From an uncultured Opitutaceae bacterium (lineage in GTDB: Bacteria; Verrucomicrobiota; Verrucomicrobiia; Opitutales; Opitutaceae): a stretch of DNA of 46,683 nucleotides. A model generated the notes under the pieces. The model had not been told where the DNA came from, ran no database searches, and saw only the letters and a program-made list of their open reading frames with translations. The stretch covers positions 1 to 46,683 of the forward strand of contig CALFNN010000016.1 of assembly GCA_937902925.1 (NCBI GenBank), written 5' to 3'. Position numbers and translations under genes: made by a program. This document shows positions 1-46,683 of this stretch, piece by piece. Numbering within the stretch: position 1 is the first letter of the stretch; each line of letters starts with the position of its first letter.

Positions 1-929
1 ACGCGGTCGACCTCCTCGGTGAGGAAGTCGCGGACGGTGCGCTCGACGAGGTCGGGCTCCTGGTAGAGCGTGGCGGGGGCGCGGTCGGACTGCATCCGGG
101 CCTGGATGTCGGACCAGGTCTTGAGGAGGAGGTGGAGGTCGCGGACGAAGTAGCGGGCTTTTTTGCCCTCGCCGGCGGTGCGGACGATGACGCCCACGCC
201 CTCGGGGATGGTGAGTTCGTTGATGAGCTGCTTCAGCCGCTTGCGCTCGGCGATGTCCTCGATCTTGCGGGAGATGCCGCAACCGTCGCTGAACGGCGTG
301 AGGATGAGGTAGCGGCCGGGGATGGAGAGGTTCGTCGTGGTGCGCGGGCCCTTGGTGCCGATGGGGCCCTTCGTGACCTGGATCACGATATCGGTGCCCG
401 GGGGATACATGCTCGGGATGTCCTTGACCGTCGGGTCGGCCGGGCGCGGCGGGGCGTTCTTGCGCTTGTTGACGCGGACGACCTCGACGGACGAGTCGGC
501 GGCGGCGGGGAGCATGTCCCAGTAATGGAGGAACGCGTTTTTGGTGTAGCCGATGTCGACGAAGGCGGCCTTGAGGCCGGGGTCGAGATTCTTGATGCGG
601 CCCTTGTAGATGCCGCCGACCATGCGGTTGTCGGACTCGCGCTCGATCTCGAATTTCTCGAGGCGGCCGTCGACGAGGAGCGCGACGCGCTTCTCGAGCG
701 GCTCGGAGTTGATGATGAGTTCGCGGTAGGAGCCTTTTTCCTTCTGGAACACCGCGAGAATCTTCTGGAGCAGGGGGCGTTGCTTGGAGCGTTCGGAAGC
801 GCCCGCCTTCAGTTCGGCGGCGCTGACCGGCGCGGATTCGGTGATCGGCGGGGGATTGACGAGTTCCGCGTCATATTTGCTGGAAACGTCCGCACTGGAG
901 GCGGGCGTGGGTTGCGAGTGATCGCTCAT
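1..929 (-). CDS. rng: Ribonuclease E/G family endoribonuclease, N-terminal part (cut by window edge)
   Basis: The reading frame starts at an ATG at 929 and runs off the left edge after about 309 codons, so only the N-terminal part is visible. An N-terminal extension of about 60 residues rich in Ala, Ser and Pro is followed by a segment ending [14 protein letters not shown]. An S1 RNA-binding domain follows from about residue 101, with [20 protein letters not shown] and [14 protein letters not shown]. Further on come the RNase E/G core motifs [19 protein letters not shown] and [13 protein letters not shown]. The family cleaves single-stranded RNA in 5S/16S rRNA maturation and mRNA decay. E and G types cannot be separated without the C-terminus. 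It lies 96 bp downstream of rodA on the same strand, a common pairing. No Shine-Dalgarno sequence is visible. Confidence 0.93.
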
Positions 930-1025
930 GGTGGGTGTGGTCTGGTGTATGCCCGGGGCACCCGAGTGCGGCAGTCGCGGCGCAGGAAATTCCGGCAAAG
1001 CGGTCGTTGGGGCGAAGAGGGGAGT

Positions 1026-2309
1026 TCATGCGAAATCCCTCCTGAAGCGCCAGACGCTCTGGACCAGTCCTTGCAGCAAGCAGCAACTAAGCACAAAGGA
1101 GCCACCGTAGCTGATAAAGGGAAGCGGTATGCCCGTGATGGGCACGAGCCCGATGGTCATGGCGATGTTCACGAACACGTGCACGGCGAACAGCACCGTG
1201 ACGCCGATGGCGAGCAGGGTGCCGAGTCGGTCCCTCGCGGAACCGGCGATGCGAATGCCGTTGAACAACACTATCCCAAACAGGCCGAGAACCGTGAGGC
1301 TTCCCAGGAATCCTTTTTCCTCCGCGATGACCGCGAAGATAAAATCGTTATGTGCGACGGCCGAGGGCAGGTAGCCAAGCTGCGCTTGGGTGCCCTCCGT
1401 CCAGCCCTTGCCCATGAGCCCGCCGCTGCCGACCGCGATGAGCGACTGCCGGAGATTCCAACTGCTGTCGGTGCCCTTCTTGTCGATCGTATCGGGCGCG
1501 GCGAAGGTCAGGATGCGGTTGCGCTGGTAGTCGTGGAGCGGAATGAGCGAGTGACTCTCGTATTTGCCCGGCGTCGAGGCGCCCCCGGAATCCTTCAGGT
1601 AGTCGTAGCCGTGCGACTCCATGAAATGCACGTAGCGCGTCGTGTCCCAAGCCACCGCGGCCACGATCAGCAGAAACGCGCCGAGCGCCGCCGCGAAGAA
1701 CCGGGCGGAAAGCTTGGAGACATAGAGCATGGCAAAGACCATGGGGGGCAGGACGATGGCCGGCTTCAGGTCCGGCTGCTTCAACATCAAGTAGATGGGC
1801 ACACCCGCCGCAAGGGCCAATTTCCCCAACGTGCCGAGCGACTGCCGCACCGTGCCGATTTTCGACCGGATCAGCAGGCTGGCGGTGATGAGCAGGACGG
1901 CGATCTTGGCCGTTTCCGACGGCTGGAAGTTGAAGAAGCCGAGGTCGATCCAACGCTGGGCACCCCATTTTTCATTGCTGGAGCTGGACATGAACAGCAC
2001 CAGCACGAGCGGGATGAAGGCCGCGAAATAAAGCCAGTGGGCGACGCTCAGCCAGAACCGGTAGTCGATGAGCGAGACGGCGACGTAGATCACTGCCCCG
2101 AGGCCGAGGTAGATGATCTGCTTCACCCATTCCTCACGCAGCAACTCCCTCCAGCCCGGCGGATGGGAATTCGAGAGTTGCGCCGAGTAGATGAACGCGA
2201 CCCCGAAGAGACTCAGGCCAACGATGGCGAGCGGCGTGAAAAAATCCCATGTCGAGCGCGTCGTCAGTTTGAAGACGTGCGGGTATTCGGTGGGAGCGGC
2301 GAGATTCAC
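1026..2309 (-). CDS. rodA: Rod-shape-determining SEDS glycosyltransferase RodA
   Basis: This 427-residue polytopic membrane protein belongs to the SEDS (FtsW/RodA/SpoVE) family, which polymerises lipid II into peptidoglycan during cell elongation with a class B PBP. Visible family motifs are WIDLGFFNFQPSE (residues 120-132), KQPDLKPA (177-184) and the region around HNDFIFAVIAEEKG, where D322 matches the catalytic aspartate. FISYGGS near the C-terminus is also typical. A loop of about 60 residues (230-290) is longer than in E. coli RodA. The start is a GTG whose last bases overlap the TGA of the upstream ligase gene (GTGA), so translational coupling is likely. FtsW is less likely because the sequence pattern and the lack of division-cluster neighbours favour RodA. 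Its partner PBP2 is not in the window. Confidence 0.93.
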   Translation of the reverse strand: MNLAAPTEYPHVFKLTTRSTWDFFTPLAIVGLSLFGVAFIYSAQLSNSHPPGWRELLREEWVKQIIYLGLGAVIYVAVSLIDYRFWLSVAHWLYFAAFIPLVLVLFMSSSSNEKWGAQRWIDLGFFNFQPSETAKIAVLLITASLLIRSKIGTVRQSLGTLGKLALAAGVPIYLMLKQPDLKPAIVLPPMVFAMLYVSKLSARFFAAALGAFLLIVAAVAWDTTRYVHFMESHGYDYLKDSGGASTPGKYESHSLIPLHDYQRNRILTFAAPDTIDKKGTDSSWNLRQSLIAVGSGGLMGKGWTEGTQAQLGYLPSAVAHNDFIFAVIAEEKGFLGSLTVLGLFGIVLFNGIRIAGSARDRLGTLLAIGVTVLFAVHVFVNIAMTIGLVPITGIPLPFISYGGSFVLSCCLLQGLVQSVWRFRRDFA

Positions 2310-3817
2310 GGTCGGGCGGCAACTTCATCCACGGTGGCCGGACTCCGCAAGTCCGCAGCCGAGTTGGCGCCGGTCGAGCCGGCCATGGCGTCCTCCGCTG
2401 GCGCGGCGACACTCGCGGCATTGGCCAGCCCGAGCAGCGTCCAGAACACCACCGCGCCCATCGGGCCCTCGAGCACGACGCCGAAACAGGCGCTGGTGAG
2501 GATCACCCAGGCCGCCAGCCAATAAACCTCGGCGATGCCGTCGCCGGTCTTTTCGCGCAGACCCCGCCAGGTTCGCCACGCCATCGCGGCGACCACGGTC
2601 AGCAGGGCGGCGAGACCGACCGCGCCGGTCCGGCCGAAGGCGGTCAGGAGGATGCTATGGGGGCTGCGGGTCGAAAACTCGTCATCGCTGTCGGGATAGT
2701 AGCGCTGCAGGAAGGTGGCCGCGAGATCGTAGCCGAAGCCGAGGCCCAGCCACGGGCCGTTGTCGATCGTTTCCCCGGCCACCGTCTGCCACCACACGAG
2801 GCGGAAGCGGTTGTTGTCGCCCTTGAATTCGACATCGGGGCTGTCGTAGGAGCGCGCGCCGGTCACATCCACCATGGAGGCCACGCGTTCATAGAGGCGG
2901 ACGGCGGCGTTGTCGCGGGCGGGCACGAGGCCGGTGACGATCCCGCCGAGCAAGATCAGGCCACCGGCGGCGGCGGCGATCAACTGCAGCCGGAGCAATC
3001 CCCAGCGCCGGCCGAGCGCCAGCCAGACGCTGGCCACCACCAACCCGAGCAGCGAGGCGCGGTTTTCGCTGTTGAGCACGCCGAGGATCCCGAGGAGCGC
3101 CGCGATCAGCCACCCGGCGCGCCGCGTGGTTTCCCACCGGTGATGGGCGAGCAACACCCCGACCGCCATGAAGGTTGCGACCAAGTCGCCCTTGAGAAAA
3201 ATCACCGGGATGCCGCCCACGGCGAACGTGCCGAGAAAAAACTCCGGAAACCGCCGGAATAATTCCGATATGGGGATGATGATCACTGCAGCCCACCGCA
3301 GGCAGCTCTCGAAAAACGCCCGGGCCTGCGGCGTGTTCGCCTGCGCTTGGGCGACGAAGAAAAACAGCGCGTAGTAAATGGTCGCGAAATCGCGCAGCGC
3401 GAAGGCACCGTGAGCCCGTGCGTCCGGCAGGATCCGGGCGCTGCCGACCGCGATCCAGAGCGCCACGGCGGCGTTCAGGGCGTCGCGCCGCAGCGGCAGT
3501 TTCCTGGCGAACGCCGATTGCGTGACCAGCCAGCCGAGGCACAAGGCCAGCCCGGCTTCCGCCGGCAGGATCGGCAGCCCGGGCACGAGCGAGAATTGCG
3601 CGAATCCGCGATTGCCGACGATGTAGCCGACGAGCAGGGCGCCGAGCACGATCACGTCGAGGGGCAGGCGCAGCAGGAGCACGAGGGCGGTGGCTCCGGC
3701 GATCGCGCCAACGGTGACCGGCAGGCCATACGAGCCGCCGGCCACCTCCCAGCCGACGACCATCGCCAGCATCGCGCTGGCGACGGCGATGAGCCGGCCT
3801 TTCCAAAACGGGTTCAA
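2306..3817 (-). CDS. O-antigen ligase / Wzy-like polytopic membrane protein
   Basis: This protein of about 503 residues has many hydrophobic segments and one large extracytoplasmic loop near residues 330-400. The loop contains GDNNRFRLVWWQTV and GPWLGLGFGYDL, and PHSILLTAFGRTG follows it, a pattern typical of the Wzy_C/O-antigen ligase superfamily. Members polymerise or ligate undecaprenyl-linked glycans on the outer face of the inner membrane. I place the start at a TTG (3817), giving MNPFWKGRLIAVAS before the first membrane helix. A GTG at 3826 and an ATG at 3772 are in-frame alternatives. It lies 74 bp after the flippase and overlaps rodA by 4 bp. The gene order flippase-ligase suggests a role in exporting and assembling the glycan made by the adjacent glycosyltransferases. 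Ligase versus polymerase cannot be told from sequence. Confidence 0.82.
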   Translation of the reverse strand: MNPFWKGRLIAVASAMLAMVVGWEVAGGSYGLPVTVGAIAGATALVLLLRLPLDVIVLGALLVGYIVGNRGFAQFSLVPGLPILPAEAGLALCLGWLVTQSAFARKLPLRRDALNAAVALWIAVGSARILPDARAHGAFALRDFATIYYALFFFVAQAQANTPQARAFFESCLRWAAVIIIPISELFRRFPEFFLGTFAVGGIPVIFLKGDLVATFMAVGVLLAHHRWETTRRAGWLIAALLGILGVLNSENRASLLGLVVASVWLALGRRWGLLRLQLIAAAAGGLILLGGIVTGLVPARDNAAVRLYERVASMVDVTGARSYDSPDVEFKGDNNRFRLVWWQTVAGETIDNGPWLGLGFGYDLAATFLQRYYPDSDDEFSTRSPHSILLTAFGRTGAVGLAALLTVVAAMAWRTWRGLREKTGDGIAEVYWLAAWVILTSACFGVVLEGPMGAVVFWTLLGLANAASVAAPAEDAMAGSTGANSAADLRSPATVDEVAARP

Positions 3818-3891
3818 TGCCGCCACAAGAAATGGTTCTGCGTCGGGGGGCGAGCCTCCAGGCGCCGGCGTGGGTCCCCTGGGCCCACGGC

Positions 3892-5379
3892 CTATCGCCG
3901 CTGCCACAGGAAATGGGCCCGACCCTCGGCGCGCGCCCCCCGCCACCAAGCGACGACGACCGCTCCGTAGATGGCCGCGGCGAGCGCCACCCCGGCGGCG
4001 GCGGCCGGCTTGGACCGACCTGCGAGCTGATGCCCGGCGCTGGCGAGCACCAGCGCCAGCCCCCCGTGCAACACCCACGGACGCCAGCTCGCCGCGACGA
4101 CATCGGTGGCGCGCACCGCGGTTGGTCCGAGCGCGGCGGCAAGCGTGACGGCCGATGCCACGAACGAAGCCGCGGCAATCGCGGCCGCCATGCCGGGGAG
4201 CCCGGCGTGGCGCGCCAGCACCGCCGCGGCACCGAAGACCGCCAGGGAAATCGTGGACAGGACGAGCAACCGCCGGGTGTGGCCGGTTGCAATCAGCAGC
4301 CAGACATAGGCGAACAGCCAGGGCTGCATCGCAAGTCCGAGCCCCAGCCACCGCACCGCCGGGGCGGCCTCGCTCCACCGCTCGCCATAGAGCAGCGTCA
4401 CGAAGAGATCGGGCACCGCGATGCAGACCGCCGCAATCGGCAGCGTGAGGTGGGCGAGGCCGTTGAGCGCGGAGCGGAAAAATGCCCGGAAGGCCGGCCC
4501 GTCCGACTGCACCCTCGCCAGCATCGCGATGATCCAGCCGGTGAACGGTGCCACGGCGAACTGCATCGGCAGCGTCGTGGCTTGCACCGAGCGTCCGTAA
4601 ATGCCGAGTGCCGCGGTCCCCAGCGTGCGACCCAGGACGACTTGGTCGACCGTGCGCGCAAAGTAGTTCGCCACGCCGTGGCCGGAAAGGTGGGCGCCGA
4701 AGGTCAGGAGATCGCGCCACGGCGTCGCGCCGGAGGGCGGTCGCGGGCGCCAGGCGGAGATTCGCCAGACCAGCGTGAGCGCCACGAGTTCGGTGGCGAC
4801 GGCCATGACGACGAGCGCCCACGCCCCGGCTCCGGCGACCGCGATCACGACCGCCGCGAGGCAGCCGGCCGCCAGCGACGTCGCGTCGATCCGGGCGGCC
4901 GTGGCGATGCGCTGTTCGCGATAGAGCAGGGCCTGCAGCGGCGCGCCGCTGCCCGCCAGCGGAAAGCCGGCGGCCAACCCGGCGAGCAGCGCCGGCAAAC
5001 GCGGCTCGGCAAAAAAAACGGCGGCGACCGGACCCGCGGCCGCGCAAATCGCGCCAAGTGCGATGCCGCCGAGCAGGCCGAAGCGGCAGAGCGCGTCGAA
5101 GCGTTCGCGCGTGAGCCCCGCCTGTTGCACGGCCGCGCCGGTCCCCAGGTCGCGCACGATGCTGAGCAATCCATAGACGGTGGCGGCCATGCCGAAGACG
5201 CCATAGTCATCCGGCGTCAGCAGCCGTGCCAGCGTCATGGCACTCGCCGCGCGCACCACGAATTTCACGCCCTGCGCAAGCAGCAACGCCTGGCCGCCGC
5301 CCGACAGCCGGCCCGCCGCGGCGGCTGATTCGTTGGGCGCGTCGACGGGGTGCATTCGATCGTGCGGCAATATGGTCAT
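3892..5379 (-). CDS. Wzx-type oligosaccharide flippase (MATE/MOP superfamily)
   Basis: This 495-residue protein has about 12-14 hydrophobic segments. Its N-terminal half contains motifs typical of polysaccharide-biosynthesis flippases: LLAQGVKFVVRAASAMTLAR, LLTPDDYGVFGMA and VRDLGTGAAVQQ. The central segment TVDQVVLGRTLGTAALGIYG is also characteristic. Such proteins move lipid-linked oligosaccharide repeat units across the inner membrane. The start is the ATG at 5379 (MTILPHDRMHPVD); an ATG at 5355 is an alternative. Open frame continues upstream but runs across the divergent glycosyltransferase start, so it was not used. Only 42 bp separate this gene from that divergent glycosyltransferase, so their promoters must overlap. 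It resembles the WzxC/teichuronic-acid-exporter branch more than O-antigen Wzx, but this is a weak inference. Confidence 0.88.
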   Translation of the reverse strand: MTILPHDRMHPVDAPNESAAAAGRLSGGGQALLLAQGVKFVVRAASAMTLARLLTPDDYGVFGMAATVYGLLSIVRDLGTGAAVQQAGLTRERFDALCRFGLLGGIALGAICAAAGPVAAVFFAEPRLPALLAGLAAGFPLAGSGAPLQALLYREQRIATAARIDATSLAAGCLAAVVIAVAGAGAWALVVMAVATELVALTLVWRISAWRPRPPSGATPWRDLLTFGAHLSGHGVANYFARTVDQVVLGRTLGTAALGIYGRSVQATTLPMQFAVAPFTGWIIAMLARVQSDGPAFRAFFRSALNGLAHLTLPIAAVCIAVPDLFVTLLYGERWSEAAPAVRWLGLGLAMQPWLFAYVWLLIATGHTRRLLVLSTISLAVFGAAAVLARHAGLPGMAAAIAAASFVASAVTLAAALGPTAVRATDVVAASWRPWVLHGGLALVLASAGHQLAGRSKPAAAAGVALAAAIYGAVVVAWWRGARAEGRAHFLWQRR

Positions 5380-5421
5380 TGCGGGTTCCGATGAAAGCCC
5401 CGATTGTCGGCCGGTTACTCG

Positions 5422-6432
5422 ATGCCCGCCGTTTCCGTCATCCTGCTCGCCTGGAACTCCGGCTCCCTGCTCCGGCCTGCGGTCGAAAGCATCCTCGACC
5501 AGACGATGGGCGACCTCGAGTTGGTGATCGTGGACAACGGCTCCAGCGACGGCGCGGTGGAACGGGTGCTGGCGGCGCGACCCGACCCGCGCGTGAAGGT
5601 CCTGCGTCATCCCCGCAATCTCGGGATCGGGGCGGGCACGGCGTCGGGCATCGCGGTCGCGACCGCTCCGTGGATCGCCCTGATGGATTCGGACGATCGC
5701 TCACATCCGATGCGTCTCGAGTTGCAGTTAAAGGCGGCGACCGCCGATCCGAGCCTCGACCTCCTCGGCACCGCGATCACGAACATCGATGCGGACGACC
5801 GGCCATTGGGAACGTGGCCGGCGTTTTACGATCCCGATGACATCAAACTTTACGCCACCTATGCGATGCCCATCGGCCATCCGACCTTGATGGGTCGGGC
5901 CGACGTCTTCCGGACCGTGCCTTACCGGGCGGAATTCGACATCGTGGCGGACTTCGACTTCCTTGTGCGGGCAAGCGAGCGGTTCAAGATCGGGGCGGTC
6001 TCGGTGCCGCTTTATTTTTACCGGCGGTATCCGGGTTCGACGACGATCGGCCGGCTGAGCGAGGGTGAAGCCTACGCCTGTGCCATCCGCCTCGTCACCG
6101 CGCGGCGCCGCGCCGGCCGTCCGGAGCGGCTCGACGAGGCGATGGCCGACGTGCGGGCGCTGCTGGCCGACGGCCGCTCCCTCGGCGAGATCTTCGGCCA
6201 CTTCGCGGCATGCTGTCACACCGAGGGGTTTCCGCTGCTGGCCGCCTTTCACGGTGCGCTTGAGGTGCGCGGGCGCAAAACGCCGGGCGCCACGCTCCGT
6301 TTCCTGCGCTACACGCTGGCGGCGCTGCGCGCCGACCCCGGGGCCACGCGCTGGGCGCTGGGCGCGATGGGCAAGGCGCCGTTCTGGATTTTGCTCAAGC
6401 GCGCGGGATTCCCCGCGTTTCCCCGCTATTGA
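5422..6432 (+). CDS. Family 2 glycosyltransferase
   Basis: This 336-residue GT-A fold enzyme opens directly with the GT2 strand (VSVILLAWNSG). It continues with LELVIVDNGSSDGAVE (nucleotide-binding VDNGSSD at 37-43) and has the metal-binding DxD equivalent DSDD at 89-92. FDIVADFDFLVRASERF resembles the region after the acceptor loop. It would transfer a sugar from a nucleotide-sugar to a growing lipid-linked glycan on the cytoplasmic face. The ATG at 5422 puts the first beta strand at the N-terminus; an upstream TTG at 5404 would add six residues. No Shine-Dalgarno sequence is seen. It is the first gene of a tightly packed five-gene plus-strand run that ends with the exosortase. Donor and acceptor specificity cannot be inferred. 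Confidence 0.9.
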   Translation: MPAVSVILLAWNSGSLLRPAVESILDQTMGDLELVIVDNGSSDGAVERVLAARPDPRVKVLRHPRNLGIGAGTASGIAVATAPWIALMDSDDRSHPMRLELQLKAATADPSLDLLGTAITNIDADDRPLGTWPAFYDPDDIKLYATYAMPIGHPTLMGRADVFRTVPYRAEFDIVADFDFLVRASERFKIGAVSVPLYFYRRYPGSTTIGRLSEGEAYACAIRLVTARRRAGRPERLDEAMADVRALLADGRSLGEIFGHFAACCHTEGFPLLAAFHGALEVRGRKTPGATLRFLRYTLAALRADPGATRWALGAMGKAPFWILLKRAGFPAFPRY

Positions 6433-6440
6433 GCGTCGCC

Positions 6441-7574
6441 ATGCAACGGGTGGTTCACGTCACGACATTCGTGCATTCCGGCGGAGGCATGCAATCGATC
6501 GTGCGCCGCCACCGGGCGGGCGACGCGGCGTTGGGTTATGCAGTCGAAGTCGTCGCGATCTTCGAGCGGGCAGGGTCAGGACGCGCCGACACCGGCCTCG
6601 GCGCCGGGTGGTCGTGGACTCCGGGAAAGCTCCGCCGGCATTTTGCGGCTGCTGGCCATGCCCGCACGCGCGACGCCCTGGTCGTTTACCACAATGCATG
6701 GGCGATGCCGCTGCTGGCGCCCGGCGACGGCGCGGCGCGGCGCGTGGCGTTTCTGCACTCCGACTGGCCGGGATTGGCGCGGCGGTGGCCGGCGATCGCG
6801 CAGTGGAGCGATCGGCTGATCTGCGTGAATGCCAGCCTGGCGGCGGCGGCGCGCGAGGCCGTGCCGGACCTGGCGCCGGAACGCGTGTCGATCGTGCCCT
6901 ATCCGGTGGAGCCGGTGAAATCGCTGGGGGCCGGGCCGCGGGCGGCCGCCGCCCCGCCGCGCGTCGGCTACGTGGGCCGGCTCGAGTGCGAACAAAAACG
7001 GGTGGGCCGGCTGGTGCCATTGATTGCCGCGACCGGCGCCGCCGCGACTTGGGATATCGTCGGCGACGGGCCGGAGCGCGGGCGGCTCGAACGCCGTCTG
7101 GCTGGACGGGGCAACGTGCGCTTTCACGGGTGGCTCGGCGGCGGGGAGTATTGGCGGGCGCTCGCCGGCCTGGATGCCGTGGTGTTCACGAGCGATTTTG
7201 AAGGCACGCCGATCGCGCTGCTGGAGGCGATGACGTGCGGCGCGATCCCGCTGTTCCCGGCGATCGGCGGCGATGGCGAGAGCCTGGCGCGGGCGATCGA
7301 CCCGCGCTGCGTTTATCCGGCGGGCAACCTCGATGCCGCGGCGGCGCAATTGCGCGCCTTGCTGCCGGACGGAGCCAAGCTGCGCCCGCGTTGCCGCGAG
7401 GCCGTGGCCGGCTACACCCCGGAGCGCCACGATGCGGCGTATGCGGCGGCGTTGGGCGCGGCGTTGCAGACGCCGCGTGTTTCGTCGGCCCAGGCCGGGC
7501 GGCGCACAACATGGAGCGACGCGCTGCCACTCGCGCTGGTGCGCCGCTGCTATCCCGATGCGCTCTGGCGATAA
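6441..7574 (+). CDS. Family 4 glycosyltransferase (first of three)
   Basis: This 377-residue GT-B enzyme has an N-terminal acceptor domain with the glycine-rich start VHSGGGMQSIVRRH. Its C-terminal donor domain contains RVGYVGRLECEQKRVGRLV and WDIVGDGPERGRLE. The E-x7-E motif EGTPIALLEAM, near residue 254, contacts the nucleotide-sugar. These are standard features of retaining GT4 enzymes. The ATG at 6441 lies 8 bp after the previous stop. A TTG at 6429 overlapping that stop would add four residues. The 3' end overlaps the next glycosyltransferase by 17 bp, so the two are co-transcribed and probably translationally coupled. Confidence 0.88.
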   Translation: MQRVVHVTTFVHSGGGMQSIVRRHRAGDAALGYAVEVVAIFERAGSGRADTGLGAGWSWTPGKLRRHFAAAGHARTRDALVVYHNAWAMPLLAPGDGAARRVAFLHSDWPGLARRWPAIAQWSDRLICVNASLAAAAREAVPDLAPERVSIVPYPVEPVKSLGAGPRAAAAPPRVGYVGRLECEQKRVGRLVPLIAATGAAATWDIVGDGPERGRLERRLAGRGNVRFHGWLGGGEYWRALAGLDAVVFTSDFEGTPIALLEAMTCGAIPLFPAIGGDGESLARAIDPRCVYPAGNLDAAAAQLRALLPDGAKLRPRCREAVAGYTPERHDAAYAAALGAALQTPRVSSAQAGRRTTWSDALPLALVRRCYPDALWR

Positions 7575-8673
7575 ACTCACGGTGCTGCACTACGTCGGCG
7601 CAGACGATGACCGGGGAGGCATTGTCTCCGTGGTCCGGGCGCTCGCCGGCGCGGGACAATTCCAGTGCGTGTTGGGAGTGAACCGTGGATTTCGGCAGCG
7701 ACGATCGCCGCCGCTGGCCGCGTTCGAACTGCCGGCACTGGACGGCGAGGTGCTGAGGCTGCGCACGTTGTGGCGGGCGCGGGCCGTCGCCCGCGAAGTG
7801 GGCCGGTGGCTGGAAACGGAACCCGGGCGGATTTTTCACGGGCACTCGCGGGCGGGCCTGGCGGTGGCGCTCTGGCTCGAGCGGGTGGGCGAGACACGGG
7901 TGGCCGTGAGCGTCCATTGCTACGGACGCCGGCGGTGGTTTTACCGCTGGGCGGCGGGACGGCTGGGCTCGCGATTATTTTGGCTGAGCCCGGCGATGCG
8001 GGAATATTACGGGGTGGGAGGCGACGGTTGGACGGGGTGCATTCCCGGCTGCGTGCCGGCCGCGGACATTGCGCCGGCCGCGACGAAGCCGACCGGCCCG
8101 CCGGGAAGGCTGCGGATCGCGGGCGTGGGGATGCTGGTGGCGTGGAAGCGCTGGCACTTGGTGCTCGAGGCGCTTGCCGCACTGCCCACGGCGACCCGGG
8201 CGCGGATTGGATTCACGCACATCGGAGCCGCGGATGATTCGGAGGAATCGCGGCGGTATGGGGCCGGGCTGCGGGAGCGAACCAAGGCACTCGGGCTCGA
8301 GGCCTGCGTCGAATGGCGGGGCGAGGCGCCGTCGTCGCGCGCGTTGTTGGGCGAGTCCGATTGTCTCGTCGTCGCGTCGCAGCACGAGCCGTTTTCCGTG
8401 GCCGTGCTCGAGGCGCTCGCGGCCGGCGTCCCCGTGCTCGCGGCCGATTCGGGCGGCGTTCGCGATGTGATCGAGGCGCCGGTCAACGGGTGGTATTTCA
8501 AATCGGGCGATGCGGCCGACCTGGCGCGGATGCTGACGATGCTGGTGGAGAGCGATGCGGTGCGGCGGGTGCGGATTACGCGGGAGCAATTGCAACCGTT
8601 CACCGCGCCGGTCGTGGCGGCGCAATGGGAGCGGGTTTACGAGGGGCTGACCGGGGAGGTCGCAGTCGGATGA
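7558..8673 (+). CDS. Family 4 glycosyltransferase (second of three)
   Basis: This 371-residue GT-B protein starts MRSGDKLTVLHYVGADDDRG, with an N-terminal glycine-rich loop (DDRGGIVSVVRAL). The donor domain contains LRIAGVGMLVAWKRWHLVLE and the E-x7-E motif in EPFSVAVLEALAAGVPVLA, near residue 277. The downstream DSGGVRDVI and NGWYF segments are typical of GT4. The ATG at 7558 lies inside the end of the preceding gene, giving a 17-bp overlap. Its stop overlaps the start of the next gene as ATGA. Substrate is unknown. The in-cluster position implies a role in assembling one repeat unit with the three flanking glycosyltransferases. Confidence 0.87.
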   Translation: MRSGDKLTVLHYVGADDDRGGIVSVVRALAGAGQFQCVLGVNRGFRQRRSPPLAAFELPALDGEVLRLRTLWRARAVAREVGRWLETEPGRIFHGHSRAGLAVALWLERVGETRVAVSVHCYGRRRWFYRWAAGRLGSRLFWLSPAMREYYGVGGDGWTGCIPGCVPAADIAPAATKPTGPPGRLRIAGVGMLVAWKRWHLVLEALAALPTATRARIGFTHIGAADDSEESRRYGAGLRERTKALGLEACVEWRGEAPSSRALLGESDCLVVASQHEPFSVAVLEALAAGVPVLAADSGGVRDVIEAPVNGWYFKSGDAADLARMLTMLVESDAVRRVRITREQLQPFTAPVVAAQWERVYEGLTGEVAVG

Positions 8674-9767
8674 AACTCGCGCTCTCCATTCTCTGCGAAA
8701 ATCCGCACCGGCGGACCGGGCTGACCACGCTCTTCCACGAATTCGTCGCGCACGCGCTGCGGGAATATCCCGCGGTGAACTGGACTGTCTTCGCGGGACC
8801 GGGGCAACCGTGGGAAATCTCCGATCCACGGGTCGAGGTCGTGCGGGATTTTCCGGCGAACGACCGCCGCGCGGCCCGGTTGTGGGCCGACCATTTCCTG
8901 GTGGCGCCAGCCGCGAAGGCACGCGGGGCCGCGGCACTGCTCACGGTGGGTTTCGTCCCGGTGCGCCCGGCGGGACTACCGGTCGTGATGCATGTCTTCT
9001 CGCTGCACCATCTGCGACCGGGTGGCGGGCTCGGTGCCGCCTACCGGCGCCGGGCGATCGCGCGCGGCCTGCGGCGGGCGGCCCTCGTGGTGGCCAACTC
9101 GCGGTGGACGGCGGCGCAACTCGGCCCGACGCGGGGACCTGTTTTGGTGAGCCACGAGGGAGTGCAGCGGGAACGGTTCACCCCTGCCGGCCCGCGCGGC
9201 GGCGCCGGGTTGCCGCCGGAGTATTTATTGTGGGTGTCGAATTTCTACGCCTACAAGCGCGCCGAACTGGCGCTGGCCGCCTACGCGCGGCTGGCGCCGG
9301 AAGTGCGGACCCGGTTTCCGCTCGTGCTCGTCGGGGGCGACTGGGCGGGAGGGCGCGCCCGGGCCGAGGCGGCGGCGCGCGCGCTGGGGGTGGCAGGCGA
9401 CGTCCGCTGGCCCGGATGGGTGGAGGACGCGGCGATGCCGGCGCTCTACCGTGGCGCGCGCGCGCATTTGCTCGCGACGAGCGAGGAGACATTTGGCCGC
9501 AGCGTGACGGAGGCCATGGCCTGTGGCTGTCCGTGCGTGTTGCAGGACCTGCCGGTGTTGCGCGAGGTGACGGATGGTGCGGCGGTGTTCACCGACTTCG
9601 CCGATCCGGCGGGGGCGGGGGAGGCGTTGAAAAGAATCTGCGGCGACGACCCGCTGGCCGCGCAGTTGCGGGCGGACGGATTGCACCGGGCGAACGCCTT
9701 CGGCTTCGACAAACTCGCACGCGAGCGCATGGCGGCGATTTTGGAGATGGTGAAAGGTGGACGATGA
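8670..9767 (+). CDS. Family 4 glycosyltransferase (third of three)
   Basis: This 365-residue GT-B protein has an acceptor domain with PVVMHVFSLHHLRPGGG and LVVANSRWTAAQLG. Its donor domain has YLLWVSNFYAYKRAELALAA and the nucleotide-sugar motif EETFGRSVTEAMACGCPCVL, near residue 272. In mannosyl/rhamnosyl GT4 enzymes this region is E-x-F-G-x-x-x-x-E-A-M, and this protein fits that pattern closely. The start ATG overlaps the previous stop (ATGA) and its own stop overlaps the exosortase start in the same way. Translational coupling through the whole run is therefore likely. The link to mannose or rhamnose is an inference only. Confidence 0.88.
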   Translation: MKLALSILCENPHRRTGLTTLFHEFVAHALREYPAVNWTVFAGPGQPWEISDPRVEVVRDFPANDRRAARLWADHFLVAPAAKARGAAALLTVGFVPVRPAGLPVVMHVFSLHHLRPGGGLGAAYRRRAIARGLRRAALVVANSRWTAAQLGPTRGPVLVSHEGVQRERFTPAGPRGGAGLPPEYLLWVSNFYAYKRAELALAAYARLAPEVRTRFPLVLVGGDWAGGRARAEAAARALGVAGDVRWPGWVEDAAMPALYRGARAHLLATSEETFGRSVTEAMACGCPCVLQDLPVLREVTDGAAVFTDFADPAGAGEALKRICGDDPLAAQLRADGLHRANAFGFDKLARERMAAILEMVKGGR

Positions 9768-11518
9768 ACCCGAATCCCAAGTCCGGTTGGAACGCCTGGC
9801 TCCCGGCGCTGGCCTGCGGGCTGGCGGGCGCGGCGGTGTTTCAGTTTTTCGGCAACGCGACGCGCGGCTACATCGACACGGCCTCCTTGTTTTGGTGGTG
9901 GGGGTATCAATGGGTCGATCCAGCGTCGGAGACGCAGCACGGGTGGCTCATCCTCGCGCTGAGCGGGTGGCTGCTGTGGCGGAATCTGCGGGGAAGTGAT
10001 GAATGGCGGGCGACGCGTGATGAGGCTTCTTGGCCGGGGGCGGCGGCGATGGCGCTCGGGCTCGCGTTGCACGCGCTCGGTTTTGCGGCGCAACAGGCGC
10101 GGGTCTCGATCCTCGGGCTGTTGCTGTTCGCATGGGGTGGGTTGCGGCTGGCGGGTGGACGCCGGTGGGGGCGGGCAGCGGCGTTTCCGCTCGCGTTCAT
10201 GGTGTTCGCGATTCCGCTCAACGTGCTCGATTCGGTTGGCTTTTGGCTGAGGATGTGGGTGATCGACGCGAGCGCCGGCCTCGCCCACGCGGCGGGCATC
10301 GGCGTGTTGCAAAGCGGCACGCAACTGCTCGCGCCCGACGGTCGCTACAGCTACGACGTCGCCGCGGCGTGCTCCGGAGTGCGTTCGTTGACGGCGCTGG
10401 CGGCGCTGTCACTGCTGGCGGGATATCTGAATTTTCGCTCGTGGTGGCGGCGGGGCGTCGTGCTGCTGCTGTGTTTTCCGCTGGTGTATCTCGGCAACGT
10501 GGCGCGGATCGCGTCGATTGTCTTCGCGGGCCAGTGGGACGGGCAGGCATGGGGCGAGCGCGCGCATGCGGTGATGGGCTACGGGGTGTTCGCGATCGTG
10601 CTCGGCGGCGTGTTCGCGGCGGTGGCCGCGTTGGAACGCTGGTGGCCGGAGCCCGCGGCCGCGGTCCCCGCATCTCCCGCCGCCCCGGCGCCGGAGCCGG
10701 GGTTGGATGTTTGTCAACTATTAGTTGACGATGAAAGAAAACCCATCGTGGAGGGAGGCACGGATTGTCAACTAATAGTTGACAAACGGGCGGGGAGGAT
10801 GGTGGCGACGGCGACAGTGACAGCGACGGCGGTGATGATGGTGGTGATGGCGCTGACGGTGGTGGAGATGCTTTTTCTGGCGCGGCTGGCGGCGCTGCCG
10901 CCGCGCGGCGGGGCGGGCGTGTTGCTGGCGGCCGGCGGAAAAGATCCGGTCGGGTTGCCGCCGTTTCTGGGGATCGACTGGACCGGGCGGCCGGCGGCGG
11001 TCACGCCAGCCGAGCGGGAAATCCTGCCGCCGGACACGGGATTTTCGCGGATGATTTATTTCAACCATCACGATCCGTCGCGGCAGGTGTTCGTGTCGAT
11101 CGTGTTGAGCGGCCGCGACCGGACGTCGATCCACCGGCCGGAGCTGTGCCTGGTGGGGCAGGGCTGGACGATCACGGGCGCGTCGGCGCGCCGGTTCGAA
11201 TTCCCGGGGCATGCGGAGGCGGCGTTTCCGGCGACGGTCCTGCAGGTCCGGCGCGAGGTGTCGGTTGCGGGGAAGCCCGTCGTGGTGCCGCAGCTCGTGG
11301 CCTACTGGTTCGTGGGCGACGAGGTGGTCGCGGCCACGCACTGGCAGCGGCTGGCGCGCGACGCCTGGAACCGCGTGGTGCACGCTCGCGCCGACCGCTG
11401 GGCCTATGTGCTGCTGCAAACCAACGCCGACGACGGCGAGGCGGCGGCGCTCGCGCGAATGCAGGCGGTGTTGAACGAGACGCTGCCGGCATTCCAGCGA
11501 CCGGTGGCGGCGAAATAA
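9764..11518 (+). CDS. Exosortase fused to EpsI-like domain
   Basis: This 584-residue protein has two parts. Residues 1-300 form an eight-or-so-helix exosortase/archaeosortase domain with the invariant triad C203 (AAACSGVRSL), R248 (GNVARIAS) and H268 (GERAHAVMG). Exosortases are membrane transpeptidases that process C-terminal sorting tails of the PEP-CTERM type, usually in strains that make exopolysaccharide. Residues about 346-584 begin with a membrane helix and form an EpsI/DUF3485-type domain, with HRPELCLVGQGWTI near residue 456. The linker (residues 316-342) is encoded by a pair of palindromic repeats and reads CQLLVD twice. The start overlaps the preceding glycosyltransferase by 4 bp (ATGA). 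No protein in the window carries a recognisable PEP-CTERM tail, so the substrates must be encoded elsewhere. The exact Xrt subfamily is not assigned. Confidence 0.92.
   Translation: MNPNPKSGWNAWLPALACGLAGAAVFQFFGNATRGYIDTASLFWWWGYQWVDPASETQHGWLILALSGWLLWRNLRGSDEWRATRDEASWPGAAAMALGLALHALGFAAQQARVSILGLLLFAWGGLRLAGGRRWGRAAAFPLAFMVFAIPLNVLDSVGFWLRMWVIDASAGLAHAAGIGVLQSGTQLLAPDGRYSYDVAAACSGVRSLTALAALSLLAGYLNFRSWWRRGVVLLLCFPLVYLGNVARIASIVFAGQWDGQAWGERAHAVMGYGVFAIVLGGVFAAVAALERWWPEPAAAVPASPAAPAPEPGLDVCQLLVDDERKPIVEGGTDCQLIVDKRAGRMVATATVTATAVMMVVMALTVVEMLFLARLAALPPRGGAGVLLAAGGKDPVGLPPFLGIDWTGRPAAVTPAEREILPPDTGFSRMIYFNHHDPSRQVFVSIVLSGRDRTSIHRPELCLVGQGWTITGASARRFEFPGHAEAAFPATVLQVRREVSVAGKPVVVPQLVAYWFVGDEVVAATHWQRLARDAWNRVVHARADRWAYVLLQTNADDGEAAALARMQAVLNETLPAFQRPVAAK
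10709..10787. repeat. 79-bp inverted pair of palindromes inside the exosortase-EpsI linker
   Basis: Two perfect 17-bp dyads, GTCAACTATTAGTTGAC (10713-10729) and GTCAACTAATAGTTGAC (10767-10783), differ only in the central base and are therefore reverse complements of each other. With flanking bases the arms extend to a perfect 21-bp inverted repeat (10709-10729 with 10767-10787) around a 37-bp spacer. The spacer contains a small inverted repeat, CGATG/CATCG (10729-10733 and 10748-10752). The element is AT-rich against very GC-rich surroundings and leaves the reading frame open. A third copy of the dyad lies at 22541-22557. It is either an inserted small palindromic element or a pair of regulator binding sites. 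Confidence 0.9.
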
Positions 11519-11609
11519 GCGTGCGATCGGTGTTCGCGGAATCGGGCGCGACGCGGTGCAATGTGCGAGGCGGGCCGGGTAAATTTTCGCCGCGCCCGGC
11601 AATGGAGGC

Positions 11610-11637
11610 TTGAGCTTTCGGGGGTGCGGCCTACGGT
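11610..11637 (+). promoter_or_regulatory. Possible sigma-70-like promoter for rny
   Basis: TTGAGC (11610-11615) and TACGGT (11632-11637) are separated by 16 bp in the 128-bp gap between the exosortase gene and rny. The -10-like box ends 9 bp before the TTG start at 11647, which would imply a leaderless or very short 5' end. The call rests on weak consensus matches in GC-rich DNA. Confidence 0.25.
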
Positions 11638-11646
11638 GCCGGTCCC

Positions 11647-13227
11647 TTGACGTCAGTGAGCGCAGCCGACTTCGCGTTTCTGATCGCCGAGAGCGACCCG
11701 TTTGACTGGTCGCTCCCGGTGGCATTGGTCATTGGCGGGGGCCTGGCGTTTCTCGTTGTGTGGGCGATCACGCGACACACCCGCCGGGTCGCCCACGAAC
11801 AGGCGGCGGAACTCATCGAGGTGGCGCGCCGCGAGGCGGCGGTCGCCGCCGAGGAAATGAAACAAAAGGCCGAGGGGGAAATCCAGGACAAGCGCGCCGA
11901 GTTGAACCGCGAATTCGACCGCCGGGAGATCGAGAGCGACGTCCGGCTGCGCGAGATCCGGGCGCACGAGGAGTCGCTCGCGCTGCTCGACTACCAGTTG
12001 GAACAGCGGCAGGACCGCCTCAATCGCGAGAGCGCGGCGGTGAAGCAGGCGCGCGACGCGATCCGGGCGCTCTCGAAGAGCGTGCGCAAGCGGCTCGAGG
12101 GCGTGTCGCAGATGGATGCCGAGGAAATCCGCCGGCAGTTGCGCGAGGAGGTGCTGCTCGAGTGCCAGGACGAGGTGCGGGCGCTGCGCCGGGCGACGCT
12201 CGAGAAATCGGAGCAGGAGCTGCAGACCGAGGCGCGCCGCATCATTATCGCCTCGATGCAGCGCATCGCGAGCAAGCCGAACAACGATCTCACCGCGACG
12301 ATCATCCAGCTCCCGAGCGAGGAGATGAAGGGCCGCATCATCGGCCGCGAGGGACGCAACATCAAGGCGTTCGAGTCGGCGACGGGCGTCACGCTGTTGA
12401 TCGACGAGTCGCCGCAGATGGTGCTGGTGTCGTCGTTCGACCCGGTGCGGCGCGAAATTGCCCGCACCGCGCTCGACGCGTTGGTGAAGGACGGCCGGAT
12501 CCACCCGGCGTCGATCGAGGAATTCGTGAAGCGGGCGCAGGACGACATCGACCTCGTGACCACGCAGGCCGGCGAGGATGCCGTCGCCAAGCTCAACATC
12601 AACGGCCTGCACCCGGAGATCATCAAGCTGCTCGGCCGGCTCCGCTACCGGTTTTCCTACAACCAGAATGTGCTCGATCACTCGGTGGAGACGGCGTTCC
12701 TCGCCTCGATCATCGCGAGCGAGGTCGGCCTCGACCCGAATGTCGCGAAGCGCGCCGGGCTCCTGCACGACATCGGCAAGGGCGTGCCGGGCGAACTCGA
12801 GGGCAGCCACGCCGTGATCGGCGCGGAATTCATCAAGCGCTACGGCGAGACGCCGATCGTCGTCAACGCGGTGGCGGCGCACCACGAGGAAGTGAAGCCC
12901 GAGACGGTCTACGCCGGCCTCGTGATCCTCGCGGACACGATTTCGGCGACGCGGCCCGGGGCGCGGGCGGAATCGATGACGAGTTACATCCAACGGCTGG
13001 GCCGGCTGGAAAAACTGGCGATGTCGGTCGACGGGGTGCAGCAGGCGTTCGCGATCCAGGCGGGCCGCGAGATCCGCGTGGTCGTCTCGCCGAACGAGGT
13101 GACGGACGAACGCGCCGCCGAGATCGCGAAGGAGCTGCGCAAGCGGATCGAGGCGGAGCTGCAGTATCCGAGCACGATCAAGATCACCGTCATCCGCGAA
13201 TCGCGCTTCACGGAAACGGCGACGTGA
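11647..13227 (+). CDS. rny: Ribonuclease Y
   Basis: This 526-residue membrane-anchored endoribonuclease initiates mRNA decay. The order of domains matches the family: an N-terminal membrane helix (about residues 20-38), a long charged coiled coil (45-200), a KH domain with EEMKGRIIGREGRNIKAFE (near 228-246), and an HD phosphohydrolase domain. The HD domain carries the metal site GLLHDIGKG near residue 374 and AVAAHHEEVKPE after it. Its length matches the usual 510-530. No ATG exists near the N-terminus. I use the TTG at 11647 (MTSVSAADF), with the GTG at 11656 as an equally possible start. With the RNase E/G gene at the left edge, the genome has both major types of decay-initiating endonuclease. 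Confidence 0.95.
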   Translation: MTSVSAADFAFLIAESDPFDWSLPVALVIGGGLAFLVVWAITRHTRRVAHEQAAELIEVARREAAVAAEEMKQKAEGEIQDKRAELNREFDRREIESDVRLREIRAHEESLALLDYQLEQRQDRLNRESAAVKQARDAIRALSKSVRKRLEGVSQMDAEEIRRQLREEVLLECQDEVRALRRATLEKSEQELQTEARRIIIASMQRIASKPNNDLTATIIQLPSEEMKGRIIGREGRNIKAFESATGVTLLIDESPQMVLVSSFDPVRREIARTALDALVKDGRIHPASIEEFVKRAQDDIDLVTTQAGEDAVAKLNINGLHPEIIKLLGRLRYRFSYNQNVLDHSVETAFLASIIASEVGLDPNVAKRAGLLHDIGKGVPGELEGSHAVIGAEFIKRYGETPIVVNAVAAHHEEVKPETVYAGLVILADTISATRPGARAESMTSYIQRLGRLEKLAMSVDGVQQAFAIQAGREIRVVVSPNEVTDERAAEIAKELRKRIEAELQYPSTIKITVIRESRFTETAT

Positions 13228-13287
13228 CAGCGGCGAAGTGACCGGCAGCAAGGAGCGGGGGACAACGATCCGGCCGGCGCTGGCCGC

Positions 13288-13317
13288 TTGATACCTGGCT
13301 CTCGTTACTGCTAACTT
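13288..13317 (+). promoter_or_regulatory. Possible promoter for queF giving a leaderless transcript
   Basis: TTGATA (13288-13293) and TAACTT (13312-13317) are 18 bp apart, and the queF ATG follows only 6 bp after the second box. Transcription would start at or close to the A of the ATG. No Shine-Dalgarno sequence is present, which fits. No preQ1 riboswitch fold was seen in this gap. Confidence 0.33.
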
Positions 13318-13323
13318 TTTCGC

Positions 13324-13689
13324 ATGCCCGACCCGAAAACCCTCGAGATCTTCCCGAACCCGGCGCCCCGGCGCGACTACGTGATCGAACACACGCACCA
13401 CGAATTCACGTCGATGTGCCCGATCACGGGGCATCCGGATTTTGCGAGCATCACGGTGCGTTATGTGGCGGACAAGGCGTGCGTGGAGCTGAAGTCGTTG
13501 AAGCTCTATTTTCACGCCTATCGCAACGAGGGGATTTTCTTCGAGGCGGTGACCAACCGGATTTGCGACGACCTCGGGGCGGTGTTGAAGCCGCGCCGCC
13601 TGGCGGTCATCAGCGAATGGAAGGCCCGCGGGGGATTCACCTCGCGCGTGACGGCGGAGTGGGCGCCGAAGCCCGGGCGCCGGCGCTGA
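13324..13689 (+). CDS. queF: NADPH-dependent 7-cyano-7-deazaguanine reductase (short-form QueF)
   Basis: This 121-residue protein has the length of the short (single-domain) QueF type. QueF reduces the nitrile of preQ0 to the amine preQ1 in queuosine biosynthesis, in the cytoplasm. The catalytic cysteine that forms the thioimide with preQ0 is C32 in TSMCPITGHPDF. The acid aspartate is D39, with the family's seven-residue spacing. LKSLKLYFHAYRNEGIFFEA is the QueF signature that binds NADPH and substrate. The ATG at 13324 gives a compact N-terminus. The gene stands alone, with no other queuosine genes beside it. Transcription appears to start almost at the ATG. Confidence 0.96.
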   Translation: MPDPKTLEIFPNPAPRRDYVIEHTHHEFTSMCPITGHPDFASITVRYVADKACVELKSLKLYFHAYRNEGIFFEAVTNRICDDLGAVLKPRRLAVISEWKARGGFTSRVTAEWAPKPGRRR

Positions 13690-13793
13690 AACGGGTCGGG
13701 GCCGCCCGTTTATCCCGGTTTCCGACCGCTGGCCGCTTGTGGCTCGACTCCCGGAACGCCCGCCGCGAACCTCGGCGAATCCACCCAATCCCC

Positions 13794-14582
13794 ATGAAAC
13801 TACGCCTCCTCCTCCTCGCGCTGGCCGCGTCGGCCGCGCTGCGCGCCGCCGATGGCCTGCCCGTCTTCAATGCCACGCTCACCATGGGCAAGGAGCACCG
13901 CTTCGTGCTCGTGAGCGAAGCGGGCAAAACCAGTTCCTGGCTGAACCTCGGCGACGCGTTCGAGGGCTACACGCTCAAGGCGTTCGACGCCACGACGAGC
14001 ACGCTGGATGTCGAGCGCGACGGCAAGACCGCCCACCTCAATCTTGCCAGCGACGCCGCCGTCAAGAACGCCCCGCTGCCGACCCACGCCACGCTTGCGG
14101 ACGCCGAGGCGCTGCTCAACAAGATGCACTTCGAGGAGATGATCGAGAAGTCGCTGGCCGGGCAGAGAAAGGCCATGGCGAACATGGTCGACCAGATGGC
14201 GGCGCAGACCAACCGGCCCGGGGTGAACAAGGAGGACTTCGTCGCGTTCCAGAAAAAATTGATGGACGAGATGATGTCGGCGATCGATGCCGGGCAGCTG
14301 AAGGGCGATGTGGCGAAGATCTACAGCGAAGTCTTCACCAAGGACGAGATGGACGGGCTGGCGGCGTTTTACAGCACGCCGTCCGGGGCGGCGCTGATCG
14401 AGAAACAGCCGGAAGTGCAGCAGAAGATGCAGGCGGTGATGATGCCGCGCATCATGGCGATGATGCCGAAGGTGCAGCAGATGGCCAAGGACTTCGCGAT
14501 GGAGCAGAAGGCCAAGGCCGCCGCTGCCGCCGCCGGGGCTGCGCCCGTGGCGCCCGCCGCTCCGCCCGCCAGCACGCCGTGA
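13794..14582 (+). CDS. Secreted DUF2059-type protein
   Basis: This 262-residue protein begins with a Sec signal peptide (MKLRLLLLALAASAALRAAD, cleavage expected near residue 19). A mid-section of about 60 residues contains Thr/Ala-rich and charged segments. The DUF2059-like helical region spans about residues 100-235, with the tell-tale VFTKDEMDGLAAFYSTPSG near residue 181, followed by EKQPEVQQKMQAVM. The tail is rich in Ala and Pro. DUF2059 proteins are periplasmic and have no established biochemical activity. It is expressed from its own position between queF and the convergent phosphatase gene, which ends 18 bp away. The function is unknown. Confidence 0.8.
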   Translation: MKLRLLLLALAASAALRAADGLPVFNATLTMGKEHRFVLVSEAGKTSSWLNLGDAFEGYTLKAFDATTSTLDVERDGKTAHLNLASDAAVKNAPLPTHATLADAEALLNKMHFEEMIEKSLAGQRKAMANMVDQMAAQTNRPGVNKEDFVAFQKKLMDEMMSAIDAGQLKGDVAKIYSEVFTKDEMDGLAAFYSTPSGAALIEKQPEVQQKMQAVMMPRIMAMMPKVQQMAKDFAMEQKAKAAAAAAGAAPVAPAAPPASTP

Positions 14583-14600
14583 ACGCGGTGGTGGGCCGGT

Positions 14601-15368
14601 CTATGGCTTGAGCGCCGCCACGACCTGCGCGTGCAGCGCGGGTGTGGCCGCGGCGATGGTCGATTCCGCCGGGTAGGCGGGACCGCCGTGCCAGTCGGTG
14701 ATGACTCCGCCCGCCCCGCGGATCACGGGGACGAGGGCCGCGATATCCCACGGGTTCATGATCGGATCGAGGCAAACGTCGGACCAGCCGCTCGCCAGCA
14801 GCAGATAGCAATAGCAGTCGCCCCACGTGCGGACGAGTTTCGCCCGGCGGATGAGCCGGTCGTAGGCCGCGCCATCCTGGTATTTCGCCGGGTTGAACGG
14901 ATCGCTGGTCAGGAGCGTCGCATCCTCGAGTTGCGTCGTCGCGCGGCAGCGGACGGCATCGCCGTTGAGCGTCGTCGTGGTGCCGTCGCCGAGCATGAGC
15001 TGGCGGAGGATCGGCTGGTGGATGCAGCCGAGGACGGGCTGGCCGCGATGCAGCAGGGCGATGAGCGTGCCCCAGAGCGGGACGCCGGTGATGAAAGCCT
15101 TCGTGCCGTCGACCGGATCGAGCACCCAGACGAACTCGGCGTCCGGCCGTTCGCTGCCGAACTCCTCGCCGATGACACCGTGGGTGGGAAATCTTCTGGC
15201 AATGGCCGTGCGCATCAACTCCTCGGCGCCGCGGTCCGCGCGGGTGACGGGCGAGGCGTCGGCCTTCGTGTCGACGGCGAGGTCGCGCCGGCCGAACAGC
15301 GGCCGGACGAAGTCGCCGCTTTTTTCAGCCAGCTCGACGAGGAAAGTGCGGTAGGGCGTCAGATCCAC
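14601..15368 (-). CDS. Inositol-monophosphatase-family phosphatase, HisN (histidinol-phosphatase)-like
   Basis: This protein of about 255 residues is in the metal-dependent FIG superfamily. Metal-binding motifs are HGVIGEEFGSE (first Glu set), WVLDPVDGTKAFITGVPLWG (the DPxDGT motif) and NPWDIAALVPVIRGAGG (the C-terminal WD motif). The pattern DPVDGTKAFITGVP is typical of the HisN/histidinol-phosphatase branch that completes histidine biosynthesis; inositol-1-phosphatase or CysQ activity is possible. I place the start at the GTG at 15368 (MDLTPYRTF). The frame continues upstream, but that part is translated from the inverted repeat at 15379-15458 and is unlikely to be protein. It converges on the DUF2059 gene and diverges from the exonuclease gene. 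Confidence 0.85.
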   Translation of the reverse strand: MDLTPYRTFLVELAEKSGDFVRPLFGRRDLAVDTKADASPVTRADRGAEELMRTAIARRFPTHGVIGEEFGSERPDAEFVWVLDPVDGTKAFITGVPLWGTLIALLHRGQPVLGCIHQPILRQLMLGDGTTTTLNGDAVRCRATTQLEDATLLTSDPFNPAKYQDGAAYDRLIRRAKLVRTWGDCYCYLLLASGWSDVCLDPIMNPWDIAALVPVIRGAGGVITDWHGGPAYPAESTIAAATPALHAQVVAALKP

Positions 15369-15378
15369 GCGGACAGAG

Positions 15379-15458
15379 TTGCCCGCGGAACACACCGAAG
15401 ACACGGAAAAAAGCTTCGGATTTCCCGCTTCTGTGTGTTCCGTGTGTCCCGTGGGCAA
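15379..15458. repeat. Imperfect inverted repeat between divergent phosphatase and exonuclease genes
   Basis: TTGCCCGCGGAACACACCGA at the left is mirrored by the reverse complement of the right arm, TTGCCCACGGGACACACGGA. The match extends about 30 bp with scattered mismatches around a short A-rich centre (15410-15417). The element fills almost the whole gap between two divergent genes. Its codons yield peptide such as HTEDTE in one direction and HTEHTE in the other, which extends both frames spuriously. The CACGGAACACAC-type sequence resembles short intergenic repeats common in verrucomicrobial genomes; this is recalled, not checked. Confidence 0.75.
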
Positions 15459-16122
15459 TTGCTGGATTGAACAACCGATCTTCTTCGTCGACTTCGAGGG
15501 CAGCCGCACCTCGGGGATTCTCGAATACGGCGTCGCCACGCTGTGGCGCGGCGAGGTGGTCGAATGCGGCACCCGCCTGTGCCGTGCCACCGGCCGCGTG
15601 CGACCCGAGGACAGCGCGGTGCATGGCTTGCGGGAGACGGCGCTCGCCGCGCACGCGGCCTTTGCCGACGACTGGGAATATTTCGCCAGCCTGCGCGAGC
15701 GGGGCCCGCTCGCGGCGCACTACGCCGGCGTCGAGAACGGGCTGCTCAAGTCGGTCTGGCCTTACCCGCGCAACTCGCCTGATTTCGCGCGCCCGGGCGA
15801 ACGCGTGATCGACTGGGGGCCGTGGATCGACTCGGCCCGAATCTACGCGCAGCTTTATCCCCGGTTTGAATCGGGCCGGCTGGAGTCGCTCGTGGCCGCG
15901 GTGGGCGGGCAGGCCGAGCTCGAGGCCCTCGCCGGCAAACACTGCCCGCCGGAGCGCCGCCGCTATCACGCGGCACTTTACGATGCGCTCGCGGGCGCGG
16001 TGCTGCTCGCCACGCTCGCGCGCGATCCGCAGCTCGCGCAGCTCACCACCATGCAACTCCTCGCACTCAGCACGCTCGACGGCGAAAAACGCGACGCCCT
16101 GCAGCAGCGGGAGTTATTCTAA
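15451..16122 (+). CDS. DEDD-type 3'-5' exonuclease (DnaQ/RNase T-like)
   Basis: This protein of about 223 residues has the first exonuclease motif, FFVDFEGSRTSGILEYGVA, at its N-terminus (D14 and E16), as in DnaQ-like folds. HYAGVENGLLKSVWPYPRN fits the ExoII region. The C-terminal half contains YHAALYDALAGAVLLATLAR, with H and D in a plausible ExoIII position. Substrate cannot be inferred, but small stand-alone members process DNA or RNA 3' ends. The start is probably the GTG at 15451 (MGNCWIEQP). The longer open frame upstream is translated repeat sequence. It converges with the WecG gene 56 bp away. Confidence 0.75.
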   Translation: MGNCWIEQPIFFVDFEGSRTSGILEYGVATLWRGEVVECGTRLCRATGRVRPEDSAVHGLRETALAAHAAFADDWEYFASLRERGPLAAHYAGVENGLLKSVWPYPRNSPDFARPGERVIDWGPWIDSARIYAQLYPRFESGRLESLVAAVGGQAELEALAGKHCPPERRRYHAALYDALAGAVLLATLARDPQLAQLTTMQLLALSTLDGEKRDALQQRELF

Positions 16123-16126
16123 ACGG

Positions 16127-16197
16127 GGAAGCGCGAAGCGATGAAAACGCGGAGAGCGGCCGGGCTTGCGTCCGCATCTCAGCCCCTCCGCGCTTCC
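16127..16197. other. Inverted repeat in convergent gap
   Basis: GGAAGCGCG (16127-16135) and CGCGCTTCC (16189-16197) are exact inverted repeats spanning the gap between the exonuclease and WecG genes and reaching just into the 3' end of the latter. A bidirectional stem is possible, but the loop of about 53 bp is long and there is no T-run, so a terminator role is weakly supported. Confidence 0.3.
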
Positions 16198-16961
16198 GCG
16201 CCTTCGAGCGGATATTTCTTCAGCCCGCCGAGCTGCGCGAGGACGCGCAGCGCGAAGAGCGGGTTGGTTTTCAAATAGCGCGGGCCGAGCCGGCGGGGTT
16301 CGGTGCCAAGGCGGAAAAGCCATTCGAAACCGCTGCGCTGGATCCAGCGCGGCGCCTGACGCACGCGGCCGGAGTGAAAATCGAAGGCCGCGCCGACGCC
16401 GACCAGCACGCCGGCATCGAGCGATGGCCAGTGCGCGGCCATGAACCGCTCCTGCTTCGGCGTGCCCAGCCCGACCCAGAGCACGTCCGGCCGGGTGCGG
16501 GCGACCTCGGCGTGCAGGGCGGCGGATTCGGCGTCGTTCAGCGGGCGGAAGGGGGGCGTGAACGTCCCCGCGACAGCGAGCCCGGGAAAACGCGTGCAGA
16601 GTTTTGCCCGCAGTTCCTCCGCCACGCCGGGCGTGCCACCGAAGAAATAGTGCGTCAGCCCGGTCGCGCGACCGGCGTCGCAGACGGCGAGCAGGAGGTC
16701 GGGACCGTAGACGCGCCCGACGCCGCGCGGGCCGAGCCAGACCAGCGGCATGCCGTCGGGGGTGGTCAGCCACGACTCGTTGAAAATTTTCCGCAGCGCC
16801 GGGTCGGCGTGCGCTTCGCTGAGGCCGTGCGCGGTGCCGAGGCAGATGTAGCCGCGCCGGAGCTGGCCCCGCACGCCGACAATGAGATCGCGCGCCTGCG
16901 CGAGCGTGAGCGCGGAAACGCCGACACCGAGGACGTTGTAACGGGGAGGCGCGGGCGTCAT
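16179..16961 (-). CDS. WecG/TagA/CpsF family glycosyltransferase (GT26)
   Basis: This 260-residue protein matches the whole length of the family. Motifs include YNVLGVGVSALTLAQARDLI at the N-terminus, CLGTAHGLSEAHADPALR and TPDGMPLVWLGPRGVGRVYG. GLGTPKQERFMAAHWP and GVGAAFDFHSGRVRQAPRWI are strong GT26 signatures, ending in GFEWLFRLGTEPRRL. Members add the second sugar, often N-acetylmannosaminuronic acid or N-acetylmannosamine, to undecaprenyl-linked glycans. It would fit with the glycan cluster at 3.9-11.5 kb though it lies 5 kb away. The ATG at 16961 starts a short N-terminus (MTPAPPRYNVLGVG). Open frame upstream overlaps the divergent membrane protein region and was rejected. Confidence 0.92.
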   Translation of the reverse strand: MTPAPPRYNVLGVGVSALTLAQARDLIVGVRGQLRRGYICLGTAHGLSEAHADPALRKIFNESWLTTPDGMPLVWLGPRGVGRVYGPDLLLAVCDAGRATGLTHYFFGGTPGVAEELRAKLCTRFPGLAVAGTFTPPFRPLNDAESAALHAEVARTRPDVLWVGLGTPKQERFMAAHWPSLDAGVLVGVGAAFDFHSGRVRQAPRWIQRSGFEWLFRLGTEPRRLGPRYLKTNPLFALRVLAQLGGLKKYPLEGAEARRG

Positions 16962-17076
16962 GGCGAGATTGATCCTTGCCGACCTCGACCGCGCTTGTCC
17001 ACGCTTCCGCCGATTCCCGATGGCCCTTGATCCGGACCCAGATCTCCCGGCGAGCAAGCTTCCAAGCGCCGCGAAT

Positions 17077-18219
17077 ATGACCGCTGGAGGTGGGGCCCGG
17101 CATGAGCCGAAGCCGGCGATCAGGGCGAGCGATGTTTTCCAGAAAAAGCGGCGCCCCCCGCCACCGCCGGAACCTGGCGTGGCGGATTCAGTGGCGCCGA
17201 CGGCGCCGGTTGCCGCCCCGCGACCCTTGACGTTCGGAAAGATTTTCGGGACGGCCCGTCCGGTCCGGCGTCCGGAGGCGCCCGCGGAGATCGCGCCGCC
17301 AGCCCGCGAAACGCCTGTCGCGAGGACAGAGATCGTCGCGCCCACGCCGCCGGTTTTTCCGGCGGAATTGGAAAAACCGGAGGCGGACCTCGGAAGCGCT
17401 GCGCTGGTCGTGGAGGCGCAAGCTCCCGCCGAAAAGATGGCTCCGCCGGCGGTCGCCGTGGAGGATGCGGCCTCTTCGCCGTCGCCGGAGGTTGAAATTG
17501 AGCCGGCAAGAGACACCGCCTTGGTGGAAGCGGTGCGCGCCGGTTCGGCCGGCGGACAGGTGGCGATGGCCCTGGCGCTGGCCGCGGCGGCGCGGGCCGC
17601 GATGCCGGAGCCGGCGGGCATTTCGCTCGAAAAGGTGGGTCCGGCGGCTGGAAAGCGACCGGGTTTTTGGGTGACCCTGATTCAGGTCGGAGCGAAGGGC
17701 TTCAAGGTGGGCCTGGTGACCGTCTTGTTGTTGGGCGGGATAATCTATTTTGCCCGTTCGTGGGTCGTGCCGGTGGCGGAAGAGTTGCTCCACCCGGGTG
17801 CGAAGAACATGCTGCACGACAAGGGTGCCCCGACGGCCGTGCGCGTCTTGCAGCAGACGCGCAGTGTCGTCGCGCAAAACAACGCGCGCGTCGATGCCGT
17901 CAATGCGATCGTCAACGGGGAGGAGGCGAGGACACCCGCGGCCACGCCCGCTCCGCCCAAGCCGGTCGCGGTTGCTCCCGCGCCCGGCCGACTGCCGGCC
18001 CCGCCCTCGACTGAAACTTATCAAGAGGCGGTCGATCAGCTGAAGGTCACCGGTGTCTTCGACGGCGACAACCCGCGGGTCTATCTCAACGGCTTGATCG
18101 TGCAATATGGGCAGATCGTGGACCGGACGCTGGGCCTGCGCTTCATCGGGATCGATACCGCGGACCACGCGGTTGTGTTTTCCAACGCGGACAACGCCCA
18201 GTTCAAAAAACATTACTGA
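17077..18219 (+). CDS. Single-pass membrane protein with GspC/GspB-like C-terminal domain
   Basis: I do not recognise this protein of about 380 residues as a named family. Residues 1-200 are a low-complexity Pro/Ala/Glu-rich cytoplasmic region. A membrane helix follows (VGLVTVLLLGGIIYFARSW, near residue 213). The C-terminal 70 residues contain TGVFDGDNPRVYLNGLIVQY, then IVDRTLGLRFIGIDTADHAV, ending with VVFSNADNAQFKKHY. That beta-rich tail resembles the periplasmic HR/PDZ-proximal regions of GspC, GspB or PilP, in which a short sequence sets the assembly partner contacts. This is an inference from pattern only. I use the ATG at 17077; an in-frame ATG at 17020 is possible, but the codons between are poor in GC3 and look non-coding. 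Its start region faces the divergent WecG gene. The lipoprotein with a pilin-like segment follows on the same strand. Confidence 0.6.
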   Translation: MTAGGGARHEPKPAIRASDVFQKKRRPPPPPEPGVADSVAPTAPVAAPRPLTFGKIFGTARPVRRPEAPAEIAPPARETPVARTEIVAPTPPVFPAELEKPEADLGSAALVVEAQAPAEKMAPPAVAVEDAASSPSPEVEIEPARDTALVEAVRAGSAGGQVAMALALAAAARAAMPEPAGISLEKVGPAAGKRPGFWVTLIQVGAKGFKVGLVTVLLLGGIIYFARSWVVPVAEELLHPGAKNMLHDKGAPTAVRVLQQTRSVVAQNNARVDAVNAIVNGEEARTPAATPAPPKPVAVAPAPGRLPAPPSTETYQEAVDQLKVTGVFDGDNPRVYLNGLIVQYGQIVDRTLGLRFIGIDTADHAVVFSNADNAQFKKHY

Positions 18220-18298
18220 GTGAATCGTGCGGCCGGGCCGTCGCGCGACGCGGTTTCGTGCTTTCACTGGCGCTGCAATCGCGGTAGCCTAAAGGGGT

Positions 18299-19858
18299 AT
18301 GAACCCGAAATTCCGGCGGTGGGTGGCGGCGTTGACGATGCTGGCGTTGGCCGGCTGTGCGAAAAAGACGGAAGCGCCGGTGGCGGCGAAACCCGAGGGA
18401 CCGAAACCGCTCGCGATCGACGTGGTCAAGGAAACCGAGCGCAGCCGGCATTTCCTGGCGGTCAGCCGGCAGCTCGAGCTGGGCGGCACGCTCTACGGCT
18501 ACGTCGACACCGACGGGGACGTGCTGAAGCTGATCGGGGGCGCGCAGGGCCTGATCGAGCAAATCGCGCGGACGCAGCCGAAGCTGGCGCCGTATGCGAA
18601 GCAGGATTTCGCGGCGATCGCGACCACGCTCGGGCTGACCGACATCAAGGCCATGGGTGCCAGCTCGGTGCCGGATGGCACGGGATTTTTTCGCAACCGG
18701 ATGTTTTTCTACACCGGCGGCGAGCGGCACGGATTGCTCGCGAGCCTCGGCGGCAAGCCGGGGCCGTTCACGCACCTGCGGCTGGCGCCGGCGGACACGG
18801 CGTTTTATGCGGAGTCCGAGATCGACGTGCCGGTCGTCTATCGCGCGATCAAGGAGGTGATCGCCCAAGTCGGGGGCGAGCCGGCGGGGAACCAGTTCGA
18901 GGCGGCGCTGAAGAAAGCCGGCGACAACGCGGCCCTGTCGGTGCTCGACCTGATCTACGGGCTGAAAGGGCACTCGTCGATCGTGCTGCGGCTCGATTCG
19001 CGACAGACGATCCAGATCCCGGCGAAGGTGCCGGTCACGCTGCCGGGAATCGCGCTGCTGATCTCGATCGACGGGATTGCGCCCGTCGTCGAGACGGCGC
19101 TCGCGAAGGTGCCGCTGCTCAAACGGACGGACCGCGGCACGCTCCACGTCTATGAAATCGCGCAGAAGCTGCCGCTGGAGGCCGTGCAGCCGGTGATCGT
19201 GGCGGAGGGCAACACGCTGCATCTTGCGACGACGCTCGCGTTTTTCGACGAGTGCCACGAGCAGAAGACGGGACTCGCGCAGGACGCGGCGTTCCAGCAA
19301 GCCCTGGCCGCGGTCGGCACCGAGGGCAACGGCCTGAGCTACGTCAGCCCGAAGCTCTTCGCGGAGCTCGCGCAATTTGCCAACCTGAATCCCGGCCTGC
19401 CCGCCGATGCGAAATCGGTCGTCGACCTCGTTGTCAAAAAACTGCCGCGGACCACACGGCCGATGGTCGCGGTCCGCACCAACGTGGACGACGGCATCCT
19501 CGTGCGTTCCTACTGGGATCGCTCACTCAAGCAGGAGATCGCGGCGGTCTCGATGTATAATCCCGTGTCCGTGGGCTTGCTGGCGGCGATGGCCATCCCG
19601 GCGTTTCAGAAGGTGCGGCAGGCGTCGCAGGAGAAGGCGGTGCTCAACAACCTCCGGGTGCTCGCGGCGGCGGCCGACCAATATTACCTCGAAAACGGCG
19701 TGACCTCGGCGACCTATCGCGACCTCGTCGGACCAGGGCACTACGTCAAGGTCCTCAACCCGGTGGCCGGCGAGGATTATCGATCGCTGCAGTTTCGCCA
19801 GGGCCAGGCGCTGCGCGTGCGGCTGCCGGACGGGCGCATGGTCGAATTCTCGCCCTGA
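18299..19858 (+). CDS. Lipoprotein with a C-terminal type IV pilin-like segment
   Basis: This 519-residue protein has a signal peptide ending in the lipobox LAGC (C20), so it should be lipidated and periplasmic-facing. The large central region, residues 35-415, is unrecognised. It contains alternating beta and helical stretches and resembles surface proteins of unknown role. Residues about 423-519 are unexpected: GLLAAMAIPAFQKVRQ followed by ASQEKAVLNNLRVLAAAADQ and YYLENGVTSATYRDLVG. That is the N-terminal helix and head start of bacterial type IV pilins, but it sits at the C-terminus and lacks the GFTLIE processing site. The upstream gene encodes a GspC-like membrane protein 79 bp away. Its stop is 32 bp from a convergent ABC permease gene. 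Confidence 0.8.
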   Translation: MNPKFRRWVAALTMLALAGCAKKTEAPVAAKPEGPKPLAIDVVKETERSRHFLAVSRQLELGGTLYGYVDTDGDVLKLIGGAQGLIEQIARTQPKLAPYAKQDFAAIATTLGLTDIKAMGASSVPDGTGFFRNRMFFYTGGERHGLLASLGGKPGPFTHLRLAPADTAFYAESEIDVPVVYRAIKEVIAQVGGEPAGNQFEAALKKAGDNAALSVLDLIYGLKGHSSIVLRLDSRQTIQIPAKVPVTLPGIALLISIDGIAPVVETALAKVPLLKRTDRGTLHVYEIAQKLPLEAVQPVIVAEGNTLHLATTLAFFDECHEQKTGLAQDAAFQQALAAVGTEGNGLSYVSPKLFAELAQFANLNPGLPADAKSVVDLVVKKLPRTTRPMVAVRTNVDDGILVRSYWDRSLKQEIAAVSMYNPVSVGLLAAMAIPAFQKVRQASQEKAVLNNLRVLAAAADQYYLENGVTSATYRDLVGPGHYVKVLNPVAGEDYRSLQFRQGQALRVRLPDGRMVEFSP

Positions 19859-19890
19859 CGGCGATCGCGGGGAGGCGCCGCGGCGCGGCG

Positions 19891-21401
19891 TCAGCCGGCG
19901 GACGGCGGCGGGGTGAATTCGCGACTCGCGACTTCCTCGAAGCCGACCAGCGTGAAGCAGCCGGCGACCGCAAGCGCGGTGACGCCGAGCACCACGGTGG
20001 CGGCAACCCAATGGGTCGAGCCGGCCAGCCCAAGCCCGACGGCGCCGGTGAACATGATCGCGATGGCGACGAGGCTGCCGACGATGTTGTAGCCGTGACG
20101 GCCCCGCTTCAGGACATCGCGGCGCGGCGTGGGCTTGATGCGCACCACCTGGAGCCAGGCGCCGGCCGCGGCGCAACCGAACGAATAAACGACCCCGAGC
20201 AGGGCGAGCACGGGATGGCCGATCGCGGCGAGGATCGCGCAGAGCGTGAAGCTCACGATCACCGGCAGCGCCATGCCGGCGGCCATCTTGGCCAGGCGGA
20301 GGCGGAGTTCGGGAGTCGGGCTCAGGCGGATGAGATCCCAGCATTCCTCGCCGGAGGCGCAGACGGCGGTGAGGGTGATCGAAAACTGCGTGGCGAGCAC
20401 GAGCGCGAGCGGCCCGAGGAGCTTGAGGCCCCCGAACTCGGCCATCCCGAATGCCGCCGGGAGGATGTAGAGCGCCGAGGGCAGCACCTGGGCCAGCAGG
20501 AGCGGATCGCGGGCGATGAGCCGGACGTCCTTCCAAAACGTCGCCCGGCCGACGCTGGCGGTGAAGGCGCGGCGGCGCGACGGTCGGCGGCGTTTCCCGG
20601 GCGCGATCGCGTTGCCCTCCTGCACGCCGTCGATGAACGTCCGCGCCAGCAGGCGCGTTGTCCCCGCGGTGAGGCCGATCGCGATGGCGGCGAGAGCCAG
20701 CAGCGGCAGGAACTCGCCCCGGCCGGCGCGGGCGACAAACGAGAGCCAGGGTTGGTGGAGCAGGCGCATCGCGGCGGCGAAAAACTCCGACCGGCGATTG
20801 TCGCGGATGAAACTCTGGCTTTGGGTCAGGAGATACACGCTCGCGCCGAGCGCCGCGGCGGCGACCTGCGCCCACACCCGCGCGCGGCGCGGGCCAAGCC
20901 ATTTCACCAGCACGAGCGTGAACCAGACGCCGGCGGAGGACACGGCGAAGGCCAGCAGCAGCCAGACCAGGTAGCCGGCGAGGTAGCGGGGCGAGACCGC
21001 CAGCAGGGCGCCGTTGAGCAGCGGCGGGATGAACATCAGGACCATCAGCGCCGCGGCGGCGCTCATCGCGGCGGTGCGGGCGAGCAGGACGGCGCGGGGC
21101 GAAACCGGGGCGGAAAGCAGCAGGTCGAAGTCGGAGCGTTCAAACAGGACCCGGATCGCGTGATTCATGGCGGCCGAGAGCATGAGGAGGCCGAAGAACA
21201 GCCACGCGAGCGTTTCCGCGGCGAGCGGCGGCCGGCCGTGGAGGAGGAAAAAAAGCGGGATCGTGATGGCGTTCGCGATGAGGAAGAGGACGACGAAGAG
21301 CGCGCCGCTGACGTATTCGCCGAGGCGGCCCGCCAGCACATCGCGCCAGAGGAGCCGCAGATCGTGGCGAAGAATCAGGCGGGCTTGCGCGAGGGTCGTC
21401 C

Positions 21402-21405
<4 letters not shown>
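19891..21405 (-). CDS. ABC transporter permease (ABC-2 type exporter)
   Basis: This 504-residue protein has about 11-12 hydrophobic segments and no substrate-binding domain, as in large ABC-2 type export permeases. Segments include YVSGALFVVLFLIANAITIP near the N-terminus and a coupling-helix-like region FERSDFDLLLSAPVSPRAVL, where the LLSAPVSP pattern is common to such permeases. A second half starts near ATFWKDVRLIARDPLLLAQV. The start ATG overlaps the end of the ATPase gene by 4 bp (ATGA), so the two form an operon with ATPase first. The exported substrate is unknown. No neighbouring gene points to an antibiotic or polysaccharide cargo. Confidence 0.85.
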
Positions 21406-22205
<800 letters not shown>

Positions 22206-22707
22206 GAGCGAGCAGGCGGTTTGGCGGTGGAAGGTTGCCGTCCGATGGCAGCCGGTCACGGAGAAAACGAACGGGGATTTGAGGTGAAACGGGCGCGAGC
22301 AAGGCGACTTGCCGCGCCGCGGCCATTGCTTGGTCGTTCGCGACCGATCAACAAGAATCGCGAGGCGCCGGTAACGCTAAACGCGAGTCTCGCCGGGCCG
22401 ACACAAGTGCCGGTGCCCGCGCCGCAGCACCCGCGGTGCCGGGCCGCAGGGCACGGGGCGAGAAAATCTGCCGCGCAAGGTATGTTTTGCGCGGTCGTTA
22501 CCCGGCGCCCGGGCTCCACCGCCGCTGGCGCCGGAGGTTTGTCAACTAATAGTTGACAGCCTCGTTTGGTTGCACGGTGCCGGCGGCGGGGAGGCGGACG
22601 GCGCAGGAGGAGCGGGACGGTTGGGGGGGCGAGGCGGGCGCGAGGGGCGGGACGGGCACGCAGGTCTTGCGCTGCGACACGGCGGCGGGTCAAGCTGACC
22701 GGTTCCC
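22206..22707. other. 502-bp divergent intergenic region with no gene
   Basis: This gap lies between two divergent ATPase genes. Open frames across it on the minus strand translate to Arg/Pro/Ala-rich low-complexity peptide and do not look coding. The only clear structure is the palindrome GTCAACTAATAGTTGAC at 22541-22557. Bases 22531-22536 preceding it belong to a GGCGCCGGAG string also found 20-30 bp before the first palindrome in the exosortase gene. No promoter box can be assigned with confidence. Confidence 0.7.
22537..22558. repeat. Third copy of the TTGTCAACTAnTAGTTGACA palindrome
   Basis: TGTCAACTAATAGTTGACA (22540-22558) is a perfect 19-bp dyad with a central A. Including GTTT before it, bases 22537-22557 differ from the first copy in the exosortase linker (10709-10729) only at the central base. 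This copy is single, has no inverted partner within 100 bp, and lies about 150 bp upstream of the ABC-F start. It may be a solo element or an operator. Confidence 0.88.
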
Positions 22708-24513
22708 ATGGCCATTGTCAGTCTTCTCGATGTCAGCCTGAGCTTCGGTGGCGCGCCGTTGCTCGATCAGGTCAATCTCCAGATCGACCGGGGCGAACGC
22801 GTGTGCCTCGTCGGCCGCAACGGCGCGGGCAAGTCGACGCTCATGAAGGTGATCGCGGGCGAGTTGAATCCCGATGTCGGCCAGGTCTTCCGCCAGCCGG
22901 GCACGGTGTTCTCGACGCTGCGCCAGGAGGTGCCGGCGGGATTGGAGGGGACCGTGCAGACCGTGGTCGAGGGCGAGGGCGGCAGCTACGAGGAGCACAA
23001 CGACTGGGAGCGGCACGACCGCGTCGAGCGGCTGCTCGAACAGATGGGGCTGCCGGCGACGGAGAAATTTGCGAGCCTGTCGGCCGGGCAGAAACGTCGC
23101 GTGCTGCTCGCGCGCGGGCTGGTCGAGGCGCCGCAACTGCTGCTGCTCGACGAGCCGACGAACCATCTGGATCTGGAATCGATCGAATGGCTGGAGAAAT
23201 TCCTGCTGGAATGGGGCGGGGCGCTGCTGTTCGTGACGCACGACCGCACCTTCCTGCGCAAGCTTTCCACGCGCATCATCGAGATCGACCGCGGCAAGCT
23301 CGTCGGCTGGGCGTGCGACTACGACACGTTTCTCACCCGCAAGGAGGCGGTGCTGGAGGCGGAGGAGGTCGAGCGCGCGCAGTTCGACAAGAAACTGGCG
23401 CAGGAGGAAGTGTGGATCCGCCGCGGCGTGAAGGCGCAGCGGTCGCGGGCGAACAACCGCATTCACGCGCTCGAAAAAATGCGCGCCGAGCGGAAAGCGC
23501 GGCGGGAGCGGACCGGGAAGGCGACGATCACGGCGCAGGAGGCGGATCGCAGCGGGTTCAAGGTGATCGAGTGCGTTGACGCGGGATTTCGTTATGCGGT
23601 GGACGGGCGCTGGATCGTGCGCGACCTGACCACGCGGATCGAGCGCGGCGACAAGGTCGGCATTGTCGGCCCCAACGGCGCCGGCAAGACGACGCTGCTC
23701 CGGCTGCTGCTCGGCGAACTCGCGCCACAGACGGGCACGATCGAGCAGGGCACGCGGCTGGAGGTCGTTTACTTCGACCAGCTCCGCGCCCAGCTCGACG
23801 AGACGATGCGCGTGCAGGACGCCGTCGCCGACGGCAACGCGACCGTCACGATCAACGGCCGCGTGCGGCACGTGATTTCCTACCTGGAGGATTTCCTGTT
23901 CGAGCCGGCACGGGCGCGCCAGCCGGTGCGCTCGCTCTCCGGCGGGGAGCGCAACCGGCTGCTGCTGGCGCGGCTGTTTACGAAGCCGTGCAACGTGCTC
24001 GTGCTCGACGAGCCGACCAACGATCTCGACGCCGAGACGCTCGATCTGTTGGAGGACTTGCTTGTGGAGTTCGGCGGCACGCTGCTGCTCGTGAGTCACG
24101 ACCGCGCGTTTCTGAACGAAGTGTGCACGAGTTTGCTGGTCTTTGAAGGCGAGGGGCGCGTCGTCGAATACCTCGGCGGCTACGACGACTGGCAGCGGGA
24201 GCGCGCCGCCAGGGCCGCGGCGGCGCTTGCGGCGGAAGACGCGGCGAGGGAAAAGGCAAAACGCGACGCCGGCGCGGGCGCGCCGACGCCGGTGAAGAAG
24301 CGGAAGCTCACGAACAAGGAGCGGGCGGAACTGGAGACGCTGCCGAAGACCATCGAGCAACTGGAGACCGAGCAGGCGGCGCTGACGGCGAAGCTGGGCG
24401 ACCCGGTGTTTTTCAAAAAGGCGGGGGCGGAGGTGCGTGAGGCGACCGTGCGGCTCGAGGCGATCGAAAAGGAACTCGCCGCGGGATATGCGCGGTGGAC
24501 GGAACTGGAGTAA
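22708..24513 (+). CDS. ABC-F family ATPase, Uup-like
   Basis: This 601-residue protein has two ABC ATPase domains in one chain and no membrane segment. The first domain has Walker A GRNGAGKST (36-44), signature LSAGQKRRV and Walker B LLLLDEPTNHLD. The second has Walker A GPNGAGKTT (about 322-330), signature LSGGERNRL and LVLDEPTNDLD. A charged linker follows the first domain, and a C-terminal coiled-coil region (residues 525-601) matches the Uup subgroup. ABC-F proteins bind ribosomes at the E site or are linked to DNA transactions. The first signature has Ala in place of the usual second Gly. It has a long 502-bp upstream region with the palindrome copy 150 bp before the ATG. Confidence 0.93.
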   Translation: MAIVSLLDVSLSFGGAPLLDQVNLQIDRGERVCLVGRNGAGKSTLMKVIAGELNPDVGQVFRQPGTVFSTLRQEVPAGLEGTVQTVVEGEGGSYEEHNDWERHDRVERLLEQMGLPATEKFASLSAGQKRRVLLARGLVEAPQLLLLDEPTNHLDLESIEWLEKFLLEWGGALLFVTHDRTFLRKLSTRIIEIDRGKLVGWACDYDTFLTRKEAVLEAEEVERAQFDKKLAQEEVWIRRGVKAQRSRANNRIHALEKMRAERKARRERTGKATITAQEADRSGFKVIECVDAGFRYAVDGRWIVRDLTTRIERGDKVGIVGPNGAGKTTLLRLLLGELAPQTGTIEQGTRLEVVYFDQLRAQLDETMRVQDAVADGNATVTINGRVRHVISYLEDFLFEPARARQPVRSLSGGERNRLLLARLFTKPCNVLVLDEPTNDLDAETLDLLEDLLVEFGGTLLLVSHDRAFLNEVCTSLLVFEGEGRVVEYLGGYDDWQRERAARAAAALAAEDAAREKAKRDAGAGAPTPVKKRKLTNKERAELETLPKTIEQLETEQAALTAKLGDPVFFKKAGAEVREATVRLEAIEKELAAGYARWTELE

Positions 24514-24663
24514 AGTTCGGACGCCACACTCGGTGGGATTCTTGCCGCCCGGCGTGATGGGACAAGTTCCCGACGACGGTTTATGGAATTTTTGCGTTTG
24601 TGAGCCGGATAATTGCGACTAGCTTCGAACCACGACCAAGCGGGCGGAAAAGCACGTTAAGCT

Positions 24664-24936
24664 ATGAAATCGCAACAAATAGTCACCGCCGTCATCACCG
24701 ATGCGCTCAGCGATTTGTCCGTTAGAAGAATAAGAAAGCAACTGCAGCGCGTTGCCGGATATCGCCCACTGAGAATCCGACTCGTGCGGAAGAAAACCAA
24801 CACTAAGGTTGCGGACGTTAAGCTTTGGTCACTCCACGATAGCGGCGGAGGTCTTGTCAGCGGAGTTTACGCGAGACTCGAGATGCTCGTTTCCGCTGAA
24901 TTGCGTCGGCAACGAGCCAGCACCGTGCAGCGCTAA
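24664..24936 (+). CDS. Hypothetical 90-residue protein
   Basis: I do not recognise this protein. It is rich in basic residues (MKSQQIVTAVITDALSDLSV, then an Arg/Lys-rich stretch with LRIRLVRKKTNTKV) and has no signal peptide or membrane helix. Base composition is clearly less GC-rich than in the flanking genes, like the Sel1 gene that starts 4 bp after its stop. The close spacing suggests co-transcription. No Shine-Dalgarno sequence precedes the ATG. It could be a spurious frame, because codon bias typical of the rest of the window is missing. Confidence 0.45.
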   Translation: MKSQQIVTAVITDALSDLSVRRIRKQLQRVAGYRPLRIRLVRKKTNTKVADVKLWSLHDSGGGLVSGVYARLEMLVSAELRRQRASTVQR

Positions 24937-24940
24937 AGTC

Positions 24941-25906
24941 GTGAAGAAGCTGCTCGCAAAAACCACTGCAGACAGCCGCCACTTCGGCCGGGGGGCAACC
25001 TCGGGTGCCGGCTGTCCGCGACTCATTCTCGCGTGGTTCCTCGTGTGCGTGCTAATAAGTGGATCTGCAACTGCGAAGGAGGTTACTCTCCTTGAGAGAG
25101 CACAACAGGGAGACGCCGTCGCCCAGCTCGCGCTCGGCGGTAAGTATGAGAAAGGCGACGGCGTCCCGAAAGACGGCACTGAGGCGATAAAGTGGTATCG
25201 CAAGGCCGCCGAGCAGGGTTTAGCCCCCGCTCAATCGAACCTTGGTGTGATGTATGACAGCGGCGAGGGCGCCCCAAAAGATTATGTCGAAGCGATGAAG
25301 TGGTTCCGTAAAGCTGCCGAGCAGGGCAACGCCCCCGCTCAACAGGCTCTCGCCTACATGTATTACAAAGGCGACGGCGTGCCCAAGGACAGCATTGAAG
25401 CGGTGAAATGGTATCGGAAGGCCGCCGAGCAGGGCAACGCCAAGGCCCAAATTGGTCTCGGATTTATTTATTCGCGTGGTGAAGGCGTGCCGAAGAACAG
25501 CGTCGAAGCGGTGAAATGGTATCGCATCGTTGCCGAGCAGGGTGACGCCTTCGCTCAAAGCGAACTCGGCACGATTTATTACTACGGTGATGGCATCGCG
25601 AAGGATTACGCGGAAGCGATCAAATGGTATCGCAGAGCGGCTGTTCAGGATGACGCTCGCGCTCAAGGCAACCTTGGGGGCATGTATGCCAATGGCGAAG
25701 GCGTGCCAAAAGATGCCATCGAAGGCCTCGCATGGAGCAACATTGCAGCCGCGTCAGGCGACGAACTCTTCGTCAAGAATCGAGACATTCTGGAGCGTCG
25801 CGTAGGACCCGAGGCAACATTGGCAGCGCAACAGCGAAGCAAAGAGATTCTCAAGGAAATCGAGGCCGTGAAACATGCGCCGGCTCCGACAGCACCAAAA
25901 AACTAG
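24941..25906 (+). CDS. Secreted Sel1-repeat protein
   Basis: This protein of about 321 residues has an N-terminal membrane/signal helix (LILAWFLVCVLISGSATA, residues 28-45) after a basic N-region. It then has six consecutive 36-residue Sel1-like repeats (residues 54-269) and a degenerate seventh. A typical unit reads AEQGNAPAQQALAYMYYKGD followed by GVPKDSIEAVKWYRKA. Sel1 repeats form TPR-like helical scaffolds for protein contacts, often in the bacterial envelope. I choose the GTG at 24941 because it follows the preceding stop by 4 bp and gives a signal peptide. Open frame extends upstream to 24809 but would overlap the 90-residue gene. Codon use is less GC-biased than that of its neighbours. 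The gene converges with the HAD gene 33 bp away. Confidence 0.88.
   Translation: MKKLLAKTTADSRHFGRGATSGAGCPRLILAWFLVCVLISGSATAKEVTLLERAQQGDAVAQLALGGKYEKGDGVPKDGTEAIKWYRKAAEQGLAPAQSNLGVMYDSGEGAPKDYVEAMKWFRKAAEQGNAPAQQALAYMYYKGDGVPKDSIEAVKWYRKAAEQGNAKAQIGLGFIYSRGEGVPKNSVEAVKWYRIVAEQGDAFAQSELGTIYYYGDGIAKDYAEAIKWYRRAAVQDDARAQGNLGGMYANGEGVPKDAIEGLAWSNIAAASGDELFVKNRDILERRVGPEATLAAQQRSKEILKEIEAVKHAPAPTAPKN
25100..25747 (+). repeat. Six tandem 108-bp coding repeats (Sel1 units)
   Basis: Each 108-bp unit encodes one 36-residue Sel1 repeat, with nucleotide identity strongest around the codons for the Ala-Glu-Gln-Gly turn and the Lys-Trp-Tyr-Arg end. The identity between units is high enough that copy number could vary by recombination. 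The seventh unit, after 25747, is too divergent to count. Confidence 0.8.
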
Positions 25907-25939
25907 GCACTACAAATCGCCGCGGGCTGAAGCACCGCG

Positions 25940-26587
25940 CTACTTGCCGAACCGCGTGACAAGTTCTTCGAGGGTCACGTTCGCGAGCGAGGCGACGCGG
26001 AGATCGGCGTGGGTGAAATCATGGTGGGCGGTCGAGGCATTCGGAATGGCGACCGTCCAGAGGTTCGCGCGTTTGGCGGCGAGGGAACCGCTGTGCGAAT
26101 CCTCGAAGGCGATGGCCTCGCGGCCGCGCAGGCCAAAACGGTTGAGGACGAGTTTGTAGAGGTCGGGCTCGGGTTTCGGTGACGGCGCGTCTTCGCGGCA
26201 GGCGAAGAATTCGAAGCGGTCGTGCAAGCCGAGACGCGTGAGATGCGGCTCGACCCACGAGTGCTCGGAATTCGAGGCGAGCCCGACATGGAGTTGGCGG
26301 GTGCGGGCGGCGTCGAGGAGCGCGACAATGCCGGGCAGGATGGGTTGTTGGAGCAGCAACCGGTCCTTGATGGCCCGACGTTCGGTCTCGAGGGCGGCGC
26401 GGTCGGAATGCGGGCTGAAGCCGTGCCACGGGTCGAACGCATAATCGGCGTGGCCGACGTTGTGGATGAAGACGGTGCGGTCGAACGGCACGCCATGCGC
26501 AGCGTGGACGGCGCCGTAGGCATCGATCAGCGGCGTCTCGGTGTCGAGAATCAGCCCGTCGAAATCGAAGACGAGCGCGCGGATCAT
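25940..26587 (-). CDS. HAD-superfamily phosphatase (beta-phosphoglucomutase/phosphatase-like)
   Basis: This 215-residue protein is a subclass I HAD hydrolase. Motif I is VFDFDGLILDTE with the nucleophile D8 and acid D10. Motif II is in GLASNSEHSW, motif III is the Lys of SPKPEPDLYK, and motif IV is AFEDSHSG. The cap domain between motifs I and II matches the helical cap of beta-phosphoglucomutase and phosphoglycolate-phosphatase relatives. Substrate is unknown. Nearby glycolate genes make phosphoglycolate tempting, but the operon (MFS transporter, PNPOx-like protein, HAD) does not support it directly. The start ATG overlaps the preceding gene by 4 bp. Confidence 0.86.
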   Translation of the reverse strand: MIRALVFDFDGLILDTETPLIDAYGAVHAAHGVPFDRTVFIHNVGHADYAFDPWHGFSPHSDRAALETERRAIKDRLLLQQPILPGIVALLDAARTRQLHVGLASNSEHSWVEPHLTRLGLHDRFEFFACREDAPSPKPEPDLYKLVLNRFGLRGREAIAFEDSHSGSLAAKRANLWTVAIPNASTAHHDFTHADLRVASLANVTLEELVTRFGK

Positions 26588-27132
26588 GAGCCGAGCAGGC
26601 CGGTGGGCAGGCCGTCGATGCTGACGGCGTTCTTCTCGGCCCAGTAGGCGGCGATGCCCTCGGGGCCTTTTTTCTCCGCCCAGTTGTTGAGCGTCGGCCG
26701 GTCGCCGGCGTAGCCGAAGAGCGGCACGGCAAAGCCGCACGAGGTCTGGCCGGATTCGATGTCGGCCACGACGAGCTGGCGTTCGCCGGGCAGCGCCGGG
26801 CCGAAGGGCGGGCGGAGTTGCGTCCAGTCGGCGTCGCGCGGGCGGACGGCGCGGCCGCGCGCGTAGAGGCGCAGGATCATCGGCGCGCCTTCGAACGAGC
26901 AGAACATGAAGGTGAGCCGGCCGTTTTCGGCGAGGTGCGCGGTGGTTTCGTTGCCGCTGCCGGTGACATCGAGGTAGCCGACGCGGCCGGGGCCGAGGAT
27001 GCGAAAGGTGTCCATGCCTTTCGGTGAAAGATTGACGCGACCGCGGGCGGGCGCGGAGGCGACGAAGTAGATTTTCTGCCGGCGGATGAAGTCGCCGTGC
27101 TCGGGAGAGAGGGTCGGGAAGAATTTGGCCAT
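26584..27132 (-). CDS. Pyridoxamine 5'-phosphate oxidase-like FMN/heme split-barrel protein
   Basis: This 182-residue protein has the split-barrel pattern of the PNPOx-like superfamily. Telling segments are FIRRQKIYFVASAPARGRVN, then NLSPKGMDTFRILGP, and TGSGNETTAHLAENGRLTFM. The latter two are the flavin-binding and dimer region in the family of general FMN-binding pyridoxamine oxidase-like proteins. The actual substrate is not known. Many members are flavin reductases or heme-binding proteins and are not involved in vitamin B6 metabolism. It is the middle gene of a minus-strand operon with an MFS transporter 8 bp before it and an HAD gene overlapping its end. Confidence 0.82.
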   Translation of the reverse strand: MAKFFPTLSPEHGDFIRRQKIYFVASAPARGRVNLSPKGMDTFRILGPGRVGYLDVTGSGNETTAHLAENGRLTFMFCSFEGAPMILRLYARGRAVRPRDADWTQLRPPFGPALPGERQLVVADIESGQTSCGFAVPLFGYAGDRPTLNNWAEKKGPEGIAAYWAEKNAVSIDGLPTGLLGS

Positions 27133-27140
27133 GACGGAAA

Positions 27141-28385
27141 CTAGGCGGGGACGGTGGCGGGATCGAACGCGCGGAGCGAGCCGCGGCTTTGCAGCCCGCC
27201 GACGAAGGCGACGACGAGCAGCGCGAGCAAAAGGAAGAAGCCGAAGGACGGGCCGTAGACGTCGATCAGGCCCATCGACATCACAAGAAACGTGCGGAGC
27301 ACGCGGTCGAAGACGTTATAAAAGCCGCCGACGCGGCCCATCATGGCGTTCGGCACGATGTGCAGCATCAACGCGCTGCGGGCGACGCGGCAGCCGGCGT
27401 TGCCGAAGCCGAGCAGCGTGCTCGCCCCGAGGTAGACGAGCGGATGCGGCACGAACGTCACGATCAGCAGGCCGAGCAGAAATACGAGGATGGTGCCCGG
27501 GATCGTCGTGGCGGCACTGGTCTGCGCGAGAAGCCTGGGCAGCAGCGCGCCGGCAAGGACCGCGCCGATGGCGAAAGTGACCTCGCCGCCGGCAAACCAG
27601 ATGGCGCTGGCGTGCAGCGTTTGGGAAACGTAGATGGGAAAAAGATAGTTGCCCGCCATCACCGCGATGAACGGCAGCAGCGAGCAGGTCAGGAAAATCG
27701 TGAGCTGCGGCCGACCGCGCAGCCATTGCCAGCCCTCGACGACGGAGGCCCAGACGGAGGGCTTCGCCCGCGGTGCGGCGGTTGACGCGGGAGGAGCGAC
27801 CAGGTGGGTTGGCTCGTAGGGCAGCGTGGCCTGGATCAGAAAACTGGTGAGGTAGGTCGAGGCGTCGAACAGGAGGATGACCCAGAGCGGGACGTGATCC
27901 ACGAGGATGCCGCCGAGGCCGCCGGCGATCATCATGGCGGTCTGGCCCTGGATTTCGAGGAGGCCGATGAACGACTGGTAGTGCGCACGATCGAACATCT
28001 GCTGGATCATCGCGAACTTCGCCGGGTAATGCAGGGTGTAGTAGAGCATCCCGCAGAAATAGATCGCGACGAGCTGCCACGTGGCGAACCCGCCGAGCGC
28101 GAGGCCAACCGCCGCCATCGTGGTCGTGGCGAGGAATCCCCACGCCTCGCTCGCGAGCAAGGCGGTCTTCCGCGAGTGGTGGTCGACCCACGCGCCGTAG
28201 TGCGGCATCATCAGGAAGAGCGCGACGGTCGTCGCGACGGTGATCCACCGGTAGGCGTCGTTGCCGCCGGCACGGTGCACGAGGAGCCACGGGACCGAGA
28301 AGATCGTGATGCCCGAACCGATGGAGCCAAGGGTATTGGCCACCAGCAGCCGCTGGACCCGGGTGTCGCGCAACAGGACCTTCAT
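27141..28385 (-). CDS. Major facilitator superfamily transporter
   Basis: This 414-residue protein has about 12 membrane helices. The N-terminal motif [20 protein letters not shown] and [20 protein letters not shown] (the loop 2-3 motif A equivalent) place it in MFS, most like the MFS_3/enterobactin-exporter group. FTS-like segment [20 protein letters not shown] also fits. These proteins usually expel small molecules. The first gene of a three-gene operon with a PNPOx-like protein and HAD, it diverges from the aminotransferase gene across a 180-bp gap. Substrate is unknown. Confidence 0.9.
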
Positions 28386-28565
28386 GCGGGTGCGACCAAA
28401 GCCGGCGTCCGGCCAAAACGAAAGCGAAGAGTGACGGGACCGGCGACACCGCGACGGAAGGTTTGGCGGCGACTGTGCCGGGGCGCGCCGGCCGGTGGCG
28501 ATCGAGGGGCGGCGGCGATTCCATTCTGGTCAACGCGCCGGCGGTTCCCCAACGTCGAAAACCAA

Positions 28566-29693
28566 ATGGATGCCGCCATCGACTCCGCCTTGATTCCCGT
28601 CGAACGCATTTTGCTCGGGCCCGGCCCGAGCCCGGTGCCCCAGCGCGTGTTGCGCGCCCTCGCCGCGCCGACGCTCGGTCACCTGGATCCGCAGTATCTC
28701 GCGATCATGGACCGGACGTGCGCGATGCTGCGCGACGTTTTCCGGACGAAGAATCCGCTGACCTTCCCCGTCAGCGGCACCGGCATGGCGGGCATGGAAT
28801 GCATTGCCGTGAACCTGCTCGAGCCGGGCGACGAGGCGATCGTCTGCGTCAACGGCGTCTTCGGCACGCGGATGAAGGACGTGGTCGAGCGCTGCGGCGC
28901 GACGGTGCACACCGTGGAGGCCACGTGGGGCGACGTGATCACGCTCGAGCAGATCACGGCGGCGCTCGCGGCGCATCCGAAGGCGAAGTTCGTCGGCATC
29001 GTGCATGCCGAGACGAGCACGGGGGCGCACCAGCCGCTCGACGGATTCGCGGACGCGGTGCACGCGAGCGGGGCGCTGCTGGTGGTCGACGCGGTCACGA
29101 GTCTCGGCGGCCACGAGTTGCGCGTGGACGACTGGGGGATCGATGCAATTTACAGCGGCACGCAGAAATGCCTGAGCTGCCCGCCGGGACTTTCGCCGGT
29201 GAGCTTCGGCCCGCGGGCGCTGGCGGTGATGGATGCGCGGAAGACGAAGGTGCAGTCGTGGTATCTCGACGTCTCGATGCTGCGCAAATACTACACCGGC
29301 GGCGGAGGCGGCGGGCGCGTTTACCATCACACGGCGCCGATCAACATGACCTACGCGCTGCACGAGGCGCTCACGATCGTGCTCGAGGAGGGGCTCGACG
29401 CGCGGATCGAACGCCACGCGCAGATGCACCGCCGGCTGCGCGCCGGGCTCGAGGCGATGGGCCTGCGCTACATTCCGAAACACTCGCTGCACTCGCTCAA
29501 CTGCATCGGCATTCCCGCGGGGGCGGACGACGCCGGCGTGCGCCGCCGGTTGCTCGACGAGTATGGCATCGAGATCGGCGCGGGACTCGGCCCGATGGCG
29601 GGCAAGGCCTGGCGGATCGGGCTGATGGGCCATGGCTCGACCGTGCGCAACGTGGACCTCGTGCTCACCGCCTTGCGCACGATCCTCGGTTGA
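28566..29693 (+). CDS. Alanine-glyoxylate-type class V aminotransferase
   Basis: This 375-residue PLP enzyme is of fold type I. The PLP-binding lysine is in [20 protein letters not shown]. The N-terminal [16 protein letters not shown] is typical of alanine/serine-glyoxylate aminotransferases, as is [14 protein letters not shown] after the glycine-rich loop preceding YHHTAP. The family converts glyoxylate to glycine using alanine or serine as amino donor. Placing it 14 bp upstream of glcD supports this role, because glcDEF produces glyoxylate from glycolate. The ATG at 28566 gives the usual N-terminus. No Shine-Dalgarno sequence precedes it. Serine versus alanine as donor cannot be decided from sequence. 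Confidence 0.92.
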
Positions 29694-29707
29694 GCGATTC
29701 TCCGCGC

Positions 29708-31153
29708 ATGTCCCCCGACGTGCTCCATCGCCTCGCGGCCGTGCTGCCCGCCGGCCGGCTGATGAGCGCGCCGGCGCAACTCGCCGCCTACGAGAGCGAC
29801 GGGCTGACGGCGTTCCGGGCGCGTCCGCTGGCGGTGGCGGTGCCGGAGACGCAGGAGGAAGTGATCGCGCTCGTGAAGTTTTGCTCCGCGGCGAAGCTGC
29901 CGTTCGTGGCGCGCGGGAGCGGCACGAGTCTTTCGGGCGGCTCGATGCCGATCAAGGACGGCATCGTGATCGCGTTGAACCGGCTCAACCGGATCGTGCG
30001 GCTCGATCCCGCGCAGCGGGTCGCGGTGGTGGAACCGGGCGTGATCAACACCGCGATCTCGGTCGCCGCCGCGCCGCACGGGCTGCACTTCGCGCCCGAT
30101 CCGTCGAGCCAGACGATCTGCACGATCGGCGGAAATGTCGCGTTCAACTCCGGCGGCGCGCACTGCCTGAAATATGGGATGACCTCGAATCACGTGCTCG
30201 GGTTGAAGGCCGTGCTCGCGACGGGCGAGGTGGTGGAGTTCGGCAGCGCGAGCCGCGAACAAGTCGGACCGGACTGGACGGGGCTGTTCGTCGGCAACGA
30301 GGGATTGTTCGGCATCGCGCTCGAGATCACGGTGCAATTGCTGCCGCGGGCGGAGACGTTTCACACCGTGCTCGCGGGCTATCGCACGCTGGAGCTGGCG
30401 GGCGATGCGGTGTCGGCGGTCGTGGCGAGCGGGTTGCTGCCGGGCGCGCTGGAAATCATGGACGCGCTGGCGCTCGAGGCGGCGGTGGCGGCGGTGCATG
30501 CGGACTATCCGGCGGGTTGCGAGGCGGTGCTGATTGTCGAATTGGAGGGGCCGCGCGAAGTCGTCGCGGCGGATCGCGTGCGGCTGGACGGGATTCTGGC
30601 GAAAAGCGGCGCGGTGGAGGTGCGGGTGGCGCGCGATGCGGCCGAGCGCGGCGCGATCTGGAAAGGGCGGAAGAGCGCCTTCAGCGCCGTCGGCCGGCTG
30701 TCGCCGGACTTCATCGTGCAGGACGGCGTGGTGCCGCGGCGGCGGCTGGGCGAGGCGTTGCGCAAGATCGGCGAGTGGTCGCGCGAGGCGGGGCTGCGTT
30801 GCGCGAATGTCTTTCACGCGGGCGACGGCAATCTCCATCCGCTGATCCTCTACGACGGAAGCGCGCCGGATGGGTTGGAGCGCGCCGAGGCGCTGGCCGG
30901 AAGAATCCTGAAAATGTGCGTCGAGATGGGCGGGTCGATCACCGGCGAGCACGGCGTGGGCATGGAAAAGCGGGCGTTCATGCCGGACATGTTTTCCGCC
31001 GAAGAGCTGGCGTGCCTCAAGCGGGTGCGGGCGGCATTCGATCCGCTCGGGATTGCGAACCCGGGGAAAATGTTTCCGGCCGCCGAGGCGCCGGCGCTCA
31101 CGCAGCATGGGCTGCATCCGCTGGAGAAGGCCGGCGTGATTTCGAGAGAATGA
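29708..31153 (+). CDS. glcD: Glycolate oxidase subunit GlcD (FAD-linked)
   Basis: This 481-residue protein is the catalytic FAD-binding subunit of glycolate oxidase, converting glycolate (or D-lactate) to glyoxylate (or pyruvate). FAD_binding_4 domain features are [20 protein letters not shown] and [20 protein letters not shown]. The C-terminal oxidase domain has [12 protein letters not shown] and [14 protein letters not shown]. The order and spacing match E. coli GlcD and D-lactate dehydrogenases of the same family. The start at 29708 follows the aminotransferase by 14 bp; its end overlaps glcE by 4 bp. A D-lactate role cannot be excluded. Confidence 0.95.
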
Positions 31154-32232
31154 GCGCGGCACTGGCACCGGCATCCCCCGCCGAACTCGCCGAGGCGGTG
31201 AAATCGGCGCCCCGCGTCGTCGTGGTCGGCACGGGCACGAAGCCAAGGCTGGCGGCGGTGGGCGATGACGTCGTGCGGATCTCAACCGCGAGGCTGCGCG
31301 GGATCGTCGAATACGAGCCGAGCGAGTTTACGTTCACGGCGCTCGCGGGCACACCCGTGCGTGAGATCGCCGCGGCGCTGGCGGAACGCGGGCAGTATCT
31401 GCCGTTCGATCCGCCCTTCGCGGAGGTGGGGGCGACGCTGGGCGGGACCGTGGCGGCGGGGCTGAGCGGGCCGGGGCGGTTTCGGTTTGGCGGACTGCGG
31501 GATTTTATCCTCGGCGTGCGGTTCGTCGATGGCGAGGGGCGGTTGTTGCGGCTCGGCGGGAAGGTTGTGAAGAACGCGGCGGGCTTCGACCTCCCGAAAT
31601 TCTTCGTTGGCGGCCTCGGGCGGTTCGGCGCGCTGGCGGAAATCACGTTCAAGGTTTTTCCGCGGCCGGCGGTGACGCGGACGTTGCGGCTGCCCGCGGC
31701 CGATGCCGCGGCGATGACGAAGATCATGACCAACGCAGCGAACACGCGCTGGGAACTCGACGCGCTCGAGGCCGCGCCGGACGAGGGCGTGGCTTATGCG
31801 CGGCTCGCCGGGCCGGCGGTGGCGCTCGACGCACTGGCGAGCGAGATTTTTGCGCGCTGGCCGGGCGAAGCGCTGGTGGAGGCCGCGGCGGGAAAATTCT
31901 GGCGCGACGTCGGGGAGCTGGCATGGAGTCACGCGGAGGGCACGCTCGTGAAAGTGGCGCTCACGCCGCAGCAGGTGCCGGAGTTTGTGGCGGCGGCCCG
32001 GCAGACGGCGGAGGCGCGGTCATGGATCGGCGCTGGGGGTAATGTCGGTTATTTTTCGCTGCCGGCGGGAGCGCCGGCCACGACGCTGGCGAAAGCCATG
32101 TTAGGGCGGAACGCGGTGACGTTGCGCGGCACGGCACCGCTGTGGCCGGGGACGCGGACGAAGTTCGAGGTATTCCGCGCGGTGAAGGCGGCGCTCGATC
32201 CGCAGGGGAAATTTCCCGGTCTTGATGAGTAA
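31150..32232 (+). CDS. glcE: Glycolate oxidase subunit GlcE
   Basis: This 360-residue FAD-binding subunit is shorter than GlcD, as expected. [13 protein letters not shown] takes the place of the dinucleotide loop. [20 protein letters not shown], then [20 protein letters not shown] and [20 protein letters not shown] are hallmark GlcE segments. GlcE binds FAD but its chemistry is not known in detail. The start ATG overlaps the stop of glcD (ATGA). An 87-bp gap with an inverted repeat follows before glcF, although the three subunits form one complex. Confidence 0.95.
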
Positions 32233-32303
32233 GCAGGAAGCCAGAAATCGATGAATCGAACCGCGCAACGGTATTTTCCACCCGGGGTTTCCCGGCTTCC
32301 TGC
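32233..32303 (+). other. Stem-forming inverted repeat between glcE and glcF
   Basis: GCAGGAAGCC (32233-32242) begins right after the glcE stop and pairs exactly with GGCTTCCTGC (32294-32303), 17 bp before the glcF start. Inside the 51-bp loop lies CCCGGGG/CCCGG-like self-complementary sequence. The structure may affect mRNA stability or the ratio of GlcE to GlcF, or be a short interspersed repeat. No T-run follows it, so it is not a standard terminator. Confidence 0.6.
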
Positions 32304-32319
32304 TGCATCCTTCTGATCC

Positions 32320-33597
32320 ATGCAGCATTCGATCAAAGCGGAAAACTATGGGCCGCTGGGCGAGCCGATGGCGCGCGCGGTGCAGGCGTGCGTGCATTGC
32401 GGGTTCTGCCTCGCGGCCTGCCCCACCTACCAGGAGTTCGGCCAGGAGATGGATTCGCCGCGCGGGCGGATCGTGCTGATGAAGCAGGTGCTGGAAAACG
32501 AACTGCCATGGGCGGCGGCGCAGCCGCACATCGACCGCTGCCTCGGCTGCCTCGCGTGCGAGCCGGCGTGCCCGAGCGGGGTGCCGTATCGCGATTTGAT
32601 CAGCCCGTTTCGCGCGGTGGCGGAAGCGGAGAAAAACTTCCCGCGGACGCCGGGCGAAAAACTGCGGCGCTGGCTGGCCGCGAAGACGATTCCGTTTCCA
32701 GCGCGCTTCCGATTGGCCCTCGCGGGCGCGAAGCTCGGGCGGGCGCTCGGGCCGCTCGTGCCGCGCGTGCTGCGGCCGATGCTGGAGTTGGCGCCGGCGG
32801 CGGTGCCCGCATCGGTCCGGTTGCCGGCGGCGACCCCGGCGCGCGGCGAACGGCGGGCAAGGGTGGCGTTGCTGGCGGGTTGTGCGCAGCAGGTGCTCGA
32901 TCCGGACATCAACGTCGCGACGATCGAAGTGCTCGCGCGCAACGGCGTCGAGGTCGTCGTGCCCGAGTCGCAGGGCTGCTGCGGCGGGCTGGCGTGGCAC
33001 ACGGGCGATCTGGCGGCGGCGCGGGAATTCGCGCGGCGCAATCTCGCCGCGTTTCCGGCGGACGTGGACGCAATCCTCACGAATGCCGCCGGGTGCGGCT
33101 CGGCGATGCACGAGTATCATCTCATCCTGCGCGGCACGGCGGACGAGGCGCGCGCGGACGCGATGCGAAAAAAAGTGATGGATGTCAGCGTGTTTCTCGC
33201 GCGACTCGGCTGGCGTGAGACGCCGCGCGGAAATGGGCGGACGCTGCGCGTGGCTTATCACGACGCCTGTCATCTCGCCAACGCGCAGGGGGTGCGCGAC
33301 GAGCCGCGGAAATTGTTGCGCACGATTCCCGGGCTTGAGTTGGGCGAACTGCCCAACGCGCACCTGTGCTGCGGCAGCGCCGGCACCTACAATCTCGACC
33401 AGCCGGAGACGGCGGCATCGCTCGGCGCGCAGAAAGCGAAAGCCGTGGCCGCGACGGGCGCGGAAGTGGTGGCGAGCGGCAACATCGGATGCCTCACGCA
33501 ACTTCGGTCGCAGCTCGCGAAGCTCAACTCGCCGGTGCAGGTCCGGCACACGATGCAAGTGCTGAGAGACGCCTATCCCGGAAACACCAGTTCATGA
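32320..33597 (+). CDS. glcF: Glycolate oxidase iron-sulfur subunit GlcF
   Basis: This 425-residue protein has two 4Fe-4S motifs: C24, C27, C30, C34 (CVHCGFCLAACP) and C74, C77, C80, C84 (CLGCLACEPACP). Two CCG domains follow, one ending ESQGCCGGLAWHTGD and one with HLCCGSAGTYN. This is the complete GlcF architecture, which passes electrons from the flavoproteins toward quinone. NIGCLTQLRSQLA near the C-terminus is typical. The start ATG lies 87 bp after glcE, separated by an inverted repeat. A possible terminator follows the gene at 33611-33636. Confidence 0.95.
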   Translation: MQHSIKAENYGPLGEPMARAVQACVHCGFCLAACPTYQEFGQEMDSPRGRIVLMKQVLENELPWAAAQPHIDRCLGCLACEPACPSGVPYRDLISPFRAVAEAEKNFPRTPGEKLRRWLAAKTIPFPARFRLALAGAKLGRALGPLVPRVLRPMLELAPAAVPASVRLPAATPARGERRARVALLAGCAQQVLDPDINVATIEVLARNGVEVVVPESQGCCGGLAWHTGDLAAAREFARRNLAAFPADVDAILTNAAGCGSAMHEYHLILRGTADEARADAMRKKVMDVSVFLARLGWRETPRGNGRTLRVAYHDACHLANAQGVRDEPRKLLRTIPGLELGELPNAHLCCGSAGTYNLDQPETAASLGAQKAKAVAATGAEVVASGNIGCLTQLRSQLAKLNSPVQVRHTMQVLRDAYPGNTSS

Positions 33598-33610
33598 CGC
33601 CACGGCAGGG

Positions 33611-33636
33611 CCGGTTCCGCGTGAAAAAACCGGTTT
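33611..33636 (+). terminator. Possible terminator after glcF
   Basis: CCGGTT (33611-33616) and AACCGG (33628-33633) form a six-bp stem with an 11-base loop, followed by TTT. It lies 13 bp beyond the glcF stop. The stem is short and the T-run is only three bases, so this is a modest candidate. Confidence 0.4.
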
Positions 33637-33768
33637 GAAATGAATTTCGTATTTTGGTGGGGCAACGCGAATTGACGGGCCGGGATGAATGACGGTTGAC
33701 CGGGTAGGGTTGGCGCGCAGATGTTCGCTGTAGGGTGCCTACCCCAGGGCGCCCTATCCCAGCCCAGC

Positions 33769-36255
33769 ATGAATTTGCCCCGCTTAGCGCAGCGGTGGAG
33801 TCTCTCCATCCGCGGCATGGCTTTCTTGTTGTCGGTGGTCGCGCTTGCGCCCGTCGCCTACATGCTTGGTCGCGGGCTGATGGCGAGCCGCAATGTCGCC
33901 TACATGGACGACATCGATGGCACGCTGATGCTGCTCATCCGGCTGCACGATGGCGGCTCATGGTCCGATCTCGGTCAATGGCTGTTCGAAATTTCCAATG
34001 AACACCGGATGGTGACGAGCCGCCTGCTCGTCACGCTGAGCTACTGGCTCAGCGGCACGGTGAATTTCAACATCATGGGCGTGATCGGGAACCTGTTTCT
34101 CTGCACGCTCTGTGGGTTGTTGATCCGCACGGCTGGAACGGCGGAACGCCGCTGGGGCATGGCGCTGCTGTTGGCGGGATTCCTCTTTCAGCTCGAGCAC
34201 TTCGAAAATTTTTTCTGGTCCGGATCCTCGATCGACCATTTTCAAGTTCCGCTGCTGGCCGGATGCGCGATCATGCTGCTGGCGCGCGGCGGCTGGGTGG
34301 CGAGCCTGGGTGCGGGCCTGCTCGCGGCGCTGGCGACGTTTACCCTGGCGCACGGCCTGGTGGTCTGGCCGGTCGGCGTGGTGATGCTCGTGGTCGATCG
34401 TCGCTGGCGCCAGCTGGCGGGTTGGCTCGGCGTCGGGATCGTGGCGGGCGTCGCGTATTTTTCCACGTTCGAATTCAATCCCGGGCACCACATCGAGGTC
34501 GTCTCCGCGATCGCGGCGCTGCATATTTTCCGTTACTGGCTGGAGTTGCTCGGCGCGCCGCTCGCCTTGGGCGTAAAGATTCCGGCCGAAATCTTGGGCG
34601 CCGGACTGGTGGCGCTGATCGGCTGGCAGGTTTGGTCGGGCGGGCTCCGCCGCGAGCGCATCGCGTTGCCGCTGGCGATCTGGGCGATCGGCAGCCTGAG
34701 CTTGGTGGCGGTGGGGCGCGCCAATCTGGGCGACGGGGTCCTGAGCTCGCGCTACTACATCCTCGGTGCCCTGGCGTGGGCCCTCGTCCTGCATGTGGAA
34801 CTGCAGCGGCGGCGCGACTCGACCCGACCCTACCGGTTCGTGGCGTGGCTGGTGCCCGCGCTGATCGCGTTCAACGTCGCCGCGGATGTGAAGTTTTCCG
34901 GCCCCGCGCGGGCGTGGGTGGCTGACCGCGACAACGCGGTGGCCAGTTTCGTGCAACATGGCCGGGACGGTGCGGGATCCGCCACGCTGCACCCGCTGCC
35001 CAACCACGCGACGCGCGTGATTCGCCAGGCGGAGGAACTCGGCGTGTTCGAGTTGCCGCGCCAGGCCGAGGAATGTGAATTCCCGATCACCCGGCCCGGC
35101 GAGGGATTTTCGAGCGCGGTCGACCGGATGGTGGTGGACGAGAACCTGGTGACGATCGAGGGCTGGGCGGCGATCGTGGGCCGGGCGGCACGGCCCGGCG
35201 ACGTGCACGTGCTGTTGTGCTCGGGAAACACCCGTCACGTGCTGACGACCGCGGCGGTGCCACGGCCGGACGTGGCCGCGGCCTTTCCGGGCGAACGCTG
35301 GCAGGAAGCCGGGTTCCGGCTGCAGCTGCGGCGCTGGCTCCTGCCCCCGGAAAACTACCAGGTGGGATTGTTGATTCCCACCGAACGGGGCCCGGAAGTC
35401 GTCATGACGGGGCAGCGGCTGATGCTCGACGACGACGCCACGGCGATCGAACGGGACAAGGTGGCGCCGAGCCGCATCGTCTACGACGAACTGCTCCTCC
35501 GACGGCCGACGACGAGCGTCAACGCGGCCTCGAAGAAACCGGTGCGGGTTTCCTTCCTCGATCTGCACGACAATCTCGTGCACGTCGATTTCAGCGGGGC
35601 GGGGACGATGACGATCAACCTTTCCCCGGCGATCCCGGTGGAGCCATCGCTGCGTGAAAATGGGCGGCGGGTTGCCTACCTCAAGGGCCTGGCGTCGATT
35701 GTCATCACGGGTGCGGACGGCTCGACGAACCTGTCGATGTTTTCGGCCCGGCGGCAGCCGCGCGGGCCCGGGCAGGGTGCCGACTGGATCCGCGACGGCT
35801 TGACCCACATGGCATCCCTTTCGATCGCCAGCCGCGACGGGCAGTTCGGCGGCGTGCGGGCCGGCAACGTATGGTTTCGCGCCACGCGGGGTGTGACCGG
35901 CATCGCGGCGGCGGGGGTGCATTTTCGGGGACCAGTGGTGATCGGCAACATCAACGCCGCGGGGAGCGCCACGCCCGTGCTCCAGCTTGGAACAGCGCGT
36001 GATGTCCGCGTTGCCGGCGGCAACCTGCGTCAGGCCAACGGCCGGCCCGTGCGGGTGAGCGGCATGGCCCGCCTGCGGTTTGTGGCCGGCCAGACGTCGC
36101 GCGGTGTCGCGTTACCGGCCCGGCGCGCCCAGGCGACCCTGGTGGAAAACGGCGACGACGTGACCCGCCGCCTCGCGCGGGATGCGCTTCCCGTGCAGCA
36201 GTCGATGGCGGTGCGCGAGAGCGACGAGGCGAGCGACAGCGCCGGCCGACTTTAG
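33769..36255 (+). CDS. Large membrane protein: GT-C-like N-half fused to a beta-rich domain
   Basis: This protein of about 828 residues is not a family I can name. The first 400 residues contain about 10-11 membrane helices. A first outer loop carries VAYMDDIDGTLMLLIRLHDG followed by FEISNEHRMVTSRLLVTLSY. The acidic DDID loop and the NEHR segment recall polytopic GT-C glycosyltransferases. Residues 420-828 are soluble, rich in Gly, Ala and Val, and probably beta-structured. WFRATRGVTGIAAAGVHFRG and VVIGNINAAGSATPVLQLG suggest repeated strand turns. I place the start at the ATG at 33769, which gives a normal first helix. An ATG at 33721 would add 16 unusual residues. Location after the glycolate operon says little; a role in envelope glycan modification is a guess. 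Confidence 0.7.
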   Translation: MNLPRLAQRWSLSIRGMAFLLSVVALAPVAYMLGRGLMASRNVAYMDDIDGTLMLLIRLHDGGSWSDLGQWLFEISNEHRMVTSRLLVTLSYWLSGTVNFNIMGVIGNLFLCTLCGLLIRTAGTAERRWGMALLLAGFLFQLEHFENFFWSGSSIDHFQVPLLAGCAIMLLARGGWVASLGAGLLAALATFTLAHGLVVWPVGVVMLVVDRRWRQLAGWLGVGIVAGVAYFSTFEFNPGHHIEVVSAIAALHIFRYWLELLGAPLALGVKIPAEILGAGLVALIGWQVWSGGLRRERIALPLAIWAIGSLSLVAVGRANLGDGVLSSRYYILGALAWALVLHVELQRRRDSTRPYRFVAWLVPALIAFNVAADVKFSGPARAWVADRDNAVASFVQHGRDGAGSATLHPLPNHATRVIRQAEELGVFELPRQAEECEFPITRPGEGFSSAVDRMVVDENLVTIEGWAAIVGRAARPGDVHVLLCSGNTRHVLTTAAVPRPDVAAAFPGERWQEAGFRLQLRRWLLPPENYQVGLLIPTERGPEVVMTGQRLMLDDDATAIERDKVAPSRIVYDELLLRRPTTSVNAASKKPVRVSFLDLHDNLVHVDFSGAGTMTINLSPAIPVEPSLRENGRRVAYLKGLASIVITGADGSTNLSMFSARRQPRGPGQGADWIRDGLTHMASLSIASRDGQFGGVRAGNVWFRATRGVTGIAAAGVHFRGPVVIGNINAAGSATPVLQLGTARDVRVAGGNLRQANGRPVRVSGMARLRFVAGQTSRGVALPARRAQATLVENGDDVTRRLARDALPVQQSMAVRESDEASDSAGRL

Positions 36256-36353
36256 CGATCCCGGTGGATTGCGACAAACCGGGCTCGTGCTCCGGTTGAT
36301 CTCCGGTCAAAGCTTGCCGGCTGGAAACAACCGAAACCCGAACCCCGCCCGCC

Positions 36354-36818
36354 ATGAAACGACTCACCCCCGGCCTTTTCTTCTTTGCGATGGGAATCCT
36401 GGCGACGGCACTGCCGGCCGCGGAATCGGCGACCGAGGCGGTGTTGCGCGCCGAGGCGGTGCGGCTGACGGCCATGATGGCGGGCGACGGCGCGGCGCTC
36501 GGCCGGGTCCTGTCGGACGAGGTGATCTTCGTGCATTCCGACGGCCGCCACGAAGCGAAGCAGGACTACATCCGGAACATGACGGCGGGCGACACGGCCT
36601 ATGCCGGGGTGAAAACAGCCGACCTGCAGGCGCGGCAGATCGCGGCCGACGTGGTCGTGCTCACGGGCGCCCAGGAGATGCGGAAAAAACTCGGCCCGGC
36701 GTGGTCGGAAATAAAGCTGCGCTTCATTTCCGTCTGGCGGAACGAGGCCGGCGCGTGGCGGATGATCGCGTGGCAGTCGATGCGGCCGGCGGGCACCAGC
36801 GTGGTGCCGCCAAAATAG
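36354..36818 (+). CDS. Secreted SnoaL-like/NTF2-fold (DUF4440) protein
   Basis: This 154-residue protein has a signal peptide (MKRLTPGLFFFAMGILATAL, ending near LPAAES). The mature part has the pattern of the NTF2-like DUF4440 family: LRAEAVRLTAMMAGDGAALG, LSDEVIFVHSDGRHEAKQDY, VLTGAQEMRKKLG and WRNEAGAWRMIAWQSM. Members bind small ligands or catalyse isomerisation; no catalytic residues are assignable. It ends 18 bp from the convergent permease gene. Confidence 0.82.
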   Translation: MKRLTPGLFFFAMGILATALPAAESATEAVLRAEAVRLTAMMAGDGAALGRVLSDEVIFVHSDGRHEAKQDYIRNMTAGDTAYAGVKTADLQARQIAADVVVLTGAQEMRKKLGPAWSEIKLRFISVWRNEAGAWRMIAWQSMRPAGTSVVPPK

Positions 36819-36836
36819 GTCGCCGCGCAGCGCCGT

Positions 36837-38480
36837 TTATCGCGGCACGATACCGGGCCAGAGGTAAGCCTGGAGCATCACGAGCACGCCCATCAGCAAC
36901 GCGAGCGCGACGCTGTGCCAGAAGACGGAGCGAAGCACGGTCCCGGCATCGGGACTGTCGTGGTGGCCGCCCGTCGCGACAGCGGCGACCACGATGCTCT
37001 GGGCATCGATCATCTTGCCCATGACGCCGCCGGAACTGTTCGAGCCGGCCATCAGGATGGGCGGAAGGCCGAGTTGCTGCGCCGTGACCTGCTGCAGATT
37101 GCCGAAGAGAACGTTGGACGACGTGTCGCTGCCCGTCAGCGCGACCCCCAGCCAGCCGATGAGCGGCGAGAAAAACGGGAAGAGGACTCCCGACGACGCG
37201 AGGGCGAGTCCCATCGTGGTATCGGTGCCGCTGTAGCGCGTGGTGTAGCCGAGCGCCATCATCACGGCGATGGTCAGCAGCGAAATCCGCACGCGCCAGA
37301 ACGTGCGGCCGTAGAGCTGGAGGAGCTTGCCGGGCCCGACGCCGAGGCAGAAGCCCGCGAGGATGCCGGTGAGCAGGAGGGCGGTGCCGGTGGCCGAGAG
37401 GGCATTGAAGGCAAAGACCGCGGGCTCGGCGGTGGCGGCCGGCACGACGGGCGGCATGCGCAGGACGGCGTTGTCGAGGACGGGCACGTGCACGTTCGGC
37501 GCGAAGAGGCCGTTGAGGAAATTCTTGGTCTCGGGCTTGCCCCAGGCGAACACGAGGATCGACAGCAGAATCCATGGCAGCCACGCGCGCCACACCGGGC
37601 CGGTCGTCGGGTGCGAGGGGATGGGTGGAGCGGTGCCGGTGGGCGGCTCGGCGATGAGTTGCTCCTCGGCCGGCCGCCAGAACTTCATCAACACGATCAG
37701 CGCGACCATCGAGACAATGGACGCGATGATGCCGACGAGTTCGGGGCCCTGGTAGTTGCTGACGAGAAACTGCGCGATGGCGAAGCTGACCCCGGAGACC
37801 AGGCAGGCGGGCCAGACGCCGAGCATGCCGCGCCAGCCGGCCTGGGCGGCCACGAGCCAGAACGGAATGATGACCGCCACGGGGCTGAGCTGGCGTCCGA
37901 CCATCGCGCTGAGCAAGTGGAGGTCGAGCCCGGTGATTTTGGCGAGGGTGAGGAGGGGGGTGCCGAGCGCGCCGAACGCGACCGGGGCGGTGTTGCCGAT
38001 GAGGGCGAGCTTGGCGGCCTCGAGCGGGCGGAAGCCGAGTCCGATAAGCAGCGCGCCGGTGATCGCCACGGGCGTGCCGAAGCCGGCGGCGCCCTCGATG
38101 AACGCCCCGAAGCTGAACGCGATCAATAGCGCCTGCACGCGCCGGTCGCGCGAAAGGCCGGCGACCTGGTGCTGGACGACGGCGAACTGGCCGGTCTCGA
38201 CCGTGAGTTGGTAGACGAAGATCGCGTTGAGGATGATCCACCCGATGGGAAAAAGACCGAAGGCCGCGCCGTAACCCGCCGCCGTGAGGGTGAGCGGCAC
38301 GGGCATGTGGTAGACGAAGATCGCGATGGCGCCGGCGACGAGCAGCCCGGCGATCGCCGCGAGATGCGCCCGCACGTGGAAGAAGGCGAGCAGGCCGAGG
38401 AGGGTGACGACGGGCAGGGCGGCAACGAGTGCGGAGAGGCCGACGCTGCCGAGGGGCGAGTAAGTTTGCGACCAGTGCAT
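36837..38480 (-). CDS. L-lactate/glycolate permease (LldP/GlcA family)
   Basis: This 547-residue protein has about 12-14 membrane segments and fits the LctP family in length (E. coli LldP 551). Characteristic motifs are [20 protein letters not shown] (residues near 160), [20 protein letters not shown] and [40 protein letters not shown] completes the family signature. These proteins import lactate or glycolate with protons. With glcDEF and the aminotransferase only 3 kb away, glycolate or lactate is the likely cargo. It diverges from the M3 peptidase gene across 155 bp with no clear promoter. Lactate versus glycolate cannot be told from sequence. Confidence 0.93.
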
Positions 38481-38635
38481 GAGGGAAGGGACGGCAGGGG
38501 CGCCGACACGTGGGGATGAGCCGGAGGCAGTCAGGCGCGCACGCAGGTGGCGAGAGATTTTTCCGGGGCAACCCGAGCGCCGATTCGTCGCAGCCGGCTG
38601 GACGTGCCGGGAATTCCCGCCAAACTGCGCGGCCA

Positions 38636-40531
38636 ATGAAAACGTCCCACCTTCCCCGCCGGGTCCTGGCCGCGGCGTGCCTGGGTTTCACGGCCGCCGC
38701 GATTTTCGCCAAGCCCACGACCCGCGACCGCGCGCAAATTCCCGTCCAATACAAATCGGATTTCTCCCAGATTTTTCCGGGCTGGGACGCGTGGGAGGCG
38801 GCGCTCAAGGACATGGAGGCGAAGATGGACGCATTTCCCAAACTGCAGGGCACGCTCGCCCAGGGGCCGGAGGCGGTGCTCAAGGCCTACCGCGCGTTCG
38901 ACGAAATCGGCATGATGCAGGACAAGGTCTACCTCTACACCGCGCTGCAGCGCGACGTGGACCTGCGCAACCAGGACATCGGCGGAAAATTCCAGCGGGT
39001 CGGCGCCATCGGGGCGAAGTTTGGCACGGCGACCGCGTGGTTCACGCCGGAATTGCTCAAGATCCCGCAGGCCACGATGGAGCAGTGGATCGCGGAAACC
39101 CCCGCGCTCGCGCCCTATCGGTTCACGATCCTCGACGACTACCGCCAGCAGGCGCACGTGCTCGATGAAAAGGGCGAACGGTTGCTCTCGCTCGCGGCGC
39201 GCTTCAGCCAGACGCCGACCGAGACGTTCCAAGAGTTGAGCACGTCCGACATCAAGTTCCCCGAGATCACGCTCGCGGGGGAGAAAAAGGTCACGGTGAC
39301 GCCGGGCGCCTACCAGGCGCTGCTGGCGACGGACTACGACCAGGGCGACCGGGCCAAGGCGTTCAAGGCCCACCTCGGGACCTACGCGGCCACCGCCAAC
39401 ACCTATGCGGCGATCTACAACGGACTGCTGCAGAGCGACTGGTTCCGGGCGCAGGCCCGCAACTATCCCACGACGCTCGACGCCGCGCTCGACAACAACG
39501 ACATCCCGCCCGCGGTGTTCACGACGCTGGTCGACACGGTGCGCGCGGGCACGGCGCCGCTCCAGCGTTACATGAAATTACGCAAGCGGCTGCTCGGGCT
39601 CGAGACCTACCACCTCTACGACGGCCAGATCCCGATTTTCAAATCGGACAAGGCCTATCCCTACGACGAGTCGCGGGATCTCGTGATCTCCTCGGTCGCG
39701 CCGCTCGGCGAGGACTACGTGGCGCGCTACAAGAAGCAGATGGCGAGCGGACGCGTGGACGTTTACGAGACCGACGGCAAGCGCAGCGGCGCCTACAACT
39801 GGGGCGTTTACGGCGTGGGTCCCTATCTGCTGCTGAACTACACTGACACACTCAACGACGTTTTCACCCTCGCCCACGAGGCGGGCCACGCGATGCACAC
39901 GGTGCTGTCCTATGCGAACCAGCCCTACAATACCGCGGAACCGACGATCTTCGTCGCCGAGGTGGCGTCGACGACCAACGAACGGTTCCTCCTGCGCAAG
40001 CTGCTCGAGACGACGACCGACGCGAAGGAGCGTTTTCTTTTGTTGCAGCACGCCGTCGACGAGATCGTCGGGACCTTTTACACGCAGGTGATGTTCGCCG
40101 ACTACGAGTTCCAGGCGCACCGGCTCGCCGAGCAAGGGCAGCCGATCACGGCCGAGGTGCTGAACGGCATCTATACGAAACTGCTGCAAGACTACTACGG
40201 CGATGCGATCACGATGGACGACCTCTACAAATACACGTGGGCGCGCATCCCGCATTTCTTCAACTCGCCCTACTACGTCTACCAGTATGCCACGTGCTTT
40301 GCCTCGTCGGCGAAACTCTTCAAGGACATGAACACGGGCGACGAGGCGTCGCGCGCGGCGGCGACGGAGCGTTACCTCACGCTGTTGAAGAGCGGGGGCA
40401 ACGACTACCCGATGACGCAGCTCCAGAAGGCGGGCGTCGACCTCACGAAGCGCGAAACGGTGCAGGCGGTCGTCGACCAGATGAGCGAGCTCGTGTCGCA
40501 GATGGAGGCGGAGGCGGCGAAGATCCAGTAG
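38636..40531 (+). CDS. Secreted M3-family oligoendopeptidase (PepF-like)
   Basis: This 631-residue zinc metallopeptidase has a signal-peptide-like N-terminus ([20 protein letters not shown]), unlike cytoplasmic PepF. The zinc motif is HEAGHAMH with H414, E415 and H418. A likely third ligand glutamate is in [11 protein letters not shown] about 24 residues later. [11 protein letters not shown] and [20 protein letters not shown] are typical of the oligoendopeptidase F group. It would hydrolyse peptides in the periplasm or outside the cell. The ATG at 38636 starts right at the signal peptide. It diverges from the lactate permease. Confidence 0.92.
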
Positions 40532-40560
40532 CGCCGTTGTCCAGCCGGCGCCACCCTGCG

Positions 40561-41160
40561 ATGCGAATCCCGCCGACGATCCTAACCGGCCGCCACGTGC
40601 GGCTGGAGCCGCTCGCAATCACGCATCTCGCCGCGCTGACCCGGCATGGAGCCGACGCGGAGATCTGGCAGTGGACGGCGCACCGGCGGGCGGATCCGGG
40701 GGAGTCGGTGCGGGTATGGGGCGAGCGGGCGATGGAAGCCACGGCGAGCGGCGCGGCGGTGGCGTTCGCGGTGATCGACGTCGCGCGCGGAGAAGCCGTG
40801 GGCGGAACGACCTACATGGACATTTCGCCGGCGGACCGCCGGCTGGAAATCGGCAGCACCTGGCTGGGCCGGGCCGTGTGGCGGACGGCAGTCAACACCG
40901 AGTGCAAATATCTGCTGCTGCGGCACGCCTTCGAGGTTCTCGGGATGAACCGCGTGCAGTTGAAAACCGACGCGCGCAACGTGCGCTCGCAGGCGGCGAT
41001 CGAGCGGCTCGGCGCGACGAAGGAAGGCGTGCTGCGGGCGCACATGCTGCTGCCGGACGGATTCGTGCGCGACACGGTGATGTATTCGATCATCGCGCCG
41101 GAATGGCCGGCGGTGAAGGCGCGGCTGGAGGGATTGCTGGCGCGGGGGCCAAGCGCATAG
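40561..41160 (+). CDS. GNAT-family N-acetyltransferase (RimJ/RimL-like)
   Basis: This 199-residue protein has the GNAT fold pattern of the RimJ/RimL-like group. TILTGRHVRLEPLAITHLAA is the usual first segment. IGSTWLGRAVWRTAVNTECK carries the acetyl-CoA loop region in modified form, and NVRSQAAIERLGATKEGVLR is the strong C-terminal signature. It probably acetylates a protein N-terminus or a small amine; the substrate is unknown. It starts 29 bp after the peptidase and may share its transcript. Confidence 0.9.
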   Translation: MRIPPTILTGRHVRLEPLAITHLAALTRHGADAEIWQWTAHRRADPGESVRVWGERAMEATASGAAVAFAVIDVARGEAVGGTTYMDISPADRRLEIGSTWLGRAVWRTAVNTECKYLLLRHAFEVLGMNRVQLKTDARNVRSQAAIERLGATKEGVLRAHMLLPDGFVRDTVMYSIIAPEWPAVKARLEGLLARGPSA

Positions 41161-41177
41161 CGCGGAGTTAGGACAAC

Positions 41178-41209
41178 TTCCCGGGTTGATTTCGCTTTTT
41201 TCCCGGGAA
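41178..41209. promoter_or_regulatory. Dyad upstream of the 965-residue membrane protein
   Basis: TTCCCGGG (41178-41185) and CCCGGGAA (41202-41209) are perfect inverted repeats separated by 16 bp containing a T-run. It lies 46 bp before the next gene start and 18 bp after the GNAT stop. It may be an operator, or a weak stem acting on the upstream transcript. The T-run lies inside the loop, so it does not fit a standard terminator. A TAGGGT box at 41229-41234 could be a -10 element but has no good -35 partner. Confidence 0.4.
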
Positions 41210-41254
41210 ACCCGCCGCGGGGAGCGGCTAGGGTGGTGGCGTCCAGTCTGATTC

Positions 41255-44152
41255 ATGGAACGCGACAACCTCCTGCAGAATTTTCTGACGCCGTCGTTCG
41301 TGCTGCTGCTCGTCGGCATCGCCGGGATGTTCGCCCCGCGGGCGCCGTTGCAATCGCCGCGACCGACGGACAGCCGGGCGTGGCCCGTGGCGGAGCAGCG
41401 CGTCGAGGCGCGACTGTGGCAGGATCCGTTCGCGAGCATTTGCGTGCCGGACAATATCGACAAATTTACGAAGGCCGGGGTCTTCGTCGCGCCGCGCGAA
41501 CCCGGGGAGCGGGCGTTGTTGTTGAGCGTGGTGGTCGAGGGCGGCAGCTATGCGGAGGACATCGAGTCGCGCCTGCGCACCCGCTATGCCGTGGTGACGG
41601 CGTTGCAACGCGCCGGCTATGTGGCGGCCGATGCCGAGCGGATCGGGCTGGCGCTGCTGGCGCGCCGCACCTCTCGGACGACCGCGAAGGACGTCATCGT
41701 GGCCCATGAGTCGTTCAATGGCGGGCCCGCGACACCCTATCGGACGGTGGTGGTCCTGTGGCTGGTTGATCGCGATTTTTCCGAAGCCGACGATGTGCGG
41801 GCGCTGCCCGACGAGCTGGGCTGGACGAAAAACCTGAAGCTGGAGCACAAGGTGATCGGTCCGCGCTCCTCGGACGGCCTGGAAAAATTTTGCCGGCAGG
41901 GTGCCGCTGCGCCCGGCGGCCGGGCGCAGCCCGAATGGTTTTCCCCCTGGGCGACGGCGAGCGCGCGAAGATTGCTGCAGGATATCGGGCCGACCAGGGG
42001 CACGCGCGCGCTCGGATTGCAGCGCTGCATCGCGACCGACGACCGGCTGGCCCAGGCGACGGTGGAGGAATTGCGGGCCCGGTTGGGCGAACGACGGGCG
42101 GGGGGCCTCGGGGTGGTGCTGCTGGCGGAGTCGGACACCTACTACGGTCGAGCGCTGCCGGAGGAGTTCGAAGGCGCGCTCGCCCGCAGCTTCGGGCGCG
42201 CTGGCGGACGATTGAAGATTCTTCAGGCGACCTATCTTCGCGGAGTGGACGGCGAGACCGGCGACGGCGCCAGCGCGGCGGCCAAGCCCGCCGGCGGTGC
42301 CGCCAGACCGGCGGGGAGCGGCGAGGGCGAGGTGGCCCACGGTCCGCGACAACTCGACTATGTCCGCCGCCTGGCGCGCGAAGTGGCGGCGTGGATGGCG
42401 CAACAGGGCGTGAGCGACGTGGCGGTCGGCGTGCTGGGCAGCGATGTCTACGACAAACTCGTGCTGCTCGATGCGCTGCGCGCGGAGCTGCCGGATGCGA
42501 CCTATTTCACCACCGATCTCGACGCGCGGCTGGCCGAGCCGGACAACGTGCGGCGGACGCAGGGCCTCCTGGTGTTTTCGAGTTACGGGCTGAAGCCGCT
42601 CGAGTTATCCGGCAGGACGAACGAGAAAAAGCAGGCTCCATTCCGGGACAATTACCAAAGCGCGACCCACGCGGCGACGCTCGCCGCCCTGGGGAGCGTG
42701 ACCATCGACGAAATCGCGCGGGCCGGGGCCGTCGGCAAATACGTCATCGGCTGCGGCACGATCCAGCCGCTCGAGCCACTCCAGGCCGGCGCGCTGCGGC
42801 GGTGGATGGTAGGCTGGCTGGGATTGACCCTGTTGCTCCTGGTGATCGCCGGCTGGCGCCGGCTGAAAAATCCATTGTCGCATCGCGTGTTCCGGCTGGG
42901 CGGCGCGATCCTCGGGATTCTGATGATGGTGGCCGGGATCGGCGCCGTGACGTTCTGGTGGCGGGTCGGAGCATGGATCGGGTTGGGTCTCCTGCTCGTG
43001 CTGATCGTCTGCTGGGACTGGCTTGGGCGCTCGCGGCTAACCGAGTTGGCGGGTCACGCGCTGGCGCAACTCCGGGCGATTTTTGCGTTCGGCGTGCTGT
43101 GGAGCGGGTTTTGCGCCATCGGCATGGCGGGTTGGGGCTGGGACTGGCACGCGAAGGAATCGTTCAGCCTGACGAGTGGAGCGAGTGCGTGGCCGGGCGA
43201 GGTATTGCGAGCGCTCGCGGTGGTGGTGCTGGTTTTCTCCGCCAAGTATTTCGAATTTCGACTCGTCGGATTGCACGACCGGCTGGCGGCCAAATACCAC
43301 CTGCCCGCGCCGGACACGTGTGGGATGCGCACGTGGGTCCGGGCCCTGGGGTGCGCGGGTCAGGACATCGTCGGCTTTTTTGTGCGCGGCGGCGAAGAAC
43401 GCGCCCGGACGCTGGCCGCGCCGCTGGCGGCGGTCTGGCGCCACTACATCGAAAACGGTCGCGAGCAATCGCGCATCGTGCGGATGGCCGGCTACGCCGC
43501 GATGTTCCTCGCGGGCATGGTGTTCGTATTTGCGCTGTTCGGCCTGCCGCATTTTCCCGGGCGGGGTGCGGTGTGGGCGGCGGCGCACTGGGCATTGATG
43601 ATCATCGCGATATTCGGGATGGCGTGCACGGTGGGATTCGTGATCGACGCGTCGCGGCTGTCGGTGGATTTCCTGCAGGGCCTGCGCGACCCGGTGATGG
43701 CCGTTGGCAGCGGCCCCGGCTCATCCCCCGCGACGATGGTCACGATCATGCGGCTGGCCGGGGAGCAGACTCATACGGTCGGACGGCTGGTCTACGTGCC
43801 GGCCGTGGCATGGCTGTTCCTGGTGACGGCACGGTTTTCCTATTTCGACCGCGCGGACTGGCCGTGGTCGTTCAGCCTGCCGCTGCTCATGGTCGGGTGG
43901 ATGCTGGTGATGCGGTCGGTGGTGCTGCGGAACGAGGCCGAGTGCCTGCGGCGCTCCTATCTGGAGGCGTTGAGCTTTGGCGCAATGGCAAATGCGGCCA
44001 CCCCGGAAGAGCGTAGCAAAGCCGCCGAACAGATCGCGAGCTTCGCGGCCGGGGCATTCGCGCCGTTGAGCCGGCAGCCGATCGTCGGGGCGGTGTTGAT
44101 CCCGTTTGGCGGGGCGGGGGCGCTGGAGTTGCTGCAGCGCTTCGCGTTTTGA
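41255..44152 (+). CDS. Receptor-like membrane protein with type-1 periplasmic-binding-like domain
   Basis: This 965-residue protein is not a named family to me. A membrane helix lies at residues 12-28 (TPSFVLLLVGIAGMF). A large region of nearly 490 residues outside the membrane follows. It includes LGVVLLAESDTYYGRALPEE (near residue 285), like LivJ-type type-1 periplasmic-binding proteins, and GVLGSDVYDKLVLLDALRAE (near 392) with TYFTTDLDARLAEPDN. After residue 510 come about 9 or 10 membrane helices, the first being WLGLTLLLLVIAGW. The C-terminal cytoplasmic tail of 60 residues contains PEERSKAAEQIASFAAGAFA. No kinase, cyclase or GGDEF domain is present. The architecture suggests a ligand-sensing membrane protein; no partner gene is obvious. 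It converges on corA 16 bp away. Confidence 0.7.
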   Translation: MERDNLLQNFLTPSFVLLLVGIAGMFAPRAPLQSPRPTDSRAWPVAEQRVEARLWQDPFASICVPDNIDKFTKAGVFVAPREPGERALLLSVVVEGGSYAEDIESRLRTRYAVVTALQRAGYVAADAERIGLALLARRTSRTTAKDVIVAHESFNGGPATPYRTVVVLWLVDRDFSEADDVRALPDELGWTKNLKLEHKVIGPRSSDGLEKFCRQGAAAPGGRAQPEWFSPWATASARRLLQDIGPTRGTRALGLQRCIATDDRLAQATVEELRARLGERRAGGLGVVLLAESDTYYGRALPEEFEGALARSFGRAGGRLKILQATYLRGVDGETGDGASAAAKPAGGAARPAGSGEGEVAHGPRQLDYVRRLAREVAAWMAQQGVSDVAVGVLGSDVYDKLVLLDALRAELPDATYFTTDLDARLAEPDNVRRTQGLLVFSSYGLKPLELSGRTNEKKQAPFRDNYQSATHAATLAALGSVTIDEIARAGAVGKYVIGCGTIQPLEPLQAGALRRWMVGWLGLTLLLLVIAGWRRLKNPLSHRVFRLGGAILGILMMVAGIGAVTFWWRVGAWIGLGLLLVLIVCWDWLGRSRLTELAGHALAQLRAIFAFGVLWSGFCAIGMAGWGWDWHAKESFSLTSGASAWPGEVLRALAVVVLVFSAKYFEFRLVGLHDRLAAKYHLPAPDTCGMRTWVRALGCAGQDIVGFFVRGGEERARTLAAPLAAVWRHYIENGREQSRIVRMAGYAAMFLAGMVFVFALFGLPHFPGRGAVWAAAHWALMIIAIFGMACTVGFVIDASRLSVDFLQGLRDPVMAVGSGPGSSPATMVTIMRLAGEQTHTVGRLVYVPAVAWLFLVTARFSYFDRADWPWSFSLPLLMVGWMLVMRSVVLRNEAECLRRSYLEALSFGAMANAATPEERSKAAEQIASFAAGAFAPLSRQPIVGAVLIPFGGAGALELLQRFAF

Positions 44153-44168
44153 GCGGGGGACGGCGCGC

Positions 44169-45143
44169 TCAGAACCACTTTTTCTTTTTCAGATAGACGA
44201 CCATCGCCAGGGTCGACCCGAGGGTGAGGAGGCAGGCGTAAAGGTAGCCGTGCGGTGAGCGCAGCTCGGGCATGTGGTCGAAGTTCATGCCATACCAGCC
44301 GCCGACCAGAACCGCGGGAAGCGTGACGGCGGTGAGCGCGGTGAGGAACTTGATGCCTTCGTTGGCCTCGAAGGCGGCCTTGTTGAGATAGATATCGAAC
44401 GCCATCATCAGGCGCTCGTGATAACTCGCGGCGGTGTCCTCGAGCCGGGCGAGGTTGTCGCGCAGGTCGCGAAAATAGGGCAGCAGCTGGGCGCGGATCA
44501 ACTTCGAGTCGCCGCGCGCGAGGCGGTCGATCACGTCGCGCTGCGGCCGCACGATCGTGCGCAGGCGGGTGAAATCGCCGCGCACGTGGAGCAGCTCGTT
44601 GACGAGCGTCTGCTGGCCGGAATCGCGGGCGAGGACGTTTTCCTCGAGTTCCTCCAGCTCGGTGCGGAGCTCGTCGAGGACGGGGACGTAGTTGTCGACG
44701 ATCAGATCGACCAGAGAGTGGGCGATACGGTCGGGGCCGCGCGGGCCGGGACCGACGTTCTTCACCATCCGGTCGATGAGCGTGGTGACCGAGCGGAGCG
44801 GCGCCGTGTGAAACGTGACGACGTAATCCTTGCCGAGAAAAAGATCGAGCTCAGTGGTGTTGAACTTTTCGGTGCGCGTGAAATCGACCGCGTGGGTGAC
44901 GATGAAGAGGTAGTCCTCGTAATCCTCGACCTTGGGCAGGGAGTTGGGCTGCACGCAGTCCTCGATCGCGAGCGGGTGAAATTGAAACACGCTCTCGAGG
45001 ACGAACTTGGTTTCCTCGGCGGTGGGGTTGTCGAGGTCGACCCAGAGGAGGAGTCCCTTGTCGGCGCGCACGAGACGGAGCGCCTCGCGCTCGAGATCGG
45101 AGCCCGCGAGCTTGCCGTCGCTGAAGATGAGGGAGCGGATCAT
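44169..45143 (-). CDS. corA: CorA-family divalent cation transporter
   Basis: This 324-residue protein has the CorA layout: a soluble N-domain, a long helix, and two C-terminal membrane helices. The selectivity motif GMN is in GGWYGMNFDHMPE, at the end of the first helix, and the C-terminus is basic (YLKKKKWF). The N-domain contains FQFHPLAIEDCVQPNSLPKV and EDYLFIVTHAVDF, as in TmCorA. The family moves magnesium, cobalt or nickel ions. It starts 21 bp after the PTS IIA gene, so the two form an operon. Efflux versus uptake is not decided by sequence. Confidence 0.93.
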   Translation of the reverse strand: MIRSLIFSDGKLAGSDLEREALRLVRADKGLLLWVDLDNPTAEETKFVLESVFQFHPLAIEDCVQPNSLPKVEDYEDYLFIVTHAVDFTRTEKFNTTELDLFLGKDYVVTFHTAPLRSVTTLIDRMVKNVGPGPRGPDRIAHSLVDLIVDNYVPVLDELRTELEELEENVLARDSGQQTLVNELLHVRGDFTRLRTIVRPQRDVIDRLARGDSKLIRAQLLPYFRDLRDNLARLEDTAASYHERLMMAFDIYLNKAAFEANEGIKFLTALTAVTLPAVLVGGWYGMNFDHMPELRSPHGYLYACLLTLGSTLAMVVYLKKKKWF

Positions 45144-45164
45144 GGGCGTCGGGCCGACGCGTGG

Positions 45165-45635
45165 TCAGAGTCCCAGCCGTGTCTCCACCGCGGCGAGCGC
45201 GGCGATGAAGGCTGCCGGGGTGGGCGCAGTAAGAAAGGCGGTCCGGTCGGCGGGGTCGCGGAGGAGTTTGCAGAGTGCGCTCACGACGGCGAGATAGTCG
45301 CCGGGTTTCGATTTTGGGGTGCCAAGCACGAAGAAGAGCTTCACGATCTCGCCGTTGGCGTCGAACGGGATGCCGGCGTCGCAGCGACCGACGGCCATCA
45401 CGATCTGCTTCACGTGCTCGGTGCGCGCGTGCGGGAGCGCGACGCCGTTGCCGAGGCAGGTGGTGTCGAGCCGATCGCGCGCCAGCAGTTCATCGTAGAA
45501 CCCGGCGAAATTCACCACGTTCGGATGGCCCTCGAGGAGCTGGGCGACATCATGGAGCGCCGTCGTCCGCTTCGAACTTTGCAGATGCAGCGCGACGCGG
45601 GCGGGTTCGAGCAGCGAGGTGATTTTTCCGGCCAT
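45165..45635 (-). CDS. PTS IIA domain protein (PtsN/fructose type)
   Basis: This 156-residue protein is a stand-alone IIA domain of the fructose-mannitol/nitrogen type. The phosphorylatable histidine is H69 in GVALPHART. FFVLGTPKSKPGDYLAVVSA is typical of the family, as is LCKLLRDPA. Stand-alone IIA proteins of this type relay phosphate from HPr-like proteins to regulate transport and metabolism. It precedes corA by 21 bp, so ion uptake could be linked to PTS state. No EI or HPr gene is visible here. The IIA-Ntr versus IIA-Fru assignment is uncertain. Confidence 0.88.
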   Translation of the reverse strand: MAGKITSLLEPARVALHLQSSKRTTALHDVAQLLEGHPNVVNFAGFYDELLARDRLDTTCLGNGVALPHARTEHVKQIVMAVGRCDAGIPFDANGEIVKLFFVLGTPKSKPGDYLAVVSALCKLLRDPADRTAFLTAPTPAAFIAALAAVETRLGL

Positions 45636-45694
45636 GCGTGGTGAGGTGCGGCTCCAGAGAGCGAAGCGCGCGGGAGGTTGGCAAGGGTGGAAAT

Positions 45695-45714
45695 GCCGCG
45701 GAATTTGGCGCGGC
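45695..45714 (-). terminator. Possible terminator after gyrA
   Basis: GCCGCG (45695-45700) and CGCGGC (45709-45714) form a six-bp GC-rich stem with an eight-base loop in the 136-bp gap downstream of gyrA. On the minus strand it is followed by ATTT. The T-run is poor, so this is a weak candidate. Confidence 0.3.
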
Positions 45715-45771
45715 GTTGCGGGAGGCGGAGAGGAAGCGAGCCGTGGGTGGCGCGCGCACGCGCGGCAGCGC

Positions 45772-46683
45772 TCAGCCGGCGGGGGCGGCCGGCGGCTCGC
45801 CGGCGGCCGCCTGTTCCTCGTCGGTCTCGACGATGCGCGCGATGCTCAGGAGCTTGTCGCCCTCGGCGAGCGTGACGAGGCGGACGCCCTTCGCGCCGCG
45901 ACCGGTCTCGCGGATTTCCTTCACGCGGGTGCGGATGCTCTGGCCCTTGGCGGTGAGGAGCATGACCTCGTCGTTTTCCCCGACGCTGAGGGCGCCGGCG
46001 ACATTGACCGAACCGTCCTCCGGGAGGTCGATCGCGATGACGCCGGTGCCGCCGCGGCTGATGAGCCGGTAGTCGTCGAACGGCGTGCGCTTGCCGATGC
46101 CGTCCTCGCGCGCGACCAGCAACTGGGCGGCGGGATCGCAGACGGCGATGGTGTTCACGTGGTCGCCATCGTATTTGAACCGCATGCCGGTCACCCCGAC
46201 CGTGGCGCGGCCCTGATCGCGGAGGCCTTCCTCCTTGAACCGGACGGCCTGGCCCTTGTGGCTGACGAGGATGATCTCGTTTTCGCCGGTGGTGAGCACG
46301 CAGCCGACGAGGGCGTCGCCCGGCTCGAGGTTGATGCCGATGAGGCCGCCTTCGCGGGTCGTGTTCGCGTAGTCGGCGAGATTGGTCTTCTTCGTGATGC
46401 CGTTGCGCGTGGCCATGACAAGGAACTGCGCGGGCGCGAAGTCCTTCACGCAGATCATCGAGGCGATCTTCTCGCCCTCGGCGAGGCGGAGGAACGAGGA
46501 GACGGACTTGCCCTTCGAGGCGCGCGTGCCCTCGGGGATGTCGTAGACCTTCTTCGCATGGCACTGCCCGGTGCTCGTCAGGAAGAGGATGTAATCGTGC
46601 GTGCTCGCCGTGAAGAGATGCTCGACAAAATCCTCCTCGTAGGTCTCGGCGCCGATGACGCCCTTGCCGCCGCGCTTCTGCGA
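45772..46683 (-). CDS. gyrA: DNA gyrase subunit A, C-terminal part (cut by window edge)
   Basis: Only the last 303 residues are in the window, covering most of the beta-pinwheel C-terminal domain that wraps DNA and allows negative supercoiling. The GyrA box QKRGGKG is the first visible motif, distinguishing gyrase from ParC. Further blades show ILFLTSTGQCHAKKVYDIPE, LVMATRNGITKKTNL and EIILVSHKGQAVRFKEEGLR. The C-terminal tail ends with a short acidic then Ala/Pro stretch (ETDEEQAAAGEPPAAPAG). The 5' part of the gene lies beyond the right edge. Confidence 0.96.
   Translation of the reverse strand, partial: SQKRGGKGVIGAETYEEDFVEHLFTASTHDYILFLTSTGQCHAKKVYDIPEGTRASKGKSVSSFLRLAEGEKIASMICVKDFAPAQFLVMATRNGITKKTNLADYANTTREGGLIGINLEPGDALVGCVLTTGENEIILVSHKGQAVRFKEEGLRDQGRATVGVTGMRFKYDGDHVNTIAVCDPAAQLLVAREDGIGKRTPFDDYRLISRGGTGVIAIDLPEDGSVNVAGALSVGENDEVMLLTAKGQSIRTRVKEIRETGRGAKGVRLVTLAEGDKLLSIARIVETDEEQAAAGEPPAAPAG

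Follow-up and report, generated by a model that had tools for sequence, protein, structure and literature searches.

An unnamed bacterial receptor family with a predicted Venus flytrap domain and a membrane bundle resembling insect chemoreceptor channels in predicted shape

The window analysed here is a stretch of 46,683 nucleotides from an uncultured Opitutaceae bacterium (GenBank assembly GCA_937902925.1, contig CALFNN010000016.1). The gene under study codes for a protein of 965 residues, and its features are collected in Table 1. The product aligns collinearly along its length with relatives from several phyla at 24–30% identity, and the open reading frame (ORF) is therefore not a chance one; a sequence-only reading of this DNA had placed it at the right coordinates. 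The N-terminal helix noted in that reading corresponds to one hydrophobic segment. The conservation values given below refer to an alignment of 73 family members, namely the window protein, five proteins from genomes of its own family and 67 proteins from 80 loci, which held 75 full-length ORFs, eight of them left out as duplicates or near-duplicates.

Table 1. Features of the gene and its product (positions in the window; residues in the protein)
Feature	Residues	Positions	Strand	Basis
Whole gene, ATG start, 965 codons and stop	1-965	41255..44152	+	ORF; homologues full length
N-terminal membrane anchor (helix 13-26 in the model)	10-28	41282..41338	+	hydropathy; model, low pLDDT
RLWQDPF motif, family signature ahead of the flytrap	53-59	41411..41431	+	alignment
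Predicted type-1 periplasmic-binding (Venus flytrap) domain	85-507	41507..42775	+	VIA, Foldseek; hhalign for 200-314
VIGPRSS; S206 counterpart of LivJ Ser79	200-206	41852..41872	+	hhalign
SPWAT; T234 counterpart of LivJ Thr102, A233 of LivJ Ala101	230-234	41942..41956	+	hhalign
DTYYGR; Y297 counterpart of LivJ Tyr150	294-299	42134..42151	+	hhalign
GVLGSDVYDKLVLLDALR, second-lobe strand and helix	392-409	42428..42481	+	alignment
YFTTDLDARL, with D421 or D423 as candidate acidic ligand contact of the second lobe	417-426	42503..42532	+	putative ligand role
PFRDNYQ, family-specific motif	462-468	42638..42658	+	F463, R464, Q468 invariant in 73
Linker helix TM2, out to in	512-536	42788..42862	+	model (low pLDDT); hydropathy
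S1-like helix	565-589	42947..43021	+	model (low pLDDT); alignment to the relative's confident model
Outer loop ESFSLTSGASAWP, family GEPF....GISxWP	635-647	43157..43195	+	G642, S644, W646 invariant in 73
S2-like helix	646-680	43190..43294	+	model; relative's bundle model
S3-like helix	737-762	43463..43540	+	model; relative's bundle model
S4-like long helix, with D798	771-811	43565..43687	+	model; relative's bundle model; alignment
S5-like helix, broken near P849	825-858	43727..43828	+	models; P in 72/73
S6-like long helix	871-907	43865..43975	+	model; relative's bundle model
S7a-like cytoplasmic helix	917-929	44003..44041	+	model; relative's bundle model
S7b-like C-terminal hydrophobic helix	942-964	44078..44146	+	models; P942 invariant, GG-rich

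A single scan covering 84,980 species genomes confirmed 203 relatives. Of these, 80 loci were listed, among which 44 bear names belonging to Nitrospirota, ammonia oxidisers, anammox bacteria or Nitrospinia. The gene is present in 28 of the 29 genomes of one Nitrospira genus and, by a single-protein query, in 8 of the 252 genomes of the source organism's own family. Most of the family was reached only by alignment queries, single-protein searches having missed most of it: such searches of genome contigs and of viral contigs confirmed no relative, and that of 38 relatives gave nothing beyond the window's own gene. The plasmid search returned one copy, which was truncated. In a FastTree phylogeny, the window protein grouped with other Verrucomicrobiota, but the support was poor (at most 0.48), and for this reason we draw no conclusion on gene transfer. 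Pfam assigned no family to the protein at E 10, and the NCBIfam, PADLOC and PDB sequence searches yielded no name or match. The earlier remark that the family could not be named still holds for these resources, and in the sequence and fold searches no characterised transporter or regulator was confidently matched over the full length.

The N-terminal region carries one hydrophobic segment in 65 of the 73 members, two in three members and none in five. In the RLWQDPF motif that follows, P58 is invariant and R53, L54, W55 and D57 are each kept in at least 90% of the 73. The region behind it was examined by structure prediction and fold search. VIA aligned model residues 87-507 with LivK (3td9) at Z 23.8 over 296 residues and 3.4 Å, and the best LivJ-type match in Foldseek was 4q6b (E 5.6e-7), with the ligand domain of mGluR5 (3lmk) at E 8.8e-7; the predicted two-lobed type-1 fold thus matches solved LivJ-type proteins. 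A local hhalign comparison with a LivJ profile scored 55.1 and covered the first lobe and hinge only (94 columns); the highest of 30 column shuffles reached 16.3, and the reversed control 12.4. Block-permuted controls (n = 20) reached 48.1. The control with the alignment of the transmembrane part scored 46.3 over 17 columns because both cut-outs share the linker at E486. Global hhalign comparisons gave probabilities of just 11.6, 35.7 and 59.7, with the second lobe misaligned. We conclude with confidence that the predicted structure of residues ~85-507 is a complete type-1 periplasmic-binding fold of the LivJ/mGluR kind. The LivJ-like fold proposed by the sequence-only reading was borne out by the structure prediction and fold search and, in the first lobe, by the profile–profile comparison with its controls; the reading was right about the type of fold, but the region it had named (residues 270-480) is too short.

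The same two-lobed fold is found in LivJ/LivK, AmiC and UrtA (PF13458 and kin). Unlike these proteins, the window protein is membrane-anchored and fused to a membrane bundle, has an insert at about residues 330-366, as read from the alignments, and belongs to a family in which no conserved ABC transporter was found beside the gene. The Pfam model Peripla_BP_6 (PF13458) misses the window gene and matches three other places in its own genome. Members of PF13458 are soluble secreted proteins serving ABC transporters, whereas a polytopic bundle is fused to the flytrap in the 73 aligned members.

The ligand site of LivJ is recognisable in the family. In a docking study of LivJ, Ser79 and Thr102 are described as making polar contacts and Tyr150 a hydrophobic contact with the ligand (PMC6983066). 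All three are kept in the window protein as S206, T234 and Y297. The S206 column holds S in 69 members and T in four, the T234 column T in 71 and S in two, so that S or T stands at both positions in 73 of 73; the Y297 column holds Y in 70 and F in three. In the second lobe, the conserved block GVLGSDVYDKLVLLDALR, quoted in the sequence-only reading, was found with D400 invariant and D397 kept in 71 of 73, and the motif given there as FFTTDLDARL agrees with the family consensus but reads YFTTDLDARL in this protein, where F418 is invariant; of the 73 members, 64 keep D421 and 66 keep D423. Whatever the membrane bundle may be, these proteins form an unnamed bacterial receptor family that is broadly conserved and whose ligand site can be recognised.

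The C-terminal part contains ten segments above the Kyte–Doolittle threshold, in keeping with the nine or ten helices counted earlier, but 56 of the 73 members have seven or eight. Two of the ten, centred at 557 and 617, are seen in the window protein alone and lie in low-confidence parts of its model. At the place of TM2 (520-540), 72 hydrophobic segments were counted over the 73 members; the S7b segment exceeds the hydropathy cut in only 43. The first bundle helices of the window-protein model are of low confidence, and the confident bundle model is that of a relative, L059, whose bundle folded alone with pLDDT 85.7 and pTM 0.84. In this model, S4 and S6 are predicted as helices of 41 residues each and the broken S5 as one of about 36, and the C-terminal helices are assigned to 391-409, 422-428 and 434-446 in the predicted secondary structure.

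The orientation of the bundle was read from its loops. On the inner side, the loops average 3.7/1.0, 12.3/8.5 and 8.5/6.5 in K+R/D+E, with 10.2/7.6 for the stretch before S7b, and on the outer side 0.8/2.9, 1.4/0.9 and 1.5/1.6; the mean lengths are 21, 77 and 53 residues for the inner and 23, 14 and 12 for the outer loops. These charges place the flytrap outside and the start of S1 inside. If TM2 and S1-S6 are counted as seven, loop charge gives a GPCR-like topology, starting outside and with a cytoplasmic C-terminal stretch. The count of the insect odorant/gustatory-receptor superfamily (7TMIC) is obtained only if S7b crosses the membrane, which loop charge does not decide.

The first count bears on a receptor that would pass its signal through helix movement to an unlinked partner in the cytoplasm, much like a class C GPCR or a 7TMR-DISM receptor, without conducting ions. 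Class C GPCRs (mGluR, GABA-B, CaSR) likewise have an amino-acid-type flytrap outside followed by a multi-helix bundle, in an orientation that the charges allow here; the window protein differs in being bacterial, in its N-terminal anchor helix and in a bundle that matches insect channels. In the fold search with the whole protein, class C GPCRs were matched via the flytrap (9llz, 9uyo, 9mba, 8jd6), and the two longer inner loops could bind a partner. However, the full-length alignments that include the membrane part have an rmsd of about 30 Å, and no GPCR is among the best 50 matches listed for the bundle alone by either Foldseek or VIA, which is an absence from the lists and not an exclusion. 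Pfam gave no match of the protein to 7tm_3 or any other family, and neither 7tm_3 nor another 7TM receptor is among the 25 listed of the 73 families matched by the 73 bundles. No conserved neighbouring kinase, cyclase or regulator was found at the loci scanned. We regard a partner-coupled receptor as unlikely, though it keeps an appreciable share of the probability. The class C GPCR was our own initial reading, from the full-length fold search and the seven conserved helices, and took second place after the bundle was found to match insect receptors.

When the L059 bundle was searched alone, the best 16 matches in Foldseek and the best 19 in VIA were all insect gustatory or odorant receptors (GR/OR). 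The Foldseek scores are weak (best E 0.019; TM-scores 0.28-0.43 over the best 16). The best VIA match was BmGr9 (8vc2) at Z 11.6 over 294 residues and 6.0 Å, a value inside the range of up to about 13-14 that can arise by chance between helical bundles, and the nineteenth match ties at Z 8.6 with the unrelated chain 9mg8 (b-iTHR-110). A Dali Z over 10 is given in PMC9998090 as the criterion of a 7TMIC structural match; the relative's bundle model lies above this value against BmGr9 but below it against Orco (VIA Z 9.6), both figures falling in the chance range for helical bundles.

Further criteria of the superfamily, as given in PMC9998090 and PMC7746228, are seven helices with a cytoplasmic start, generally longer inner loops, TM4-6 reaching far below the bundle, a TM7 split into 7a and 7b, and a tetrameric ligand-gated cation channel. 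The helix order predicted for the bundle is that of BmGr9, Gr43a, Orco and MhOr5, with a long S4 and S6 and a split S7a/S7b in the model and, by loop charge, an S1 that starts inside. Its two long inner loops exceed their outer counterparts, but in the first pair the lengths are 21 and 23, and the seventh helix must be S7b. The split TM7 fits at the level of predicted secondary structure, with S7a at 391-409 and S7b at 422-446 of the L059 model against 395-409 and 424-444 in BmGr9 (PMC11100771). The window protein differs from the 7TMIC members in being bacterial, in carrying a periplasmic flytrap and linker helix ahead of the bundle, and in having no detectable sequence similarity: profile searches between the bundle and the insect receptors gave no sequence-level link. 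The GR motif TYhhhhhQF is absent, the S7b alignment columns lacking TY. This absence is not defining, since outside insects the motif is, according to the source of these criteria, conserved only in part or not at all.

The resemblance may be an accident of helix-bundle comparison, in which case the bundle would be a fold of its own behind a sensing flytrap, with an unspecified output. The Z-score in the chance range, the weak Foldseek E-values and the missing sequence link all speak for such an accident; against it, the top matches all belong to one superfamily and extend over residues ~73-438 of the 447 in the model, and the split S7 and long S4 and S6 recur in the predicted helices. We consider it a serious alternative, though of distinctly less than even probability. 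The predicted bundle shape most resembles that of the insect smell and taste channels, and of the two outputs suggested by the sequence-only reading, signalling by helix movement and a sensor-gated channel, the latter is now the better supported through this structural likeness.

The survey of gene neighbourhoods proposed in the earlier reading was run on ORF clusters at distant loci and by a Pfam scan of neighbours, and it found no conserved partner gene. Among the matches listed, the clusters common to distant loci were Nitrospira synteny or common families, and no Pfam family was common to more than three of the 89 nearest neighbours. For this set, 19 loci were left out as near-duplicates and five of 94 nearest proteins were left out; gene calling relied on a simple codon-usage script, which may miss small neighbours. 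Bundle-profile matches in 42 genomes lay only in frames long enough to hold the flytrap as well, apart from a 70-residue fragment in one genome (G620).

These results also bear on a reading of the protein as a transporter or permease to which a substrate-binding domain is fused. In its favour, the fold of a substrate-binding protein is combined with a polytopic membrane part, the closest known flytraps are ABC-type binding proteins, and a few bundles give weak Pfam transporter scores (TctB in 2 of 73, best E 0.0061; BPD_transp_1 in 1 of 73, E 0.039). No transporter fold stands near the top of the bundle search, however, one nucleotide-sugar transporter being matched at E 0.77 and probability 0.07, and the loci have no permease neighbour in common. 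ABC ATPase frames in at least 12 loci are scattered between -7.6 and +9.5 kb, as would be the case for any common family. We hold a transporter to be improbable.

Even less credit is due to a role in anti-phage or cell-suicide islands, where the protein would sense a signal and trigger neighbouring effectors. Within 10 kb of the gene, a few loci carry patatin (L064, L095), subtilase (L095), caspase (L085), SEFIR/NB-ARC (L060), SIR2 (L096) or a Tle1-like lipase (L037), and Pfam patatin occurs within 10 kb of 6 of 43 family genes (37 genomes; four separate lineages) against 0.8 expected if evenly spread, a count made after the examples had been seen. The effectors differ each time, the nearest neighbours share no family as described above, PADLOC gave no match, and the gene is a core one in the Nitrospira genus; such a role is very improbable. 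The alternatives overlap, and the probabilities attached to them need not add up to one.

Our preferred reading, to which we give a little less than an even chance, is a stand-alone periplasmic flytrap receptor that gates a 7TMIC-like channel. The N-terminal helix would anchor the protein in the inner membrane, with the complete flytrap in the periplasm. By analogy with LivJ, a small amino-acid-like ligand would be held by S206, T234 and Y297 of the first lobe and an acidic contact of the second (D421 or D423). Closure on the ligand would pull the conserved linker (from E486 onward) and TM2, and this pull would rearrange a seven-helix bundle made up, in the models, of S1-S6, whose long S4 and S6 extend into the cytoplasm, and the split S7a/S7b. 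The conserved S7b is the candidate pore helix: it may cross the membrane and line the central pore of an oligomer, through which ions would pass. No dedicated partner is apparently needed, as would suit a channel that acts through ion flux. A family member may thus be a bacterial ligand-gated ion channel. In the bacterial ionotropic glutamate receptor GluR0, a type-2 binding fold is joined to a potassium-channel pore with a GYG filter. The possible channel proposed here would likewise be a bacterial binding-protein domain joined to a pore, but in the window protein the fold is of type 1 and GYG is absent.

If the bundle is of the 7TMIC type, bacteria possess a chemoreceptor channel whose ligand domain is separate and defined, and a soluble-ligand domain could be used to test how the insect smell and taste fold is gated. 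This would bear on the origin of the superfamily: with a core gene in one Nitrospira genus and a deep spread in several phyla, the family might represent an old bacterial branch of the insect chemoreceptor fold as opposed to late transfers from eukaryotes only, a view that we put forward tentatively and consider rather doubtful. It would also provide a named candidate sensor for Nitrospira, ammonia oxidisers and anammox bacteria, in which the gene is kept but nameless. Our literature search found no earlier description of a flytrap joined to a 7TMIC bundle.

Several minor observations concern single positions of the bundle. The buried acid–arginine pair D798 and R892 was considered as a parallel of the E200-R361 salt bridge of BmGr9 and dropped, as it showed no covariation: the S4 acid and the S6 arginine occur together in 54 of the 73 members, one of them only in 10 and 8, and neither in one. 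One bundle of the 73 matched Pfam DUF4131 (E 2.8e-5), the best of scattered weak matches, which we take as chance. P849 of S5 (72/73) recalls the proline of the S5 TPY in GRs, and the end of S7b, with E, D or Q in 66 of 73 followed by Y or F in 56, recalls the QF of TYhhhhhQF (both as described in PMC11100771); in either case the VIA register is off by 1-2 residues, and we treat the two as leads only. At the Y/F column, the window protein itself has R.

The open reading frame at 41255-44152 on the plus strand, picked out in the sequence-only reading, was confirmed and encodes a 965-residue product. It is the only copy of the family gene in the 6.0 Mb genome whose contig C16 is the window. A GNAT acetyltransferase gene (Pfam Acetyltransf_3) stops 94 bases before it, and the convergent corA (Pfam CorA) lies 16 bases downstream. 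A promoter search at the gene revealed no sigma-70-like promoter, and terminator-like sites were no more frequent there than in shuffled sequences. The protein had no matches in Pfam, NCBIfam, and PADLOC at E-values up to 10, and a sequence search of the PDB gave weak matches only. Elsewhere in this genome, a 99-base stretch (L002, G000:C80:3665-3763) matches the gene at bases 977-1078, in the A/G/P-rich insert, with 74% identity; this resemblance is probably one of composition only. Elsewhere in the window, an 844-residue protein (33721-36255, plus strand) has a hydrophobic N-terminal half, as judged by eye, and lacks a Pfam match at E 1e-4.

The AlphaFold2 model of the window protein, built with 73 sequences, had a mean pLDDT of 76.0 and a pTM of 0.73. 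The Foldseek search of the PDB with the full model matched LivJ-type binding proteins (4q6b, E 5.6e-7) and the ligand domains of class C receptors (mGluR5 3lmk, E 8.8e-7). VIA aligned LivK 3td9 with model residues 87-507 (Z 23.8, 3.4 A, 296 residues), and the other 49 matches listed had Z of 18.8-23.2. Thus the type-1 binding fold (the flytrap) was recognized correctly from the sequence, although its extent had been underestimated. Profile comparison agreed independently: when the flytrap profile was aligned locally by hhalign with one made from E. coli LivJ and LivK and 59 PF13458-type proteins of other genomes, residues 200-314 matched (score 55.1, P 1.3e-6, probability 90.5). As controls, the best of 30 column shuffles scored 16.3, the reversed profile scored 12.4, and 20 block-permuted copies with 60-column pieces intact reached up to 48.1, which would be expected if the signal resides in individual pieces. 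The global alignments were weak (probabilities 11.6, 35.7, and 59.7), and the second lobe was not sensibly aligned.

The local alignment paired Ser79, Ala101, Thr102, and Tyr150 of mature LivJ with S206 (S in 69 and T in 4 of the 73 members), A233 (A in 68), T234 (T in 71, S in 2), and Y297 (Y in 70, F in 3). When isoleucine was docked into LivJ, Ser79 and Thr102 made the polar contacts, and the hydrophobic contacts included Tyr150, Cys78, and Ala101 (PMC6983066). We infer that the flytrap ligand would be amino-acid-like. The second lobe of LivJ contacts its ligand through Glu226; the candidate for this contact here is D421 or D423 of the FFTTDLDARL motif, conserved in 64 and 66 of the 73 members, respectively.

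Hydropathy analysis of the family placed one N-terminal hydrophobic segment in 65/73 members and conserved segments centred near 523, 580, 657, 753, 788, 850, and 882. The last segment, near 951, is less hydrophobic and exceeds the cut in 43/73 members. Taken with the positive-inside rule, the loop charges listed in the table put the flytrap outside and run helix 523 inward, the next six helices alternating from an inner start. Helix 523 and these six could form a GPCR-like seven with the C-terminal end inside. Alternatively, provided that segment 942-964 at the C-terminus spans the membrane, it and the six could form a seven resembling the insect receptor-type channel fold (7TMIC) with an outer end, helix 523 serving as a linker. 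Loop charge alone is compatible with both counts. The window protein has two extra hydrophobic segments, 557 and 617, in a poorly modelled region; as their number is even, the topology would stay the same.

Mean loop charges in the family, and predicted helices of the L059 (Ca. Nitrospira defluvii) bundle model beside those of BmGr9, assigned by order only (BmGr9 ranges from PMC11100771)
Feature	Mean K+R	Mean D+E	L059 model	BmGr9
Loop after 523	3.7	1.0		
Loop after 580	0.8	2.9		
Loop after 657	12.3	8.5		
Loop after 753	1.4	0.9		
Loop after 788	8.5	6.5		
Loop after 850	1.5	1.6		
Loop after 882	10.2	7.6		
S1			80-103	52-79
S2			120-154	90-135
S3			200-225	141-176
S4			235-275	178-229
S5			296-331, broken	287-339
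S6			344-384	345-389
S7a			391-409	395-409
S7b			422-446, broken	424-444

For the C-terminal bundle, the 73-member alignment from the invariant E486 to the C-terminus was folded with L059 as the target (pLDDT 85.7, pTM 0.84). Rows 1-16 of the Foldseek search against the PDB were insect gustatory and odorant receptors, the best being Gr43a 8x82 (E 0.019, probability 1.00, TM-scores 0.36 and 0.41); row 17 was a nucleotide-sugar transporter (E 0.77), and the rows beyond were mixed. In VIA, such receptors filled rows 1-19, from BmGr9 8vc2 (Z 11.6, 294 residues, 6.0 A) through Orco (Z 9.6) to row 19 (Z 8.6), followed by 9mg8 (8.6) and 6xns (8.4). The 7TMIC criteria published in PMC9998090 and PMC7746228 are helix packing, long TM4-6, a split TM7, an inner start, and mostly longer inner loops; the bundle fits them to the extent that loop statistics and secondary-structure prediction can tell. 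Against this stand the absence of sequence similarity to insect receptors, which was looked for, the weak Foldseek E-values, Z values that helical bundles can attain by chance according to the tool, and a model built on a relative instead of the window protein. Because the criteria fit and yet this counter-evidence stands, we lean modestly towards a 7TMIC bundle on the predicted structures, and propose channel function more tentatively, at slightly under even likelihood. Of the two modes guessed from the sequence, helix movement and a sensor-gated channel, the latter is the better supported, through predicted structure.

One paper calls GPCRs eukaryote-only and proposes that a bacterial binding protein and a rhodopsin were united (PMC8687355). 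In eLife papers of 2020 and 2023, searches for the insect receptor superfamily found no member in prokaryotes (PMC7746228, PMC9998090), and a later review mentions several lines of evidence for eukaryote-to-prokaryote 7TMIC transfer, citing Himmel et al. 2023 (PMC11526382). Our literature search found no paper uniting a flytrap with the 7TMIC fold.

Among 38 relatives, the single-protein query matched only the window itself; among 252 genomes of the same taxonomic family it matched 8, own genome counted. A six-member alignment matched 7 of 387 phylum genomes, again counting the own genome, and 203 loci over GTDB (one genome per species). The best 80 of these 203 contain 75 full-length ORFs by the profile-coverage rule and, judged by their record titles, comprise Nitrospirota (24), Nitrosomonas, Nitrosospira or Nitrosovibrio (14), anammox Planctomycetota (5), Nitrospinia (1), and 36 others, including Variovorax, Rugamonas, Thiobacillus, Methylomonas, Mariprofundus, deltaproteobacteria, and Verrucomicrobiota; these counts are an uneven sample, since the loci were selected by similarity and two peptide patterns. 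On plasmid pMSC49b of Methylosinus sp. C49 (L022:11935-13307), a member truncated after approximately its first 150 residues adjoins a frame on the other strand that looks transposase-like by eye; protein searches did not find the remainder.

In 42 genomes chosen for having the gene, the bundle profile matched in all 42, and the open frames that hold the matches have 961-1356 codons, which leaves room for the flytrap as well; the exception was a fragment in G620 covering 70 profile positions, with a stop. Of 29 genomes of the genus that includes Ca. Nitrospira defluvii, 28 carry the gene, and 21 have a second, diverged copy, mostly in an open frame of 1055-1148 codons, so two ligand specificities may exist there. 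The few matches in shorter frames in this genus (699 and 903; pieces of 220-787) lie on small contigs, which may be truncated.

The neighbours of the family gene vary between lineages, and the survey for conserved partners proposed earlier yielded none in common: no Pfam family occurred in more than 3 members among the 89 nearest neighbours. Three verrucomicrobial loci have a lipoprotein-like gene directly 3' of the family gene (L026:1-1944, minus; L028:6386-8518, minus; L052:13247-13657, plus); the products appear related by eye through a common GRNTW.LW stretch, and the two tested in Pfam (L028, L052) had no match. Effector-type genes lie near a few loci: patatin (L064, L095), subtilase (L095), caspase (L085), SEFIR/NB-ARC (L060), SIR2 (L096), and Tle1-like (L037). 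Patatin was found within 10 kb of 6 of 43 family genes (37 genomes) in four separate lineages, with 0.8 expected under even spread, which we treat as a post hoc lead only. Two of the nearby proteins are of the immune/cell-suicide type, namely a SEFIR/TIR-NB-ARC-TPR protein in a Nitrospinia genome (L060:6460-9060, minus) and a caspase-DUF7379 protein in a Brocadia genome (L085:10698-13310, plus).
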